DNA from: Sulfurimonas hydrogeniphila
GTDB lineage: Bacteria; Campylobacterota; Campylobacteria; Campylobacterales; Sulfurimonadaceae
DNA: 64,000 nucleotides
Reading direction: 5' to 3'
Assembly (NCBI RefSeq): GCF_009068765.1
Contig: NZ_CP035534.1
Coordinates: 2,108,001-2,172,000, forward strand
A model generated the notes under the pieces. The model worked only from the letters and a program-made list of their open reading frames with translations. It searched no databases and was not told the DNA's origin. Both the position numbers and the translations under genes were made by a program. This document shows positions 1 through 64,000 of this stretch, one piece after another. The stretch's first letter is position 1. Each line of letters opens with the position of its first letter.

Positions 1-1058
1 ATACGGCAAAAACAGATTGTATACGAAAACGCAGAAGCAATGTAAATAATGCTTCATCAAGAGGATATGAGTTGCAAAGTTCCCTTGCAATTGAGAGCAG
101 CAGCGGCAAACCAATCCTTCCCTTGGTACAGAACCTAAAGACACAAGATAAAGTGCTCTCAAGCTATAATCCTACAATGAAGAGTCATCTTACCCATCTC
201 GGTGAATTAACACAAAGAATAGCTTATATCAATCAATCCCTCAACATACAAAAGAAAATTGTACATGTAATTGACAGAGAAGCAGACAGTGCGGGGTTTT
301 TCAGAGGACTGCAAAAAGAGGATTTATATATAGTACGAGCATTAGACAATGTCAAAGTCAGGTATGAAGATGAAGATATTACCCAAAAAGAGTTGTCCAA
401 AAAAATGGATAAAGGCAAATATGTAAAAACTATACAGTATCAAAATAAAAAAGTAAAAATTTATGTTAATACGGTAGATATACTTATAACAAGAGACAGC
501 TATCAAAAGACAGATACGCCACAAGGTAAAACAATAAAACAAAAAGTAAAAGGCAAGCCAATAAAAAACAGATTTATAGTCCAAAGACTCATAGATGAGA
601 AGAACAATACAGTTGCTACCTGGCTTCTGTTAAGCAATCTTCCAAAAGATGTTGATATAACAAGGATAGGATTGTGGTATTATTACAGATGGAATATAGA
701 AACGTATTTTAAACTGTTAAAAAGCTCAGGGTTTAATTTGGAAAAATGGCAGCAAGAGAGTGCACAGGCTATATTTAAACGCTTGTTTGTTGCCTCTTAT
801 GCCTGTTTGCTTGTATGGGAAATTGAACATACAAATAGTAAAAACATGCTGGCAATTAGAAAGTTTTTAGTTCGATTAAGCGGGAGATTGGTAGCAAGAA
901 AGAAGATATCTACCTCTCCGGCTCTGTTAGCAGGTTTATGGAACTTCTTCTCTGCTATGGATATGCTTGAACTTTATGATATTGAAGAACTCCATAGCAT
1001 TAAAAAAGAACTCAATGACTTTATGCAGATGGAGTTTTAAGTTGTGTAGATACTTATG
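1..1058 (+). mobile_element. IS4-family insertion sequence, cut by window edge
   Basis: This is the right-hand 1058 bases of the same 1410-bp element found four more times in the window. It ends with the 19-bp terminal repeat AGTTGTGTAGATACTTATG. The 8 bases that follow, ACTTCAGT, match the target duplication of the copy at 5179-6588. The left end lies outside the window. Confidence 0.93.
3..1040 (+). CDS. IS4-family transposase, 5' end outside window
   Basis: This is the C-terminal part, about 345 of 426 residues, of the DDE transposase that is complete in the other copies. The reading frame is open from the first codon of the window, so the missing start is caused by the window edge and not by truncation of the gene. 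The second catalytic aspartate (IDREAD motif) and the YREK signature around YYYRWNIETYFKLLK are both present. The protein part is identical to the full copies. The gene stops one base into the right terminal repeat. Confidence 0.93.
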   Translation, partial: TAKTDCIRKRRSNVNNASSRGYELQSSLAIESSSGKPILPLVQNLKTQDKVLSSYNPTMKSHLTHLGELTQRIAYINQSLNIQKKIVHVIDREADSAGFFRGLQKEDLYIVRALDNVKVRYEDEDITQKELSKKMDKGKYVKTIQYQNKKVKIYVNTVDILITRDSYQKTDTPQGKTIKQKVKGKPIKNRFIVQRLIDEKNNTVATWLLLSNLPKDVDITRIGLWYYYRWNIETYFKLLKSSGFNLEKWQQESAQAIFKRLFVASYACLLVWEIEHTNSKNMLAIRKFLVRLSGRLVARKKISTSPALLAGLWNFFSAMDMLELYDIEELHSIKKELNDFMQMEF

Positions 1059-1076
1059 ACTTCAGTGCCGGTTCCG
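1059..1076 (+). repeat. Arm of palindromic repeat next to IS
   Basis: The sequence starts ACTTCAGTGCCGG and continues with TTCCG. It is part of the small palindromic repeat family that serves as insertion target for the IS. The other half is off the window. Confidence 0.6.
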
Positions 1077-1100
1077 AGATTATTTCACTCCGATTCCTTC

Positions 1101-1523
1101 TTATTTTAATTTCCAGGCATTTGCTCTTATTCTGGAGTGGCATGATGTACACTGTCTGATAATCTGGGAATAATCTTCTATGGCATCATCTATGTTTTCA
1201 TTGTTGAGAGATACAATCATATCATCCGCATACATTGTAATCATTTTGGCTCTTTTTTGAGCGAACTTGTCCGCATAGGCTTCATTTGCAGGAAGGTAAC
1301 TTCTTGCATCTGTTATTGTCAGTGAACCAATTGCACTCTTTAGTTTATTGACGCCCTCTGTCATGCCCTCTTTGTTGTAGTAAAACCCTGCCGTTTGAAT
1401 CTGATTGACTGCCTGTAACATTTTGCGCATATCTGAAGCAAGTTCTGACTGTTTGAGCGTATCGCCTGCCTGAAGAGACGAAGAGAAGATGAAAATTGCT
1501 GTCATGATGAGTAGTGACTTCAC
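1101..1523 (-). CDS. Periplasmic monoheme cytochrome c (c'/c-556-like)
   Basis: The 140-residue product starts with a signal peptide (MKSLLIMTAIFIFSSSLQA). It has one haem-binding motif, CTSCH, close to the C-terminus. A helical domain with the haem motif at the end is the layout of the cytochrome c'/c-556 family, so it is probably an exported electron carrier. It is the last gene of a three-gene operon; 11 bases separate it from the Rieske gene, and the flavoprotein gene comes first. The most likely job is to take electrons from the upstream dehydrogenase. The exact cytochrome class is an inference from motif position. Confidence 0.8.
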   Translation of the reverse strand: MKSLLIMTAIFIFSSSLQAGDTLKQSELASDMRKMLQAVNQIQTAGFYYNKEGMTEGVNKLKSAIGSLTITDARSYLPANEAYADKFAQKRAKMITMYADDMIVSLNNENIDDAIEDYSQIIRQCTSCHSRIRANAWKLK

Positions 1524-1534
1524 TTTGCTATCCT

Positions 1535-2281
1535 TTAGTATCTTATAATATCTTTTGTAAACTCTGCAAGAGTTACAGTCGGGGCTTTGTCTTTTACAAG
1601 TTTTTTTGCTTTTCTTTTTCCGCCATACTGCTCTTTAAGTTCTGGTTTAAATGCTCTGAAAAACTCATGAAATTTATCCGGGCCCAAAACACCGACAGCC
1701 CATAAGGTATCATCATCATGATGCTCCAATACAATCGAAGCCAAAGGCTGCGGTGCAGGGCCGCCAAGTACTTTTGCTCCTTTTTTGGGATCATACACCG
1801 ATAAATGAGAACCGCATACTATTACCTCTCCTTTGTCATGACAGGGCATACTTTTGGTGCAGCCCATAGTTTTGCCCCCTGTTTTTAAGTAAGATATAAA
1901 TGTGTCACTTTTGTTGATATGTGTAAGCTGGTGCGGGCAGATGGATGAGAAAGCAACAATGTTTCTTTCTTTGCCGACTCCGCCTTTCCATATATATTGG
2001 ACACCGTCTTCACTTGTCAGTTTGACATTTTTCTCTGTAGGATGAGGCAGGGCAATCAACATACAGCTTGTTCCCGCATACGGATAGTTAAAAACATAAT
2101 TAACCTCTTTGTCCAGCTGTGATGCCAACAAAGGCTTGCCCTCGGCATCACTCAGCTGTACTTTCTTGTACGATGTATAGAGTGTACCATCCTCGGCATA
2201 GAGTCTGCCCTCTATCAAAGAAGGTGCTACAGCGACAACGCCAACACCTCCGACTACTTTTAAAAAGTCTCTTCTTAGCAT
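1535..2281 (-). CDS. Rieske 2Fe-2S protein with Tat signal
   Basis: The 248-residue product begins MLRRDFLKVVGG, a twin-arginine export signal with a hydrophobic stretch behind it. The start at MLRRD is chosen because GGGAG lies a few bases upstream; a longer frame (19 more residues) would overlap the flavoprotein gene. The two cluster-binding motifs are ICPHQLTH and VCGSHLS, giving the Rieske Cys-His and Cys-His pairs. An extra segment with two cysteines (GCTKSMPCHDKG) precedes the second motif. The gene sits 13 bases behind the flavocytochrome-c-type flavoprotein and 11 bases before a cytochrome c. The folded protein is expected outside the inner membrane, passing electrons between these two. 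A Rieske partner is unusual for such a flavoprotein. Confidence 0.85.
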   Translation of the reverse strand: MLRRDFLKVVGGVGVVAVAPSLIEGRLYAEDGTLYTSYKKVQLSDAEGKPLLASQLDKEVNYVFNYPYAGTSCMLIALPHPTEKNVKLTSEDGVQYIWKGGVGKERNIVAFSSICPHQLTHINKSDTFISYLKTGGKTMGCTKSMPCHDKGEVIVCGSHLSVYDPKKGAKVLGGPAPQPLASIVLEHHDDDTLWAVGVLGPDKFHEFFRAFKPELKEQYGGKRKAKKLVKDKAPTVTLAEFTKDIIRY

Positions 2282-2294
2282 GCAAAACTCCCTG

Positions 2295-3665
2295 TTACGC
2301 GTTAAACATATCTCTAAACATACCTTTTGCCCATTCATTCAGAGCTTTTCCGTTGTTTAGGCCTGTTTTGCCGCGCCATTGCTGTGAAAGATCGACATTT
2401 GTAAATCCTTTGAGTTTTTTGCCCTCAAACTCATACTCTGCCCTGACGGAAATCGCATGTATCGGTCCGGCTGAAACAGCAGAATAACAGACTGTCAGCG
2501 GAGACTTCCAAGGAATGTCTTTTTTGCCGTTGACTCTTTGTGCTATAAGTTTCCCGATATAGTGACCTTCAGAATTTGATGTGTTGCCTGATTTGGAGTA
2601 ACCCATCGGACGTGCATCACCGGAGACAAAAATATCTTTTTCGCCTATAACCTCATAGGTAAACGGGTCAATATTTCCTACTTTCTTGTTAAATACATTG
2701 TCTTTTGCAACGCCGCAGACTTCCAAGAGCTTTCCGCCTCTGACATGCGGATAAAATGCAGCATCTTCAAAGGAATACTCATCATCAAATTCACCCGCGA
2801 CAACGACTTTTTTATCTAAATCTATGCTCATTATTTTAGAGTTTGGATGGTACTCGATATAGTCTTTGTACATTTCGTCAAAAGAAGACTGGAATCCCTC
2901 TTTTTTGATCGTTATATCCGGATTTTCATCAAGAAGGATCACCTTGCCCTCAATCTCGTTTTTCTTAAAATAATCTGCTATCAGACAGGCTCTTTCATAA
3001 GGAGCAGGCAGACATCTGTAGTTTCCGCCCGGAACCGTCAGTATAAAATTACCGCCCTCAAAATCTTCCAGTTTTGCTTTGAGTGTCATGTGCTCGCTTC
3101 CGGGAATAAAGGCGGCAGGATACTCGGTGCGAAGCCTCTGTTCTGTAACAGTATCGACATTCCATGCACTGTAGTCATAGTCAATACCGGGAGCCAGTAC
3201 CAGATAGTCATATTTGATGTCTCCGTTGCTTGTTTTAATGATTTTGTTTGCTTTGTCTATACCGATAGCCGTAGCATTAAAGTATGTATATTTGTTTTCG
3301 CGGGCTGCCTGTAAATAATCATGTGTTAAGAACTCCAAATCCACTTCACCGACAAGATACAGGTTGCTTATAGGACAGGATATAAACTCTGTTCTTTGTT
3401 CCACTAAAACAACATCCGCATTGGGTGCGAATTTCTTTGTGTATTTTGCGATAGACAAACCGCTCCAGCCGCCGCCTACAATCACTACTCTTTTGCCGGT
3501 TGCCGGAGGAAGGGGTGCCGGTGTGCCCATACCTACACTGCTGTTTGTTTTGTTTTGTTTTTTTGAGGGTTTTGCTTCACCATAAGCGCACCCGGTCAAA
3601 GTTGTAGCAGCTGCAGCTACACTGATAGCACCAAGTCTCAGGGCATCTCTACGATTCATATTCAT
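2295..3665 (-). CDS. fccB: Sulfide dehydrogenase flavoprotein subunit (FccB/SoxF-like)
   Basis: The 456-residue product resembles the flavin-binding subunit of flavocytochrome c sulfide dehydrogenase, which oxidises sulfide to sulfur in the periplasm. The N-terminus has a twin-arginine signal (RRDALRLG) followed by LTGC, which fits a lipobox, so the protein may be a Tat-exported lipoprotein. An FAD-binding GGGWSGLSIAKY motif lies near residue 65. Likely redox cysteines are in FISCPISN and in YRCLPAPYERACL. The C-terminal third (VCYSAVSAGPIHAISV to the end) fits the family's own C-terminal domain. AGGAGA lies upstream of the start; an alternative start is two codons later. The gene opens an operon with a Rieske protein and a cytochrome c. 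A role in sulfide oxidation is inferred from the family. Confidence 0.85.
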   Translation of the reverse strand: MNMNRRDALRLGAISVAAAATTLTGCAYGEAKPSKKQNKTNSSVGMGTPAPLPPATGKRVVIVGGGWSGLSIAKYTKKFAPNADVVLVEQRTEFISCPISNLYLVGEVDLEFLTHDYLQAARENKYTYFNATAIGIDKANKIIKTSNGDIKYDYLVLAPGIDYDYSAWNVDTVTEQRLRTEYPAAFIPGSEHMTLKAKLEDFEGGNFILTVPGGNYRCLPAPYERACLIADYFKKNEIEGKVILLDENPDITIKKEGFQSSFDEMYKDYIEYHPNSKIMSIDLDKKVVVAGEFDDEYSFEDAAFYPHVRGGKLLEVCGVAKDNVFNKKVGNIDPFTYEVIGEKDIFVSGDARPMGYSKSGNTSNSEGHYIGKLIAQRVNGKKDIPWKSPLTVCYSAVSAGPIHAISVRAEYEFEGKKLKGFTNVDLSQQWRGKTGLNNGKALNEWAKGMFRDMFNA

Positions 3666-3984
3666 TCCATTCTCCTGTAAAGTTAAATATACTTTAAAAA
3701 CAAAAACTTGTTTTCAATCAGGAAAATAGTATTACTGCTCGTCTTAAGCAATCTTAAAATATAAAATTAATTTATAATATTAAAGCATTAATCTTTTAAT
3801 AATCATAATTATTAATTATTATTGTAGAGTTTTTGACCGTGTGTGAAAATGAAAGTTTCATACAGCAGGGCTTTTGAAACAATTTGAGTTTATTTAAAAT
3901 AATTTTATCACAAAAATGTAATATATCTAAAATATTTTAATGATGTGTATAAAAGTAACATATAGGAAATATTAAAGTCTATTT
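3666..3984. other. AT-rich intergenic region, no gene seen
   Basis: This region separates the 3' end of rnhB from the start of the flavoprotein operon, which it should serve as promoter region on the minus strand. It is very AT-rich with several TATAAT-like strings. I see no convincing open frame, tRNA or strong hairpin. Confidence 0.5.
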
Positions 3985-4539
3985 TTAATCGAAGAGTGTA
4001 GATTCCAGTGCCTTAATTTTATAGCTTCTGCGATGAATTTCGCAGTAGCCATACTTTTTTATCATGGCTACATGTAACTTGGTGCCGTAGCCTTTGTGCT
4101 TTTCAAACTGATACTGGGGGTATTTTTTTGCCTGTTCCAAAATATCTCTGTCATGTGCAACTTTAGCCAGGATGGATGCTGCACTTACTTCGGGGACTTT
4201 ACCGTCAGCCTTGATCATAGTTGTCAGGTTTTGTACTCCATAGCTTTGGTTGCCGTCAAACAGATACTCATCCGCCTGCAGATTTTTCATAATTTCAAGA
4301 AGCCCTTTTTTTAAACATGCAGATATTCCGTTGTTGTCTATCTCCTGTGCAGAAAATTTGACGATATGGTAACTTGCATTTTTGACAATCAAGGTATAAA
4401 GAGCTTCACGCTTTTTGGCTGTCAGTTTTTTTGAATCATGCAGTCCGACAATGGTATTGTGCAAAATACAGCCGGCCATTACCAAATCTCCCGCCAGAGG
4501 TCCGCGCCCGGCCTCATCTATACCACAGAGCAAATGCAT
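3985..4539 (-). CDS. rnhB: Ribonuclease HII
   Basis: The 184-residue product cleaves the RNA strand of RNA-DNA hybrids and removes misincorporated ribonucleotides. The N-terminal motif CGIDEAGRGPLAGDLV holds the Asp-Glu active-site pair. The middle holds HDSKKLTAKKRE, and VSAASILAKVAHDRD is the typical family block with the further catalytic aspartate. The start at MHLLCGIDEAG gives normal family length. This ATG overlaps the stop of the upstream membrane protein gene by one base (TGATG), so the two are translationally coupled. A longer frame exists upstream but would add 29 residues inside the neighbouring gene. Confidence 0.94.
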   Translation of the reverse strand: MHLLCGIDEAGRGPLAGDLVMAGCILHNTIVGLHDSKKLTAKKREALYTLIVKNASYHIVKFSAQEIDNNGISACLKKGLLEIMKNLQADEYLFDGNQSYGVQNLTTMIKADGKVPEVSAASILAKVAHDRDILEQAKKYPQYQFEKHKGYGTKLHVAMIKKYGYCEIHRRSYKIKALESTLFD

Positions 4540-5018
4540 CAGTTCATGCTCGCCATGGTAAACATTACAGAAATAATATATAAGAAAAAGAGGCAAACAA
4601 AGAGAACATAGACCCATACAACCCATTGATTGTATCCGCCAACTTCTTTCATTGTCTCAATACGTTTTTGCGGATCCGCAATAGCATTTTCTATCTCGGC
4701 TTTTTTCTGTTTATAGCCTTTGTATACAAAATAGGTAGAAAAACCGCCCGCAAGTATGGCAACAAGCAATCCGCCAAAGGGTATGGCTGTGGCCAATATG
4801 GAAAGCACAAAAAGCACAAGTGCAGGGACATACTGTTTTCTGTAAAGCAAAAAGGCCCATCCGCCAAAAAAAGCCCACCAGCTCCAAACCCATTTCATCG
4901 TGTCAATCCCGTTGACATCAAATTTGGAAAACGCCTGTTGGTACCAGAATGTTTTTTCCGGTTTGTTCACAAAAGCCTCCAGCATTGCTTTTTCATATTC
5001 GTCTTGAGGTAATTGCAT
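4539..5018 (-). CDS. DUF2628-like membrane protein
   Basis: The 159-residue protein has a charged N-terminal segment (about 40 residues). Then come three hydrophobic spans: around WVWSWWAFFGGWAFLLYRKQ, VPALVLFVLSILATAIPFGG with the following segment, and a C-terminal span VWVYVLFVCLFFLYIISVMF. The AFFGGWAFLLYRKQY block is the hallmark seen in DUF2628 proteins, whose function is unknown. It precedes rnhB with a one-base overlap. A small inner-membrane protein is the safest description. Confidence 0.7.
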   Translation of the reverse strand: MQLPQDEYEKAMLEAFVNKPEKTFWYQQAFSKFDVNGIDTMKWVWSWWAFFGGWAFLLYRKQYVPALVLFVLSILATAIPFGGLLVAILAGGFSTYFVYKGYKQKKAEIENAIADPQKRIETMKEVGGYNQWVVWVYVLFVCLFFLYIISVMFTMASMN

Positions 5019-5117
5019 AAACTTTTCCTGTTTGTTTTATATAACGTATTATAATGAAAGAAGTTAATAAAGTACAGCTTTGCCAACAAAAGTCAGCCAA
5101 TTCTCCAGCCACTCCCG

Positions 5118-5178
5118 GCCCGCACTGAAGTACGGGTTCCGAAAAAGCCGGAAATCTTCCCGGAACCGGTACTTCAGT
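5118..5178 (+). repeat. Palindromic repeat pair split by an IS
   Basis: The first arm has the quasi-palindromic core CCCGCACTGAAGTACGGG followed by TTCCG. The second arm, starting CGGAACCGGTACTTCAGT, is its inverted partner. The second arm is interrupted after position 5178 by the IS and continues at 6589-6602 (ACTTCAGTGCCGGC). Without the IS the two 24-bp arms form a long hairpin with a loop of about 19 bases. The family recurs at 20277, 21896, 22401, 23878, 27063, 29867 and 38692. Confidence 0.8.
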
Positions 5179-6588
5179 CATAAGTATCTACACAACTTAA
5201 AACTCCATCTGCATAAAGTCATTGAGTTCTTTTTTAATGCTATGGAGTTCTTCAATATCATAAAGTTCAAGCATATCCATAGCAGAGAAGAAGTTCCATA
5301 AACCTGCTAACAGAGCCGGAGAGGTAGATATCTTCTTTCTTGCTACCAATCTCCCGCTTAATCGAACTAAAAACTTTCTAATTGCCAGCATGTTTTTACT
5401 ATTTGTATGTTCAATTTCCCATACAAGCAAACAGGCATAAGAGGCAACAAACAAGCGTTTAAATATAGCCTGTGCACTCTCTTGCTGCCATTTTTCCAAA
5501 TTAAACCCTGAGCTTTTTAACAGTTTAAAATACGTTTCTATATTCCATCTGTAATAATACCACAATCCTATCCTTGTTATATCAACATCTTTTGGAAGAT
5601 TGCTTAACAGAAGCCAGGTAGCAACTGTATTGTTCTTCTCATCTATGAGTCTTTGGACTATAAATCTGTTTTTTATTGGCTTGCCTTTTACTTTTTGTTT
5701 TATTGTTTTACCTTGTGGCGTATCTGTCTTTTGATAGCTGTCTCTTGTTATAAGTATATCTACCGTATTAACATAAATTTTTACTTTTTTATTTTGATAC
5801 TGTATAGTTTTTACATATTTGCCTTTATCCATTTTTTTGGACAACTCTTTTTGGGTAATATCTTCATCTTCATACCTGACTTTGACATTGTCTAATGCTC
5901 GTACTATATATAAATCCTCTTTTTGCAGTCCTCTGAAAAACCCCGCACTGTCTGCTTCTCTGTCAATTACATGTACAATTTTCTTTTGTATGTTGAGGGA
6001 TTGATTGATATAAGCTATTCTTTGTGTTAATTCACCGAGATGGGTAAGATGACTCTTCATTGTAGGATTATAGCTTGAGAGCACTTTATCTTGTGTCTTT
6101 AGGTTCTGTACCAAGGGAAGGATTGGTTTGCCGCTGCTGCTCTCAATTGCAAGGGAACTTTGCAACTCATATCCTCTTGATGAAGCATTATTTACATTGC
6201 TTCTGCGTTTTCGTATACAATCTGTTTTTGCCGTATGGTTTTTATAATTTATGAGTGACCAGTCATGGGCTACAAGTATATATTCATCACTGCTTTTATT
6301 AATAGTTTTAATCCCTCTTGTAAGCATTGGCTCATTGAGTGACTCTATATCTACATGCTCATTATTGTAAAATCTCCAAGCACTTTGTGCTTGTGAAAAT
6401 CCTTCAGTCTTTTGTAGCAGGTTTAATCCATTGGTACTGTGTTGTTTATGATTCATATGACTTTTTACCAGTCTCATATATCTTTTTTTTTAAACGCTCT
6501 TCCATTGCATAAACTCTCTTGTTTTTTAAAATCTTATGCAATATCTATTCCGCTTTCTTTGCTTTTTTGAGTTGTGTAGATACTTATG
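5179..6588 (-). mobile_element. IS4-family insertion sequence, full copy
   Basis: The element is 1410 bp long with perfect 19-bp terminal inverted repeats CATAAGTATCTACACAACT. It is flanked by the direct 8-bp duplication ACTTCAGT (5171-5178 and 6589-6596). The duplication lies exactly in the centre of one arm of the palindromic repeat. The length and sequence of the ends equal those of the other full copies. Confidence 0.96.
5197..6477 (-). CDS. IS4-family DDE transposase
   Basis: The 426-residue transposase has an N-terminal helical DNA-binding region with the AWRFYNNE block seen in Tn5/IS50-like enzymes. The first catalytic Asp is at about residue 72 (AHDWSLINY), the second at 172 (IDREAD), and the catalytic Glu at 314 within the YREK signature (Y307, R310, E314, K321). 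It cuts and rejoins the element's ends. An upstream ATG at 6505 begins MEERLKKK in another frame, and an A9 run lies between the two frames. A one-base slip there would yield an N-terminus MEERLKKRYMRL, which fits the family better. Confidence 0.95.
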   Translation of the reverse strand: MRLVKSHMNHKQHSTNGLNLLQKTEGFSQAQSAWRFYNNEHVDIESLNEPMLTRGIKTINKSSDEYILVAHDWSLINYKNHTAKTDCIRKRRSNVNNASSRGYELQSSLAIESSSGKPILPLVQNLKTQDKVLSSYNPTMKSHLTHLGELTQRIAYINQSLNIQKKIVHVIDREADSAGFFRGLQKEDLYIVRALDNVKVRYEDEDITQKELSKKMDKGKYVKTIQYQNKKVKIYVNTVDILITRDSYQKTDTPQGKTIKQKVKGKPIKNRFIVQRLIDEKNNTVATWLLLSNLPKDVDITRIGLWYYYRWNIETYFKLLKSSGFNLEKWQQESAQAIFKRLFVASYACLLVWEIEHTNSKNMLAIRKFLVRLSGRLVARKKISTSPALLAGLWNFFSAMDMLELYDIEELHSIKKELNDFMQMEF

Positions 6589-6614
6589 ACTTCAGTGCCG
6601 GCTGTTGCAACTTT

Positions 6615-7715
6615 TTAATCTCCCAGTGCCCAGATATCAAAAGGGATGATATCCACACTGCTGAGCGGATGCGCGATATTTCCCTCTTTGTTCATGGTTA
6701 TGACCGTGATTTTGGTAATTCCGTAGCTGAATATAAAAGCTTCAATACTTTCAAGTTTCTTAAAGAGTCTGCGTTCATCCACAAAAGGTTTGCAAAGAAT
6801 AATTTCATCGTTTGTGGGAAGATAAAAATCAATACCTTCTTCATAATAACATTCGGCAGATGATTTAAGCAGTTCAAGATAGACCATGTTTTCAAAAAGT
6901 TTTGCAAAGTTTTTTTCAATGCTTAAGGCACTTTTTAAAGAAGTATCACACAGATAGACCTTTTTTGTTGCACGTGTATGCTGATATTTTGCCAGTAAAT
7001 GAATATACTTTTTTTCTGCCAAAAGAGCAAAAGATGCATACAATCTGTCTTTGGAAATTTTACGCGTACTTTTAAGCCTTTCGTATAATGTATAGGCAGA
7101 GAGCTTCTGCGACATGAATTTTGCACATAAACACAATATGTCAAATTCAATTTCGCTCAGGGTGAACTGTAAAATATTTTGCAAATAAATTACTCGCTCA
7201 TCCGGTGCTACAGTATGCATAGATGCAAGTCCTCCGAGTTGGAAAAAGTGGTTGAGCGCACTTGAGTCATATTTGTGCTCATATGCCAAAAATTCTTCAT
7301 AATCAAGCGGATAAAGTGTCAAAGGCTCCAAAAAGTCAAAATTGTAGGGAATTTCACTTGTAATGACCAACTGCGAAACATTCACGAATTTGATGGTTGG
7401 ATTGTAGTTATCCAAAACAAGTGTGTCAATTTTGTTGATATTGCAAAAAGAGGGGAGCGCGGCATTGAGTTTTTCGCTCTCTATGCGTACATCATTGCAG
7501 TTGATATAAAGATAGGAACTCTTTTTTAAAGATAAAAGATAGTTTTTGACCAAACGGGTTTTTCCGCTTTTGGTGATACCGCTGATTTGGTATGATCTGT
7601 CATCTATAAAAACTTTTCTTTGTATATATTTTTCTACATGTAAGTCGGTTTTATAAAATTCTTCGAGTAGTATTTCCATAAAATTTCCAATTTTTAAACT
7701 ATCCAATTGTATCAT
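6615..7715 (-). CDS. AAA-type ATPase of unknown function
   Basis: The 366-residue protein has a P-loop near residue 46 (GITKSGKTRLV) and a short hydrophobic strand with an acidic end (IDTLVLDNYN), fitting Walker A and B. The C-terminal half has a helical, possibly winged-helix, region and a nuclease-like segment (NMVYLELLKS). This resembles the ATPase plus DUF4143-like proteins, but the match is loose. The first ATG has AAGGA only three bases away; an alternative start 12 codons later (MEILLEEF) is also possible. The gene ends right beside the palindromic repeat that the IS entered, so the IS left it intact. It lies divergent from the ribosomal operon. Confidence 0.55.
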   Translation of the reverse strand: MIQLDSLKIGNFMEILLEEFYKTDLHVEKYIQRKVFIDDRSYQISGITKSGKTRLVKNYLLSLKKSSYLYINCNDVRIESEKLNAALPSFCNINKIDTLVLDNYNPTIKFVNVSQLVITSEIPYNFDFLEPLTLYPLDYEEFLAYEHKYDSSALNHFFQLGGLASMHTVAPDERVIYLQNILQFTLSEIEFDILCLCAKFMSQKLSAYTLYERLKSTRKISKDRLYASFALLAEKKYIHLLAKYQHTRATKKVYLCDTSLKSALSIEKNFAKLFENMVYLELLKSSAECYYEEGIDFYLPTNDEIILCKPFVDERRLFKKLESIEAFIFSYGITKITVITMNKEGNIAHPLSSVDIIPFDIWALGD

Positions 7716-7771
7716 TTCCTTATTAAAAGGAAATAAATTATAAAGAAAAACGATTTTTGGACCCTAAATCC

Positions 7772-7800
7772 TTGAATATTCAGAGCTCTTTGAGTATAAT
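7772..7800 (+). promoter_or_regulatory. Sigma-70-type promoter of the S10-spc operon
   Basis: TTGAAT and TATAAT are separated by exactly 17 bases and end 56 bases before the rpsJ start. This is the only strong promoter-like pair in front of the operon. Confidence 0.75.
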
Positions 7801-7817
7801 TCCGTTCCCTTAAAATA

Positions 7818-7835
7818 GTTGGGCTAGGATCCAAC
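7818..7835 (+). promoter_or_regulatory. Hairpin in rpsJ leader
   Basis: GTTGG and CCAAC pair around an 8-base loop in the 5' leader of the operon, about 20 bases before the rpsJ ribosome-binding site AGAAGGA. It could be part of a ribosomal-protein autoregulation site, as is known for S10 operon leaders in other bacteria. It is short, so this is tentative. Confidence 0.35.
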
Positions 7836-7856
7836 GAGTTCTTTAGAAGGAAAAAC

Positions 7857-8168
7857 ATGGAAAAAATTCGTTTAAAATTGAAAGCTTACGATCATCGTGT
7901 GTTAGATAGATCAGTAGCGTCAATCGTAGAGGCTGTAAAGCGTACAGGTGCCGTAATTCGTGGTCCAATACCTTTACCAACAAAAATTCGTAAATATACA
8001 GTATTGAAATCAGTTCACGTTAACAAAAAAGCGCGTGAGCAGTTTGAGATTCGTATGCACGCAAGAATGATCGACATCGTTTCTGCAACACCGGAAACAG
8101 TGGATTCATTAATGAAACTAGATCTTGCACCGGAAGTGGACGTTGAAGTTCGCTCTATGGACAAATAG
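7857..8168 (+). CDS. rpsJ: 30S ribosomal protein S10
   Basis: The 103-residue protein is the first gene of the S10-spc operon and has normal length. [14 protein letters not shown] and the segment [15 protein letters not shown] are family hallmarks. S10 is part of the head of the small subunit and also acts in antitermination as NusE. AGAAGGA lies before the start. Confidence 0.97.
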
Positions 8169-8176
8169 GAGTAATC

Positions 8177-8752
8177 GTGGAATATATTGTTGAAAAAATC
8201 GGTATGAGCCGTACTATCACAGTTCCGTCTAAACCAGTTACTCTGTTAAGAGTTTTAGATGCGAAAGTATGTGAAGTGAATGAAGGTACTGCTATTGTCG
8301 CGTATAACAGTGGTAAAAAAATGAATAAAGCAATAGAAGGTCAACAGAAGAAATACAACCTTCCGACTGAATTTAACCGTTTTGTTACATTAGAAGTAAC
8401 AAATACCGAAGCCGGTGATTTGGATTTAGCTCCGCTTGCAGAGGCAAGTGTACTTAAAACTACTTTCAACACAAAAGGTCGTGGTTTTTCAGGTGCAATG
8501 AAGCGTTGGAATTTCGGTGGTGGTCCTGCATCTCACGGTCACAGATTTGGTCGTAGAACAGGTTCTATCGGTAATGCTGAATGGCCAGGTCGTGTAATGA
8601 AGGGTAAAAAAATGCCTGGACAATACGGAAATACACAAAACAGTGTGAAAAATGAAATCGTTTCTTTCGATGCTGAAAACAAAATCATTGCGGTTTTAGG
8701 TTCAGTTTCAGGTGCTAACGGTTCTTTAGGTCGTGTAAAGGTAGCTAAATAA
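8177..8752 (+). CDS. rplC: 50S ribosomal protein L3
   Basis: The 191-residue protein begins at a GTG codon preceded by TAGGAG. The conserved block [20 protein letters not shown] near the middle is the L3 loop that reaches toward the peptidyl-transferase centre. It starts 8 bases after rpsJ and overlaps rplD by one base. Confidence 0.96.
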
Positions 8753-9366
8753 TGAGCGCAATCGTTTTAAATGAAAAAATGGAAAAAGCATCTGAGTTAG
8801 CATTGCCAGAGTCTTTCTCTGGAATTAACCCTCATAACCTTTACCTTTATGTAAAGTCTGCTCAGGCTGCACAACGTGCAAACACAGCGACAACTAAGGG
8901 TAGAAGTGAAGTACGCGGTGGTGGTAAAAAACCATGGGCTCAAAAAGGTGGCGGTCGTGCCCGTGCGGGTTCTCGTCGTTCTCCTATATTCGTAGGCGGT
9001 GGTAAAGCTTTTGGTTCTCAAAACAACCGCAACTACGATTTAAAAGTAAACAAAAAGCAGAAAAAACTTGCTTTAAACTTTGCTTTGAATGAGCATGCAC
9101 AAAATGGTACTCTTTTTATCGTTGACAGCATCTCTGTTGAGTCTGGTAAAACTAAAGATGCGGCAGCAATGTTCAAAGCTTTAGGTCAAAGAGATACACT
9201 TTTTGTTAAATCTTTATTAGATGAAAAAACATATTTGGCGTTTGAAAATCTGCACCAGACATATGTTATCGAATCTAATGAGTTAAACGCATACTTAGCT
9301 GCCAACTATCGCTCAATTGTGATAGAAAAAGCTGTATGGGAAACTTTGACAAGTGAGGCTAAGTAA
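8752..9366 (+). CDS. rplD: 50S ribosomal protein L4
   Basis: The 204-residue protein shows the L4 exit-tunnel loop ([20 protein letters not shown], then [20 protein letters not shown]). The ATG shares its first base with the rplC stop. L4 of other bacteria can repress the S10 operon; whether it does so here is not visible. Confidence 0.97.
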
Positions 9367-9647
9367 TGGCTGATATTACAGATATTAAATCTATTTTATA
9401 TACAGAAAAGACTTTGGGTTTACAAGAAGATGGTGTTATAGTTGTTCAAACATCACCACGTATGACTAAAACAGGTCTTAAAGAGGTGTTTAGAGAGTAT
9501 TTCGGAATAATTCCAACAAAAATCAACTCTCTGAATCAAAGCGGAAAAGTAAAACGTTTCCGTGGTGTACAGGGGAAACAAAATGACTTTAAAAAGTTCT
9601 ATGTTACTCTCCCTGAAGGTGCACAAATAGAAAGTTTGGCGGTATAA
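9366..9647 (+). CDS. rplW: 50S ribosomal protein L23
   Basis: The 93-residue protein overlaps rplD by one base. The segment [16 protein letters not shown] and the C-terminal [20 protein letters not shown] fit L23, which forms the docking site for trigger factor and SRP at the tunnel exit. Confidence 0.95.
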
Positions 9648-9648
9648 G

Positions 9649-10494
9649 ATGGCAATTAAAACTTATAGACCGATAACTCCGTCTCGTCGTTTTTATACGA
9701 ATGTAGACAGTTCAGATATCACTGCTAAAGCGAGTGTCCGTTCATTACTTGTAAAACTTCCGACAACTGCCGGTCGTAACAACAATGGTCGTATCACTTC
9801 TCGTCACAAACAGGCTGGGGCGAAAAAGCTTTACCGTATTATTGATTTTAAAAGAAACAAGTTTGGTGTACCGGGTACAGTCTCTACTATTGAGTATGAT
9901 CCGTACCGTAACTGTCGTATCGCATTAATTACATATGCAGACGGTGAAAAAAGATACATCTTGCAACCAAAAGGTTTAAATGTTGGCGATACAGTTGAAG
10001 CTGCAGAGTCTGGTTTGGATGTTAAACCGGGTAACACGATGAAACTCAAAAACATTCCTGTCGGTACACTTGTTCATAATGTTGAGTTAAAAGTTGGCAA
10101 AGGCGGACAAATGGTTCGTTCAGCCGGAACTTCAGCTCAGATTATGGGTCGTGACGGCAAATATGTATCTTTACGTATGCCTTCATCAGAAATGCGTTTA
10201 GTGCTTGGTGAGTGTTTAGCTACTGTAGGAATTGTTGGAAATGAAGAATTTGCTAACATTGTTATAGCAAAAGCCGGTCGTCAGCGTCACCTTGGTATTC
10301 GTCCACAGACTCGTGGTTCTGCGATGAACCCGATTGATCACCCGCATGGTGGTGGTGAAGGTAAAACGAACTCAGGTCGTCATCCGGTTACTCCTTGGGG
10401 TAAACCAACGAAGGGTGCTAAAACTCGTCGTAAGAAAGCTAGTGATAAGTTAATTATTACTCGCCGTAAACCAAATGCTAAAAGGGTAGGTTAA
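9649..10494 (+). CDS. rplB: 50S ribosomal protein L2
   Basis: The 281-residue protein has the invariant block [15 protein letters not shown] near the C-terminus, including the histidine important for peptidyl transfer. The N-terminal [12 protein letters not shown] and the basic tail are typical. It starts one base after the rplW stop. Confidence 0.97.
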
Positions 10495-10496
10495 TA

Positions 10497-10772
10497 ATGG
10501 CTCGTTCAGTAAAAAAAGGTCCATTCGTAGATGATCATTTAATGAAAAAAGTGGAGGCTATGAAAGCCGAAGCGAAGAAAAAACCTATTAAGACATGGTC
10601 AAGAAGATCTATGATTCTTCCTGACATGGTTGGTTTGACAATAAATGTTCACAATGGTCGCCAGTTCGTTCCTGTATATGTTACAGAGAACCATATTGGT
10701 TATAAACTTGGTGAATTTGCACCAACTCGTACATTCAAGGGCCACAAGGGCTCTGTTCAGAAGAAGGGGTAG
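10497..10772 (+). CDS. rpsS: 30S ribosomal protein S19
   Basis: The 91-residue protein opens with [14 protein letters not shown] and ends with [14 protein letters not shown], both diagnostic for S19. It binds the head of the small subunit next to S13. It is two bases from rplB. Confidence 0.97.
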
Positions 10773-10774
10773 TC

Positions 10775-11092
10775 ATGGCTAGAGCATTACTAAAATTTAT
10801 CCGTGTATCACCTATCAAATCTCGTCTTATTGCACGTGAAGTGCAGGGTATGAATGCTGAAGAGGCAATGGCAGCTTTAGAATTCACTCCAAACAAGGCG
10901 GCAAAAATTATCTCTAAAGTAATTGCGTCAGCAGTTGCGAACAGCGGTAGTGAAGCTGAAGATTGTGTAATTACATCATGTCGTGTTGACAATGGTCCAG
11001 TACTTAAACGTTTCCGTCCACGTGCTCGTGGTATGGCGTCTGGTATTCGTAAACCAACAGCACATATCTTAGTAGAAGTAGAGGGTAAATAG
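10775..11092 (+). CDS. rplV: 50S ribosomal protein L22
   Basis: The 105-residue protein contains [18 protein letters not shown] at the start and [19 protein letters not shown] near the end, the L22 hairpin lining the exit tunnel. It is two bases from rpsS and one base from rpsC. Confidence 0.97.
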
Positions 11093-11093
11093 T

Positions 11094-11810
11094 ATGGGTC
11101 AAAAAGTTAATCCTATTGGTTTACGTCTTGGAATCAACCGTAACTGGGAATCAAGATGGTTTCCTAACTTTAAAACAGCTCCTGCTGCTTTGGGTGAAGA
11201 TCACAAGATAAGAACATATTTGAAAAAAGAGCTTTACTATGCTGGTGTTTCCAACATCATCATTGAAAGAACAGTGAAAAGACTTCGTGTAACTATCGTT
11301 GCTGCTCGTCCTGGTATCATTATCGGGAAGAAAGGTGCTGATATCGAAAAACTTAAAACTGCTGTTCAAAAGTTAGTTGGTAAGTCAATCTCTATCAATA
11401 TCAAAGAAGAGAAAAAAGCACAGACTTCGGCACAATTGGTTGCTGAAAATGTTGCGACTCAGTTAGAACGTCGTGTTGCATTTCGTAGAGCTATGAAAAA
11501 AGTTATGCAGGGTGCGCAGCGTTCTGGTGCAAAAGGTATCAAAGTTGCAGTTGCAGGTCGTTTAGGCGGTGCTGAAATGGCAAGAACTGAATGGTATTTG
11601 GAAGGACGTGTTCCTCTTCATACTCTTCGTGCAAAAATTGATTACGGTTTTGCCGAGGCACATACAACATACGGTATTATCGGTGTTAAAGTATGGATCT
11701 TCAAAGGGGAAGTACTGACTAAAGGTATTCCTGCAGAAGCGAAAGAAGAGAAAAAAGAGCGTCGTGGCAGAAAACCAGCCAGACGTGAAAATAGTGAAAA
11801 GGCTGAATAA
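11094..11810 (+). CDS. rpsC: 30S ribosomal protein S3
   Basis: The 238-residue protein begins [13 protein letters not shown] and has the KH-domain loop [15 protein letters not shown]. The C-terminal tail is rich in Lys, Glu and Arg. S3 lines the mRNA entry channel of the small subunit. Confidence 0.97.
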
Positions 11811-11812
11811 TC

Positions 11813-12238
11813 ATGTTAATGCCAAAAAGAACAAAATATCGTAAAGTGATGAAAGGACGTAACCGCGGTTACGCTCGTTCTGGTTATAAATTATCTTTTG
11901 GTGACATCGCATTCAAAGCGGTAGAAGCCGGTCGTATTAACTCTCGTCAGATTGAGTCGGCTCGTATTTCTGCAACACGTCACATTAAAAGACAAGGTAA
12001 GATTTGGATTCGTGTGTTCCCTGCCAAGCCGTTAACTGCAAAACCTCTTGAAACTCGTATGGGTAAAGGTAAGGGTGCTGTTGATCAGTGGGTAATGAAC
12101 ATTAAACCAGGTCGTATAATCTTTGAAATGGGTGGTGTACCGGAAGAGCTTGCTCGCGAAGCATTAACTCTTGCTATGCACAAACTTCCATTCAAATGTA
12201 AAATTGTTACTGCGGAGATGAACAATGAAATATTCTGA
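11813..12238 (+). CDS. rplP: 50S ribosomal protein L16
   Basis: The 141-residue protein starts [19 protein letters not shown] and carries [20 protein letters not shown], both typical. It overlaps rpmC by 14 bases, suggesting coupled translation. Confidence 0.97.
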
Positions 12239-12413
12239 TTTAGCAGATAAAAATGCAGCAGAGCTTCAGGCGATGCTCAAAGAGAAAAAGACAGAACTGT
12301 TTACTTTAAAAATTAAACAAAAAATGATGCAATTACAAAATACTAGCGAACTTCGTGTTGCTAAAAAAGATATTGCTAGAATCAATACTGCACTTGCTGC
12401 AGTAGCAAAGTAG
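12225..12413 (+). CDS. rpmC: 50S ribosomal protein L29
   Basis: The 62-residue helical protein has the pattern [20 protein letters not shown] and a C-terminal [14 protein letters not shown]. It binds near the tunnel exit together with L23. The start lies inside the end of rplP. Confidence 0.94.
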
Positions 12414-12422
12414 GGGCGGGCG

Positions 12423-12668
12423 ATGGCTAATAAGCGTGAAATTCAAGGTAACGTAATTAAAATTGCAGGCGATAAAACAGTCACTGTACTTGTTGAACGT
12501 CGTGTAATGCATCCTCGTTATCATAAAGTTGTAAAACGTTTCAAAAAGTACCTGGTACATGATGAGCGTAATGAAGTAAAAGTCGGAGACGAGATTATTG
12601 CAATCGAGTGTCGTCCGCTTTCTAAGACTAAATCTTTTAGACTTAAATCAGTTGTAAAAGGAGCGTAG
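12423..12668 (+). CDS. rpsQ: 30S ribosomal protein S17
   Basis: The 81-residue protein has the OB-fold signature [19 protein letters not shown] and [27 protein letters not shown] lies just upstream of the ATG. It is a primary 16S rRNA binder. Confidence 0.96.
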
Positions 12669-12672
12669 TAGT

Positions 12673-13041
12673 ATGATACAAGGTTTTACTCGTTTAAATG
12701 TAGCTGATAATACAGGTGCTAAAGAGATTATGTGTATTAAGGTACTTGGCGGTTCCAAGCGTCGTTATGCATCAGTGGGTGACGTTATCGTTGCTTCTGT
12801 AAAAAAAGCGATCCCGACTGCCAAAGTTAAAAAAGGTAAAGTTGTAAAAGCTGTTGTTGTTAGAACGCATAAAGAAGTCCAACGTGAAAACGGTTCTTTA
12901 ATCCGTTTTGATGACAATGCGGCAGTTATACTTGATGACAAGAGAGAACCAATCGGTACTCGTATCTTTGGACCAATCGGTCGTGAAGTACGTTACGCAG
13001 GATTCATGAAAATTGTATCTCTTGCTCCGGAGGTTGTGTAA
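12673..13041 (+). CDS. rplN: 50S ribosomal protein L14
   Basis: The 122-residue protein begins [20 protein letters not shown] and ends with [20 protein letters not shown], matching L14 over full length. It overlaps rplX by one base. By family position this opens the spc half of the cluster. Confidence 0.97.
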
Positions 13042-13271
13042 TGGCAAAATTTAAGTTTAAAAAAGGCGATATTGTAGAAATTATCGCTGGAGATGACAAA
13101 GGTACAAAAGCAGCTGTACTTGCGGTATTTCCTAAGAAAAACAAAGTAATCGTTGAGGGTTGTAAAATAGCGAAAAAAGCTGTTAAACCAACTGAAGAGA
13201 ATACAAAAGGCGGGCATATCAAAAAAGAGATGCCAATCGATGTTTCAAACGTACGCAAAGTGGAGGCATAA
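13041..13271 (+). CDS. rplX: 50S ribosomal protein L24
   Basis: The 76-residue protein is a short L24 with the KOW motif [20 protein letters not shown] and the segment [15 protein letters not shown]. It is an early assembly protein of the large subunit. Confidence 0.95.
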
Positions 13272-13274
13272 TAG

Positions 13275-13820
13275 ATGGCTCGTTTAAAAGAAAAATATTT
13301 AGCGCTTAAGCCGGAAATTCAAGCAGCTTTAGATATTAAAAATGTAATGCAGATTCCTGAATTTGACAAAATTGTTATCTCTGTCGGTGCAGGTTTTGCT
13401 ATGAAAGATAACAAACTCATTAAAAATATTGAAGATACTATCACTACTATAGCCGGTCAAAAAGCTTCTACTGTGATTGCGAAGAAATCTGTTGCAGGTT
13501 TTAAAGTACGTGAAGGTATGCCTGTAGGTGTTCGTGTAACACTTCGTGGTGAAAATATGTATAACTTCTTCGATCGCCTTGTTTCTATCGCACTTCCTCG
13601 TGTGAAAGATTTCCGTGGTGTTCCGAGAAATGGTTTTGACGGTCGCGGTAACTATAACTTCGGTCTTCAGGAACAACTTATTTTCCCTGAAATCAGCTAT
13701 GATTCAATCATGCAGATTCATGGTATGAATATTACAATAGTAACATCTGCAGATTCAGACAAGGCGGCATTTACTCTTTTAGAGAAAATGGGAATGCCTT
13801 TTAGTAAAGGGAGCAACTAA
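13275..13820 (+). CDS. rplE: 50S ribosomal protein L5
   Basis: The 181-residue protein shows [20 protein letters not shown] and [15 protein letters not shown], both standard L5 blocks. It binds 5S rRNA. It overlaps rpsN by one base. Confidence 0.97.
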
Positions 13821-14005
13821 TGGCTAAGAAGTCAATGATAGCTAAAGCAAAACGTACTCCAAAATTTAAGGTACGTGGTTATACACGTTGTCAGATTTGT
13901 GGTCGTCCACACTCTGTACTGAGAGATTTTGGAATTTGTCGTATCTGTTTTAGAAAAATGGCAAATGAAGGTTTAATACCAGGTGTTAGAAAGTCTTCTT
14001 GGTAA
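13820..14005 (+). CDS. rpsN: 30S ribosomal protein S14, zinc-binding type
   Basis: The 61-residue protein is the short S14 form with two CxxC pairs, [20 protein letters not shown], which bind zinc. Its stop codon lies in the loop of a small hairpin (CTTGG-TAAG-CCAAG). Unlike the other junctions of the operon, it is followed by a 175-base spacer that can fold strongly. Confidence 0.96.
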
Positions 14006-14032
14006 GCCAAGAGGAAACTGCTAGCAGTCAGC

Positions 14033-14161
14033 AGTTACTGGAAGTTAACTATAAGTGCGGATTACTGCACGTGGGCTCTCTGCCGAAGAGAACTCAGCGT
14101 TAGCGTAGTTGGCGGAATCTAGGTGCCCCTTGAGGGTATACTTCCGACAACGTGAGTAACT
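14033..14161 (+). ncRNA. Candidate structured RNA between rpsN and rpsH
   Basis: The rest of the operon has junctions of at most some 40 bases, but this one is 175 bases and is richer in G and C than the coding AT-rich surroundings. An outer helix is possible between AGTTACT (14033-14039) and AGTAACT (14155-14161). Inside are a GTGC/GCAC hairpin near 14055, a CTCT/AGAG hairpin near 14079, and a long hairpin at 14108-14151. The long hairpin has GTTG/CAAC, then CGGAA/TTCCG, then an inner GTGCCC/GGGTAT stem with a CTTGA-type loop. The palindrome CTGCTAGCAG precedes it. It may be a cis-regulatory site for S8 or another ribosomal protein, or an independent RNA. I do not recognise it as a known family. 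Confidence 0.5.
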
Positions 14162-14180
14162 ACATAAAAGGAAAATATAA

Positions 14181-14579
14181 ATGGCAATTAATGATTTAGT
14201 ATCAGATGCGTTAACACGTATTCGTAATGCCGGTATGAGAAGATTACCGGTTACTACTTTGGTACACTCTAAAAGTGTAGAAGCAGTAGCAAATATCTTA
14301 GTAGACAAAGGTTACATTGAGTCTTGTAATGTAATCGAAGACGGTGTGAAAAAAACTATCAAAGTTGTACTGAAGTACGGTGAAGATGGAAAATCTGTAA
14401 TCAATGAAATGAAAAGAGTTTCAAAGCCTGGACGTCGTGTTTATAAAGGTAAAGAAGATATTAAACGTTTCAAAAATGGTTACGGAACTATTATTGTAAG
14501 TACATCACATGGCGTACTACCAAATGACAAAGCATATGAGCTTGGCATTGGTGGTGAAGTTATGTGTACGGTATGGTAG
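14181..14579 (+). CDS. rpsH: 30S ribosomal protein S8
   Basis: The 132-residue protein begins [19 protein letters not shown] and ends [11 protein letters not shown], both diagnostic for S8. AAAAGGAAAA precedes the ATG. In other bacteria S8 represses the spc operon by binding mRNA, which makes the structured region just upstream notable. Confidence 0.97.
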
Positions 14580-14588
14580 GAGTATAGC

Positions 14589-15125
14589 ATGTCAAGAATT
14601 GGAAAAAATCCTGTAGAATTTGCCAGTGACATTACTGTTACTACAAATGGAAATGTTATAACTTTTGCTAAAGGCAAAAACAGTGTTGATTTAGATACTA
14701 AAGGTTATGTGACTTTCGAAGTAGAAGGAAACACTTTAACTTTTAAAAATCTTTCAGACTCTCGTGAGCATAGAGCTTTCTGGGGAACTTTCAGAGCATT
14801 GGCCCAAAATATCGTAACAGGTTTGACTACCGGCTATGAGAAAAAACTTGAAATTAACGGTGTTGGTTACAGAGCAGCCGTTAAAGGAAAAGTTTTAAAT
14901 CTTCAGCTTGGTTTCTCTCATGATATCAATTATGAGTTACCTGAAGGTTTGGAAGCAAGCGTTGAAAAGAATGTGATAACTCTTAAAAGCCATGACAAAC
15001 AAATGTTGGGTCAGGCAGCTGCAGAGATCAGATCATTCCGTCCACCAGAGCCTTACAAAGGTAAAGGTGTTAAATACATAGATGAGCATATCGTGCGTAA
15101 AGCCGGTAAAACTGCTAAGAAATAA
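14589..15125 (+). CDS. rplF: 50S ribosomal protein L6
   Basis: The 178-residue protein starts SRIGKNPVEF and ends with RPPEPYKGKGVKYIDEHIVR, the standard L6 C-terminal block. L6 sits near the sarcin-ricin loop. Confidence 0.97.
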   Translation: MSRIGKNPVEFASDITVTTNGNVITFAKGKNSVDLDTKGYVTFEVEGNTLTFKNLSDSREHRAFWGTFRALAQNIVTGLTTGYEKKLEINGVGYRAAVKGKVLNLQLGFSHDINYELPEGLEASVEKNVITLKSHDKQMLGQAAAEIRSFRPPEPYKGKGVKYIDEHIVRKAGKTAKK

Positions 15126-15138
15126 GGGAGGAAGATAG

Positions 15139-15495
15139 ATGAATGCTAAAGTATTAAAAAGCAAAATTGCGAATCGTTTAAAACGTAAGCGTCGTATCCG
15201 TGCAAAAATATCTGGTAGTGCTGAACTTCCTCGTGTTTCTGTATTTAAATCAAACCGTTACTTAAGTGTACAGGCAATTGATGATGCAACTGCAACAACA
15301 ATTTGTTCACTACACTCAAAGGCTACTGGTCACAAAGCTAATAAAGAAGGTGCTGCTGCACTTGGTGAGGCATTTGCTGCCAAACTCAAAGAAGCAAACA
15401 TCTCTGAGATTGTATTTGACCGTAATGGTTACCAATATCACGGCGTAATTGCTGCATTTGGTGACGCAATTCGTGCAAACGAAATCAAGTTCTAG
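15139..15495 (+). CDS. rplR: 50S ribosomal protein L18
   Basis: The 118-residue protein carries [20 protein letters not shown] and the C-terminal [20 protein letters not shown], typical of L18, a 5S rRNA binder. GGGAGGA lies before the start. Confidence 0.96.
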
Positions 15496-15503
15496 GAGCA
15501 CAG

Positions 15504-15944
15504 ATGGAAATCAATAGAGATGATTTTGAAGAATCAATAGTAAATATTGGTCGTGTAACAAAAGTTGTTAAGGGTGGTAGACGTTTTCGTTTTACTGCAC
15601 TTATCGTTGTTGGTGACAAAAACGGTACTGTAGGTTATGGTGTTGGTAAAGCAAAAGAGGTTCCTGATGCTATACGTAAAGCTGTAGACAATGCTTTTAA
15701 AAATTTAACAACTGTTAAGATAAAAGGTTCTACAATAGCACATGACATTGAGCATAAGTACAATGCCAGTCGTGTTTTATTAAAGCCGGCATCAGAAGGT
15801 ACCGGTGTTATTGCCGGTGGAGCAGCGAGACCTGTTCTTGAACTTGCAGGGATTAAAGATATCCTTACAAAGTCAATCGGTTCAAACAATCCAAACACAC
15901 TGGTACGTGCTACAATTGAAGCACTTTCTCGTATAAAAGGATAG
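15504..15944 (+). CDS. rpsE: 30S ribosomal protein S5
   Basis: The 146-residue protein has [37 protein letters not shown] and the C-terminal [20 protein letters not shown]. It is shorter at the N-terminus than the enterobacterial protein. The gene is followed directly by rplO; rpmD, which lies here in many bacteria, is missing. Confidence 0.97.
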
Positions 15945-15948
15945 GAAA

Positions 15949-16347
15949 ATGGGTATTGAAAATTTACAACCTGCTCCGGGTTCAACACATTCTCGCAAAC
16001 GTGTTGGGCGTGGTCAAGGTTCTGGTACTGGTAAGACTGCCGCTCGTGGTCAAAAAGGTCAGAAATCTCGTTCAGGTTACAAAAGAAAAAGAAACTTTGA
16101 AGGTGGGCAACAGCCACTTGCAAAACGTTTGCCAAAAATCGGTTTTCACTCGAAAGTGATCAAACCGTATGTGATAAACGTTGAAAAAATCAAAGCTGTA
16201 GCAGAACTTGGTGAAATTACAATGGAATCAATCCGTTCAGTTCACAAGGTTGCTTCTTCAGTGACTAAAATTAAACTAGTAGGTGCCAAAGCAAAAGATT
16301 TGGCATCGAAAATTAAAGACGAAAACGTTACAACAACAGGTAACTAG
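15949..16347 (+). CDS. rplO: 50S ribosomal protein L15
   Basis: The 132-residue protein has the glycine- and arginine-rich N-terminal tail [18 protein letters not shown] and [13 protein letters not shown]. It lies two bases before secY. Confidence 0.96.
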
Positions 16348-16349
16348 TT

Positions 16350-17612
16350 GTGAATAAAAATCTAGTAAATAAGATACTTATTACTATCGGTTTTTTATTT
16401 ATCTACCGCCTACTGGCCTATGTGCCGGTTCCCGGCGTAGATACAGCTGTTATTGCTTCTTTCTTCGACTCACATCAATCAGACGCATTGGGATTGTTTA
16501 ACATGTTCAGCGGAAATGCTGTACAGAGACTCTCTATTATTTCACTCGGCATTATGCCTTATATCACCGCCTCAATTATTATGGAGCTTTTAGCTGCAAC
16601 ATTTCCGACACTTGGTCAAATGAAAAAAGAGCGTGACGGTATGGTGAAATATATGCAGATTATTCGTTATGCGACTATCGTTATAACATTAATTCAGGCT
16701 GTCGGTGTCAGTGTAGGACTGCAAAGCTTAACCGGACCTACGGGCAACTCTGCAATTCTTGCCGATCACACTACATTTATCATGCTTTCTGCTGTTTCAA
16801 TGCTTGCAGGTACAATGCTTTTAATGTGGATTGGTGAGCAGATTACACAAAGCGGAATCGGTAATGGTATCTCTCTTATTATCTTCGCAGGTATTGTTTC
16901 GGCAATTCCAAGAGCAATTGGTCAAACAATCGAAATGGTAAATACCGGTGCAATGAGTTTTATTATTGTCATAGCAATTCTTGCTTTGATTCTGACAACG
17001 GTAGGAATTATCATTTATGTTGAGCTTGGTGAGCGTCGTGTGCCTATAACCTATGCGAAAAAGACGATGATGCAAAACCAAAACAAACGTGTAATGAACT
17101 ATATTCCTATTAAAGTGAATCTGGCGGGTGTTATCCCGGTTATCTTTGCCTCGGCAATTTTAATGTTTCCGATGACTGTGCTTTCAAGCAGTACAAATCC
17201 GGCTATTCAGGCTATTGCGGATTATCTGAATCCAAACAGTTACTTTTTTAACTTTTTGACCTTTGTGTTTGTTGTGTTTTTTGCATTCTTTTATGCCTCA
17301 ATCACATTCAACGCAAAAGATATTGCGGATAATCTCAAACGTCAAGGCGGGTTTATTCCTGGTATTCGTACCGGTGATGCTACGAGAGAGTTCTTGAATG
17401 AAACGGCAAGCAGATTGACATTTACCGGAGCACTCTATCTTGGACTCGTTGCGACTCTGCCTTTTATGATTATAAAAGGGATGGGGGTACCGTTCTTCTT
17501 TGGCGGTACTGCCGTGCTGATCGTTGTGCAGGTTGCTCTTGACACAATGAGAAAAATTGAAGCTCAGATATACATGAGTAAATATGAAACTCTCAGTGCA
17601 GTTGGTCTGTAG
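16350..17612 (+). CDS. secY: Protein translocase subunit SecY
   Basis: The 420-residue inner-membrane protein forms the Sec translocation channel together with SecE and SecG. Ten hydrophobic spans are visible. Family blocks include GIMPYITASIIMELLAATFP, GNGISLIIFAGIVSAIPRAI and the cytoplasmic loop ELGERRVPITYAKK. The start is a GTG two bases after the rplO stop. It ends two bases before map. Confidence 0.97.
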   Translation: MNKNLVNKILITIGFLFIYRLLAYVPVPGVDTAVIASFFDSHQSDALGLFNMFSGNAVQRLSIISLGIMPYITASIIMELLAATFPTLGQMKKERDGMVKYMQIIRYATIVITLIQAVGVSVGLQSLTGPTGNSAILADHTTFIMLSAVSMLAGTMLLMWIGEQITQSGIGNGISLIIFAGIVSAIPRAIGQTIEMVNTGAMSFIIVIAILALILTTVGIIIYVELGERRVPITYAKKTMMQNQNKRVMNYIPIKVNLAGVIPVIFASAILMFPMTVLSSSTNPAIQAIADYLNPNSYFFNFLTFVFVVFFAFFYASITFNAKDIADNLKRQGGFIPGIRTGDATREFLNETASRLTFTGALYLGLVATLPFMIIKGMGVPFFFGGTAVLIVVQVALDTMRKIEAQIYMSKYETLSAVGL

Positions 17613-17614
17613 CA

Positions 17615-18373
17615 ATGGCTATTGCGCTTAGAAAACCTCAAGAAATTGAAAAACTTCGTGCCGCCAACAAAATTGTCGGCGGCACATTAGATCTTCTTCG
17701 TAAAAATACCAAAGTCGGTATGAGTTTAAAAGAGATGGATGCCATGGCAGAGGATTATATTCGCTCTCATGGTGCAAAACCCTCTTTTAAAGGATTGTAC
17801 GGCTTCCCAAATGCGGTATGCACCTCACTCAATGAAGTTATTATTCATGGCATTCCAAGTGACTACAAACTCCAGGAAGGAGATGTTATAGGGTATGATA
17901 TTGGAACAGAACTTGATGGCTGGTTCGGTGATGCCGCAATAAGTATGGGTGTCGGAGAAATCAGCAAAGAAGATGAAGATTTAATAGCCTGTGCAAAAGA
18001 TACTTTGTATTATGCTATTGAAAATATCAAAGAAGGAATGCGCTTTAAAGAACTTTCCTATTTAATGGAACAGTTCATATTGGAGCGCGGTTTTGTTCCT
18101 TTACGTAATTTTTGTGGGCACGGAATAGGAAGAAAACCTCATGAAGAACCTGAAATTCCTAATTATTTGGCGGGCGGAAATGCGAAATCCGGACCGAAAA
18201 TAAAAAACGGAATGGTTTTTTGTCTGGAACCTATGATATGTCAAAAAGAGCCAAAACCTGTTATCTTGGATAACGGGTGGGATGTTGTCAGTACCGACGG
18301 TTTACGCGGTTCTCACTATGAGCACACTGTCGCAGTTGTTGACGGTAAAGCTGAAATTTTATCTCTTGCGTGA
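17615..18373 (+). CDS. map: Methionine aminopeptidase type I
   Basis: The 252-residue enzyme removes the initiator methionine from new proteins. The metal-binding residues of the pita-bread fold are visible: Asp in GDVIGYDIGTELDGWFGDAA (two positions), His in FCGHGIGRKPHEEP, Glu in VFCLEPMI, and Glu in SHYEHTVAV. Its place between secY and infA is common. Family length is normal. Confidence 0.97.
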   Translation: MAIALRKPQEIEKLRAANKIVGGTLDLLRKNTKVGMSLKEMDAMAEDYIRSHGAKPSFKGLYGFPNAVCTSLNEVIIHGIPSDYKLQEGDVIGYDIGTELDGWFGDAAISMGVGEISKEDEDLIACAKDTLYYAIENIKEGMRFKELSYLMEQFILERGFVPLRNFCGHGIGRKPHEEPEIPNYLAGGNAKSGPKIKNGMVFCLEPMICQKEPKPVILDNGWDVVSTDGLRGSHYEHTVAVVDGKAEILSLA

Positions 18374-18409
18374 GAGTTAAAGTAAGAAATTTCTTTATAA
18401 AGGACTAAA

Positions 18410-18628
18410 ATGGCTAAAGCAGATGTTATTGAAGTTGACGGCAAGATTATAGAGGCTTTGCCGAACGCAACTTTTCGTGTTGAATTAGAAAACGGACATG
18501 TTATACTGTGTCATATCGCAGGTAAAATGCGTATGCACTATATTAAAATACTTCCAGGAGACAAAGTGAAACTTGAGTTGACACCATACTCTTTGGACAA
18601 AGGGCGTATCACCTACAGATACAAATAG
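18410..18628 (+). CDS. infA: Translation initiation factor IF-1
   Basis: The 72-residue OB-fold protein matches IF-1 over its full length: [20 protein letters not shown], then [20 protein letters not shown] and the C-terminal KGRITYRYK. It blocks the A site during initiation. It is the last gene of the operon and is followed within a few bases by a strong terminator. Confidence 0.97.
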
Positions 18629-18630
18629 GC

Positions 18631-18655
18631 AAAAGAGGTCTCGGCCTCTTTTTAA
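18631..18655. terminator. Bidirectional intrinsic terminator
   Basis: AAAAGAGG and CCTCTTTT form an 8-bp stem around a 6-base loop, followed by T residues on the plus strand and by T residues on the minus strand as well. It sits between infA and the convergent chorismate mutase gene and can serve both. Confidence 0.9.
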
Positions 18656-18657
18656 TT

Positions 18658-18951
18658 TTAAAAATTCCCGGCGTTTCTTAACTCACTTATTTCCGTTTCA
18701 ACCATTTCATCAATCATTATCTTAAAGAGTTCAGAGATCATATTCGGATTGACATTGAGCTCAATCGCCTTTTTTCTTACTTTCTGCATAATATCATCAA
18801 TCCTGTCCTGGGCTTTTACCTCTGCCACACTCTCTTTGAAACCGGCTGCCTGACGAATTAAATGGCTGCGCTCAGATATCAGTTCAACAAGTTTTTTGTC
18901 AATAATATCCACCTCGTCTCTTACTTCCTGCAGTGTATTGCATTTTTTCAT
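18658..18951 (-). CDS. Chorismate mutase (AroQ type)
   Basis: The 97-residue all-helical protein fits the AroQ fold of stand-alone chorismate mutases, which turn chorismate into prephenate for Phe and Tyr synthesis. The typical order is visible: LQEVRDEVDIIDKKLVELIS with the first arginine, ERSHLIRQAAGFK with further basic residues, AQDRIDDIMQKVR, and a last helix ending in EISE. A related activity (isochorismate pyruvate lyase) uses the same fold and cannot be excluded. It stands alone, convergent with infA. Confidence 0.82.
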   Translation of the reverse strand: MKKCNTLQEVRDEVDIIDKKLVELISERSHLIRQAAGFKESVAEVKAQDRIDDIMQKVRKKAIELNVNPNMISELFKIMIDEMVETEISELRNAGNF

Positions 18952-19077
18952 ATTTTTACTCCTTTTTCAAGTTTTGTTAACACTATTGTAACAATTTAAG
19001 TATATAATCTTACTTGCGATTCTCCTTGTATATCTTTAACATGATTCATTATGGATATGCGTCCATAGAGCCCAGCA

Positions 19078-19281
19078 TTAATTGGGCTTTATACTCTTTT
19101 TTACTGCTTTGGGCAAATGTGCAAAAGGCATTTCAATATTCGTTTTTTCATTCTTTTCTATCTTTATTACATCCACTGTCATATTTGAAGGATTAAAACG
19201 TAAAACTTTGTAAAAGATATTGTCCTGTATATATTCTACATTTTTTTTACTTAAATCATGTGTTTGTTTCTTTCTTGCCAT
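19078..19281 (-). CDS. Small basic protein, downstream partner of CvfB-like gene
   Basis: The 67-residue protein is lysine-rich with no membrane span or known motif that I recognise. Its ATG shares one base with the stop of the upstream S1-domain gene (TAATG), so it is translated together with it. Small size, charge and coupling to an RNA-binding protein suggest a nucleic-acid-related role, but this is only an inference. Confidence 0.6.
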   Translation of the reverse strand: MARKKQTHDLSKKNVEYIQDNIFYKVLRFNPSNMTVDVIKIEKNEKTNIEMPFAHLPKAVKKSIKPN

Positions 19282-20138
19282 TACTTTGCCTTGAGATATA
19301 TACCGGTATCTTTGACCGTAATTTTTCCGTCATCCTGAAGTTGTGTCAAAGAGCGTTTGAACTCTTTTTTACTCAGACCAAATACATTTTTAATCAGCTC
19401 GGCATCACTTTTGTAATTATAAGGCATAATACCCATGTTCTGTTCTAACAGGTTGAGAACTTTTTGGGCAGAGGAGCCGTCTTTTTTACTGCCGGGACGC
19501 CGGAGTGTAAGGTCGATATTGCCGTCTTTGCGCACTGTTTTGACATAGGCAGTCTTTTTGTCTCCCAGTTTTATCTCTTCAAATATTTCATTGTGATATA
19601 TCAGTCCTTCATATTTACCGTTGACAATACATTTAAAGCCAAGCGGCGTTTTGGAAATGACTAATATTTCTGCCTCTTTGTTCTGTGCAAGGTCTTTGAC
19701 TTTGCGATCAAAAAAATCACCGAGTTTTTCTGTGCCGACGAGTCTGTGTGTCCGTTCGTCATATATGATGCGAATAAATCTTTTTTCGCCGATTTCAAAA
19801 GGTGTTTTTTGAAACATCTTAGGGACAAGTAAATCTTTTGGCAGTCCCCAGTTCATAAAAGCACCGAAAGGAGCCACATCCACGACTTCCAGGAGTGCAA
19901 AATCATCCAGCATTGCAAGGGGTCTGTCGGTAGTGGCTACCAGTCTGTCTTCAGAATCTGTGTATAAAAAAACATCTACAAGAGCATTTTCGCACATATC
20001 ATCTGTGACATACTGTCCGGGAAGAAGGACATCATTGCCGTCCTCAGCCATAAGGTACAGGCCGGGTGTTGTGTCTCTGTCGACACGCAGGGTATTCATT
20101 TTGCCCAGTTCCAGGTAAGGGCTTGTCTCTTTTTTCAT
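19281..20138 (-). CDS. CvfB-like S1 RNA-binding protein
   Basis: The 285-residue protein has tandem S1-type domains. The clearest block is EVVDVAPFGAFMNWGLPKDLLVP around residues 85-110, and another is GFKCIVNGKYEGLIYHNEIF. The C-terminal 70 residues (VLNLLEQNMGIMPYNYKSDA to the end) form the winged-helix segment seen in CvfB/YitL proteins. CvfB of Staphylococcus binds RNA and affects virulence gene expression; in this organism the function is open. The gene is first in a two-gene unit. An IS and its repeat target lie about 190 bases upstream. Confidence 0.8.
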   Translation of the reverse strand: MKKETSPYLELGKMNTLRVDRDTTPGLYLMAEDGNDVLLPGQYVTDDMCENALVDVFLYTDSEDRLVATTDRPLAMLDDFALLEVVDVAPFGAFMNWGLPKDLLVPKMFQKTPFEIGEKRFIRIIYDERTHRLVGTEKLGDFFDRKVKDLAQNKEAEILVISKTPLGFKCIVNGKYEGLIYHNEIFEEIKLGDKKTAYVKTVRKDGNIDLTLRRPGSKKDGSSAQKVLNLLEQNMGIMPYNYKSDAELIKNVFGLSKKEFKRSLTQLQDDGKITVKDTGIYLKAK

Positions 20139-20276
20139 GGTAATTCCGTTGTATTAATATGGTGACATTATAGCATTTATTCTTCACTCTTCTTTAAATA
20201 ATCCGGTTAAGAAAAAACTTGATGTTTCCAAAGAACTTGGGTTTGTACGCTATAGTGTAACCTGACAAAACACAAA

Positions 20277-20332
20277 GCCCGCACTGAAGTACGGGTTCCG
20301 AAAAGCCGCTAAATCGGAATCGGTACTTTAGT
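20277..20332 (+). repeat. Palindromic repeat pair split by an IS
   Basis: The first arm is CCCGCACTGAAGTACGGG plus TTCCG. The second arm begins CGGAATCGGTACTTTAGT and continues after the IS at 21743-21756 (ACTTTAGTGTCGAC). The second arm differs from other copies at several places, but changes in the left and right half-sites tend to compensate. Confidence 0.75.
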
Positions 20333-21742
20333 CATAAGTATCTACACAACTCAAAAAAGCAAAGAAAGCGGAATAGATATTGCATAAGATTTTAAAAAAC
20401 AAGAGAGTTTATGCAATGGAAGAGCGTTTAAAAAAAAAGATATATGAGACTGGTAAAAAGTCATATGAATCATAAACAACACAGTACCAATGGATTAAAC
20501 CTGCTACAAAAGACTGAAGGATTTTCACAAGCACAAAGTGCTTGGAGATTTTACAATAATGAGCATGTAGATATAGAGTCACTCAATGAGCCAATGCTTA
20601 CAAGAGGGATTAAAACTATTAATAAAAGCAGTGATGAATATATACTTGTAGCCCATGACTGGTCACTCATAAATTATAAAAACCATACGGCAAAAACAGA
20701 TTGTATACGAAAACGCAGAAGCAATGTAAATAATGCTTCATCAAGAGGATATGAGTTGCAAAGTTCCCTTGCAATTGAGAGCAGCAGCGGCAAACCAATC
20801 CTTCCCTTGGTACAGAACCTAAAGACACAAGATAAAGTGCTCTCAAGCTATAATCCTACAATGAAGAGTCATCTTACCCATCTCGGTGAATTAACACAAA
20901 GAATAGCTTATATCAATCAATCCCTCAACATACAAAAGAAAATTGTACATGTAATTGACAGAGAAGCAGACAGTGCGGGGTTTTTCAGAGGACTGCAAAA
21001 AGAGGATTTATATATAGTACGAGCATTAGACAATGTCAAAGTCAGGTATGAAGATGAAGATATTACCCAAAAAGAGTTGTCCAAAAAAATGGATAAAGGC
21101 AAATATGTAAAAACTATACAGTATCAAAATAAAAAAGTAAAAATTTATGTTAATACGGTAGATATACTTATAACAAGAGACAGCTATCAAAAGACAGATA
21201 CGCCACAAGGTAAAACAATAAAACAAAAAGTAAAAGGCAAGCCAATAAAAAACAGATTTATAGTCCAAAGACTCATAGATGAGAAGAACAATACAGTTGC
21301 TACCTGGCTTCTGTTAAGCAATCTTCCAAAAGATGTTGATATAACAAGGATAGGATTGTGGTATTATTACAGATGGAATATAGAAACGTATTTTAAACTG
21401 TTAAAAAGCTCAGGGTTTAATTTGGAAAAATGGCAGCAAGAGAGTGCACAGGCTATATTTAAACGCTTGTTTGTTGCCTCTTATGCCTGTTTGCTTGTAT
21501 GGGAAATTGAACATACAAATAGTAAAAACATGCTGGCAATTAGAAAGTTTTTAGTTCGATTAAGCGGGAGATTGGTAGCAAGAAAGAAGATATCTACCTC
21601 TCCGGCTCTGTTAGCAGGTTTATGGAACTTCTTCTCTGCTATGGATATGCTTGAACTTTATGATATTGAAGAACTCCATAGCATTAAAAAAGAACTCAAT
21701 GACTTTATGCAGATGGAGTTTTAAGTTGTGTAGATACTTATG
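20333..21742 (+). mobile_element. IS4-family insertion sequence, full copy
   Basis: 1410 bp, 19-bp perfect terminal repeats, and an exact 8-bp duplication ACTTTAGT on both sides (20325-20332 and 21743-21750). The duplication differs from that of the other copies by one base, which confirms an independent insertion at an equivalent target site. Confidence 0.96.
20444..21724 (+). CDS. IS4-family DDE transposase
   Basis: Same 426-residue protein as in the copy at 5197-6477, with D72, D172, E314 and the YREK signature. The frame opens at an ATG without a clear ribosome-binding site. Upstream, an ATG at 20416 starts the short frame MEERLKKK, which runs over the A9 tract at 20430-20438 and would end soon after. 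A one-base slip in the A tract joins both frames and adds about 10 residues typical for this family. Confidence 0.95.
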   Translation: MRLVKSHMNHKQHSTNGLNLLQKTEGFSQAQSAWRFYNNEHVDIESLNEPMLTRGIKTINKSSDEYILVAHDWSLINYKNHTAKTDCIRKRRSNVNNASSRGYELQSSLAIESSSGKPILPLVQNLKTQDKVLSSYNPTMKSHLTHLGELTQRIAYINQSLNIQKKIVHVIDREADSAGFFRGLQKEDLYIVRALDNVKVRYEDEDITQKELSKKMDKGKYVKTIQYQNKKVKIYVNTVDILITRDSYQKTDTPQGKTIKQKVKGKPIKNRFIVQRLIDEKNNTVATWLLLSNLPKDVDITRIGLWYYYRWNIETYFKLLKSSGFNLEKWQQESAQAIFKRLFVASYACLLVWEIEHTNSKNMLAIRKFLVRLSGRLVARKKISTSPALLAGLWNFFSAMDMLELYDIEELHSIKKELNDFMQMEF

Positions 21743-22099
21743 ACTTTAGTGTCGACTGTTAGGGTGCAAAAGTCTAAATTGTATGAAGGAGTGGTTTTAA
21801 AAAAGCCGCTTAACTTAACTGCATTGAGCGGTTCTGAAGTTATTTCCTTTAAAATTTATGTTTCAGTGTCAATGCCATACAATCAACAGTTTTACCGGAA
21901 CCCGTACTTCAGTGCGGGCTGTGTGTCTTGGAAATTAAAACCCAGGCTATAGAAAAAGTTTCAAAGTATTATAATACCAATCCCAACCAAGGAGCAGCAT
22001 ATCTTAGATGAAAATGTAAAAATTGCATTGTATATATGAATAAGAGTAGAACAAGTTGTACGTGATATTATTGCATAAAAACTTAACAAGGATGAGAAT
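21743..22099. other. Intergenic segment between two IS copies
   Basis: No gene is seen. It contains a repeat arm at 21896-21919 and, behind it, a stretch with CCCAGG that also follows a repeat arm near 38780 and occurs near 22365. This suggests a longer degenerate repeat element. The last 70 bases hold the promoter region of the small gene at 22100. Confidence 0.5.
21896..21919 (-). repeat. Palindromic repeat arm, uninterrupted
   Basis: CGGAA followed by CCCGTACTTCAGTGCGGG and C: an intact copy of the IS target site in reverse orientation. It shows what an empty site looks like. Confidence 0.75.
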
Positions 22100-22297
22100 A
22101 TGTTTAAAATAATAGTAGAGAGAGAATGTGGCTGTTTTAAAAGAAGTAATCTTCAAAGTAGTACGGAAATAGCGTCAAAAGATGAGGCGTTGATGAAGTC
22201 ATTGGAGATGGTCAACCATATGAATGATGAATTCTGCGGCAAACACAAGTTTAAAGTTGAAGAAGCTGACAATACTTTTATAATTAAAATGCAGTAA
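22100..22297 (+). CDS. Small cysteine-containing protein, unknown function
   Basis: The 65-residue product begins MFKIIVERECGCFKRSN and has FCGKHKFKV near the end. The three cysteines (CGC and C) and the histidine could bind a metal, but no known domain is recognised. AAGGATGAG precedes the ATG, supporting real expression. The middle holds a helical stretch (SKDEALMKSLEMVNHMNDE). It lies alone between two inverted IS copies. No function is proposed. Confidence 0.6.
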   Translation: MFKIIVERECGCFKRSNLQSSTEIASKDEALMKSLEMVNHMNDEFCGKHKFKVEEADNTFIIKMQ

Positions 22298-22400
22298 AAG
22301 TTACGTATTTATCGGAACCCGTTTTTTAGACGCCAAAGCGTGGCTTGTGAGAAAATTAAATATTTTCTGTAACCCAGGAATAAGTCTTAAAAGACGCAAA

Positions 22401-22414
22401 GCCGGCACTGAAGT
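22401..22414 (+). repeat. Half palindromic repeat left of IS
   Basis: GCCGGCACTGAAGT directly borders the IS. The base sequence at the other side of the IS is its exact reverse complement, not a direct copy. Confidence 0.75.
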
Positions 22415-23824
22415 CATAAGTATCTACACAACTTAAAACTCCATCTGCATAAAGTCATTGAGTTCTTTTTTAATGCTATGGAGTTCTTCAATATCATAAA
22501 GTTCAAGCATATCCATAGCAGAGAAGAAGTTCCATAAACCTGCTAACAGAGCCGGAGAGGTAGATATCTTCTTTCTTGCTACCAATCTCCCGCTTAATCG
22601 AACTAAAAACTTTCTAATTGCCAGCATGTTTTTACTATTTGTATGTTCAATTTCCCATACAAGCAAACAGGCATAAGAGGCAACAAACAAGCGTTTAAAT
22701 ATAGCCTGTGCACTCTCTTGCTGCCATTTTTCCAAATTAAACCCTGAGCTTTTTAACAGTTTAAAATACGTTTCTATATTCCATCTGTAATAATACCACA
22801 ATCCTATCCTTGTTATATCAACATCTTTTGGAAGATTGCTTAACAGAAGCCAGGTAGCAACTGTATTGTTCTTCTCATCTATGAGTCTTTGGACTATAAA
22901 TCTGTTTTTTATTGGCTTGCCTTTTACTTTTTGTTTTATTGTTTTACCTTGTGGCGTATCTGTCTTTTGATAGCTGTCTCTTGTTATAAGTATATCTACC
23001 GTATTAACATAAATTTTTACTTTTTTATTTTGATACTGTATAGTTTTTACATATTTGCCTTTATCCATTTTTTTGGACAACTCTTTTTGGGTAATATCTT
23101 CATCTTCATACCTGACTTTGACATTGTCTAATGCTCGTACTATATATAAATCCTCTTTTTGCAGTCCTCTGAAAAACCCCGCACTGTCTGCTTCTCTGTC
23201 AATTACATGTACAATTTTCTTTTGTATGTTGAGGGATTGATTGATATAAGCTATTCTTTGTGTTAATTCACCGAGATGGGTAAGATGACTCTTCATTGTA
23301 GGATTATAGCTTGAGAGCACTTTATCTTGTGTCTTTAGGTTCTGTACCAAGGGAAGGATTGGTTTGCCGCTGCTGCTCTCAATTGCAAGGGAACTTTGCA
23401 ACTCATATCCTCTTGATGAAGCATTATTTACATTGCTTCTGCGTTTTCGTATACAATCTGTTTTTGCCGTATGGTTTTTATAATTTATGAGTGACCAGTC
23501 ATGGGCTACAAGTATATATTCATCACTGCTTTTATTAATAGTTTTAATCCCTCTTGTAAGCATTGGCTCATTGAGTGACTCTATATCTACATGCTCATTA
23601 TTGTAAAATCTCCAAGCACTTTGTGCTTGTGAAAATCCTTCAGTCTTTTGTAGCAGGTTTAATCCATTGGTACTGTGTTGTTTATGATTCATATGACTTT
23701 TTACCAGTCTCATATATCTTTTTTTTTAAACGCTCTTCCATTGCATAAACTCTCTTGTTTTTTAAAATCTTATGCAATATCTATTCCGCTTTCTTTGCTT
23801 TTTTGAGTTGTGTAGATACTTATG
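22415..23824 (-). mobile_element. IS4-family insertion sequence with mismatched flanks
   Basis: 1410 bp with perfect 19-bp terminal repeats. The left neighbour is ACTGAAGT and the right neighbour is ACTTCAGT, so the expected 8-bp direct duplication is missing. Instead 14 bases on each side form an inverted pair. This points to recombination after insertion, for example between two IS copies sitting in the two arms of one hairpin repeat. Confidence 0.95.
22433..23713 (-). CDS. IS4-family DDE transposase
   Basis: Identical in protein sequence to the other full copies (426 residues, catalytic D72, D172 and E314). The A9 tract and the upstream ATG in the other frame are also kept here. The gene is intact despite the rearranged flanks of its element. 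Confidence 0.95.
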   Translation of the reverse strand: MRLVKSHMNHKQHSTNGLNLLQKTEGFSQAQSAWRFYNNEHVDIESLNEPMLTRGIKTINKSSDEYILVAHDWSLINYKNHTAKTDCIRKRRSNVNNASSRGYELQSSLAIESSSGKPILPLVQNLKTQDKVLSSYNPTMKSHLTHLGELTQRIAYINQSLNIQKKIVHVIDREADSAGFFRGLQKEDLYIVRALDNVKVRYEDEDITQKELSKKMDKGKYVKTIQYQNKKVKIYVNTVDILITRDSYQKTDTPQGKTIKQKVKGKPIKNRFIVQRLIDEKNNTVATWLLLSNLPKDVDITRIGLWYYYRWNIETYFKLLKSSGFNLEKWQQESAQAIFKRLFVASYACLLVWEIEHTNSKNMLAIRKFLVRLSGRLVARKKISTSPALLAGLWNFFSAMDMLELYDIEELHSIKKELNDFMQMEF

Positions 23825-23838
23825 ACTTCAGTGCCGGC
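23825..23838 (-). repeat. Half palindromic repeat right of IS
   Basis: ACTTCAGTGCCGGC, the exact reverse complement of the 14 bases on the left of the IS. Confidence 0.75.
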
Positions 23839-23877
23839 TGGTGTTAGCACTGCATTGACAATCTGCCATGCCACAGG

Positions 23878-23901
23878 GTCCGCACTAAAGTACGGATTCC
23901 G
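23878..23901 (+). repeat. Palindromic repeat arm with compensating changes
   Basis: TCCGCACTAAAGTACGGA with ATTCCG-type continuation. Compared with CCCGCACTGAAGTACGGG, the outer C-to-T and G-to-A changes keep the two half-sites complementary. Confidence 0.65.
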
Positions 23902-23912
23902 GAAACAGTGGG

Positions 23913-24458
23913 TTATGCTGCGACATTCATGGCAAGCTGTGCCATTTTTTGCATATATTCTGCAACATTGTTTTTCGCTGCAACCGCTTTTTTCAATTCA
24001 TTGATAAAATACTCTTTTGTTCTCTCGTCGGCAATATTAAATGTATAAAGCACCCATTCGGTGTTGAGCGCAATTTTTTCGCCGTTTTTTTCCACCGTGA
24101 ATGTTTTGTAGAGATTTATGTCTGTATCGGCCAGCACATCCAGTACTTCTGTGTAAAATGCATTTACCTCGGGATTGATTAAAGAATGCAGTTCCTCTTT
24201 TGCAATTTTGGCATCAACATCGTCAAAACCGTCTCTGCCCAAGATCAGGGCATCCCCCAAAAGAAGCTGTTCTCCTATGAAATAGGGTTTTTTCTTTTCA
24301 CTCAGGGCATTTGCATCTGTATATATTACATGTTCTTTCAGACCTGCCAGTTCGTCAATTAAAATTGAACTGAAAAAAGTATATACGGTATTTGCAGCCA
24401 TGGTAATATCAATCTCTTCAACCACCAGTGTCTGATTGTCTATACTCAGCGCTTTCAT
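23913..24458 (-). CDS. Unknown protein at the end of the molybdopterin operon
   Basis: The 181-residue soluble protein has no signal peptide or membrane span and no domain that I recognise. It has a hydrophobic, probably mixed alpha/beta N-terminal half and a helical C-terminal end (FINELKKAVAAKNNVAEYMQ). Its start codon shares one base with the moeA stop (TAATG), so it belongs to the moaD-moaE-moeA unit and may work with molybdenum cofactor or with a molybdoenzyme. That link is inferred from position only. Confidence 0.6.
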   Translation of the reverse strand: MKALSIDNQTLVVEEIDITMAANTVYTFFSSILIDELAGLKEHVIYTDANALSEKKKPYFIGEQLLLGDALILGRDGFDDVDAKIAKEELHSLINPEVNAFYTEVLDVLADTDINLYKTFTVEKNGEKIALNTEWVLYTFNIADERTKEYFINELKKAVAAKNNVAEYMQKMAQLAMNVAA

Positions 24459-25684
24459 TAAAAAGTATCCAGTAAAATAACATTCACAGATGTTCCCGCT
24501 TCCAGGAACTTGTCATCTTCGCCTGTAATCATTAATGCACTCTCATGAAGCATATTTGTCAAAATGGCAGAACTTCCTACTTTCTTTCCTTTGAAATTCA
24601 CAAAATACTCACCATCCTCTACCACAATATTGCATGCGGTAAACTCTGTAAACCGGCTTCGTTTTGTAAAATCTTCCTGCAGTTTTGCAGCAACAGTTTT
24701 ATACGGAACTTTTTTGCCAAGCATTTTTGCAATCAGCGGCAGTGCATACAAAATCGCTGTAACTGTTGAAGAGTAGGCAAATCCCGGCAACGCCAGAATA
24801 AACTTGTGCCCGCGCTGCGCAACCATAATATGGCGCCCTGGCTTGATGCCGACACCTTTATAGACCACTTCTGCACCCAAACGGGGAATAATGTCTTTTA
24901 CAAAGTCATAATCACCGACACTCACTCCGCCGGTACTCACCAAAATATCTGCAGACTCCAAAGCATTCTCAAACGTTTTCATAATAGTATCTCTGTCATC
25001 GGGAGCAGTTCCAAGCTGTATGACCTCTGCACCGGCCGACTCAAAAAGTGCTGCAAGCGTATAATTGTTTGAACTTCTTATCTGGGCAGGGTTATCAGAA
25101 TTTTCGCCCAGATCGAGTATCTCGCTTCCGGTTGCGATAACTGCGACACGGGGGCGAAGGGCTACTTTTACCATCACCTGATTGAGTCCGGCCATTACAC
25201 CGATTTGGGCAAAACCTATTTTTGTGCCTTTTTGAATAAGCACATCCCCTGCTCCGTATCCTTCACCGACCGGACGCACCGCATTGCCTTTTTCAACCGG
25301 TTCATTGATAATTATCTTGCCGTCACTGTAGCTGACATTCTCTATCTGAATCAGCGTATCACTTCCCTGCGGCATCATCGAACCTGTAAATGTTTTAATA
25401 GATTCCCCTGCAGACAGTACCCGTATCTCATCATGTCCCGCAGGGTTGTCACCGAGAACAGCCAGCATGCCGTTTTGCAAATCTTCATGACGCACCGCAT
25501 ACCCGTCCATGGAAGCGGTAGGAAACTGCGGATCATTAAATTCGGCCACAATGTCCTCTGCCAACACACGGCCTAACGCATCGCTTAAAGGCACTCTTTC
25601 ATACCTGTGGTTGTTTACCTGTAAAAGCTCCAGCATATTTTGGCTTGTCTCAAAAGAGATAAAATCAGTTCCTGTTATACTCAT
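24458..25684 (-). CDS. moeA: Molybdopterin molybdenumtransferase MoeA
   Basis: The 408-residue enzyme inserts molybdate into adenylylated molybdopterin. Typical blocks are ASMDGYAVRHEDL near residue 55, the EPVEKGNAVRPVGEGYGAGD segment, and the MoCF-binding domain with RVAVIATGSEI and ILVSTGGVSVGDYDFV. The C-terminal domain IV is present. It overlaps moaE by four bases and the following gene by one base. Confidence 0.95.
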   Translation of the reverse strand: MSITGTDFISFETSQNMLELLQVNNHRYERVPLSDALGRVLAEDIVAEFNDPQFPTASMDGYAVRHEDLQNGMLAVLGDNPAGHDEIRVLSAGESIKTFTGSMMPQGSDTLIQIENVSYSDGKIIINEPVEKGNAVRPVGEGYGAGDVLIQKGTKIGFAQIGVMAGLNQVMVKVALRPRVAVIATGSEILDLGENSDNPAQIRSSNNYTLAALFESAGAEVIQLGTAPDDRDTIMKTFENALESADILVSTGGVSVGDYDFVKDIIPRLGAEVVYKGVGIKPGRHIMVAQRGHKFILALPGFAYSSTVTAILYALPLIAKMLGKKVPYKTVAAKLQEDFTKRSRFTEFTACNIVVEDGEYFVNFKGKKVGSSAILTNMLHESALMITGEDDKFLEAGTSVNVILLDTF

Positions 25685-26127
25685 TGTTTTGCTCCTAAAA
25701 TTCCGCTGCCTTTTATTGCGGTTGAGCGGTCTTTTGCATAGACTCTCTGTCCGTTTTTCAAATCATATTTCCATATCGGCGCGGATGCTTTGAAATCTTC
25801 TACAAATTCGTCTATAAGTTCCAGCGCCACCCGTCTTTTTGGTGAAAAGACTGCGGCAATATATGAAGATTCATGCAGCATTACATCTCCGCGGGAGTGC
25901 GCCATTTTGACCACAGCACCTTTTTCTTCTGCTTTTTTCTGCCAGTTTTTAAACCATGCTTCCAAAATCGGTTCATAGATATCAAAACTCAGTCCTTCAA
26001 TGCCGTCTTCGCTGCGTACCGTTCCGACAAAAGGGATATATGCGCCATAGTTGCTTTTCGCCTCTTCTTCATACCATTCCTGCAGGATTTTCGGCACATC
26101 CAGTGAATTGTTATATAGTTGCAACAA
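25681..26127 (-). CDS. moaE: Molybdopterin synthase catalytic subunit MoaE
   Basis: The 148-residue protein transfers sulfur to precursor Z together with MoaD. GAYIPFVGTVRSEDGIEGLS and MAHSRGDVMLHESSYIAAVF, with the basic KRRVALELIDEF stretch after it, fit the family. APIWKYDLKNGQ holds the usual WK motif. It lies 3 bases behind moaD. Confidence 0.93.
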   Translation of the reverse strand: MLQLYNNSLDVPKILQEWYEEEAKSNYGAYIPFVGTVRSEDGIEGLSFDIYEPILEAWFKNWQKKAEEKGAVVKMAHSRGDVMLHESSYIAAVFSPKRRVALELIDEFVEDFKASAPIWKYDLKNGQRVYAKDRSTAIKGSGILGAKQ

Positions 26128-26130
26128 ATC

Positions 26131-26352
26131 TCAGCCTCCGCAAACAGGAGGAAGCAAAGAGATTTTATCTCCGTTTTTAAGCTCACACTCCAAAGAGGTC
26201 ACAAGATTGTCATTCACTGCCACCGCACAATTGTCAAGCCACTCTTTTACCTCTTCGTCTTTTTGCAAAATTGCTGCCAGTTCATTGAGATTGGCTATTT
26301 CTAATTCCAACGCCTCTTTTTGTATCGGTCCTAAAAATTCTACTCTTACCAA
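26131..26352 (-). CDS. moaD: Molybdopterin synthase sulfur carrier MoaD
   Basis: The 73-residue ubiquitin-like protein ends in LLPPVCGG, with the C-terminal Gly-Gly that carries the thiocarboxylate. The start is a TTG; GAGGA lies at suitable distance and no ATG fits better. It opens the moa-moe operon. A TATAAT box on the minus strand at 26381-26386 is the likely -10 element. Confidence 0.9.
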   Translation of the reverse strand: MVRVEFLGPIQKEALELEIANLNELAAILQKDEEVKEWLDNCAVAVNDNLVTSLECELKNGDKISLLPPVCGG

Positions 26353-26380
26353 AACAACATCCTCATCTTAAATTACTCTA

Positions 26381-26386
26381 ATTATA
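26381..26386 (-). promoter_or_regulatory. -10 element of moaD operon
   Basis: TATAAT on the minus strand, 29 bases before the moaD start. No clear -35 box is seen, which is common in this phylum. Confidence 0.45.
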
Positions 26387-26407
26387 TCTAAGATAAGTTA
26401 AGTGATG

Positions 26408-26413
26408 TATAAT
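26408..26413 (+). promoter_or_regulatory. -10 element of mqnA
   Basis: TATAAT ends only five bases before the mqnA ATG. A normal start point would fall on the start codon, so a leaderless transcript is possible. Confidence 0.45.
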
Positions 26414-26418
26414 TACGC

Positions 26419-27060
26419 ATGATTTTTGGAAAAATAGAATACCTCAATCTCTTGCCTTTTCATGTATTTATGAAGCGATTTACACGAAGCACACAGCAAA
26501 AGCTACAGATGGAATACAAAAAAAATGTTCCGGCAAAAATAAACGATGCTTTTTTAAACAGACGTGTTGATGCCGCATTTATCTCAAGTATCAAAGCAAA
26601 AAAAAGCAAACATGTAAACCTTGGAATCATTGCAAAAGAAGAGGTCAGAAGCGTTATTGTTATTCCTTCGGTACAGAATAAAACAGATATTGAATCTGCT
26701 TCATCCAATCTTTTGGCAGAGCTCTTACATGTAAAGGGCGAAGTGCTCATAGGAGACAAAGCATTGCGTTATGCGCTTGTAAATAATAACTATATTGATT
26801 TGGCGCAACTGTGGAATGAAAAGTATCATTTGCCTTTTGTTTTTGCGCTTTTATGTTATCACAAAAATCAAAAGCAGTACAAAAAGATAGAAAAAGCATT
26901 CCTCAAAAGAGAGATAAAAATTCCGCAGTACCTCCTGCAAAAAGCATCAAAAAAGACAAATGTTGCCCCCGCTGATATACTTGAGTATCTGCAGCTTATC
27001 TCTTATAAACTTGACTACAAGGCAAAAAAAGGTCTCAAAAAATTTTATAAATTACTGTAA
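26419..27060 (+). CDS. mqnA: Chorismate dehydratase MqnA-like
   Basis: The 213-residue protein fits the MqnA/MqnD fold. It begins with FGKIEYLNLLPFHVFMKRF and contains AAFISSIKAKKSKHVNLGII and the GDKALRYAL block. MqnA makes 3-enolpyruvoyl-benzoate from chorismate, the first step of the futalosine route to menaquinone used by Campylobacterota. It is somewhat short for the family, mainly in the middle. The gene is divergent from moaD, and an IS lies 16 bases behind its stop, so any downstream partner is separated. Confidence 0.8.
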   Translation: MIFGKIEYLNLLPFHVFMKRFTRSTQQKLQMEYKKNVPAKINDAFLNRRVDAAFISSIKAKKSKHVNLGIIAKEEVRSVIVIPSVQNKTDIESASSNLLAELLHVKGEVLIGDKALRYALVNNNYIDLAQLWNEKYHLPFVFALLCYHKNQKQYKKIEKAFLKREIKIPQYLLQKASKKTNVAPADILEYLQLISYKLDYKAKKGLKKFYKLL

Positions 27061-27062
27061 CA

Positions 27063-27076
27063 GCCCGCACTGAAGT
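27063..27076 (+). repeat. Palindromic repeat arm split by an IS
   Basis: GCCCGCACTGAAGT before the IS and ACTGAAGTACGGGTTCCG behind it (28487-28504). Removing the IS and one copy of the duplication restores a perfect 24-bp arm. Confidence 0.8.
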
Positions 27077-28486
27077 CATAAGTATCTACACAACTTAAAA
27101 CTCCATCTGCATAAAGTCATTGAGTTCTTTTTTAATGCTATGGAGTTCTTCAATATCATAAAGTTCAAGCATATCCATAGCAGAGAAGAAGTTCCATAAA
27201 CCTGCTAACAGAGCCGGAGAGGTAGATATCTTCTTTCTTGCTACCAATCTCCCGCTTAATCGAACTAAAAACTTTCTAATTGCCAGCATGTTTTTACTAT
27301 TTGTATGTTCAATTTCCCATACAAGCAAACAGGCATAAGAGGCAACAAACAAGCGTTTAAATATAGCCTGTGCACTCTCTTGCTGCCATTTTTCCAAATT
27401 AAACCCTGAGCTTTTTAACAGTTTAAAATACGTTTCTATATTCCATCTGTAATAATACCACAATCCTATCCTTGTTATATCAACATCTTTTGGAAGATTG
27501 CTTAACAGAAGCCAGGTAGCAACTGTATTGTTCTTCTCATCTATGAGTCTTTGGACTATAAATCTGTTTTTTATTGGCTTGCCTTTTACTTTTTGTTTTA
27601 TTGTTTTACCTTGTGGCGTATCTGTCTTTTGATAGCTGTCTCTTGTTATAAGTATATCTACCGTATTAACATAAATTTTTACTTTTTTATTTTGATACTG
27701 TATAGTTTTTACATATTTGCCTTTATCCATTTTTTTGGACAACTCTTTTTGGGTAATATCTTCATCTTCATACCTGACTTTGACATTGTCTAATGCTCGT
27801 ACTATATATAAATCCTCTTTTTGCAGTCCTCTGAAAAACCCCGCACTGTCTGCTTCTCTGTCAATTACATGTACAATTTTCTTTTGTATGTTGAGGGATT
27901 GATTGATATAAGCTATTCTTTGTGTTAATTCACCGAGATGGGTAAGATGACTCTTCATTGTAGGATTATAGCTTGAGAGCACTTTATCTTGTGTCTTTAG
28001 GTTCTGTACCAAGGGAAGGATTGGTTTGCCGCTGCTGCTCTCAATTGCAAGGGAACTTTGCAACTCATATCCTCTTGATGAAGCATTATTTACATTGCTT
28101 CTGCGTTTTCGTATACAATCTGTTTTTGCCGTATGGTTTTTATAATTTATGAGTGACCAGTCATGGGCTACAAGTATATATTCATCACTGCTTTTATTAA
28201 TAGTTTTAATCCCTCTTGTAAGCATTGGCTCATTGAGTGACTCTATATCTACATGCTCATTATTGTAAAATCTCCAAGCACTTTGTGCTTGTGAAAATCC
28301 TTCAGTCTTTTGTAGCAGGTTTAATCCATTGGTACTGTGTTGTTTATGATTCATATGACTTTTTACCAGTCTCATATATCTTTTTTTTTAAACGCTCTTC
28401 CATTGCATAAACTCTCTTGTTTTTTAAAATCTTATGCAATATCTATTCCGCTTTCTTTGCTTTTTTGAGTTGTGTAGATACTTATG
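27077..28486 (-). mobile_element. IS4-family insertion sequence, full copy
   Basis: 1410 bp with perfect 19-bp ends and the exact 8-bp direct duplication ACTGAAGT (27069-27076 and 28487-28494). The duplicated bases are the centre of the quasi-palindrome CCCGCACTGAAGTACGGG. Confidence 0.96.
27095..28375 (-). CDS. IS4-family DDE transposase
   Basis: Identical in protein sequence to the other full copies (426 residues, catalytic D72, D172 and E314, YREK signature). The A9 tract and upstream ATG in the other frame are conserved. The gene stops inside the terminal repeat like the others. Confidence 0.95.
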   Translation of the reverse strand: MRLVKSHMNHKQHSTNGLNLLQKTEGFSQAQSAWRFYNNEHVDIESLNEPMLTRGIKTINKSSDEYILVAHDWSLINYKNHTAKTDCIRKRRSNVNNASSRGYELQSSLAIESSSGKPILPLVQNLKTQDKVLSSYNPTMKSHLTHLGELTQRIAYINQSLNIQKKIVHVIDREADSAGFFRGLQKEDLYIVRALDNVKVRYEDEDITQKELSKKMDKGKYVKTIQYQNKKVKIYVNTVDILITRDSYQKTDTPQGKTIKQKVKGKPIKNRFIVQRLIDEKNNTVATWLLLSNLPKDVDITRIGLWYYYRWNIETYFKLLKSSGFNLEKWQQESAQAIFKRLFVASYACLLVWEIEHTNSKNMLAIRKFLVRLSGRLVARKKISTSPALLAGLWNFFSAMDMLELYDIEELHSIKKELNDFMQMEF

Positions 28487-28515
28487 ACTGAAGTACGGGT
28501 TCCGAAAACGGCTGC

Positions 28516-29820
28516 TTAAATTTTACCGTCTAAATGATCCGCTAATCTTTGCAGTTTTATTTTATACGCATCAGTGTCAAAATCCTTTACACGGGCAACA
28601 CCGTCTTGTATCGCTGCTTTGGCAACCGCGGAAGCGACATACACCAAAACCCGTCTGTCAAAAGGCGAGGGAATAATATACTCGTGCCCAAACTCCATAT
28701 TTTCTCTGTGATGTATCTGTTTTACATGTTTTGGAACCGGCTCCTTTGCCAGAGCGGCCAAAGCATGTGAAGCTGCAAGTTTCATATTTTCAGTAATTTT
28801 TGTTGCTCTTACATCCAATGCACCGCGAAAAATCTGCGGAAAACCGAGTACATTGTTTACCTGATTGGGGTAATCACTTCTGCCGGTTCCAATAATCACA
28901 TCCGGCCGCGCTTTTTTTGCATCCGCAGGGGTAATTTCGGGGTTTGGATTTGCACAGGCAAAAATAATGGGATTTGTCCGGGACATGGATTTTACCATTT
29001 GGGGTGTGACAAGGTCAGGTCGGGAGAGCCCAAGCACCATATCTGCGTTTTTCATTGCATCTGCCAAACTTCTGTCAGCTGTCTCAAATGCAAAAAGTTT
29101 TTTGTATTTGTTGAGATCGCTTCTGCCGCTGTGAATAACCCCTTTGGAGTCAAGCATGGTAATATTTTTCACGCCCAAAGCCTTATACATTTTCCCGCAG
29201 GCAATTCCCGCTGCTCCGGCACCAATAATGACGACTTTGAGATCCTGTATATTTTTATTGCTCATTTGGGCAACATTCATCAGCCCTGCTGTTGTAATAA
29301 CGGCTGTCCCATGCTGATCATCATGAAAAACAGGAACATTGCAAATCTCTTTGAGTCGTTCTTCTATTTCAAAACATCTTGGTGCTGAGATATCTTCCAG
29401 ATTTATACCGCCAAAACTGTCAGCCATCGATGCAACAATATTCACAATTGCATCTGTATCTTTTGTGTTGAGTTCAATATCAACAGCATCAATATTTGCA
29501 AAAGATTTGAACAAAACACCTTTACCCTCCATCACCGGTTTTCCCGCCAAGTGACCGATGTCACCAAGCCCGAGGACCGCTGTGCCGTCACTTATCACTG
29601 CAACCAGATTTCCTTTGTTGGTATATTCATAGGCAAGGTCTGCATCTTTTTGTATCTCCAGACACGGATATGCGACACCGGGACTGTAGGCCATTGAGAG
29701 CTCTTCTTGTGTTGTGCACGGTTTTGTCAGCAGTGTTCCTATTTTTCCGTTTGTGTCAAACTCGCTTTTGGCTTTGTGGTAATCCAGTGACGCCTGTTTA
29801 AATGATGGTTTCTCTGCCAT
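28516..29820 (-). CDS. NAD(P)-dependent malic enzyme, short form
   Basis: The 434-residue enzyme oxidatively decarboxylates malate to pyruvate. LSMAYSPGVAYPCLEI, the metal site in FGGINLEDISAPRCFEIEER, VFHDDQHGTAVITTAGLMN, and the Rossmann motif VIIGAGAAGIACGKM are visible. It corresponds to the N-terminal half of MaeB-type enzymes and lacks their phosphotransacetylase-like domain. Cofactor preference cannot be read with confidence. Confidence 0.92.
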   Translation of the reverse strand: MAEKPSFKQASLDYHKAKSEFDTNGKIGTLLTKPCTTQEELSMAYSPGVAYPCLEIQKDADLAYEYTNKGNLVAVISDGTAVLGLGDIGHLAGKPVMEGKGVLFKSFANIDAVDIELNTKDTDAIVNIVASMADSFGGINLEDISAPRCFEIEERLKEICNVPVFHDDQHGTAVITTAGLMNVAQMSNKNIQDLKVVIIGAGAAGIACGKMYKALGVKNITMLDSKGVIHSGRSDLNKYKKLFAFETADRSLADAMKNADMVLGLSRPDLVTPQMVKSMSRTNPIIFACANPNPEITPADAKKARPDVIIGTGRSDYPNQVNNVLGFPQIFRGALDVRATKITENMKLAASHALAALAKEPVPKHVKQIHHRENMEFGHEYIIPSPFDRRVLVYVASAVAKAAIQDGVARVKDFDTDAYKIKLQRLADHLDGKI

Positions 29821-29866
29821 AATTGTTATCCTTGTTGTTTATATTTCAAATCTGCTGCCAACACCA

Positions 29867-29889
29867 GCCGACACTGAAGTACCGGTTCC
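29867..29889 (+). repeat. Palindromic repeat arm, uninterrupted
   Basis: CCGACACTGAAGTACCGG followed by TTCC; another empty copy of the IS target family between the malic enzyme gene and the phosphatase gene. Confidence 0.65.
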
Positions 29890-29936
29890 AAGTGGAAGTA
29901 TCCGTTGTGAAATTATTCCGCACTCTGCAGAGACTT

Positions 29937-31172
29937 TTAGACCTTTGTTAGAAAAAGGACACTGTTGCCTTTTGAGTTGTAGTATATGCCCATAGAGTTT
30001 TTACGGGAGACAAAAACTCCGCGACCATTGAATTTTTTTGAATTTCTAAAGATTGTCGCCAGTTGATTTGTGTCAAATCCCTCTCCCTCATCTGTGATTT
30101 GTGTCACTCTGTATTGGGCAGATGCAGTTTTGATATTATATATTTTTACGGTTATTTTTTTTGTACACTCTTTTTCAAGCGAAACCAGTGTCTCAAAATA
30201 TTTATCCTGCTCAAGCAACTGATGTTTTATTTCAGAATCAATACCCAGATTTCCATGCTCGTATGCATTCATAAAAAGTTCATTAAAAGCAAGCCCGCTG
30301 CAATGATTCCGACAAATACCATCATACCAGTTATTTGCTTCTTCAACGGCATCCAGCGTTGTTTCAAAAACCTTTGCACTGACCAGTGTTGTTTCATTTA
30401 ATTCTAATCTGTTGATAAATATAAAAGTAAAATCATCTTCCTGTATGGCAATTTTTTCCAATACATGTTTTTTCATCTCTTCTCGGGTAAAAGAGCCTAT
30501 AAAATCATTTTCAATAAAACTGTTATATACGATTCCCTCTACAGTATTGTTTTCTACTATGCCGTCACTGTAAAAAAGAAATTTATGTATATTTTTTACA
30601 GAGCAATTGTCTATCTTGTATGTTTCGCTCCACTTGCTCATCGGCGGATTGTTTGATTTGATTTTTATCACATTGCCTGCATTGTCCTCAAGTAAAAAAG
30701 GCGGCATTGCAAATTTGGCATATTCCAATTCAAAAGAGTAGTTGTCAAATAAAATATAGTCTACAGACAGAGCTTCCTCATCAAGCAAGATAGGCTTCAT
30801 AAAATCCATAGACTCTTGAATCAGTATATCAAGACTGAAATTCTCATACTCTATCATTTTGTCTATCAAATGATTGACAAAGACTGTCACAGCCATGGCA
30901 CTGAGTGAAGCACTCAATCCTTTTCCCATCCCGTCAACAAGAAAGTAAAAAGTTTTGTCTTCATTGATTCTTCGAGCAGAATAGGCATCCCCGCTCAGTG
31001 TGTCAAGAGGCTGATAAAAAAAGTCTACCAGTGAAATATCTTTAGAATCAATCATCTTGTAATAAAAATCATTTCTCAGGATATTGAGCTCTTTTTGAAA
31101 TGCCAGCTCTTCCTGGTAGGCGGCATAGGCATCTTTCTCCTGTAATGATTTATCTGTACTCTTTTCCTGCAT
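29937..31172 (-). CDS. SpoIIE-type phosphatase fused to a HATPase kinase domain
   Basis: The 411-residue protein starts with a short coiled region. It then has a PPM/SpoIIE phosphatase domain (about 40-250): the metal-binding aspartates are in TLSGDAYSARR, FLVDGMGKGLSASLS, FLFYSDGIVEN and QEDDFTFIF. The C-terminal part (about 270-411) is a GHKL ATPase like the RsbW anti-sigma kinases, with an N box in AFNELFMNAYEHGNLG and the ATP motif ITDEGEGFD. Phosphatase and kinase of a partner-switching pathway are thus in one protein. The likely substrate is the STAS protein encoded two genes upstream. It closes the operon, eight bases after the chemoreceptor gene. Confidence 0.85.
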   Translation of the reverse strand: MQEKSTDKSLQEKDAYAAYQEELAFQKELNILRNDFYYKMIDSKDISLVDFFYQPLDTLSGDAYSARRINEDKTFYFLVDGMGKGLSASLSAMAVTVFVNHLIDKMIEYENFSLDILIQESMDFMKPILLDEEALSVDYILFDNYSFELEYAKFAMPPFLLEDNAGNVIKIKSNNPPMSKWSETYKIDNCSVKNIHKFLFYSDGIVENNTVEGIVYNSFIENDFIGSFTREEMKKHVLEKIAIQEDDFTFIFINRLELNETTLVSAKVFETTLDAVEEANNWYDGICRNHCSGLAFNELFMNAYEHGNLGIDSEIKHQLLEQDKYFETLVSLEKECTKKITVKIYNIKTASAQYRVTQITDEGEGFDTNQLATIFRNSKKFNGRGVFVSRKNSMGIYYNSKGNSVLFLTKV

Positions 31173-31180
31173 TGTTTGGA

Positions 31181-33157
31181 CTAAATTTTAAATTTACTGA
31201 GTTCATTTTTTAAAGCAGCGGCATCCTGAGAAAGTGTTGAGACAACAGCTTCTATCGTTGTGCGCAGCTCATTGTTTTTTGTAGAAACAACAACAATCTC
31301 ATCCATCGTACTCACAAGCTCTTTTGTTTTTGTTGCTATGTATATGCTTTGGTGCATGACATCAGTGGAGCTCTCTTTTGTCTGCATCAGATTCTCTTTT
31401 GTATCATTGGATGCTACGATTAATTCCTGCGCGGATTCTGCAATCTGATCCATACTTTGTGAGGTATGCTGTGTCTCTTCGGCGATTTCAACTACATTTT
31501 GGGTAATGAGATTTACATTTGCACTGATTTCGCTTAAGGATTTTTGTGTACGCTCGGCAAGTTTTCTCACTTCATCGGCAACTACGGCAAAACCTCGACC
31601 ATGTTCCCCGGCACGGGCTGCTTCAATAGCGGCGTTGAGTGCAAGCAGATTTGTCTGATCTGCAATATCTGAAATAATCTCCAGCACATCTTTGATATTT
31701 TTTGCCTGTTCTGTCAACTCGCTGACTTTTTGAACAAGCTCCTGCTGTTGTGAACTGCCCTCTTCTATAGACTCTACCACTGTGCTCAGTTTGCTTATAA
31801 ACTCTTCCAAGAAATTCGATGTTGTCTGTAAATCTTCTGTCACTGTCACAGTAGACTCTTCTACCGTATCGAGTTTACTACCGATATCTACCGCCAGTTC
31901 ATTGACCACACTGATTTTGCCGTCTTCCACTTCACTGTTTTCTTTTAAAGTAATCACGACATCCCGTAATCTCTCAGATTCATTTTGGTTTCTTCTTGAG
32001 ACATCGGTAACACTCAGAACTGTCTCTTTAAAGGCACTGATCATTACATGTAAAGCTTTGGAAATTTGGGAAATTTCATCATTGCCTTCTACAATGATGT
32101 TACATGTAAGGTCAAGATCACTCGAAACGCATTTTATTTTTTCCAAAGAGCTTTGCACGCTTTTGTTTACGCCTCTGCTGATTGTCATAATGATGATAAA
32201 AATAATAATTGCAAAAGCAATATAACTTACAAGAGTAATGACTGTCCGTTTTTTATATTCTGATTCTATTTTTGCCAAAATTGCATCATTGTTTTTGGCA
32301 AGTTCATCATCTACATGTTTTAAAAGATTTATCTTTTTTGTAATGGTTTGAAACCAGACAACACTGTCAACCCCAAAATTACCTTCATTTGCTTTTATTT
32401 GGGCAATTTCTCTCATTTTGTTTACTTTATCCACAGCAGGAGAGTTCATTGTGCTTCTGTAAAGTTGCTTTGCCCTGTCTGTCGCCATCGTTAAGAATGC
32501 ATCTATATAAGCGTCCTGCTGCGCCACAAGTGTAATAAACTTGGCATACATTCCCGGAGCAAACCTGTCTGCAGAAAATGTAGCACTCAGTACCGCACGC
32601 TCTATCCCCGCTCTCTCTTTTGATTTTAAAAAGTTTGTATAGGCGTCCAAGGCTTTGACCAGTTCAGGAGTCGATGCCAGTTTTGCACTCAATCCGACAA
32701 TATTTAAAATCTTCCTGTTCATCTTTGTATAATATGCAACTTCTTTTGCAACACTGATACTGAAACTGTCAACAAGATTTCTGATTTGACTGATTTTATT
32801 CATATATTCTTGCAGTCCGCGAATCTGATCTTGAAGTTCTTTTGGAAAATCATTTAAATCCAATGTCTTGAGATACTCTTTGAACTCCTGGTTCCTTTTA
32901 TCTGTCAGTTCTCTTTGTTTAGGAAGAATACCTGCAAATTTCTTCCCCTTCGAACCCAAATAACCGGCACTTGCCCCTCTCTCTTTTTGCGTCTCATGAA
33001 TCAACAGACTCAGTTTTTGAGACATTACATTCAACATCTTTGACTGTTGTACAACAGTATCTTCTTTCAGCGCTGTGTTAACCGTCAGTCCTATAATTAC
33101 CAAAGCAAAAGAGACAACAATGGCAGTAATAAGATTGAGTTTGCTTTTTATAGTCAT
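31181..33157 (-). CDS. Methyl-accepting chemotaxis protein with NIT sensor domain
   Basis: The 658-residue receptor has an N-terminal membrane span ([18 protein letters not shown]) and a large periplasmic part that begins [20 protein letters not shown], typical of the nitrate/nitrite-sensing NIT domain. A second span lies near residue 310 ([18 protein letters not shown]), followed by HAMP. The cytoplasmic signalling tip is [20 protein letters not shown] plus [18 protein letters not shown]. Family knowledge says NIT domains sense nitrate or nitrite; this ligand is an inference. It stands between a STAS gene (three bases away) and a phosphatase/kinase gene (eight bases). Confidence 0.9.
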
Positions 33158-33160
33158 TTT

Positions 33161-33448
33161 TTATACCTTTTTTACGTGAAATAAAGAGACAAGATTCAGA
33201 TCTTCAAAAAGCTCCATAAGCTGTTCATCGCCTACTTCCACATGTAAATCAACATTGTCCTTTAAAACAAGTTTGTTTAAATACCCGATCACAGAGGAGG
33301 TGATGGATATGGAATCTTTGATTACGAGAACAATATGCCTGTGTGTTGTTCTGAGCGTATCTATCGTCTCTTTAATCTGTTGATAGTCCTGTATCGATTT
33401 GATATTTCCGTTTATAGTTACAGTATTTGCAGACACTGAAATAGTCAT
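33161..33448 (-). CDS. STAS-domain protein (anti-sigma antagonist-like)
   Basis: The 95-residue protein fits a single STAS domain: beta strand VTINGNIKS, helix IQDYQQIKETIDTL, strand HIVLVIKDS, then SITSSVIGYLNKLV. The last segment aligns with the phosphorylation loop of SpoIIAA-type antagonists; a serine is kept there although the usual Asp and Gly are not. It is the first gene of the operon with the chemoreceptor and the phosphatase/kinase fusion, which is expected to switch its phosphorylation state. No sigma factor gene is present. Confidence 0.75.
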   Translation of the reverse strand: MTISVSANTVTINGNIKSIQDYQQIKETIDTLRTTHRHIVLVIKDSISITSSVIGYLNKLVLKDNVDLHVEVGDEQLMELFEDLNLVSLFHVKKV

Positions 33449-33488
33449 ATAATCTTCCTTGTTGAAAAGTATTTTTTCAAGTATATCA

Positions 33489-34673
33489 TTATTTTGATGA
33501 GTGTTTTATAATTTTAATCCACTCTTTCATCTTTTTTTCATAGCCTATCTCTTTTAACTCCACAAAATGCATCGGTTTTGCAAGATAGTTTTGTTCGACA
33601 TAGCCGCCAAAATCGTGGGGATACAAATAGTTTTCATGATTGTTTGTGATATTTTTCGGGATTTCTGCAATGTTACCCTCTTTCACACTCTTTAAAGCTT
33701 TATTTATTGCCAAATATGCAGAATTGGATTTTGGAGAGGCACAGAGATAAATAACCGCCTGTGCCAGGATAATTCTTGCCTCCGGATAGCCTATCTTGCT
33801 TACACTTGTCAGGCAGGAGGTCGCCAATGTCAGAGCCTGCGGGTTTGCATTCCCGACATCTTCGCTTGCCAGGATTACAAGCCGTCTGGCGATAAAATCG
33901 GCACTCTCTCCGCCTGCAATCAAACGTGCAAGGTAATAAATCGCTGCATCCGCATCACTGCCGCGAATAGACTTAATCAGTGCTGACGTCAGGTCATAAT
34001 GTACACCGTCTTCACTGCTTCCGGACTGCAGCGCATTGGGACGGAGCGACTGCAACAGCTCCAGAGTCACTGTTTCGTTGATGCTGGCGGCAAATTCCAA
34101 CAGATTGAGCATCGCTCTTGCATCTCCGCCGCTTGAAGCTATGAGGTACTCTTTTGCATCCTCCTCAAGGACAATATTAGTTTTATTCAGTGCTCTCAGT
34201 AACAGTTTTTCCAAACCGGCATGGGAGATACTTTTGAGCTCAAAAAGCATAGAGCGTGAACGGATCGCAGAGGTAAGCGAATAAAAGGGGTTTTCGGTTG
34301 AAGCGCCTATGATGAGCACAGAATTGTTTTCCATCACCGGCAATAAAACCTCCTGCTGATTTTTTGAAAGCCTATGCACCTCATCTATAAATATAAGCGG
34401 CTTTTGCAGAGCATTTTTATACTGATCAAATATTTTACGAAGCTGTTCGACCTTCAGCGAAGTGGCATTAAACTCATAAAAAGGGAGCTGCATAGTTTTT
34501 GCTATGACTCTGGCAAGTGATGTCTTTCCGACACCGGCAGGTCCATAAAAAAAACTGTGACCAATTACTTCTTTTTCACATAAAACACGCAAAGGCGCAT
34601 CTTTTGCTGTTAAATGCTCCTGTCCTGTCATCTCATCAAAATTTGCAGGTCGCAGCAGATGTGTAAAATCCAT
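33489..34673 (-). CDS. rarA: Replication-associated recombination protein RarA (MgsA)
   Basis: The 394-residue AAA+ ATPase acts at stalled replication forks. Walker A is FYGPAGVGKTSLARVIA near residue 45, Walker B IFIDEVHRLSKNQQE, and sensor 1 IIGASTENPFYSL. The C-terminal half (AIYYLARLIAGGESADFIAR, ASEDVGNANPQAL) is the RarA tetramerisation region. It starts three bases... after the pseudouridine synthase gene in reading order is reversed: it lies downstream of it, with 3 bases between. Confidence 0.94.
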   Translation of the reverse strand: MDFTHLLRPANFDEMTGQEHLTAKDAPLRVLCEKEVIGHSFFYGPAGVGKTSLARVIAKTMQLPFYEFNATSLKVEQLRKIFDQYKNALQKPLIFIDEVHRLSKNQQEVLLPVMENNSVLIIGASTENPFYSLTSAIRSRSMLFELKSISHAGLEKLLLRALNKTNIVLEEDAKEYLIASSGGDARAMLNLLEFAASINETVTLELLQSLRPNALQSGSSEDGVHYDLTSALIKSIRGSDADAAIYYLARLIAGGESADFIARRLVILASEDVGNANPQALTLATSCLTSVSKIGYPEARIILAQAVIYLCASPKSNSAYLAINKALKSVKEGNIAEIPKNITNNHENYLYPHDFGGYVEQNYLAKPMHFVELKEIGYEKKMKEWIKIIKHSSK

Positions 34674-34676
34674 CTC

Positions 34677-35474
34677 CTACTCTTTTTCTTCTTTTCTCTT
34701 TTTCTCTCTGGCTCTCTTTTTCTCTTCTTTTAAAAATTTGTAGAGTGCAGAATATTCACTGCGCGTCAAATATCTTGTTTTGCCCGTTGGCAGGTTGTTT
34801 AGTTCGATTTCAGCAAAACTTACACGTTTGAGATCAGCCACCTCTGCGCCAAAGTGTGCAAAAAAGCGGCGAAGTTCACGGTTTTTCCCCTCTTTTAGCG
34901 CTACTTTGAGGATGGAGTAGTTGGGCTGATTCTTTTGAATCTTATAGCCTATAAAAGGTTTTATGTCCATTGAGATAATTTTGGAATGCGAATGCGCTCC
35001 GGCACTTGCATCATCCAGATAGATCCCGTTGAGCATGGCATCCTCCATATCCGGAGTCACCATCCCTTTGATTTTAATCTTGTAAATTCTCTCAAGATCT
35101 GACTCCATCAGCGCCGTCGCTACATGGGAGGCATCTGTCAGAAGCAGCAGTCCTTCACTTGCAAAGTCAAGCCGGCCGACAGGAATAAAATGCTTAAACT
35201 CTTTGCTTAAAGAGTCGTAAATTGTGCGTCTGCCTTTTGGGTCATTTTTGGTTACAAGCTCGCCTTTTGGTTTGTTATACACAATCACCGTGTATTTTTC
35301 CTGAGGAGAAACCTGCTTGCCGCTGATATAGACAATGTCTACACCCTCTTGTATCTGTGTTGCAGGATTCGTTTCTATCTCTCCGTTTACACGCACATAA
35401 CCGTCCTGGACAGCTTTGTCAGCCTCTCGTCTTGAGTAGGTTGAATAGTGTGCAATATATTTGTTTAGTCTCAT
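34677..35474 (-). CDS. RsuA/RluB-family pseudouridine synthase
   Basis: The 265-residue enzyme has an S4 domain at the start (MRLNKYIAHYSTYSRREADK) and the catalytic aspartate in VGRLDFASEGLLLLTD. KEGKNRELRRFFAHFGAEV is typical for the RsuA/RluB/RluE/RluF group. The C-terminal 25 residues are almost only Lys, Arg and Glu. Which rRNA position it modifies cannot be read. It lies between kdsD and rarA with two to three bases on either side. Confidence 0.9.
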   Translation of the reverse strand: MRLNKYIAHYSTYSRREADKAVQDGYVRVNGEIETNPATQIQEGVDIVYISGKQVSPQEKYTVIVYNKPKGELVTKNDPKGRRTIYDSLSKEFKHFIPVGRLDFASEGLLLLTDASHVATALMESDLERIYKIKIKGMVTPDMEDAMLNGIYLDDASAGAHSHSKIISMDIKPFIGYKIQKNQPNYSILKVALKEGKNRELRRFFAHFGAEVADLKRVSFAEIELNNLPTGKTRYLTRSEYSALYKFLKEEKKRAREKKRKEEKE

Positions 35475-35476
35475 TA

Positions 35477-36439
35477 TTATGAAATTCCTTTTTCTATGAG
35501 CGTATGAATATGAAGTACGCCCTGTATCTTTTTGTCCTTGTCTGTTACAACCAGAAGCTGGATTTTTTTCTCTTCTATTAAAACAAGTGCATCACTCGCA
35601 AGCATCTCTTCATCATCTATACTCATAGGATCAGATGTGGCATATTTAAGCACATCATCTTCAAGTGAAAAGTCATCTCTTAAAAGTGCCCGGCGGACAT
35701 CGCCGTCACTCATAAGTGCTGCAAGCTTTCCTGCATTATCGGTTATCAAAACAGTTCCGAGCCTGCCTTCGCTTATTTTCAAAATAGCATCTTTTACTTT
35801 TGCATCTTTTGAAACTACAGGCAGATCATCGCTTTTCATCAGATTTTTCACTTTAATAAAAAGTTTTTTTCCCAAAGCGCCGCCGGGATGAAAAGAAGCA
35901 AAATCACTCTTTTTAAAATCTCTGGCCTTCATCAGAGCCACAGCCATGGCATCACCGAGTGCAAGCGTCAGTGTTGTCGAGCTTGTCGGTGCGATATTGA
36001 GAGGACAGGCCTCTTTTTCAACAACAACCTTAATGACTATATCACTGTACTGTCCAAGCGTTGAGTGTTTGTCCCGTGTCATGCCTATAAGCGGTATGCC
36101 AAAACGTTTGATATGCGGCAAAATAGAACTGAGTTCTTCGCTCTCTCCCGAATAACTGATAGCAATAACAACATCATTTTTGTCTATCATGCCAAGATCG
36201 CCATGCAGTGCTTCTGTTGGGTGCAGAAAAAAGCTCGGTGTTCCTGTCGAGGCAAAGGTAGCCGCCATTTTTGCACCGATAAGTCCGCTTTTTCCAACAC
36301 CGCTCACAACAAGTTTGCCTTTGCATGCAAGTATGATTTCTACAGCTTTGTTAAAGGCATCATCAATGTTTTTTGCCGCATTGAGCAGGGTATTTGCTTC
36401 GATATTTAATGTTTCCTGTGCAATTGTTTTATAATTCAT
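35477..36439 (-). CDS. kdsD: Arabinose-5-phosphate isomerase (KdsD/KpsF)
   Basis: The 320-residue enzyme converts ribulose-5-phosphate to arabinose-5-phosphate for KDO of lipopolysaccharide. The SIS domain (about 30-170) shows VVSGVGKSGLIGAKMAATFA and AISYSGESEEL. Two CBS domains follow, with KDAILKISEGRLGTVLITD in the first. It is the first gene of the kdsD-pseudouridine synthase-rarA unit. A TATAAT box on the minus strand lies just upstream. Confidence 0.93.
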   Translation of the reverse strand: MNYKTIAQETLNIEANTLLNAAKNIDDAFNKAVEIILACKGKLVVSGVGKSGLIGAKMAATFASTGTPSFFLHPTEALHGDLGMIDKNDVVIAISYSGESEELSSILPHIKRFGIPLIGMTRDKHSTLGQYSDIVIKVVVEKEACPLNIAPTSSTTLTLALGDAMAVALMKARDFKKSDFASFHPGGALGKKLFIKVKNLMKSDDLPVVSKDAKVKDAILKISEGRLGTVLITDNAGKLAALMSDGDVRRALLRDDFSLEDDVLKYATSDPMSIDDEEMLASDALVLIEEKKIQLLVVTDKDKKIQGVLHIHTLIEKGIS

Positions 36440-36445
36440 AGTCTA

Positions 36446-36451
36446 ATTATA
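36446..36451 (-). promoter_or_regulatory. -10 element of kdsD unit
   Basis: TATAAT on the minus strand, six bases from the kdsD start codon, in the short divergent region. The short distance again suggests a very short leader or an additional promoter upstream. Confidence 0.35.
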
Positions 36452-36472
36452 CCTTTTTTATCATCAAGAAGA

Positions 36473-36478
36473 TATAAT
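36473..36478 (+). promoter_or_regulatory. -10 element of divergent ATPase-nnr unit
   Basis: TATAAT on the plus strand, 29 bases before the ATG of the P-loop protein gene, with AAGGACA as ribosome-binding site in between. Confidence 0.5.
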
Positions 36479-36507
36479 ACTAAAAATATGATTTTTAAGG
36501 ACATGCT

Positions 36508-37242
36508 ATGAGAAATGTTATTGGTAGATATTTGGATACTATTGATGCTTTAAGATTAGAAAACAGAATGCTCACACACAATACATTGATTTTGGGTGAA
36601 GAGGGTGCGGGCAAGACAAACCTGGCCTGCAAAATAAGGAATTTTGTCATTGACAATAATGTACCCACGCTCTATATGGACTTTGCAGATTCCCATGAGG
36701 ATGATGTTGAGCTCAGATACAAAGATGAGCACTTTAACTATATTCGTTTTGAAGAGAGCGAAGCGTTTGATGAGGCTTTTGCTGCACTTGTAGCTGAAAA
36801 AAAGCATATCTATATGGCTGTCAATCCTAATTTTTTTGCCACCAAAAGAGAGAAAAAAAGCAAACTTTCAAAAGTAATTTCCCAGCAGGAACTTTTGGAC
36901 AACTATTACTATTTTTTCCATGATATTGAAAACCTCAATGGATTTTATACAAAATTTGAAGATTTTTTACTCTATATGCTCAGCTTCACAAATCTTCAAA
37001 AACAGGGCTTTACATTTTTGGCACAGCCGCATCCGACTTTTGAGAACCCGCATCTCAAACTGTTGTTTTCCTTTCTTTATGTAGGAAAATGTTCCAATGC
37101 CAACTATTTCAATACAGCCATTTTAAAAACACTGAAAAAAAACCACTTTTACTACCAGTACAGAACTGCCTACCCTACACTGCTCTTTAACGATATAAAA
37201 AGCAGTATGGTAAAAATAGACGAGTATGTTCCTGAAGTCTGA
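36508..37242 (+). CDS. P-loop ATPase of unknown function
   Basis: The 244-residue protein has a Walker A motif near residue 31 (ILGEEGAGKTNLACKI) and a strand ending LYMDFADS that could be Walker B. The rest is rich in aromatic residues, with a cluster DNYYYFFHDIENLNGFY. I recognise no family beyond P-loop NTPase. It is two bases upstream of nnr and probably in the same transcript. Confidence 0.6.
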   Translation: MRNVIGRYLDTIDALRLENRMLTHNTLILGEEGAGKTNLACKIRNFVIDNNVPTLYMDFADSHEDDVELRYKDEHFNYIRFEESEAFDEAFAALVAEKKHIYMAVNPNFFATKREKKSKLSKVISQQELLDNYYYFFHDIENLNGFYTKFEDFLLYMLSFTNLQKQGFTFLAQPHPTFENPHLKLLFSFLYVGKCSNANYFNTAILKTLKKNHFYYQYRTAYPTLLFNDIKSSMVKIDEYVPEV

Positions 37243-37244
37243 TT

Positions 37245-38645
37245 ATGCAAAAGATATTTGAAGAGGTTGCCCCGCTTGATCAAAGATGCTACCAAGAGTT
37301 CTTTTTAAGCGAAGATATTTTAATGGAACATGCCGCAAACGGCATGGCCTCCTATATAAGAGCCAACTTCTCAAACGAAGAGAACATCCTCATAGTCACA
37401 GGAAGCGGCAACAACGGAGCAGATGGAATCGCTTTGGCACGGCTTTTGCATGGTGAGCATAATGTCTGCCTTTTGTATGCCAGAGACCCAAAGTCCCAAA
37501 TGGCTTTGCTACAGGAAAAAAGAGCCAAGGCTTTACATGTAAAGCAGATAAAAGAATTTCAGGAATGTGATATCCTTGTTGATGCCATTGTCGGCACAGG
37601 CTTCAGTGGAGAATTTTCTGCAGAAATTGCAAACCTTTTACATGTAATGAACACAGTCAAGGCTTTTAAAATTGCCTGTGATGTGCCAAGCGGGCTTACA
37701 AAAAGCGGTGCCTGTGCAAAAACAACCTTTTGTGCAGATGTGACGCTGACAATGGGAGCTTTAAAAAAAGCACTCTTTTTGGACGAAGCAAAAGAGCAGA
37801 CAGGAAAGATTGAAGTTCTGGATTTGGGAGTTGCAAGAAAACTCTATGAAACACAGACAAACTGGCAGCTTCTGGATCTGTGTGATTTACAGCTTCCGAC
37901 AAGAAAAGAAAAAAATACCCATAAAGGCAGTTTTGGCCATTTAAGCCTGCTTTGCGGTGAAAAACCGGGAGCTTCCATCATGAGTGCTCTGGGTGCTCTT
38001 AGATTTGGTGCAGGGCTTGTTACCCTTGTCGGATATGAAAATCATCAGATGTTGCATATTCCGCATTCCCTCATGTATGCCCATGCTCTGCCGGCTAATA
38101 CAACTGCAATTGCCTGCGGTATGGGACTGGGAACAGAATTCAGTGATGCTGAACTTAAAGAGCTGCTAAATAACGATCTTCCTCTTCTGGTGGATGCGGA
38201 CCTGTTTGCGATGCCTCTTGTTTTGGAAATTTTAGAGCGTAAAAATATTGTGCTCACACCGCATCCAAAAGAGTTTGTATCACTTTTAAAACTCACAGAA
38301 CTTGCCGACATTACTGTAGGGGAATTGCAAAAAAAACGATTTTTCTATGTGGAACTCTTTTGCAAAGCCTATCCGGATGCAACCCTTCTCTTAAAGGGGG
38401 CAAATGTTATTATCGGTGCAGGAGATGCATTTTTCATAAACCCTCACGGCAGTGCCAAACTCGCCAAAGCAGGAAGCGGCGATGTACTCAGCGGACTCAT
38501 AGGCTCTTTGCTGGCACAGGGAAAAACCCCACTCGATGCTGCAATACACGGATCTCTTGCACACACAAAACTGGCACAAAACTATTCCGGTGCTGATTTT
38601 TCTCTTACACCGGAGAATTTGATACAGGGAATTGGGAATTTATAA
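37245..38645 (+). CDS. nnr: Bifunctional NAD(P)H-hydrate epimerase/dehydratase
   Basis: The 466-residue enzyme repairs hydrated NAD(P)H. The N-terminal YjeF epimerase domain (1-200) has MEHAANGMASYI and IVTGSGNNGADGIALARLL. The C-terminal dehydratase domain (about 215-466) belongs to the ribokinase-like fold with GSFGHLSLLCGEKPGASIMS, VLTPHPKEF, and the nucleotide-binding GSAKLAKAGSGDVLSGLIGS. Both halves look intact. Confidence 0.93.
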   Translation: MQKIFEEVAPLDQRCYQEFFLSEDILMEHAANGMASYIRANFSNEENILIVTGSGNNGADGIALARLLHGEHNVCLLYARDPKSQMALLQEKRAKALHVKQIKEFQECDILVDAIVGTGFSGEFSAEIANLLHVMNTVKAFKIACDVPSGLTKSGACAKTTFCADVTLTMGALKKALFLDEAKEQTGKIEVLDLGVARKLYETQTNWQLLDLCDLQLPTRKEKNTHKGSFGHLSLLCGEKPGASIMSALGALRFGAGLVTLVGYENHQMLHIPHSLMYAHALPANTTAIACGMGLGTEFSDAELKELLNNDLPLLVDADLFAMPLVLEILERKNIVLTPHPKEFVSLLKLTELADITVGELQKKRFFYVELFCKAYPDATLLLKGANVIIGAGDAFFINPHGSAKLAKAGSGDVLSGLIGSLLAQGKTPLDAAIHGSLAHTKLAQNYSGADFSLTPENLIQGIGNL

Positions 38646-38691
38646 GATTGCTTATGTTATAAATCGTATAATTTCTCTTATAAGCTTTTTT

Positions 38692-38850
38692 CGGAACCCG
38701 GACTTCAGTCTCAATTCCATTAAGTTAAACAGTTTTTCGGAACCCGTACTTTAGTGCGGGCTTTATATCTTTAAAGACAAAGGCCCAGGTTCCAGAAAAA
38801 CATCAGGTTTTTTCTTAACTTAATGGCACTCAGACTAAAGTCTAAGCTGA
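38692..38850. repeat. Long imperfect hairpin containing two repeat arms
   Basis: The intergenic region holds a partial arm (CGGAACCCGGACTTCAGT) and a full arm at 38738-38761 with core CCCGTACTTTAGTGCGGG. It is also an inverted repeat on a larger scale: CCATTAAGTTAA at about 38718 pairs with TTAACTTAATGG at 38815-38826. The pairing extends outward over GACTTCAGTCT versus AGACTAAAGTC and inward over GTTTTTC/GAAAAAC. The whole segment could fold into one long hairpin, like a miniature transposable element. It lies between nnr and thiG. Confidence 0.6.
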
Positions 38851-38940
38851 GTGTCTTTAAGAAACTTGCTTCCGAAAAATATCATACTCTTTACTCCACA
38901 GCATTGTGAAGGGAATACAACAAAAAAGGACAGATAAAAA

Positions 38941-39720
38941 ATGGATAACAAATTAAAAATCGGAAAATATGAACTCGGTTCAAGACTTATTGTCGGAAGC
39001 GGGAAATATGACTCTTTTGAAACAACAAAAGAAGCAACACTTGCCAGCGGAAGCGAACTGATCACCGTTGCGGTCAGACGTCTTAATATTACAGACCCGG
39101 ACAAGGAAAATCTGCGTGATACTTTTGCCGGAACAAATGTAAAGTTTCTGCCAAACTCCGCGGGATGTGTGACTGCCGAAGAAGCAATTACGACATTTCG
39201 TTTGACACGCGAGGCTACGGGTATTGATCTGATCAAACTTGAAGTCATCGGCGATACGCAAAAAACACTCTACCCTGATGTGCTTGAAACCATAAAAGCC
39301 TGTGAGATTTTGGCAAAAGAAGGTTTTACAATCATGGCATACACTTCGGATGATCCGATTATGGCAAAGCGTCTTGAAGATGCCGGAGCAGATGCGGTTA
39401 TGCCTCTTGCCGCCCCTATCGGAAGCGGCCTGGGTATTCAAAACCCATACAATATTGTATTTATCCGCGATGCGATAAAAGTACCGGTAATTGTGGATGC
39501 AGGCATCGGCTGTGCCAGTGATGCTGCCTATGCAATGGAACTTGGTGCTGACGGTGTTTTGACAAACACAGCCATAGCCCAGGCACAGAACCCTATGGTA
39601 ATGGCAGAGGCTATGAAGCATGCCGTACAGGCGGGAAGAATGAGCTACCTTGCAGGAAGAATTCCAAAACGCCCTTATGCAACCGCATCATCTCCGGTAG
39701 ACGGTATGATACAGTTTTAG
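38941..39720 (+). CDS. thiG: Thiazole synthase ThiG
   Basis: The 259-residue TIM-barrel enzyme forms the thiazole phosphate of thiamine. [17 protein letters not shown] opens it, the Schiff-base lysine lies in [12 protein letters not shown], and [18 protein letters not shown] and [20 protein letters not shown] are typical. No other thiamine gene lies next to it. A strong hairpin follows. Confidence 0.95.
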
Positions 39721-39724
39721 TCCC

Positions 39725-39750
39725 GTAAAAGAACAAAGTTCTTTTACTTT
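39725..39750. terminator. Intrinsic terminator between thiG and symporter operon
   Basis: GTAAAAGAAC and GTTCTTTTAC form a perfect 10-bp stem with the loop AAA, four bases behind the thiG stop. It lies between convergent units and may work in both directions. Confidence 0.8.
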
Positions 39751-39754
39751 GCTT

Positions 39755-39859
39755 TTAGCGGTGGAGCGGGTGTTTGTAATCTGACGGATTGGCTGCCTTG
39801 TACACCAGTCCGCTTACTGCCAAAAGCAAAACAACTGCGATAATAATATTTTTTACCAT
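39755..39859 (-). CDS. 34-residue membrane peptide
   Basis: A very strong ribosome-binding site, AAGGAGGT, lies before the ATG. The product begins MVKNIIIAVVLLLAVSGLVY, a single membrane span, and ends with a short polar tail (NPSDYKHPLHR). It follows the 93-residue gene by ten bases and ends at the thiG terminator. Position as last gene of a symporter operon suggests an accessory small subunit, like those known for other transport or respiratory complexes; this is an inference. Confidence 0.7.
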   Translation of the reverse strand: MVKNIIIAVVLLLAVSGLVYKAANPSDYKHPLHR

Positions 39860-39869
39860 AAAAACCTCC

Positions 39870-40151
39870 TTATTTAATATCAAATTTTTCAGAAAGATGT
39901 GTCATCAAAAGAAGTTTTCCCATTCCCTCAAAAAATTTTTCAATTCCCATCTCTTTTGCAACTACCGCTTTTTTCAAAGCACTCAAAAATACCAGCCGTG
40001 ACTCTTCTGATGCCTGCATATACGTTTCTATAATATAGATAAAACTCAAAGAGTGTACTTTGCCGTTCACATCAAAATCTATAGCAGAGACCGGATTTAT
40101 TCCCTCCTTTTCCAAGATTTTTATACACTCGTCTTTAATTTTGTCCATCAT
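39870..40151 (-). CDS. Small soluble protein coupled to symporter gene
   Basis: The 93-residue product starts MMDKIKDECIKILEKEGINP. The start is chosen because the ATG overlaps the symporter stop in an ATGA arrangement; a longer in-frame version would run 87 bases into the symporter gene. It is helical and has no membrane span (HSLSFIYIIETYMQASEESR). I do not recognise a family. It probably helps or regulates the transporter. Confidence 0.65.
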   Translation of the reverse strand: MMDKIKDECIKILEKEGINPVSAIDFDVNGKVHSLSFIYIIETYMQASEESRLVFLSALKKAVVAKEMGIEKFFEGMGKLLLMTHLSEKFDIK

Positions 40152-41485
40152 ATAATCCCCATTAGTGAAAGCATCACCACAAACATGGCGACAGGCGTAA
40201 TATAGCGAAGAGAAAAGTACCATGGACCAAAGGCCCATTTTAACTGTGGTTTCATTGTTGCTTCCACTTCCGAACGCGGCATGACATAACCGACGAAAAT
40301 CGCCATCAAAAGCCCGCCAAGAGGCAACATAATCGCAGCAGTCACATAGTCAACCCAGTCAAAAAAGTTTTTGCTGCCCCATGTCAGATACTCTTTTGCA
40401 CCGTCTATGTTTGAGAGAATGGCAAAAATACCGAAAAACCAGAAAAATGTCCCCACAGAAAGAGTCGACTTGAGACGATTCCAGCCAAATCGGTCTATAA
40501 AATACTGTACCATAGGCTCAACAAGAGAAACAGAAGATGTCAATCCTGCAAAGGCCAAAGCAATAAAAAACAAAATGGCAAAAATATTTCCGATGATGCC
40601 CATCTCATAAAATGCAGCCGGCAAAGAGATAAAAACAAGCCCCGGACCTTTTGCAGGACCCGAACCGTACTGGTACAAAAAGGTAAAAAGCATCAGTCCC
40701 GCGACTATCGCTATTGTCGTATCCAAAAAGACAACCCAAAAAGCGCTCTTGACAATATTTGCATTTTTTTCAAGTGATGCCGCATAGGTCATAATGGCAC
40801 CCATCCCAAGACTCAGTGTAAAAAAAGCATGCCCGACAGCGACCACAAAGGCTTCCGAGGTAATCTTGGACCAGTCAGGAGAGAACATAAAGGTGACCGC
40901 TTTTGAAAAACCGTCAAGGGTAACGGCATACGCAAACATCGAAGCCAAAATAATCATCAGTGCCGGCATCAAAAACATATTGAGCTTTTCTATACCACCT
41001 TTTAAACCCTTGTGCAGGACATAGGTAATCATCACAAAGGAAAGCGTATGGTAGAAAAACTGTGTCCAGAAATCAGCATGAAGCATCTTTGTAAAGGTTG
41101 TTTCTGCTTCGGCAACCGTCGAGGGAAGATAGGTCAGCGAGGTAACTATATAGTTGAATATCCATCCGATGACTACAGAATAGAATATCATGATAAAAAG
41201 ACCTGCCAGCCCTTGAAAACCGGCAAATTTCCATAAGTTTTTATGTTTTGGTGCCAACACTTCAAAAGAGGTCACGGTATCACGTCTGCCAAGATACCCG
41301 ATGAGCATTTCCGCTGTCATAATGGAAAAGCCGATAAGCAGTACCGTGATGAGATAAACAAGGACAAAAGCTCCGCCGCCATACTCTCCTGTAATATAAG
41401 GAAATTTCCAAATATTTCCAAGTCCTACAGCACTGCCTGCTGCTGCCATTATAAAACCAATCCGACTAAATCTAGCTATTTTCAT
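40148..41485 (-). CDS. Sodium-dependent transporter of the NSS/SNF family
   Basis: The 445-residue inner-membrane protein fits the sodium:neurotransmitter symporter family, which takes up amino acids or similar compounds with sodium. The N-terminal SRIGFIMAAAGSAVGLGNIW and KFPYITGEYGGGAFVLVYLI are the sodium- and substrate-site helices. About eleven to twelve membrane spans are visible. The substrate cannot be read. It heads a three-gene unit with two small proteins. Confidence 0.92.
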   Translation of the reverse strand: MKIARFSRIGFIMAAAGSAVGLGNIWKFPYITGEYGGGAFVLVYLITVLLIGFSIMTAEMLIGYLGRRDTVTSFEVLAPKHKNLWKFAGFQGLAGLFIMIFYSVVIGWIFNYIVTSLTYLPSTVAEAETTFTKMLHADFWTQFFYHTLSFVMITYVLHKGLKGGIEKLNMFLMPALMIILASMFAYAVTLDGFSKAVTFMFSPDWSKITSEAFVVAVGHAFFTLSLGMGAIMTYAASLEKNANIVKSAFWVVFLDTTIAIVAGLMLFTFLYQYGSGPAKGPGLVFISLPAAFYEMGIIGNIFAILFFIALAFAGLTSSVSLVEPMVQYFIDRFGWNRLKSTLSVGTFFWFFGIFAILSNIDGAKEYLTWGSKNFFDWVDYVTAAIMLPLGGLLMAIFVGYVMPRSEVEATMKPQLKWAFGPWYFSLRYITPVAMFVVMLSLMGII

Positions 41486-41513
41486 GCGTAACTTTCTGTA
41501 TTGAAGTAGTCTA

Positions 41514-41519
41514 ATTATA
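41514..41519 (-). promoter_or_regulatory. -10 element of symporter operon
   Basis: TATAAT on the minus strand, 29 bases before the symporter start codon. Confidence 0.45.
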
Positions 41520-41559
41520 CTGAAAAAATCAGTTTTTTAAAAAGAATTTCCAAATACTA

Positions 41560-41588
41560 TTGACATTTTGAATCAAATTAACTATAAT
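41560..41588 (+). promoter_or_regulatory. Strong promoter of tRNA cluster
   Basis: Consensus TTGACA and TATAAT with exactly 17 bases between them, 45 bases before tRNA-Pro. It is the best sigma-70 promoter match in the window. Confidence 0.85.
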
Positions 41589-41633
41589 TTCGCCTCATTA
41601 ATCAGCATAACTGTCTGTTTAATGTGTGCAGGT

Positions 41634-41711
41634 CGGGGTGTAGCTCAGTATGGTTAGAGTACCTGGTTTGGGACCAGGGGGCCGAAGGTTCGAGTCCTTT
41701 CACCCCGACCA
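41634..41711 (+). tRNA. tRNA-Pro (anticodon TGG)
   Basis: The acceptor stem CGGGGTG pairs with CACCCCG, the anticodon loop is TTTGGGA, and the T arm contains GGTTCGAGTCC. CCA is encoded. It is the first of five tRNA genes. Confidence 0.96.
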
Positions 41712-41747
41712 CTTTAAATTTTTACTTTATATTTTATATAACAATAT

Positions 41748-41825
41748 GGTGGGATTAGCTCAGCTGGTTAGAGCACTGGTTTGTGGTGCCGGGGGTCGCG
41801 GGTTCGAATCCCGTATCCCACCCCA
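41748..41825 (+). tRNA. tRNA-His (anticodon GTG)
   Basis: The acceptor stem GTGGGAT pairs with ATCCCAC. The anticodon loop is TTTGTGG. The extra 5' G opposite a C discriminator is the tRNA-His identity feature. CCA is encoded. Confidence 0.96.
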
Positions 41826-41866
41826 TGAAAAAATATAAAAAATTAAATAATATAACAAATGTAGTA

Positions 41867-41943
41867 GCGTCCGTGGCTCAACTGGATAGAGTTTCGGATT
41901 TCGGCTCCGAGGGTTATAGGTTCGAATCCTATCGGGCGTACCA
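41867..41943 (+). tRNA. tRNA-Arg (anticodon TCG)
   Basis: The acceptor stem GCGTCCG pairs with CGGGCGT with two G-U pairs. The anticodon stem TCGGA/TCCGA encloses the loop TTTCGGC. CCA is encoded. Confidence 0.94.
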
Positions 41944-41948
41944 TTTTA

Positions 41949-42025
<77 letters not shown>

Positions 42026-42075
42026 CTAAATTTTTTATATTATTTTGTCAGAAGTGACGTTAAAAACTTATCCAT

Positions 42076-42160
42076 GCGGATGTGGTGAAATTGGTAGACA
42101 CGCCAGACTTAGGATCTGGTGCCGCAAGGTGTGAAGGTTCAAGTCCTTTCATCCGCACCA
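42076..42160 (+). tRNA. tRNA-Leu (anticodon TAG), island attachment gene
   Basis: The 85-base tRNA has the acceptor stem GCGGATG paired with CATCCGC, the anticodon loop CTTAGGA and a long variable arm as in class II tRNAs. CCA is encoded. Its last 17 bases are repeated at 60287 and 63008, which shows that it is the integration site of the neighbouring element. The tRNA is intact. Confidence 0.96.
42144..42160 (+). repeat. Attachment site attL in tRNA-Leu
   Basis: TCCTTTCATCCGCACCA, the 3' end of tRNA-Leu. It recurs without mismatch as a direct repeat at 60287-60303 and 63008-63024. Confidence 0.9.
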
Positions 42161-42219
42161 CTCAACTAAACAACCCCTAAAATACTTACTTTCAGAGATT
42201 ATCAAAATTACTTGGTGCC

Positions 42220-42233
42220 AAATGAGTGCCATT
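42220..42233 (+). promoter_or_regulatory. Repeat AAATGAGTGCCATT near attL
   Basis: The same 14 bases occur near the second and (with changes) third att site, each time also in inverted form there. The placement between integrase gene and att suggests integrase arm-type or excisionase binding sites. Confidence 0.5.
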
Positions 42234-42239
42234 CAGTGT

Positions 42240-43340
42240 CTATATATTATTAAAAGCTTTTCCAAAATCACCCAAATCTCTTGGAATATATTTTGAATAA
42301 ACTTCAAGTGTCATTCTTGTTGAACTATGCCCAGCAATTTTACTAATCAAATTTATATCTTCTCCTGCACTAATATGTGTAGAACAAAATGTATGTCTAG
42401 TTTGGTGAATTTTTCTATACTTGATACCAGCTCTTGCTAAGTCTTTTGTCCATTCACCTTCTCTAATTTTAGAAATATCCCAAAATGGTTTAGAGCAAGT
42501 ATTTAAAAAGACATAAGAATTTTTATCTCCTGTCATTTCAAATTGCTTTTGTAAATAAGGAAGTAATGCTTCTGTTATTGGAACAGTTCTAAATGAGTCC
42601 CATTTTGGTGATCCAACAACTCCCCTACCAATTTGAGAACTTATTTCAATCTCCATTTTCTCAAAATCTACTTTACTCCATTCTAAACCTATTGCTTCTC
42701 CACCTCTTAGTCCAGTTGTAAACAAAAGCATATACAAATTTTTCATTTGTTCTGTTCTTGTAGACTGTATCAAGCTCTTTATTTCACTAATACTAAATGG
42801 CACTATTTCATTAGTTGCTTTTTTTACTTGTTTTCTTTTAGACATAATAGAAGCATATTTTACAGGATTCTTTTCAATTAGTTCTGCCCTAATTGCTTCT
42901 TCAAAAATAGTACTTAAAATACCTCTGACACTTTTAATAGTTTCAATAGCATAACCTTTTTCTAACATACTGTTTTGCCATTCTGTAATGTCTACACCTT
43001 TTATAGTATCTAAAAGTTTTTTACCAAAAACAGGTTGCAAATGCTTATTATACTTACTGATATAGTCTACAATAGTAAACTGTTTTCTATTTGACTTCTG
43101 CAAATCAAAAGAGATTTTCATATATTCATCAACAGTTTTCATTTTATTTTTAAAGAACTCACCTGTGCTAATCTTATATTGTATAGCTGGTAATATTTGC
43201 TTTTCAGCCAATTTTCTATTAGCTGGTGTATTATCAAGGTTCAAAGGTTTTCTATGTCTTACTCCATTATGAGTAAAATCAATCCATAGTGACTCCTTTA
43301 CACCTTTTTTGTTTTTTGTTTTTTTTACATATAGTCTCAT
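42240..43340 (-). CDS. int: Tyrosine recombinase, phage/ICE-type integrase
   Basis: The 366-residue integrase has a short N-terminal arm-binding domain, a SAM-like core-binding domain (about 85-170, with VDEYMKISFDLQKSNRKQ) and a catalytic domain. Catalytic residues are visible: Arg in LFTTGLRGGEAIGLEW, His and Arg in HQTRHTFCSTHISAG, His in IAGHSSTRMTLEVYSKY, and the Tyr in the same block. The gene ends about 80 bases from the tRNA-Leu end, as is usual for the enzyme that uses this site. Confidence 0.93.
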   Translation of the reverse strand: MRLYVKKTKNKKGVKESLWIDFTHNGVRHRKPLNLDNTPANRKLAEKQILPAIQYKISTGEFFKNKMKTVDEYMKISFDLQKSNRKQFTIVDYISKYNKHLQPVFGKKLLDTIKGVDITEWQNSMLEKGYAIETIKSVRGILSTIFEEAIRAELIEKNPVKYASIMSKRKQVKKATNEIVPFSISEIKSLIQSTRTEQMKNLYMLLFTTGLRGGEAIGLEWSKVDFEKMEIEISSQIGRGVVGSPKWDSFRTVPITEALLPYLQKQFEMTGDKNSYVFLNTCSKPFWDISKIREGEWTKDLARAGIKYRKIHQTRHTFCSTHISAGEDINLISKIAGHSSTRMTLEVYSKYIPRDLGDFGKAFNNI

Positions 43341-43421
43341 GTGTTTTCCTTTTATTTGAAACCACTTTCAACCATAATTACAGATTATAATTATAGTTGA
43401 AAATAGATGAATCTTTTATTA

Positions 43422-43748
43422 TTAAGCTACAATTTTCTCTACAATACTTTCAACAGTATTTTTCATATCAGCTTCAAGTTCTTGGTAATCTTTACCCATT
43501 ACCCATTTATCTAACACTGCTCTATCAAACATTCTTTTTGAACTGTTTTGATAATAGTGATATCCAGGAAGAAAGTCACCACTTTTAACTTTTGCATTAA
43601 TGGAGTCTATGGAATATCCAAGATATAGAGCTGCTTCTTTTGTTGAAAGCCATCTCTTATCTACTTGTTTATTGATATCTTCTGATATTTTTTCTAATAG
43701 TTTTAACATTGCTGGAATCTGTTCCAATGCCTCAAAATTAATATTCAT
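43422..43748 (-). CDS. Excisionase-like helix-turn-helix protein
   Basis: The 108-residue protein has a MerR/AlpA-type helix-turn-helix: KRWLSTKEAALYLGYSIDSI followed by AKVKSGDFLPGYHYYQNSSK and RMFDRAVLDKWV. This is the layout of small excisionase-family DNA-binding proteins that help the integrase excise the element. It lies directly upstream of the integrase in the same direction. An N-terminal helix of about 30 residues precedes the DNA-binding part. Confidence 0.75.
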   Translation of the reverse strand: MNINFEALEQIPAMLKLLEKISEDINKQVDKRWLSTKEAALYLGYSIDSINAKVKSGDFLPGYHYYQNSSKRMFDRAVLDKWVMGKDYQELEADMKNTVESIVEKIVA

Positions 43749-43844
43749 ATTCTTCCTTCAAGTTAAAAGATAAATGTATTCTATTACTATATTAGGTGCT
43801 AATTAACACTCAATATGCTATACTTAATAATATAAAGGAATCTT

Positions 43845-45131
43845 ATGATAGAAGAAGAGAAGAATACAATTATCAGCAAATTAGAAAATGTCAATCCATT
43901 TAACATTGATGACAACTTAGCAAATATAGCAACAGAATTATCTTTACCATTTGAAGAAATTGAAGCCTTGTATAATGAAATGAATAATAAATTTATGTCA
44001 TCTTGCAAAAGATATAAAATAAAAGAGAATGAAATCAATACAGTCATATATGAAGTTCTAAACTTTTTTATAGAGGAAGACAAACCTTTACCAAGAACTA
44101 AAATAAAAGATTTCATTGAATTCAAATATGATAACAGAAGTGAATACTCTTTGGATTATTTTCTAAAAGGCAGTATTAACCATCTAAAATGTTTACACCT
44201 TATCCAAGATATTTCTAAAAGTGAACAAGAAAAAACTCAAAATAAAAAATTATCCTTTTATCAAGTCTTTACACAGTACTGGTTTACTAATAGTCAATAT
44301 ATTATTCATAATAAAAAATTACTCAAAATCCTTACTCCTCTTTTAGTAGAGTATGTAAAATCTTCATCACATGCTAATGCAGTAAACTTTTTTGAGAAAA
44401 TTGATACTCTTTTTGGGTATGTCATACAACCCTATCAAAATCACAATGAGAACTTTACTCTTGAAAAGTATTTACTTGATAATATTTATGAGACTATACA
44501 AATAAGAGTTATTGATCATACCAACAAAAGTAATAAAACTATTACAGTACATAACACTGTATTACATACAAACATTATTCAGATTGTTCCTGTATCCATT
44601 TTATTTCAAGATAAAGAAAAGATTTTAGTCTGTGAAGATGATAAAGGTAAGAAAAGGGAAATCCCTCTTAATGACATTATTAGAATTATTGTAGATAAAG
44701 AGAAACTCCCAACCAACAAAAAAGTAACTAAGAAGCATAGCAGTGCTTTTGCATACATTAAAGATGGGAAACATTTCTATATTACCAATCCCAACTATAT
44801 AAAAGACAATATAGCAACAGAATATTTTATAGAGGATACACAACAAATTATATTGGAACTACCTCTTACAACACTTGAATATTTTAGGATAAACCCCCTT
44901 GCCAATATGACTCTTTATGTTACAGATAATGAAATAAAAGACTTCACTACAAAATATAAAAAAGTATCTATAAAACCATCTCACTTTTATGTTGTTGCTA
45001 TTGATACTATTGAAAATGCAACCTCTATTATTATGCATGTACTTTCTGATGTTCAAATTATTGAACCAAAAGAGTTAGTAAAATCTGTACATGATAATAT
45101 TAGACAGTTTTCAAGTAAACACCCTTGGTAA
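43845..45131 (+). CDS. Probable WYL-domain regulator
   Basis: The 428-residue protein has no certain family match. The middle (about 235-290, QIVPVSILFQDKEKILVCED followed by REIPLNDIIRIIV) resembles a WYL domain. The C-terminal 100 residues, ending SIIMHVLSDVQIIEPKELVK SVHDNI, resemble the WCX extension of these regulators. The N-terminal 150 residues are helical, with a possible DNA-binding part. WYL proteins often control defence genes by sensing nucleotides or DNA. AAAGGAATCTT precedes the ATG. A regulator of the island is likely; the ligand is unknown. Confidence 0.5.
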   Translation: MIEEEKNTIISKLENVNPFNIDDNLANIATELSLPFEEIEALYNEMNNKFMSSCKRYKIKENEINTVIYEVLNFFIEEDKPLPRTKIKDFIEFKYDNRSEYSLDYFLKGSINHLKCLHLIQDISKSEQEKTQNKKLSFYQVFTQYWFTNSQYIIHNKKLLKILTPLLVEYVKSSSHANAVNFFEKIDTLFGYVIQPYQNHNENFTLEKYLLDNIYETIQIRVIDHTNKSNKTITVHNTVLHTNIIQIVPVSILFQDKEKILVCEDDKGKKREIPLNDIIRIIVDKEKLPTNKKVTKKHSSAFAYIKDGKHFYITNPNYIKDNIATEYFIEDTQQIILELPLTTLEYFRINPLANMTLYVTDNEIKDFTTKYKKVSIKPSHFYVVAIDTIENATSIIMHVLSDVQIIEPKELVKSVHDNIRQFSSKHPW

Positions 45132-45500
45132 TAGACTCATAAATTTTTAGATACCAAGCTAAAATCTTGGTCTATTTATCATAGAGCCAAGATCTTTATT
45201 CCTACTCAATTTGTAAATGTCATTCCCATTCCCTTAAATCTATTCAGTAGCTCTCATTGTTGAGAGCTTTTATTATAGAAGTTTCTTTAAAACTTAAAAC
45301 CCTTTTGAGACACAAGAATTCTTACAAATATACTATTACATAAAAATCAAACAAGTTTCTATTTTTCTCTAAGAGTAATTTATTCTTGGTCTGCTGTTCA
45401 AAAGGGCATTTAAGCCCAAAAGAATATGAGGAAGAGCAAGAGAGTTTCACTCTATGGAGTGCCAAATATTTTTCAAAACATTTGATAAAAGGATTTTATT
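45132..45500 (+). promoter_or_regulatory. Leader region before ardA with hairpins
   Basis: A weak hairpin ACCAAG/CTTGGT follows the regulator gene. At 45249-45268 AGCTCTCA and TGAGAGCT form an 8-bp stem with loop TTGT followed by TTTATT, a good terminator. The remaining 230 bases before ardA are AT-rich and contain no gene; the ardA promoter must lie here. Confidence 0.5.
45249..45274 (+). terminator. Intrinsic terminator upstream of ardA
   Basis: 8-bp stem AGCTCTCA/TGAGAGCT with a four-base loop and a T-rich tail. It ends transcription coming from the WYL-like gene. Confidence 0.7.
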
Positions 45501-46031
45501 ATGAGAGTATACATTACAGACTTAGAAGCTTACAACAATGGACATTTAGTTGGTTCTTGGTATGACTTACCTATGAATGAGGATTTACTTACTGAGGCTA
45601 TTGAAAATGAGTTACAGAGGGGCAAAGAGGTATGTGAATCAAAACATAATCATGAAGAGTATTTTATTACAGATTATGAGTGTGATTATATAAAAATTGG
45701 AGAGTATGATTCACTTACAAAATTGAATAAAATTGCTGAAAAAATAGAAAAGTTAGAGAAACAAGAACAAGCAGCAATAAAACTAATGCTTGAAAATGCT
45801 CTTGCTCCTGATATAAACAATGCTATTGAAAATATAGATAATTTCATCTGCACAGGAGAGAGCAAAATGGAAGATATTGCATATAACTATCTTGAAGAGA
45901 CAGGAGCTTTACAAAATCTACCTGAAAACTTACAAAACTATTTTGATTATGAAGCATTTGGCAGAGATATGGAGATAGAAGGCTCATATTATGAAGACAA
46001 TGAGGGGATTTTATGGGAGTATGTGGCATAG
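45501..46031 (+). CDS. ardA: Antirestriction protein ArdA
   Basis: The 176-residue acidic protein mimics B-form DNA and blocks type I restriction enzymes. The start RVYITDLEAYNNGHLVGSWY DL is the classical ArdA opening. FITDYECDYIKIGEYDSLTK and the acidic C-terminus (YFDYEAFGRDMEIEGSYYED) also fit. Glu and Asp are very frequent. AAAAGGATTTT precedes the ATG. It sits in the same element as a complete type I restriction system, an interesting combination. Confidence 0.92.
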   Translation: MRVYITDLEAYNNGHLVGSWYDLPMNEDLLTEAIENELQRGKEVCESKHNHEEYFITDYECDYIKIGEYDSLTKLNKIAEKIEKLEKQEQAAIKLMLENALAPDINNAIENIDNFICTGESKMEDIAYNYLEETGALQNLPENLQNYFDYEAFGRDMEIEGSYYEDNEGILWEYVA

Positions 46032-46580
46032 TTGCCACATAGATAATTTTATTTATCTTTTTATATCATTTGATGCTTAATTTGGAATAAATTACCACCT
46101 GTAATCTGGTGATTTTTGAGAAATTACTCATCACTAAAATATAAAAAGTTGTTGAATGGTGTCATGCACCAAGTATATATAGATTTTAAGTGTAATCTGT
46201 TTACTTTTACAAACTCTGAAAAAATGCTATTTAAACTAAGTGAGACCTACTATCCCATTATAAAAGACATAGTTTCACCCCATTGAGGATATATTATCCC
46301 ACTAAAAAGACTTAATATCCCATTAGTTTTTCAGTTCTTCTAAGAGTACTCTAAGAGTCCTTTTAAGGACTCTCTTAATTAAGTCTCTCTTTATGAGAGA
46401 TTAATACAAGAGTCAAGGAGTTAATAAAAGGAAAAAGACTACTTTGATAAGCATAATAAGATGCTATCTTGAAGTAAGGGTTTTTAAAAAGAAAAATAGT
46501 AATAATAAATTGCTTCAATTCAGCATTTATTGACTGTTTTTTCTGCCTTTAACAAATTATGAGTATAAAATATAGTAAAA
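46032..46580. other. Noncoding region, candidate replication origin
   Basis: No gene is seen. Three copies of TATCCCAY start at 46251, 46295 and 46316, spaced by 44 and 21 bases, that is close to whole helical turns. At 46354-46373 AGAGTCCTT and AAGGACTCT form a hairpin with almost no loop, and a TCTCT/AGAGA hairpin follows near 46386. Iterons followed by hairpins are typical of plasmid origins with an initiator like the one encoded at 55981-56886. Confidence 0.4.
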
Positions 46581-47903
46581 CTATTTTCTTTTTGTGTTTT
46601 GCCTTACTGACACAATAAATTGATAAATTAAATATGCTAATATAGCCTTTAGAACTAAGTGATACATTGAAATATTCTCAGAACTGAATTTTAAAAGAGA
46701 ATGAAGAGACATTGCAATAGAGTCCAGTTTCTTATCACCATCCATAAGACTTACAATAGAATCATAAGCATTATCTTTTATACCAAGTATACCAATAACC
46801 AAAATCCAAACAAGTCCTGATATATAACTTTGTGAATGATTAGAAGACACCCAATGTATTTTAAAAATTATCCACTCAAATGGATTTTTAAAAAAAGACA
46901 ACTCTTTTCTTTTCTCTCTTAACTCTAAAGCATAATATTTATTAGACTCAATAAGGTTTTTTTGCTGTTCAAATGAACTTTTAATTTGCCTTGCTGTTTC
47001 TCTATTAGCTGGATTAACTTCAACTCCTAAAAAAGTAGCTTCATCCCTAAAAATACTATCTCTAAGATCCAAAGTCTTTTTAAACTTACTATCCCTAAAC
47101 AATACTAACTTTGCAAAAGTAGTATAGTTAAAAGAAACATGATCTTGAAAAGTTACATTTATAAACACCACAGTATCAAAAAACTCAGTAGCAGTAAAAT
47201 TAGTCTTATTAAAAGTGGAGTTCATAAAGTTAGCAAAGCTGTTAAAAGTGGCATAACTAATATCTAATAAATTGATATTTTGACAATCTTTCATAATAAA
47301 CATATTTTCAAAATTTGATTCACTAAAACATAAATCCTGATTACTAAAATCACATTCATAAAAACTTACTTCTGATTTTTGAGTTTTAGATAGTAAAACA
47401 GTCTTCTTAAATTGACACTGCTCAAAGCTAATAGGATGTGTTCTATCGTATTTTCCAAAGTTTGCTACATCTAAAAATATACAGTTTTCAAAAGTAATAT
47501 TCAATTTGTTGAAAATTTGATTGACTTCTGGCATTGGTTGTTCATTTGGATGTTCAAATACTTTAAATGAAAAAAAGTTTGTACCCATATCATCTTCATT
47601 ATAAAAATCATACTCATACTCTGTTTCAAACTTTGGAAATATCACCTTTGTATATGTATAATCAGAGTCACCATTAACATCATAGAAACTATATTCATAG
47701 ATATTATTTAATTCTAATTGAATGTATGACCAGAAAGTCTTTATTTTACTAGTCCACTCTTTTTCATTAGAAGCATTGATACTATACCAATCATTTTTAT
47801 CAGTTTTTTCACAGTGTAAAATACACTTATTTTGTTCTTTATCAAAGTATTGTTCCTCAAATAAATTGTCACATACTGAACAAGTGTATCTTTTATCTTT
47901 CAT
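46581..47903 (-). CDS. Membrane-anchored pentapeptide-repeat protein of restriction operon
   Basis: The 440-residue protein starts with a zinc-finger-like pair (CSVCDNLF and CILHC). Residues about 140-290 contain pentapeptide-like repeats (FENCIF, FEQCQFKK, FYECDF, SFANFMNSTFNKTNF, FRDSKFKKTLDLRDSIF), which fold as a right-handed beta helix. Then comes a conserved-looking helical linker (NRETARQIKSSFEQQKNLIE, NKYYALELREKRKELSFFK) and two membrane spans near the C-terminus (SGLVWILVIGILGI and LVLKAILAYLIYQFIVSV). The ATG lies two bases behind the hsdR stop (a TTG two codons earlier would overlap it), so it is translated as part of the restriction operon. Function is unknown; an abortive-infection type membrane effector is one possibility. 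Confidence 0.7.
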   Translation of the reverse strand: MKDKRYTCSVCDNLFEEQYFDKEQNKCILHCEKTDKNDWYSINASNEKEWTSKIKTFWSYIQLELNNIYEYSFYDVNGDSDYTYTKVIFPKFETEYEYDFYNEDDMGTNFFSFKVFEHPNEQPMPEVNQIFNKLNITFENCIFLDVANFGKYDRTHPISFEQCQFKKTVLLSKTQKSEVSFYECDFSNQDLCFSESNFENMFIMKDCQNINLLDISYATFNSFANFMNSTFNKTNFTATEFFDTVVFINVTFQDHVSFNYTTFAKLVLFRDSKFKKTLDLRDSIFRDEATFLGVEVNPANRETARQIKSSFEQQKNLIESNKYYALELREKRKELSFFKNPFEWIIFKIHWVSSNHSQSYISGLVWILVIGILGIKDNAYDSIVSLMDGDKKLDSIAMSLHSLLKFSSENISMYHLVLKAILAYLIYQFIVSVRQNTKRK

Positions 47904-47905
47904 AA

Positions 47906-50734
47906 TCAACTCTCATAAAATTTCTCAACAAATGAAATGATTTTATCTAGTACCCTTGGAACTATTTTTCTTCTCTCTAAGAGTTTTGGTTTGACCTGTA
48001 AAGTTTTCACTATATCATCATTGAGAGGTTTTCTCTCATCATAAAGATAGGTATCAATTACATTTTTCACTTCATCCTTATTAAGATTTTCTTCTTCACA
48101 AAGAGAGTCAAATGCCTTGACTCTTTCTTCATTCCAAAACTTCTCAAACTCACTTTCTATTGATTCACTATCTGCAATATTCATAAGATTTTCATTGATA
48201 AACTTCTCAATCAACTCTTTTTTACTTCTAAGCTTTGTATTGCTATTCATAATATTTGAAATTTGCTCTTTTTGCTTCTCTTTATCTGAACCTTTTGCAT
48301 CTTTGTATCTTGCTAACAACTTTAAAATATAGGCTACATTTATTTCATCTTTATGAATAAGCTCCAACTCAAAGTCCACATCTTCAAGAATAGAGACTTT
48401 TTCACTGCCTACACCTCTTTCATTTTTAACTTTTTCATATAAGTCAAGATACTTGCTCTTATAATCTTCATATTGCTGTTCAGTCATTGAAAGGTCATTA
48501 AAGCTAAAATCACTAAATGAAACTAATATATTTTTAAGTCTCATTAACTCCCTAAAAGCTTTGATAAAAAGTAATATATCTTCTTCACTGATAAGACTAT
48601 CAACATGGTTAACACTTGGAGCTATTTTTAAAAGTTCTACAAAGGCTTCATTGAACTTCTTCACATACTCTTCATAAGGCTTCATAAGAATGATTTCTTT
48701 TGCATCCTTGTTTGAGAAAAGTGCTATTGCATCATCTGTATTTTTCTTCAAGTTTCTAAAACAGACTATATTCCCTTGTGATTTTTGCTCATTGAGGATT
48801 CTGTTAGTTCTTGAAAAAGCTTGTATAAGACCATGATATTTGAGGTTTTTATCAACATAAAGAGTATTTAGCCTTGGACTATCAAAGCCAGTAAGAAACA
48901 TATTTACAACCAGTAAAATATCTATCTCTTTTTGCTTTACTCTTTTAGATATGTCATTGTAGTAGTTGTAATAACTTTGAGAGTCTTTTGTACTGAACTT
49001 TGAACCAAACATAGCATTATAATCTTCTATAAATTCATCTAGTTTTTCTCTACTATGTTGATTGATATGCTCTTCATCTATATGAGCACCATCAGCCTCC
49101 TCTATATCTATAATACCATCTGCATCTTTATCATCTTCATTGGCACTATATGAAAAGATAGTGGCTATTTTTAGGTTATGCTTTTTCTTCTTGAACAATT
49201 CATAGTACCTAATTAACATTTCAACACTACCCACACACATCATAGCTGTAAACTCTTGTGAGTGAGTTTTTCTTGCATGGTTAGCTAAAATGTAGTCAGT
49301 AATTTTATCTATTCTCTCTTCACTTTCTAAAAGCTCTTTTGTATCAATACTCTCTACTTCAATATCAATATTGGTAGAACCCTCTTTTTCTTTATATTTT
49401 CCAATGTATTCAATGGAAAACTTAAGAACATTTTCATCACTAATAGCATCTGTAATGACATACTTATGAAGTGATTTATCAAATAATTCAGCAGTAGTTC
49501 TTTTGCCATATTGATTACCAACAGCATTTTCAGCAAATATAGGTGTACCAGTAAAGCCAATCATCTGATTTTTCTCAAAAAATTTATTGATTTTTAAGTG
49601 TGTTTCTCCAAACTGGCTTCTATGACACTCATCAAATATAAAGACAATATGCTTGTCTTTAAGCTTTTCCATTTGTGCTAAATGCTTCTTCTTACTAATG
49701 GCAGTATTTAACTTTTGAATAGTAGTAACTATAAGTTTAGTATCATCAGTAAACTGTTTTACCAGTGCTTTTGTATTATCTGTTCCATCCACAGAGCCAT
49801 CACTAAAACTATTAAACTCTTTTGTTGTTTGGTAGTCTAAATCTTTTCTATCAACTACAAATACAACTTTATGTACATGAGGCAATTTCATAAGTATTTG
49901 AGCTGTTTTAAATGAGGTAAGAGTCTTTCCACTTCCTGTTGTGTGCCAAATATAACCATTTTTATTTGAGTTTTCCACTCTATCAATAATGGCTTCTGTT
50001 GCATGGTACTGGTAAGGTCTTAACACCATTAGTATTTTTGGTACTTCTGCTAAAACTATATACTTGCATATCATTTTAGAGATATGGCAAGGCTCCAAGA
50101 AAACCTTTGTAAACTCTTCTAAATTAGTTATATTTTTGTTCTCTTTATCAGCCCAAAAGAAAGTTTGTTTAAAAGATTGCTTTCTGTTGTTGGCATAGTA
50201 TTTTGTATTGACACCATTAGAGATTACAAAGAGCTGTACATAGTTAAACAGAGCACTATTTGAACTAAAAGAGTGTCTTTGATATCTATTAATCTGATTA
50301 AAAGCTTCTTTGAGTTCTATACCCCTTCTTTTAAGCTCTATCTGTACAAGAGGAAGCCCATTTATGAGAAGAGTGACATCATATCTATTTTTATACTTAC
50401 CCTCAATAGTAACTTGGTGAGTCACTTGAAAAAGGTTTTTACACCAATGCTCACTATCTAAAAACTCTATGTATTTTGTAGTCCCATCATCCATTGGTAG
50501 GACAAACTTATCTCTAAGGATTTTTGCTTTTTCAAAGACATTACCTTTGTTCAAGTGGTTAAGTACTCTTTTAAACTCACTCTCACTAAAAGTGATTTTA
50601 TTGTGTTTTTCAAGTTGTCTTTTTAGGTTAGCAATTAATTCTTCTTCTGTACTTACATTGACTTTTTCATAGTTGAGTGAAACCAGTTGCTTTATTAAGT
50701 TCTCTTCTAAAATTGCTTCACTTTGGGTACTCAT
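47906..50734 (-). CDS. hsdR: Type I restriction enzyme subunit R
   Basis: The 942-residue protein is the motor and nuclease subunit. The nuclease site is visible in RYDVTLLINGLPLVQIELKR (about residue 120). The helicase part has Walker A in WHTTGSGKTLTSFKTAQ, a DECH box in VFIFDECHRSQFGETH, and the later motif FTGTPIFAENAVG; QAFSRTNRIL is helicase motif VI. The C-terminal helical part contacts the methylase core. The gene lies three bases behind a DUF4145 gene and just before the pentapeptide-repeat gene. No break is seen. Confidence 0.95.
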   Translation of the reverse strand: MSTQSEAILEENLIKQLVSLNYEKVNVSTEEELIANLKRQLEKHNKITFSESEFKRVLNHLNKGNVFEKAKILRDKFVLPMDDGTTKYIEFLDSEHWCKNLFQVTHQVTIEGKYKNRYDVTLLINGLPLVQIELKRRGIELKEAFNQINRYQRHSFSSNSALFNYVQLFVISNGVNTKYYANNRKQSFKQTFFWADKENKNITNLEEFTKVFLEPCHISKMICKYIVLAEVPKILMVLRPYQYHATEAIIDRVENSNKNGYIWHTTGSGKTLTSFKTAQILMKLPHVHKVVFVVDRKDLDYQTTKEFNSFSDGSVDGTDNTKALVKQFTDDTKLIVTTIQKLNTAISKKKHLAQMEKLKDKHIVFIFDECHRSQFGETHLKINKFFEKNQMIGFTGTPIFAENAVGNQYGKRTTAELFDKSLHKYVITDAISDENVLKFSIEYIGKYKEKEGSTNIDIEVESIDTKELLESEERIDKITDYILANHARKTHSQEFTAMMCVGSVEMLIRYYELFKKKKHNLKIATIFSYSANEDDKDADGIIDIEEADGAHIDEEHINQHSREKLDEFIEDYNAMFGSKFSTKDSQSYYNYYNDISKRVKQKEIDILLVVNMFLTGFDSPRLNTLYVDKNLKYHGLIQAFSRTNRILNEQKSQGNIVCFRNLKKNTDDAIALFSNKDAKEIILMKPYEEYVKKFNEAFVELLKIAPSVNHVDSLISEEDILLFIKAFRELMRLKNILVSFSDFSFNDLSMTEQQYEDYKSKYLDLYEKVKNERGVGSEKVSILEDVDFELELIHKDEINVAYILKLLARYKDAKGSDKEKQKEQISNIMNSNTKLRSKKELIEKFINENLMNIADSESIESEFEKFWNEERVKAFDSLCEEENLNKDEVKNVIDTYLYDERKPLNDDIVKTLQVKPKLLERRKIVPRVLDKIISFVEKFYES

Positions 50735-50737
50735 ATC

Positions 50738-51481
50738 TTATCTACCATCTCTTTGGTCTATTTGCTTTTTTTTATCATCAGGTATTATATTCTCATATAA
50801 TTCATCCATTTCTTTTGGTATTGTAATCATATCATTAGCTATTAGATTTAAAATCTTAAATAGTGTCAGAGCTATATCCTTATTATCATCAAGGTTTATT
50901 TCCCCTGGGTGGACTGCCTCATTACCAACAACCCTTACAAAATCTAATGCTTTTTGTATTTTAGGACTTAATCCTTTTTCAACTAAGCTTTTAATATTTC
51001 TATCTATCTTTTTGTCTGTTTCCCCAAGTTGAAGCAGAAGTTTTTGTAATGCTAATCTTAGTATTGCAGCAGCACCTTTTGGAGAATCAAAAAGTATCTT
51101 GGAAGCTTCATTGTACAAGTCTTGAATATCTTTATCCATGTCAAGATTAGGGGGAGTTGTAAAATTAATTTTAGGATAAACAACTTCTCTTTTAACCCAC
51201 AAAGCAAAATTATCACATGCTTGACACTTTGAAATTGATAAGGATGATGGTAAATATTCATTTAATTCTTTTGGTAACTCATGTTTCATATGTACAAGAA
51301 ATTTTTCTATGGATGATTGTTGATAATCTTTAATTGAGCCTCTGTAATCAAGAAAATTATGTATATATATACTGTCAACTATCTCAGACATCATAGTCTT
51401 GCTAAACCAATCTTGTTTAGCTAATGCATTGCAATGGGGGCATACAAACTTTTCTTCACCATATTTTAATTTACTTGACAT
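50738..51481 (-). CDS. DUF4145 protein within restriction operon
   Basis: The 247-residue protein has an N-terminal zinc-binding part (FVCPHCNALAKQDWF and SISKCQACDNFALWV). Its C-terminal helical domain with LYNEASKILFDSPKGAAAIL RLALQ and VRVVGNEAVHPGEI is typical of DUF4145. Such proteins are often found beside type I restriction genes, but their role is not established. It lies between hsdS and hsdR with nine and three bases of spacing, so it is cotranscribed. Confidence 0.85.
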   Translation of the reverse strand: MSSKLKYGEEKFVCPHCNALAKQDWFSKTMMSEIVDSIYIHNFLDYRGSIKDYQQSSIEKFLVHMKHELPKELNEYLPSSLSISKCQACDNFALWVKREVVYPKINFTTPPNLDMDKDIQDLYNEASKILFDSPKGAAAILRLALQKLLLQLGETDKKIDRNIKSLVEKGLSPKIQKALDFVRVVGNEAVHPGEINLDDNKDIALTLFKILNLIANDMITIPKEMDELYENIIPDDKKKQIDQRDGR

Positions 51482-51490
51482 AATATTCCT

Positions 51491-52726
51491 TTATACAAAC
51501 ATCTGCTGTAACAGTGCTTTTTTAAATTGTTTAGCTTGATTTAGCTGCTTATTTACTTGTTCTATTTTACTATCAATAGAGCTTAGAAATGAAGCTATTT
51601 TTTGTTGCTCTTGAACAGATGGAAGACTCCATTTTAACTTTACAAACTCTTTTTTACTCATAACCCTATTTCTACCAGCTCCACCTGGTGAAATTAAATC
51701 TAGCATATATCTAAATCTTTTTTGAATAATGACATATTTAAAATATTCATGTAGAACTATATCTCTTTTAAAAGTATATGTTGGAAATCTATGTGAAACC
51801 AAGCCACCTTCATCTTCTTTCTTAGCCATTGCTATGGCACTTTCCCAAGCAAATGTAATACTTACAATTAAATCATTCTCTTTTACTTTATAAAGCTTAT
51901 CCATAGAAATTTTTTTAGGGTCTGATTCAGGTCTTTGAAAAGTACCTTTGCAATGACTTCTAACACCAAGTGCTAAATACTTCTCTTGTGGTTTTGGCAC
52001 TTCTCTTAATGTCAATATTAAGAACTCTTCCAATCTTTTTTCTTCCCAATCAGGATAAGAGTTTCCACTATCATCCTTAAATCTAATCTCTTGTGAAAAT
52101 ATTTTTTGCATAACCCCTTTTTTATACTCTTGTAACAATTCCTCTTTTTTTGTAAGTTGTTCTATTTTTATATCTACTGCTGTTAAAAAGGAAGCTATTT
52201 TTTGTTGTTCATTGATAAAAGGATATTTAAAAATAACCTTATTCAAAAGTGTGCCACTTGTTAATGCCCTTGTTGTAAAAGAGCTTTTAATTACTATCTC
52301 TTTTCTAACAGATTGAATAGAAAAACAATATTTTTTAAAAGAATCTAATAAAACATTATGAATTGGTCTGGCTCTTAGTACAAATCCACTAAAAACACAG
52401 CCTTCTATCTCTTCCATTAGTACTGCTGACATTCCTATATCAAGAATTGTTTCAGAAGTTCTAGTAAAAAAAACATCTCCTTTTTTTGCAGAAAAATTTT
52501 TTTGTTCTTTTTCACTACTTTCTACTAAACCTAAAATATTGTTTTTATTCAACTCATACTGATGATATACATCTTTAAAGTTGATTATAGGAAACCCTTT
52601 ACCAAAAAATTCCTTTTCTTTATTAATACCATTTTTAAATTCAAAGATATCTTCAATTTTTTTAACTTCCCACTCTCCACTAAACTCAGGAAATCTCAAC
52701 TTAGGAACTTTTTCTATCTTACTCAT
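51491..52726 (-). CDS. hsdS: Type I restriction enzyme specificity subunit S
   Basis: The 411-residue protein has two target recognition domains, each followed by a conserved helical spacer: EQQKIASFLTAVDIKIEQLT near residue 190 and EQQKIASFLSSIDSKIEQVN near the end. PKLRFPEFSGEWEVKKIEDI opens the first domain and YPDWEEKRLEEFL the second. The target sequence cannot be read. It lies eight bases behind hsdM. Confidence 0.94.
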   Translation of the reverse strand: MSKIEKVPKLRFPEFSGEWEVKKIEDIFEFKNGINKEKEFFGKGFPIINFKDVYHQYELNKNNILGLVESSEKEQKNFSAKKGDVFFTRTSETILDIGMSAVLMEEIEGCVFSGFVLRARPIHNVLLDSFKKYCFSIQSVRKEIVIKSSFTTRALTSGTLLNKVIFKYPFINEQQKIASFLTAVDIKIEQLTKKEELLQEYKKGVMQKIFSQEIRFKDDSGNSYPDWEEKRLEEFLILTLREVPKPQEKYLALGVRSHCKGTFQRPESDPKKISMDKLYKVKENDLIVSITFAWESAIAMAKKEDEGGLVSHRFPTYTFKRDIVLHEYFKYVIIQKRFRYMLDLISPGGAGRNRVMSKKEFVKLKWSLPSVQEQQKIASFLSSIDSKIEQVNKQLNQAKQFKKALLQQMFV

Positions 52727-52734
52727 AAGAAGTC

Positions 52735-54297
52735 CTAAAATGGTGTAGATATACCAAGCTCTTTACAGAACTTAGCTATCTCACCATCAGTAGTTTTCAT
52801 ATCAACTTCAAGAGCTTTTAGGGAACTTGTCACCTTATCTAAATCAACAGGCTCTTCTTCTTCAAAAGTATCTACATACCTTGGTATATTCAAGTTATAG
52901 TCATTCTCTTTTATCTCTTGAAGGGTTGCTAAATAAGAGTACTTCTTTATCTCTTTTCTCTCTTTAAAAGTAGAGATTATCTTCTCTATATTTTTATCAC
53001 TCAAATAGTTCTGATTTTTTGCTTTTTCAAACTCATTACTTGCATCTATAAAAAGAACATTGTCACTATCTTCTCTACACTTTTTAAAGACTAAGATACA
53101 AGTAGGAATGGAAGTACCATAAAAGATATTTGCAGGAAGCCCAATAACTGCATCAAGATAGTTCTTATCTTCTATAAGATACTTTCTTATATGCCCCTCA
53201 GCTGCACCCCTAAAAAGCACTCCATGAGGCAGAACAATAGCCATGGTTCCATTTTCATCTAGATGATAAATCATATGTTGAACAAATGCAAAATCTGCTT
53301 TTGATTTAGGTGCTAATTTTCCATATTGAGAAAATCTATCATCACTCATATGTAGTGGATTAGCTGACCAGTGGGCAGAGAATGGAGGGTTTGCAACTAT
53401 TGCTTCAAACCTTTTATCCATATGCTGAGGATTTTCAAGAGTATCTTCTTGCTTGATATCAAACTTTCTATAATGCACATCATGCATAATCATATTCATT
53501 CTTGCCAAGTTGTAAGTAGTTCTGTTTAACTCTTGTCCATAAAAAGCAGATACATCCTTAACCTCTTTTGCTACCCTTAAAAGAAGTGAACCACTCCCAC
53601 AGGTAGGATCATAAACAGATTTGAGTTTAGTTTTTTTGTTTGTAACAATTTTTGCCAAGATTTTAGATACCTGTTGAGGAGTATAAAACTCCCCTGCTTT
53701 TTTTCCTGCTCCTGCTGCAAACTTTGAAATAAGATACTCATAGGCATCTCCAAGCACATCTCTATCATGATTTTTCAGTTCAAAGTTGATATTGTCAAGA
53801 TGAGCCAAAACTTTTGATATAAGAGTGTTTTTTGCTTCTTCTGTTTTACCAAGTTTTGTACTTGTTAAGTCAAGGTCTTCAAAGAGATGTTCAAAATCAT
53901 CTTCACTCTCATGCCCCATTGTACTTTGTTCAATACTTCTAAGTATTTGAGTTAAATCTTCTAAAATAAAGTTGTTATTTTCTTGGTTACCCCTTTTAGC
54001 TACTGCACTAAACAGTTCAGAGGGTTTTAAAAAATATCCAAGTTTTTCAATAGCTTCTTCTTTAATAGCTTCCAAATACTCTTTACCTTGTTCAGAATTT
54101 TCATCTAAACTAGTATAAAAAATCCCATCTTCTTCAAGTATCTCATTGGCATAATCTTCCATTTTTTCAGAAAGGTATTTATAAAAAATAAACCCTAGTA
54201 TATAGTCTCTAAATTCATCAGCATCCATCTTACCTCTAAGAGTGTTTGCTATGTTCCAGAGTTGTTGTTCTAACAGTTTTTTTGCTTCTTCACCCAA
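52735..54297 (-). CDS. hsdM: Type I restriction enzyme methylase subunit M
   Basis: The 520-residue adenine methylase starts at a TTG, giving MGEEAKKLLEQQLWNIANTL; AGGA lies six bases upstream. An ATG 26 codons further upstream would add a hydrophobic stretch foreign to the family. The helical N-terminal domain is followed by the SAM motif YDPTCGSGSLLL and the catalytic VANPPFSAHW. DKVTSSLKALEVDMKTTDGE belongs to the C-terminal helices. It is the first gene of the restriction operon. Confidence 0.93.
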   Translation of the reverse strand: MGEEAKKLLEQQLWNIANTLRGKMDADEFRDYILGFIFYKYLSEKMEDYANEILEEDGIFYTSLDENSEQGKEYLEAIKEEAIEKLGYFLKPSELFSAVAKRGNQENNNFILEDLTQILRSIEQSTMGHESEDDFEHLFEDLDLTSTKLGKTEEAKNTLISKVLAHLDNINFELKNHDRDVLGDAYEYLISKFAAGAGKKAGEFYTPQQVSKILAKIVTNKKTKLKSVYDPTCGSGSLLLRVAKEVKDVSAFYGQELNRTTYNLARMNMIMHDVHYRKFDIKQEDTLENPQHMDKRFEAIVANPPFSAHWSANPLHMSDDRFSQYGKLAPKSKADFAFVQHMIYHLDENGTMAIVLPHGVLFRGAAEGHIRKYLIEDKNYLDAVIGLPANIFYGTSIPTCILVFKKCREDSDNVLFIDASNEFEKAKNQNYLSDKNIEKIISTFKERKEIKKYSYLATLQEIKENDYNLNIPRYVDTFEEEEPVDLDKVTSSLKALEVDMKTTDGEIAKFCKELGISTPF

Positions 54298-54378
54298 ATT
54301 GAATCCTGATTTTTTATGTTTATAAATAGTTATAGTGATTATAGCTAAAAGATGATAATTGTGTCTTATATGCACTCT

Positions 54379-55755
54379 TTATTTACTTATAATATCTATT
54401 AAACTCATTCTATGTTCATTATCTCTTAGTCTTAACCTTTTAAGTGTAGCTCCTATTTTTGCCTTTGCTCTTTTCATTATTTCATACTGTTTTTCAAGAG
54501 ACTTTATCTTCTTTTCAAGTGCTTTATTTGTAGCTGTAAGACTTTCCACTTCTGTTACTTTTTCTTTATGAACTCTTTCTAAATTATGATGTATTTTTGT
54601 AAGTTTTGAGAGTTTATGCTCTGATCTAACAAGTTCAGTATTTTTTGCCCTTACTTTTTTGTTAAAAACTTCTACACTTTCTTGGTAAAACTCAGAAGAG
54701 AGTCTCTCTTTTCTCTCTAACTCTTGTTGCAATTTTTCAAGCATAAAATTAAGCTGATTGTTTTTTTTGAGTAGTTTGTTTGTACCAAGTGAAGATATAA
54801 GTAATTTAAGCTCTATTTTCATAGTTTTAATAGTGTTTAAAAGAGAGTTTAAAACTTTTGTTTTATCAATGTTTCCTTTCTTATCTTTGCTTTTATGTAT
54901 AATCTTAGCTTTTAGCTGTTTTGTCTCTTGTATAGCTTCATTAGTCACTTCTTCAAGAGTCTCTTTCTGTTGTCTTTTATACTTTTTGAGAGTTGTATAT
55001 TCTCTTTTTCCACCTTTTACTATATCTTCATACTCTATGTTAAATTGCTCTATTACACCACTCTCTTTTACTTTTTTTTCCCACTCCATGTTCAAGTCTT
55101 CTATATGTTTTTCATCATCTTTATATTTTCTCTTCATATCTTTTGTAAAACTATTCTCTGGGTCATATTCAACTAAATAATGGATATGAGGTACTTCCCC
55201 TGGTTGATCTCTATGTATGACAGCTTTTACAATCTTAGCACTAATACTTTCTATTAAAAACTCTTTTGAAAGACTATATAATCTATTGGCATATTGTTCA
55301 TCTTCAAGGAGGTGTCTCACCCCAGTTATACTAAAAACTATCTCTCTGTAAGAGATTTTATTAGCTCCTCCATTTTGTTCTCTACCATCATTTAGAGCTT
55401 CTCTTTGAGCCAAAAGTTCATCTAGTTTTACTTGATTTCTTTTGATTGCTGCTTCTGCTCTTTTAATAGCCTTACTATCTCTTTCAAACTGAGCCTTTTT
55501 TAATTTGGCTTGTTGCTTTTTCAACTGGCTCTTATAGCTACCTCTTTTTCTGGTAAAATCACTCCTACTTATTTTCTTTTCCTTCACAACAGATACTTGC
55601 TGTAATTCAGTTTGACTGGAAAAGTCTTGATTTAAAAATATAATATTGTTAATAACTCCTTTAAATCTATTCCCCTCTTGAACTATATGAGATACTCTCT
55701 CTTGTAAATGTTGTTGTGTTCTAATTGATTTAAACTGCATAAATGATGTTGACAT
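54379..55755 (-). CDS. MobV/Pre-like mobilization protein (relaxase)
   Basis: The 458-residue protein has the sequence AVIHRDQPGEVPHIHYLVEY near residue 190, close to the His-x-Asp-Glu ... Pro-His-x-His metal site of MobV/Pre relaxases. RQ-type variation in the acidic position is unusual. Before it lies a long Lys/Gln-rich helix (about 75-120), and the C-terminal 200 residues are coiled coil with MobV-like charge. Such proteins nick at an origin of transfer. A perfect inverted repeat lies 46 bases upstream of the gene. The fit is by motif and context, not by full-length recognition. Confidence 0.65.
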   Translation of the reverse strand: MSTSFMQFKSIRTQQHLQERVSHIVQEGNRFKGVINNIIFLNQDFSSQTELQQVSVVKEKKISRSDFTRKRGSYKSQLKKQQAKLKKAQFERDSKAIKRAEAAIKRNQVKLDELLAQREALNDGREQNGGANKISYREIVFSITGVRHLLEDEQYANRLYSLSKEFLIESISAKIVKAVIHRDQPGEVPHIHYLVEYDPENSFTKDMKRKYKDDEKHIEDLNMEWEKKVKESGVIEQFNIEYEDIVKGGKREYTTLKKYKRQQKETLEEVTNEAIQETKQLKAKIIHKSKDKKGNIDKTKVLNSLLNTIKTMKIELKLLISSLGTNKLLKKNNQLNFMLEKLQQELERKERLSSEFYQESVEVFNKKVRAKNTELVRSEHKLSKLTKIHHNLERVHKEKVTEVESLTATNKALEKKIKSLEKQYEIMKRAKAKIGATLKRLRLRDNEHRMSLIDIISK

Positions 55756-55800
55756 TGTAGATACTCCTTTTGAGCATCTATTTTAAGTAACTCTATTGCT

Positions 55801-55821
55801 AATTTTGTTCTCAACAAAATT
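55801..55821. promoter_or_regulatory. Perfect inverted repeat upstream of mob gene
   Basis: AATTTTGTT and AACAAAATT are separated by CTC. Position right in front of the relaxase gene fits an origin of transfer or an autoregulatory operator. No nick site can be named. Confidence 0.45.
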
Positions 55822-55980
55822 GTATACATTAAGATTAACCATTCTTTTGTACAGCAAAAACAAGTAGTGTTAAATATGTATAAAGATTTAGTAAACTAAG
55901 CTCTCTATACACATTAAACTCCTTGCTCTATGAGATTCTTTTAAGAGAGAGGGAGCTAAATAGGTTAACTATATAGCCAT

Positions 55981-56886
55981 TTAATAACCTGTAAATCCAC
56001 TTGCTTGATTATAGCTAGAATCTAGTAATATATTATTAGCCTGTTTGCTATTTGATACTGGTGAATTAGCACTTGCTTTTTTTAGTTCAGTGGCTACATT
56101 CCAAAAAATAATATCAGCTTTTTTTCTATATAGGATTTGTTCTGTATGACTTATACTAATGTTAAACTCAGATAAATCATAATCTTTTATTTTTTTCTTG
56201 ATTCTATTAAATTGTCTTTTGGACATTGTGTGTTCACTGATGTCTAGCTCCTTCAGTATAGAATCTAACTGAGCATTTTTCCAATTATTTGAAATGCCAT
56301 ATCTAATAAATGCCTTAATTGTATCATTTTTGATAGCTAAGATACTTGGTAAGTATTTATTATAGTTAATGACTATATCAGACTGAAAACTATCAATATA
56401 ATCACTATTAAAAGCAATAATATATTTCTGTTGCTTTTGACTATAAGCAGCTTTATCTAAGATATGAATATCTGACCAGCCACCTGAAAAACCATCCAAT
56501 CTTTCAAGATTAATAACAACATCAACTAAGTCTTGAATTTTTTCTTTTATCCAAGTTCTATCAGAACCACCAGCAGATTTACCTAACTTTTTCAATATAG
56601 AATACAATGTAAACTCTGCATAATATTGACCCTTATTTGTCATTTTTAAAAGCCCTTGTGAAAATATCACATCTAAGATATCCCTATGAGACTGACCTAA
56701 AAGTCTGTTCCTAATATTTAGCTTGAATTCTTCATTTTGAAAAAACAGACCTTTATTTTTGTTCTTGACAAAAGCTTTGTAAATGTTTGTATTCTCAATA
56801 TTTGAGTATGGAAGAAAAACTGAGCTTCTCATTTGGGTCACACTGTTTGTTGATTGATTTAATAAATTGACTAAAAGTTTACTCAT
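55981..56886 (-). CDS. Replication initiator-like protein
   Basis: The 301-residue protein has two regions that look like winged helices, around NRLLGQSHRDILDVIFSQGL and around IKAFIRYGISNNWKNAQLDS with LDISEHTMSKRQFNRIKKKI. This is the general form of plasmid initiators such as the RepC/TrfA type. It is nine bases downstream of a RepA-like helicase gene, again as in IncQ-like replication modules. The assignment rests on form and context. Confidence 0.55.
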   Translation of the reverse strand: MSKLLVNLLNQSTNSVTQMRSSVFLPYSNIENTNIYKAFVKNKNKGLFFQNEEFKLNIRNRLLGQSHRDILDVIFSQGLLKMTNKGQYYAEFTLYSILKKLGKSAGGSDRTWIKEKIQDLVDVVINLERLDGFSGGWSDIHILDKAAYSQKQQKYIIAFNSDYIDSFQSDIVINYNKYLPSILAIKNDTIKAFIRYGISNNWKNAQLDSILKELDISEHTMSKRQFNRIKKKIKDYDLSEFNISISHTEQILYRKKADIIFWNVATELKKASANSPVSNSKQANNILLDSSYNQASGFTGY

Positions 56887-56895
56887 GATTTTCTC

Positions 56896-58224
56896 CTAAA
56901 ATGGTATATCATCATAATTATCAATATCCTTAGATATTTCTAATATCTCTAAATTGGATTCAACTATTACTGTGGAAGATATGGTAGATTTTTGTGTCAA
57001 TTGTTCATTAGGAAACAACTGAATTTTATAGACACTATCTGCTTTGAAATGATTAGCTTTTTCTACTTTGCAATGTACACACCCATCATTTTTTTCTTGT
57101 TTACTATTTTGCTCATTTTTTTTCTTTTTAGTAGGTTTAATTCTTGGATCATTTTTACTCAGAGAATAATGTACTCTAACTGCATCTATAATAGCTGATG
57201 CACCTCTTACACTTGTTGTTTTATTACCATCAGCATCATTACTTCCTTTATTATGATGGTGAATAATTATCAAAGTTTTATTTTCCTCTTCACACCAAGT
57301 ATTTAATAAGTTAAAAAAGAACCTTACCTCTCCATTATTATTTTCATCAATATTCCCCATAAATTGGATAAGAGGATCTAGTAATAAAACATTATACCGC
57401 TGCATCTCTTTTTTAAAAAAATAGAAAAAATCACTTGCTTGAAGATTTCCATTTTTACCTTTATCTACAAAACCCATTGCATGACCCTTACCAGCTATAT
57501 CAAAATTAGTATTGATTTTTTCTTGATAAATAGCTTTTAATTTGTTTGCTCTATCTTTTACAAATCCTGTTGTATCTTCACTAAACCAAGCAAAAATATT
57601 TAATTCATACATATTTTGTAACATTGATAAAAGCAATATACCTAAATAACTTTTACCACTACCACCAGCTGCACTAATAAGATTTATTTCATTAACTTGT
57701 AAAGGCAAAAAATCTTTTAAATAAAACTCAGGTTGCTCTACTATGACATCAGATAAATTCTGAATATCTAATGAAAAAGTATTCTGAGAAGAGTCTTTTT
57801 CTACTTGGGTTATCATGGTAGATAATTTTTCTATCATTTCATTTGAACTAACATCAGTACCTAATGAAGCATATTTCTTCAAACTCTCTTTAATAGCTTG
57901 TTTTTTAGAAGCTTCTTTCATTCTGTTGACATATCTTGTAATATCATTAACTGACTGTCTTGCAACCTTTTTTTTATACTTTTCTATATAGTGAGCATCA
58001 CACTCTGATTCAAAAAGCTCAACAAACTCTATATGTTTATCTTCTTTATATTGTTCTTGCATATTCTTAAATAATGCCTTATTTTCTTTAACTGTAAAAT
58101 CACTTACAGTTAAACTGATGTCTTCCATAAGACTATTATTATGCAAAATAGAATCTATAACTATTGATTCATTTTCTGCACTTTGATTAATAGCACTATC
58201 AGTGCTATTCTGAACTTTACTCAT
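56896..58224 (-). CDS. RepA-like helicase with DnaB-N-like domain
   Basis: The 442-residue protein has a C-terminal RecA-like ATPase domain of the AAA_25/RepA type: Walker A in NLISAAGGSGKSYLGILLLS, Walker B in VLLLDPLIQFMGN, and TLIIIHHHNKG before SVRGASAIIDAVRV. The first 110 residues (ESIVIDSILHNNSLMEDISL, then DFTVKENKALFKNMQEQYKE) look like the DnaB N-terminal helical domain. RepA of plasmid RSF1010 lacks such an extension. The role would be unwinding at the element's origin. AAAGGATATTT precedes the start, and a perfect 13-bp inverted repeat lies upstream. Confidence 0.75.
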   Translation of the reverse strand: MSKVQNSTDSAINQSAENESIVIDSILHNNSLMEDISLTVSDFTVKENKALFKNMQEQYKEDKHIEFVELFESECDAHYIEKYKKKVARQSVNDITRYVNRMKEASKKQAIKESLKKYASLGTDVSSNEMIEKLSTMITQVEKDSSQNTFSLDIQNLSDVIVEQPEFYLKDFLPLQVNEINLISAAGGSGKSYLGILLLSMLQNMYELNIFAWFSEDTTGFVKDRANKLKAIYQEKINTNFDIAGKGHAMGFVDKGKNGNLQASDFFYFFKKEMQRYNVLLLDPLIQFMGNIDENNNGEVRFFFNLLNTWCEEENKTLIIIHHHNKGSNDADGNKTTSVRGASAIIDAVRVHYSLSKNDPRIKPTKKKKNEQNSKQEKNDGCVHCKVEKANHFKADSVYKIQLFPNEQLTQKSTISSTVIVESNLEILEISKDIDNYDDIPF

Positions 58225-58243
58225 AAATATCCTTTATTTTTTA

Positions 58244-58279
58244 CAATTCATTTAGTGATTTTATTTACTAAATGAATTG
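58244..58279. promoter_or_regulatory. 13-bp inverted repeat upstream of repA-like gene
   Basis: CAATTCATTTAGT and ACTAAATGAATTG are perfect inverted repeats with a ten-base loop, just before the ribosome-binding site of the helicase gene. It is likely an operator or attenuating hairpin. Confidence 0.55.
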
Positions 58280-58323
58280 ATTTTGTATTATTTCATTTTA
58301 TAGAGTGCTAATATGCACCCTAT
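58271..58323 (-). repeat. Regulatory direct repeat, copy 1
   Basis: The 53 bases (AATGAATTGATTTTG ... ATGCACCCTAT) are repeated at 58511-58563 with only two differences. Each copy stands in front of a minus-strand gene. The dyad AGGGTGC ... GCACYCT inside may be an operator; AT-rich -10-like strings are next to it. Confidence 0.6.
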
Positions 58324-58325
58324 GT

Positions 58326-58481
58326 TTAATAATCAGGGTCACTTGCATATTTATCTTCTCTTGCTTCATGCTCTTCATGAGAATCTATTTCATATTGCTC
58401 TGAGTTTAAATATTCTTCAATAAGTAAATCTTCTAAAACTTCAATGATTAGCTTTACAATTTCTTCTTCTGACTTTTTCAT
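58326..58481 (-). CDS. 51-residue acidic protein
   Basis: The product starts MKKSEEEIVKLIIEVLEDLL and ends KYASDPDY. It is rich in Glu and Asp and predicted to be helical. AAGGATATTT before the ATG is the same site as in front of the repA-like gene, and the upstream 53-base regulatory repeat is shared as well. It therefore probably belongs to the replication control of the element. No family is recognised. Confidence 0.6.
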   Translation of the reverse strand: MKKSEEEIVKLIIEVLEDLLIEEYLNSEQYEIDSHEEHEAREDKYASDPDY

Positions 58482-58510
58482 AAATATCCTTCTTTTATTT
58501 CAATCCATTT

Positions 58511-58563
58511 AATGAATTGATTTTGTATTATTTCATTTTATAGGGTGTTAATATGCACCCTAT
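58511..58563 (-). repeat. Regulatory direct repeat, copy 2
   Basis: Second copy of the 53-base promoter/operator-like segment, upstream of the 51-residue acidic protein gene. The dyad here is a slightly better match: AGGGTG and CACCCT. Confidence 0.6.
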
Positions 58564-58623
58564 ATATTTTAAGCAATAGAAGTTACTCCACTTCCTAAAA
58601 ATAAATCAAAAACTAAGTCACCT

Positions 58624-58653
58624 TTAATATTTATTACTTAAAATAAATATTAA
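58624..58653. promoter_or_regulatory. 12-bp inverted repeat before small-gene pair
   Basis: TTAATATTTATT and AATAAATATTAA are perfect inverted repeats with the loop ACTTAA, 11 bases before the start of the gene at 58665. Probably an operator for autoregulation. Confidence 0.5.
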
Positions 58654-58664
58654 GGGAAGAAAAT

Positions 58665-58928
58665 ATGAGTGAGGAAAAAGAAGTGCAAGAGGAAAATATG
58701 ATTAAAGAGTTTCTTTCAAATAAAAAAGCATTAGAACTATTAAAAAAGACAAGTGAACAAGATTCAATAGAGATAATGAAATATGGAGTATCTAAGTACC
58801 AATCAAAGACACCATTTGAGATGGCACAAGATTTTATAAAGCTAGCTACTCTCTATCCAAATGTAATTCAGAGTAGAGATATATCTAAGATTATTTCAAA
58901 AATTGATCTTAAAGAAGAGGAGGAATAG
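58665..58928 (+). CDS. Small acidic protein, first of a pair
   Basis: The 87-residue product is helical and acidic at both ends (MSEEKEVQEE and DLKEEEE). AAGGGAAGAAA precedes the ATG. The next gene starts directly at the following base. No family is recognised. Its position next to an inverted repeat and divergent from the replication genes would fit a regulator or a small two-gene addiction unit, but nothing in the sequence proves either. Confidence 0.55.
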   Translation: MSEEKEVQEENMIKEFLSNKKALELLKKTSEQDSIEIMKYGVSKYQSKTPFEMAQDFIKLATLYPNVIQSRDISKIISKIDLKEEEE

Positions 58929-59249
58929 ATGATTTATATTTTATTACTGTTACTATCAGAGAGTAACTCAGAAGAGTTAATTGAAGCCTTTAATACTATG
59001 AGTAGAGAAAGAAAGAAAATCATTTTAGATGCACTTAAAAAACTGTTTATTGAAGAATTCAATCAAGAAATAATGATTCATAAAAGAATGCATCAAGAGT
59101 ATGAAGATAAGAAAATTGAACTTGCTATACTGCATAAGTTTGGCTTAGAGCAAGGGTTTATAAAAGAAGATTTTTCTTTTGAAAATGATATAGATTTTCA
59201 ACTCTTCAACAACTTCAATAATGTTAGCAGTTTAGAAGATATGATATAA
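58929..59249 (+). CDS. Small helical protein, second of a pair
   Basis: The 106-residue product starts MIYILLLLLSESNSEELIEA, a short hydrophobic start followed by charged helices (MSRERKKIILDALKKLFIEE). The ribosome-binding site GAGGAGG lies at the very end of the previous gene, so both are coexpressed. No known family is recognised. Confidence 0.55.
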   Translation: MIYILLLLLSESNSEELIEAFNTMSRERKKIILDALKKLFIEEFNQEIMIHKRMHQEYEDKKIELAILHKFGLEQGFIKEDFSFENDIDFQLFNNFNNVSSLEDMI

Positions 59250-59305
59250 ACTTGTTGTATTGGTACAAACAATGTACAATTATTTATTAAAAATAAAGGC
59301 TTACT

Positions 59306-59971
59306 TTGAATGATACAGAGCTAGTTAGCAATGCAATAGACTATCTTAATAAAAACAAAAAAGAGTTTATTGCACAGTTTACAGATGAAATCCAGCCTGA
59401 ACAAAATAAAGTAGTCATTTTTACTGCTGGTATGAGTGGTGTTGGAAAAACTGAATTTGCTCAATTCTTAAAAGAGCAAAATCCTAATTTACTACATATA
59501 GATACTGATGAAATTAGAGAGTTTTTTAGACCTATTGGATACAATGGACAAAACTCAAATACTTTTCAAAAACCTGCCAGTAAAGGTTTTAGTAAACTTT
59601 TTGATTATGCTGTAAAAAAAGGCTTCTCAATCATACTAGATAGTAATCTATCTAATATCAGTAAAGCTGTTGAGAATATTGATAGATTGATTAACAAAGG
59701 GTATACTATTGAACTTTACTATTTATATAATGATCCTGCTGTTTGTTATGAATATGCCATTAAAAGAGAGGTTGTAACTAATAGAAAAGTTCCTTATGAC
59801 ATTTTTGTTAAAAGTAATATAGACTCTTTTCACACAGTTATTAGTATAAAACAGCAATATAATGGTAAAATTACATTAAATTATTTAGACAAAAGAGATG
59901 ATACCCTTTACAAAGATATTGACTCAGATACATTAATAGAAAAATTAGGAGGTTATTTTGATACTAAGTGA
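59306..59971 (+). CDS. Zeta-toxin-family kinase
   Basis: The 221-residue protein fits the zeta toxin fold, kinases that phosphorylate UDP-N-acetylglucosamine and poison cell-wall synthesis. Walker A is FTAGMSGVGKTEFAQFL, followed by LLHIDTDEIREFFRPIGY, the usual catalytic Asp region, and FSIILDSNLSN. The start is a TTG with AAAGG upstream. The next gene starts inside its end, after a strong AGGAGG. The last 70 residues are present again at 62481-62699. The toxic function is inferred from the family. Confidence 0.8.
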   Translation: MNDTELVSNAIDYLNKNKKEFIAQFTDEIQPEQNKVVIFTAGMSGVGKTEFAQFLKEQNPNLLHIDTDEIREFFRPIGYNGQNSNTFQKPASKGFSKLFDYAVKKGFSIILDSNLSNISKAVENIDRLINKGYTIELYYLYNDPAVCYEYAIKREVVTNRKVPYDIFVKSNIDSFHTVISIKQQYNGKITLNYLDKRDDTLYKDIDSDTLIEKLGGYFDTK

Positions 59972-60167
59972 AGAACAGATAAAACAAGCTATTCATAGAA
60001 TCAATGAGCTCCAAAGAGAAACTATTGAAAAAGCTGATAAAATTCAAGGTTCAAAAGAGTATGTTGAAGAACAAATGAAATTATTTAAAGAGGCAGAAGA
60101 GTATAGAAAAAAACTCAATGCAATCAAACAACAGCAAAGAATAATTTCTGAACAGTTTGCCAGTTAA
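59958..60167 (+). CDS. Small coiled-coil protein behind zeta gene
   Basis: The 69-residue product is a continuous charged helix (EEQIKQAIHRINELQRETIE, then KLFKEAEEYRKKLNAIKQQQ). It starts at a TTG behind AGGAGG and overlaps the zeta gene by 14 bases. It is the best candidate for an antitoxin of the kinase, although classical epsilon antitoxins lie upstream of zeta. A second copy is intact at 62686-62895. Confidence 0.65.
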   Translation: MILSEEQIKQAIHRINELQRETIEKADKIQGSKEYVEEQMKLFKEAEEYRKKLNAIKQQQRIISEQFAS

Positions 60168-60178
60168 AATCTGGTGCC

Positions 60179-60217
60179 AAATGAGTGCCATTCCCTACCA
60201 AAAAATGGCACTCATTT
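60179..60217. promoter_or_regulatory. Inverted AAATGAGTGCCATT pair near second att
   Basis: AAATGAGTGCCATT at 60179-60192 and its inverted copy AATGGCACTCATTT at 60204-60217. The same motif lies near attL. Likely integrase or excisionase arm sites, possibly also a terminator-like hairpin. Confidence 0.55.
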
Positions 60218-60286
60218 TAAAAAACTAAAAAATTCAAAGCCTGTATTTATGGTATTTAGTGGTATTTGAAGGGGTTGTCCCCAGTT

Positions 60287-60303
60287 TCCTTTCATCCGCA
60301 CCA
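60287..60303 (+). repeat. Second attachment site
   Basis: TCCTTTCATCCGCACCA, identical to the tRNA-Leu end. It bounds the first element and begins the second unit. Confidence 0.88.
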
Positions 60304-60395
60304 TTTGAAGGCACAACGTGCTCTCAGAGACTTTCTTTCTTAACAAAATCACTTAATTTTTTTACTAGGGTATCAATAAAGGGTATCACTCTACT

Positions 60396-61337
60396 TTATT
60401 CTATACTGTTTTTATTTTTTAGTACCAAACTACGTTCCAACTTTTCAAAAGCTTCTAAACGTTTCACTTTATCCATTTTCTCAAGATTAAGCATTTTCCA
60501 CTTTACCGATGGAAGCTGGTCAATATTCTCGAACGGCAATAGATTCCAAGCAGGATCCCCTTTTTTGAACCCAAGCAAAAATGCTTTATGTCTCTCTGTT
60601 AATTTCTGGTGCAGGAGCTTGATCAGTTCTTCTCTTGTATCTGTCAAAATCTCTAACTCTATGGATTCTGTGGTCATACCCACAAATTATTCTTCAAAAG
60701 TATGGCTAATGTCTATGAGGTTTGGCTGTAGCAGTTTGGATATGGGTTGACTGGAGCTGATAAGATAAACCATAAACACCTCCATAAGAGAATCACTGAT
60801 GCCTTCTTTGTCAAGCAATCCTCTTACATCAAAAAAGTCTCTTGGATGCTGACGGTCAAGTGCAGCACATATTTTACCGGCATAGAGATCATCATGATGT
60901 ACTACAAATGTTTCTGCAAATCCAAATGCTTCTTCTACTTTTGGACTTACCATTTGAACAGTCGGTTCTTTTACTGTTCCTCTCATGACAGGTGATGTCT
61001 CTATCTTAATACGCACACCATCTTTTTCAACTTGCAGCTTAGAGAGTGTTCCGTCTCCTCTTTGTTCCAGTCGGTATACTTTTGAACCTCTAAGACTCTT
61101 TTCAATGTCCTGTGCAATTCGTTCAAGTGACTCTGCAATATGCTTTAGACTGCTTGTTCTGTCTTCAATGGGCAGATACATCAAGTCAATGTCTACAGAG
61201 AGTCTGGGCATATCTCTGACGAACATATTGATAGCTGTCCCACCTTTAAGTGCAAAACATTCTTCATTGTTGATATATGGTAGTGCTTCTAAAAGTAGTT
61301 GCACCTGTTTATAGTAAATATTTGAACTGTCAAGCAT
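60396..61337 (-). pseudogene. AbiEii-type nucleotidyltransferase toxin with in-frame stop
   Basis: The first 216 codons encode a nucleotidyltransferase of the AbiEii/DUF1814 type: FALKGGTAINMFVRDMPRLS with VDIDLMYL, the GG ... SxDxD metal site. A TAA stop follows FEE. In exactly the same frame the sequence continues FVGMTTESIELEILTDTREE and LLPFENIDQLPSVKWKMLNL, the usual family C-terminus, for 97 more codons. One base change, for instance CAA to TAA, would explain it. The toxin is thus truncated by about 30 percent. It overlaps its antitoxin gene by eight bases. Confidence 0.85.
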
Positions 61338-62091
61338 TAAATTCCTTTGGTACTGTAATCATATAGGTTTTATTATAATTTCCATCTTTTACTATCTGTA
61401 ATTTTCCTGCTCCTAGATCCAACGTTTTACTGATGTGTTTAGCCCAGGGAAAGCTATAGTAGTTTGCAAAGAAGAGGAACAGTCGTTTTACTTTTCTATT
61501 GCTACAGTTTTGCAGTAACTCATTGAGTAGCCGTGGACTCAATGTAGTTAAGGATTCAAATATCTCTGACACAAACTTAAAAGTGATGCCTTTGTCATCC
61601 ACCTGATAGAGAAGCTCAAGTATGGCTCTTTCTGCTGAAGATATGGTTATCTGCCAGTTTCGTATAGAGGTACTTTGCTTCTTTAATCCCAGGTCTCCAA
61701 AGAGAGGCTTTTTATGAAAGGTGAATGAAGGAGATTCCATTTGTCTGATCCAGGCGGGAGGTGTCTTCTCTCCATATAGAGTGATGGTTTTCTCTCCCCC
61801 TATAGGTAAATAGTGTGCATATCCCAATATATTCAGTGAAGAAAGCCCACCCACATGAAAAGGCAGTTCTTCAAGTTTCTGGAGTCCCAGTACAGCTCCC
61901 TGCCATTCATGTATGGATGCAGGTCTTATATAGGCTCCATTCCCAAGTTTGGTCAGCCATCCATTTTTAACGTACTTGTAGACTAGCTGTGATGAATAGC
62001 CATTAGTCGTGAACCACGCACTTGGTGCTACAACACTTTCGGGTAACAATTGATATAGTTGTTTTAATTTTAACTCTTTTTCTAAACTCAT
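61330..62091 (-). CDS. AbiEi-family antitoxin
   Basis: The 253-residue protein has an N-terminal winged-helix part (WFTTNGYSSQLVYKYVKNGW, LTKLGNGAYIRPASIHEWQG) and a C-terminal AbiEi domain (KKPLFGDLGLKKQSTSIRNW, ISSAERAILELLYQ). It normally represses the operon and counters the toxin. The gene is intact although the toxin gene behind it has a stop codon. The weak leader before the start may hold the promoter. Confidence 0.85.
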   Translation of the reverse strand: MSLEKELKLKQLYQLLPESVVAPSAWFTTNGYSSQLVYKYVKNGWLTKLGNGAYIRPASIHEWQGAVLGLQKLEELPFHVGGLSSLNILGYAHYLPIGGEKTITLYGEKTPPAWIRQMESPSFTFHKKPLFGDLGLKKQSTSIRNWQITISSAERAILELLYQVDDKGITFKFVSEIFESLTTLSPRLLNELLQNCSNRKVKRLFLFFANYYSFPWAKHISKTLDLGAGKLQIVKDGNYNKTYMITVPKEFNA

Positions 62092-62321
62092 AGTTTATAT
62101 TCTAGCATATTTTAGAACCAACTAGTATAAAATAGTTCTAAATATTTAAAATAAATAAACTATAGGTATATATATTCATGTATTTTGGAACTAAAAGGAG
62201 TTTTTGAGGTATATATAAACGAGACAGATATAGCTTATACCTGTCATCATATCTCTCGTTGCCCACAACAACTTCAATCTATCTTTTGTCATTGTTGTGT
62301 GTAAATAAATTGGAGGCACAA
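62092..62321. other. Intergenic region with hairpin before small peptide gene
   Basis: AT-rich divergent region. A hairpin at 62218-62260 has outer arms AACGAGA/TCTCGTT and an inner stem ACAG-TATA/TATA-CTGT. TATAAA lies just before it, so a transcript could begin close to this hairpin. No larger gene is seen. Confidence 0.45.
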
Positions 62322-62399
62322 ATGCCATGGAAAGAATTAGCTTCAATCGCAGTCTCTATTCTCGTACTCGTTATAGAACAGAGTACAAAAAAGAAATAG
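62322..62399 (+). CDS. 25-residue hydrophobic peptide, possible type I toxin
   Basis: The frame starts behind TTGGAGG and encodes MPWKELASIAVSILVLVIEQ followed by STKKK: a short membrane span with a basic tail. That is the form of type I toxin peptides. The leader is long and folds into a hairpin, which also fits. No antisense RNA promoter can be named. It may equally be a chance frame, so confidence is limited. Confidence 0.4.
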   Translation: MPWKELASIAVSILVLVIEQSTKKK

Positions 62400-62480
62400 T
62401 AGACTCCCCACACCCACAATGGTTAAAATGGTGGATCATCAAAACAGTGTCAACGGCGGAGTTAAATTCTGCAGTTGACA

Positions 62481-62699
62481 TATGCCATTAAACGAGAGGT
62501 TGTCACTAATAGAAAAGTTCCTTATGACATTTTTGTTAAAAGTAATATAGACTCTTTTCACACAGTTATTAGTATAAAACAGCAATATAATGGTAAAATT
62601 ACATTAAATTATTTAGACAAAAGAGATGATACCCTTTACAAAGATATTGACTCAGATACATTAATAGAAAAATTAGGAGGTTATTTTGATATTAAGTGA
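62481..62699 (+). pseudogene. 3' fragment of zeta-toxin gene
   Basis: It encodes only the last 70 or so residues of the zeta kinase (YAIKREVVTNRKVPYDIF to the end), without Walker A or the start. The reading frame is still open, with TTG as a possible chance start. The break lies at the edge of the direct repeat. Confidence 0.85.
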
Positions 62700-62895
62700 A
62701 GAACAAATAAAACAAGCTATTCATAGAATCAATGAGCTCCAAAGAGAAACTATTGAAAAAGCTGATAAAATTCAAGGTTCAAAAGAGTATGTTGAAGAAC
62801 AAATGAAATTATTTAAAGAGGCAGAAGAGTATAGAAAAAAACTCAATGCAATCAAACAACAGCAAAGAATAATTTCTGAACAGTTTGCCAGTTAA
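62686..62895 (+). CDS. Small coiled-coil protein, second copy
   Basis: The 69-residue product is identical to that of the copy at 59958-60167, with the same TTG start and AGGAGG site. Here it lies behind only a fragment of the zeta gene, so a lone antitoxin-like gene is kept intact. This favours a protective or otherwise useful role, though the two copies may simply be too young to differ. Confidence 0.6.
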   Translation: MILSEEQIKQAIHRINELQRETIEKADKIQGSKEYVEEQMKLFKEAEEYRKKLNAIKQQQRIISEQFAS

Positions 62896-62906
62896 AATCT
62901 GGTGCC

Positions 62907-62945
62907 AAATGAGTACCATCCCCTACCAAAAAATGGCACTCATTT
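62907..62945. promoter_or_regulatory. Inverted arm-site pair near third att
   Basis: AAATGAGTACCATC and AATGGCACTCATTT; the first half has two changes from the copies at 42220 and 60179. Confidence 0.45.
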
Positions 62946-63007
62946 TCAAAAACTAAAAAAAAATTCAAAGCCTGTATTTATGGTATTTGAAGGGGTTGTC
63001 CCCAGTT

Positions 63008-63024
63008 TCCTTTCATCCGCACCA
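63008..63024 (+). repeat. Third attachment site, right end of the island
   Basis: TCCTTTCATCCGCACCA, identical to the tRNA-Leu end. Host-type genes follow directly. Confidence 0.88.
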
Positions 63025-63041
63025 CTTAATTATTTATTCTT

Positions 63042-63455
63042 TTAAATTTTCGTTTCTTTGTCCTTTGCAAGAGAAGCTAAAGAAGTTGTCTGCAGCATAT
63101 TTTCAATATTTGTCTTGGGTTCAACCCATTGCGAATGCAGGGCACAGGGATTTGACGCGTCACACATTTCAAAACCCAAAATACACCGGTCAAATTCCAA
63201 CGGTTCACCTATTGCTTCAAGAATATCACATAAAAATATTTGCTCAGAATCCTTTGCCAGGTTAAAACCTCCGTTGCGTCCTTTTGAGGCATGTACCAAA
63301 CCCTGTTTTTCAAGTTGGGTCATAAGTTTCGTAAGGTATTTATAAGGAAGCTCCAACTCTTTATGCAAAAAAGAGACTGAATGTGCCTTATTTGGGTAAC
63401 GGTCCAGGTAGGACAAAGCGCGAATAGCATATTCAGTTGTTTTTGAAAAGTGCAT
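63042..63455 (-). CDS. Rrf2-family transcriptional regulator
   Basis: The 137-residue protein starts MHFSKTTEYAIRALSYLDRY and has the winged helix with ELPYKYLTKLMTQLEKQGLV and SKGRNGGFNLAKD. Three cysteines (CILGFEMCDASNPC, near residues 92-105) are placed like the Fe-S ligands of IscR and NsrR. It is divergent from a globin gene, and a good palindrome lies between them. An NO- or Fe-S-responsive repressor of the globin is likely, in the manner of NsrR. Confidence 0.88.
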   Translation of the reverse strand: MHFSKTTEYAIRALSYLDRYPNKAHSVSFLHKELELPYKYLTKLMTQLEKQGLVHASKGRNGGFNLAKDSEQIFLCDILEAIGEPLEFDRCILGFEMCDASNPCALHSQWVEPKTNIENMLQTTSLASLAKDKETKI

Positions 63456-63530
63456 AAAATACCTCGAAAAATTGAGTTTATTGATTGTAACTTATAAATC
63501 ATAACAGATTGCTTTTTAGTTAAACAACAA

Positions 63531-63552
63531 TATACCACTTTAAGGTAGTATA
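63531..63552. promoter_or_regulatory. Palindromic operator at globin promoter
   Basis: TATACCAC and GTAGTATA form an inverted repeat with one mismatch around TTTAAG. It overlaps the region just upstream of the -10 element TATAAT (63555-63560) of the globin gene. The Rrf2 regulator next door is the probable binder. Confidence 0.6.
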
Positions 63553-63589
63553 TATATAATTCCGCATAAATTAAATTAAGGAATATCCT

Positions 63590-64000
63590 ATGAGCTTATC
63601 TCAAGAGACAGTAACAGCTGTTAAAAAAACAATCCCGTCAGTCGGAAAAAATGCCGAAAAAATAACAACACGTATGTATGAAATACTTTTCAGCAAATAC
63701 CCTGAAACAAAACCTTTGTTTGCAAATGCACAAGGTGATCAGCATAAAAAACTCGCAGGTGCTATTGCAGCTTTTGCCGCAAATATTGACAATCTTGGCG
63801 CTTTATCTGCAGCAGTTGAAAAAATGGCAAATACACATGTACTGACAAAAGTAAAGCCGGAACACTATCCTATGGTTGCCGATGCTTTAATCACCGCTAT
63901 GGGCGATGTTTTAGGTGATGATTTCACTGATGAATACAAACAGGCATGGATCGAAGCATATACATTTTTGGCCAATATTTTAATGCAACGCGAAAAAGAG
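63590..64000 (+). CDS. Single-domain globin, 3' end outside window
   Basis: The first 137 residues start MSLSQETVTAVKKTIPSVGK and show the myoglobin-like fold of Cgb/Vgb-type bacterial globins. RMYEILFSKYPETKPLF includes the CD-corner Phe, and HVLTKVKPEHYPMVADALIT includes the likely proximal His. The frame is open to the window end. AAGGA precedes the ATG. The related Campylobacter protein detoxifies nitric oxide; here this role is inferred from the divergent Rrf2 regulator. Confidence 0.9.
   Translation, partial: MSLSQETVTAVKKTIPSVGKNAEKITTRMYEILFSKYPETKPLFANAQGDQHKKLAGAIAAFAANIDNLGALSAAVEKMANTHVLTKVKPEHYPMVADALITAMGDVLGDDFTDEYKQAWIEAYTFLANILMQREKE

Follow-up and report, generated by a model that had tools for sequence, protein, structure and literature searches.

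The described system closest to the locus reported here is the uS8 operator of Escherichia coli, which lies at rplE and in which the order of the two core strands is swapped (PMC4176348; PMC10931766). The primary uS8 site is helix 21 of 16S rRNA, and the core nucleotides of uS8 sites comprise A595 and A596 with U644, the pairs G597-C643 and U598-A640, N641, and an invariant A642 (PMC4176348). According to a 2024 review, how the spc operon is controlled in species that do not follow the E. coli type is unknown, and its phylogeny has not moved forward (PMC10931766). Two kinds of known element also bear on what follows: GTAG and CGTC palindromes have been reported in Sulfurovum NBC37-1 (PMC3733652), and 23S rRNA intervening sequences, usually positioned at helix 45, are known in Campylobacter and others (PMC2801512).

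A composite spacer between rpsN and rpsH

The window analysed here is a stretch of 64,000 nucleotides from Sulfurimonas hydrogeniphila, in which rpsN ends at position 14005 and rpsH starts at 14181. The 175-base spacer between these genes lies in an operon whose adjacent junctions overlap or leave no more than about 13 bases between genes, and no frame on the plus strand crosses it, which confirms the long spacer without an open frame described in a first-pass annotation of the sequence. The spacer region folds better than its shuffles (z -2.5), only 1 of 200 of which is equally good. No Rfam family matches the spacer above the gathering score, and the low-scoring matches, all of them below threshold, were rejected as chance.

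The spacer is real and structured, yet it is composite and not a single new RNA domain. The first-pass annotation had drawn a closed multibranch domain, and had named the lack of a similar spacer in close relatives as an observation that would refute it. The large domain fails this comparison: in 25 of 33 Sulfurimonas rpsN-rpsH junctions the spacer measures 62-90 nt, and the greater part of the domain at 14033-14161 is missing. These short spacers contain two native structures, a hairpin at the rpsN stop and then a second hairpin before the Shine-Dalgarno region, and what looks like a multibranch fold in the window is a nested insertion. The covariation that was also to be looked for is found, both in the stop hairpin and in the inserted sequence. 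Taking these elements together (Table 1), we consider it likely that the junction combines a uS8 operator, the native second hairpin, and an inserted mobile repeat that is here a tolerated passenger.

Table 1. Features of the rpsN-rpsH junction, in window coordinates.
Feature	Position	Strand	Basis
Candidate uS8 operator hairpin (rpsN 3' end, stop codon, first 20 spacer bases)	13985..14025	+	16S h21 core match, descriptor, stem covariation
Operator 5' core strand AAGUC (E. coli 16S A595 A596 G597 U598 C599)	13991..13995	+	Same in own 16S; invariant in 44 distinct sites
rpsN stop codon in operator apical loop	14003..14005	+	Stem 13995-14002 with 14007-14014, pair probability 0.99
Operator 3' core strand GAAACU (16S G639 A640 N641 A642 C643 U644)	14014..14019	+	Same in own 16S; GA(A/T)ACT in 44/44 distinct sites
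Native second hairpin, 5' arm	14033..14039	+	Hairpin of varying sequence at same place in insert-free relatives
Dispersed structured repeat copy	14055..14155	+	Covariance-model match, 65.3 bits, E 1.7e-13, sole one in window
Repeat hairpin P1	14055..14070	+	P1 covariation; pair probability 0.93
Repeat pseudoknot: GGC 14074-14076 with GCC 14082-14084; CUCU 14078-14081 with AGAG 14087-14090	14074..14090	+	Mutual information; both helices in most of 124 copies
Repeat mini-hairpin GC-GUUA-GC	14097..14104	+	C-G to T-A exchange
Repeat hairpin P4 (14108-14117 with 14142-14151)	14108..14151	+	10/10 pairs changed on both sides in family
Extra 20-nt hairpin in P4 loop	14119..14138	+	14119-14140 identical to stretch in six IS110-family copies
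Native second hairpin, 3' arm	14155..14161	+	Same comparison with relatives
Shine-Dalgarno region of rpsH	14166..14174	+	Sequence; AAGGA upstream of rpsH conserved in relatives
rpsH, ribosomal protein uS8	14181..14579	+	Matches uS8 chains, best E 3.2e-30

A candidate uS8 operator at the rpsN stop codon

The small hairpin that the first-pass annotation had seen at the rpsN stop forms with near certainty in the predicted ensemble (Table 1). Its mRNA reads TTAGA-AAGTC-TTCTTGG-TAAG-CCAAGAG-GAAACT-GCTAG, and helix 21 of the organism's own 16S rRNA reads TTGGC-AAGTC-AGATG...CATTT-GAAACT-GCCGA. Every uS8 core nucleotide listed in PMC4176348 is present in the hairpin, which stands directly before rpsH in the operon that encodes uS8. 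Like helix 21, it has AAGUC and GAAACU core strands with stems on either side, above and below the core; unlike helix 21, it has other stem sequences and a short apical loop containing the stop codon. The comparison with E. coli runs along similar lines. Both hairpins mimic the uS8 core of 16S helix 21 with the same core nucleotides in the same operon (PMC4176348), but in E. coli the hairpin is found at the start of rplE and its strands are swapped (A+80 and A+81 with U+11), whereas the window site lies on the rpsN stop before rpsH and keeps the strand order of the rRNA. A search of the plus strand of the window for a swapped-order uS8 site of the E. coli type found none. As a kind of operator, a uS8 mimic of helix 21 is already known; the variant before rpsH, with its rRNA strand order, appears to be new.

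Conservation of the hairpin was assessed over 44 distinct sites aligned from Sulfurimonas and other genera of the same family. The core is invariant over these sites except that N641 is A or T, and in the upper stem pairs one to four have each changed on both sides in 12-24 of the 44 sites. The total is 76 double changes, where none of 1000 shuffles, which ignore the relatedness of the sequences, gave more than 56, and the lower-stem pairs are kept in 91-100% of sites, with the exception of 594-645. The operator core is found at rpsN-rpsH in all 20 genomes examined from other genera of the family; the upper stem is very short at one locus (L360), and two others (L368, L379) carry extra sequence in the apical loop. 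A descriptor of core and stems gives one match in the window compared with 0.01 per shuffled window.

Could the hairpin instead be a general coupling or termination structure, its likeness to helix 21 arising from coincidence and from the constraint of Arg-Lys-Ser codons? It does straddle the rpsN stop, and its 5' core strand lies within the coding sequence, where conservation could serve the protein. We count in favour of the operator that the Lys codon is AAG, and the next a Ser TCN, in 31 of 31 Sulfurimonas rpsN-rpsH junctions. The 3' core strand, moreover, lies outside the gene and is nevertheless invariant at all but the one position that is free in uS8 sites. Genomes examined from other families (sets of 8 and 20) lack the operator throughout; they have AAA-GCN in place of its AAG-TCN, and their rpsN-rpsH spacers are mostly about 6-11 nt. 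The descriptor, moreover, picks up helix 21 and nothing unrelated, its matches in ~2.3 Mb (both strands counted) being 26 rpsN-rpsH sites and two 16S copies. We therefore regard a general structure as very unlikely, and propose that the rpsN-stop hairpin most likely serves as an operator for uS8 feedback that is independent of the one at rplE in E. coli. Because it copies the spot at which uS8 binds 16S rRNA, uS8 can probably switch off its own gene. The suggestion of an S8-type autoregulation site, made in the first-pass annotation, fits this hairpin and not the large domain to which it had been attached. If the proposal is true, a uS8 operator at a new place, with the rRNA strand order and family-wide covariation, would represent an independent origin of the same feedback.

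We propose that uS8 left free once the rRNA is saturated would bind the rpsN-stop hairpin, and that the bound hairpin would hold the rpsN stop region folded, such that ribosomes could not restart at rpsH and its coupled genes. Where a relative's spacer measures ~33 nt, bound uS8 would be expected to cover the rpsH ribosome-binding site as well. In this genome about 155 bases, most of them looped out as second hairpin and repeat, separate the end of the operator from the rpsH start; direct occlusion is impossible over this distance, so repression would have to act via translational coupling.

The second hairpin and the insert in its loop

A second hairpin before rpsH is found in most junctions, and its stem sequence is widely variable. 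In the window it corresponds to the outer helix that had been proposed to close the multibranch domain (14033-14039 with 14155-14161). That helix is a perfect 7-bp complement and homologous to the conserved native stem, although its ensemble probability in this sequence alone is about 0.04. The repeat copy lies within the loop of this hairpin, and two relatives (L010, L011) have a decayed insert of about 100 bases at the same loop. In other species an insert of this kind occupies the apical loop of the rpsN-stop hairpin, and three of these species (L017, L068, L070) have it on the opposite strand. Comparison of insert-filled with empty rpsN-rpsH junctions leaves the insertion edges ambiguous.

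Since the repeat sits within a loop, the operator and the ribosome-binding site are intact, and the repeat is most likely a tolerated passenger here. More generally, it shows how inserts can survive in essential operons and rRNA genes by occupying positions in hairpin loops. A reading of the insert as a leader specific to rpsN-rpsH was dropped, the insert being missing in most relatives.

A dispersed, pseudoknotted repeat and its settings

The repeat, which is scattered over Campylobacterales genomes, is a unit of ~77 nt made up of a hairpin, a pseudoknot of 3+4 bp, a mini-hairpin of 2 bp and a 10-bp hairpin; the last of these, P4, is the hairpin at 14108-14151 that the first-pass annotation had correctly identified. 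Its paired positions are filled by pairs in 95.8% of alignment cells, compared with 69% after shuffling, and 18 of 19 pairs have changed on both sides; the alignments were fitted to the covariance model and so lean somewhat towards such pairing results. The pseudoknot pairs are kept in about 90-96% of 124 copies. Mismatches in the repeat helices are G.T far more often than A.C (38:1 and 145:20), which argues that one particular strand of the repeat folds, as RNA or as single-stranded DNA. As an abundant pseudoknotted element without an Rfam match, it is apparently uncatalogued.

BLAST with the spacer returned fragments elsewhere in the same genome, which holds six clear copies of the repeat and two weak matches. 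Its core motif occurs in 73 of 135 Sulfurimonas genomes, and a covariance model built from five copies gave 837 matches in 122 of them. A second covariance model located the repeat in 81 of 397 genomes sampled across the phylum, belonging to the same family and four others; matches include Sulfuricurvum, Sulfurovum and Sulfurospirillum. A 77-nt consensus-like composite probe had no match in plasmids or phages, a result that bears on close copies only. The idea of an independent RNA, also raised in the first-pass annotation, comes nearer the mark for 14055-14155; given that 25 of 33 Sulfurimonas junctions lack this sequence and that the genome carries it at other places, however, it is a dispersed repeat rather than an spc operon feature.

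The settings of the copies are diverse. Head-to-tail tandem arrays with a period of about 90 bp occur in one genome (G103; L242, L246, L247), where five copies lie between nusG and rplK. An inverted pair lies inside the 23S rRNA gene of G011 (L141/L390), near the helix 45 position, and the 16S-23S spacer of G307 holds inverted pairs as well (L388/L389; four identical pairs). Three Sulfurimonas genomes, the one studied here among them, carry the repeat between rpmG and tRNA-Trp (L002/L043, L111, L120). In G437 the copies are intergenic and 3' of genes, many of them between convergent genes, and show no clear bias in orientation; in 46 of 57 Sulfurimonas cases the gene that follows downstream shares the strand of the repeat (p 3e-6).

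Many Sulfurimonas copies do not stand alone. In 59 distinct copies the repeat is followed by a second module, mostly just before a start codon. This module contains a Shine-Dalgarno sequence, and one of its strands has two alternative partners, an upstream one and the Shine-Dalgarno sequence itself. This module, AWTTTATGAAATAAAWTWAAGG with an upstream complementary arm, directly follows the repeat before the start codons of unrelated genes (L248-L277 and other loci), among them flgE, luxS, hypA, dnaK and ribosomal protein genes. A few copies of the module stand without the repeat, and before flagellar genes at two loci (L250, L251) another structured sequence (GGCCACAGCGGCCTAAGCGAAGTAAAAGGG...) takes the place of the repeat upstream of it. 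The window copy has no such module.

How the repeat came to be at rpsN-rpsH, and what it does there, can be read in several ways. Were 14055-14155 a cis-regulator of rpsH kept by selection, such as a stabiliser that blocks 5'-3' exonucleases or a processing site, its compact and conserved pseudoknot, its intact structure in the window and the many Sulfurimonas copies in sense-oriented 5' leaders would be in keeping; this reading is nonetheless unlikely, as 25 of 33 junctions do without the repeat, three have it inverted and two relatives have it in decayed form, and the Shine-Dalgarno module of the leader copies is missing from the window copy. A translational riboswitch, formed by the repeat and the downstream module, was considered because that module offers alternative Shine-Dalgarno pairing after a structured domain; we did not adopt it because the genes downstream are unrelated, and with many copies lying outside leaders and a window copy without the module, it seems very improbable. 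It is also possible, though we think it somewhat doubtful, that a RAYT (Y1) transposase moves the repeat, which would then be a REP of the GTAG type. GTAG directly precedes P4 in most copies, RAYT-like genes are present, and the dispersed intergenic copies vary between species and lie 3' of genes in G437. Like the GTAG and CGTC palindromes (PMC3733652), moreover, the copies occur in both orientations, in dimers and in clusters. Against this, the conserved unit of ~77 nt, with P1, pseudoknot and mini-hairpin as three further substructures, exceeds a palindrome of 20-40 bp, and head-to-tail tandem arrays likewise set it apart; the last G of the tag, unpaired in a REP, is here paired and covaries with its partner; and 29 Y1_Tnp hits in 14 genomes have no copy closer than about 1.5 kb.

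We found neither a target duplication nor a transposase for the repeat, and no copies near Y1 loci; that it spreads, as a mobile unit of small size, we infer from its distribution only, and some of the copies would then have turned into leaders. BOX- and MITE-type repeats are small, modular elements near genes that are able to alter the expression of their neighbours. The repeat resembles them in size, modularity and closeness to genes; as to terminal inverted repeats and target duplication, the edges at rpsN-rpsH are ambiguous. The inverted pair near helix 45 recalls the 23S intervening sequences (PMC2801512) by its position, and the repeat, unlike those, is mostly outside rRNA. The broadest reading, which we offer tentatively and hold to be rather unlikely as a whole, would make the repeat a new class of mobile structured RNA, a domain with a pseudoknot that spreads from one Campylobacterales transcript to another. 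Once joined to the bistable Shine-Dalgarno module, it would act at dozens of unrelated genes as a transplantable 5' element for control or stability, and at rpsN-rpsH it would have landed beside an independently evolved uS8 operator.

The loop of P4 in the window holds an extra hairpin of its own. A stretch of 22 bases that includes it (14119-14140) recurs without change in the non-coding sequence downstream of the transposase gene in six IS110-family copies of this genome (L003-L008, around 1501-1522). The same or similar hairpins of 20-27 nt (..GTRCCCNTTGRGGGTA), ending in GGGTA, are inserted in one loop or another of repeat copies from other genomes.
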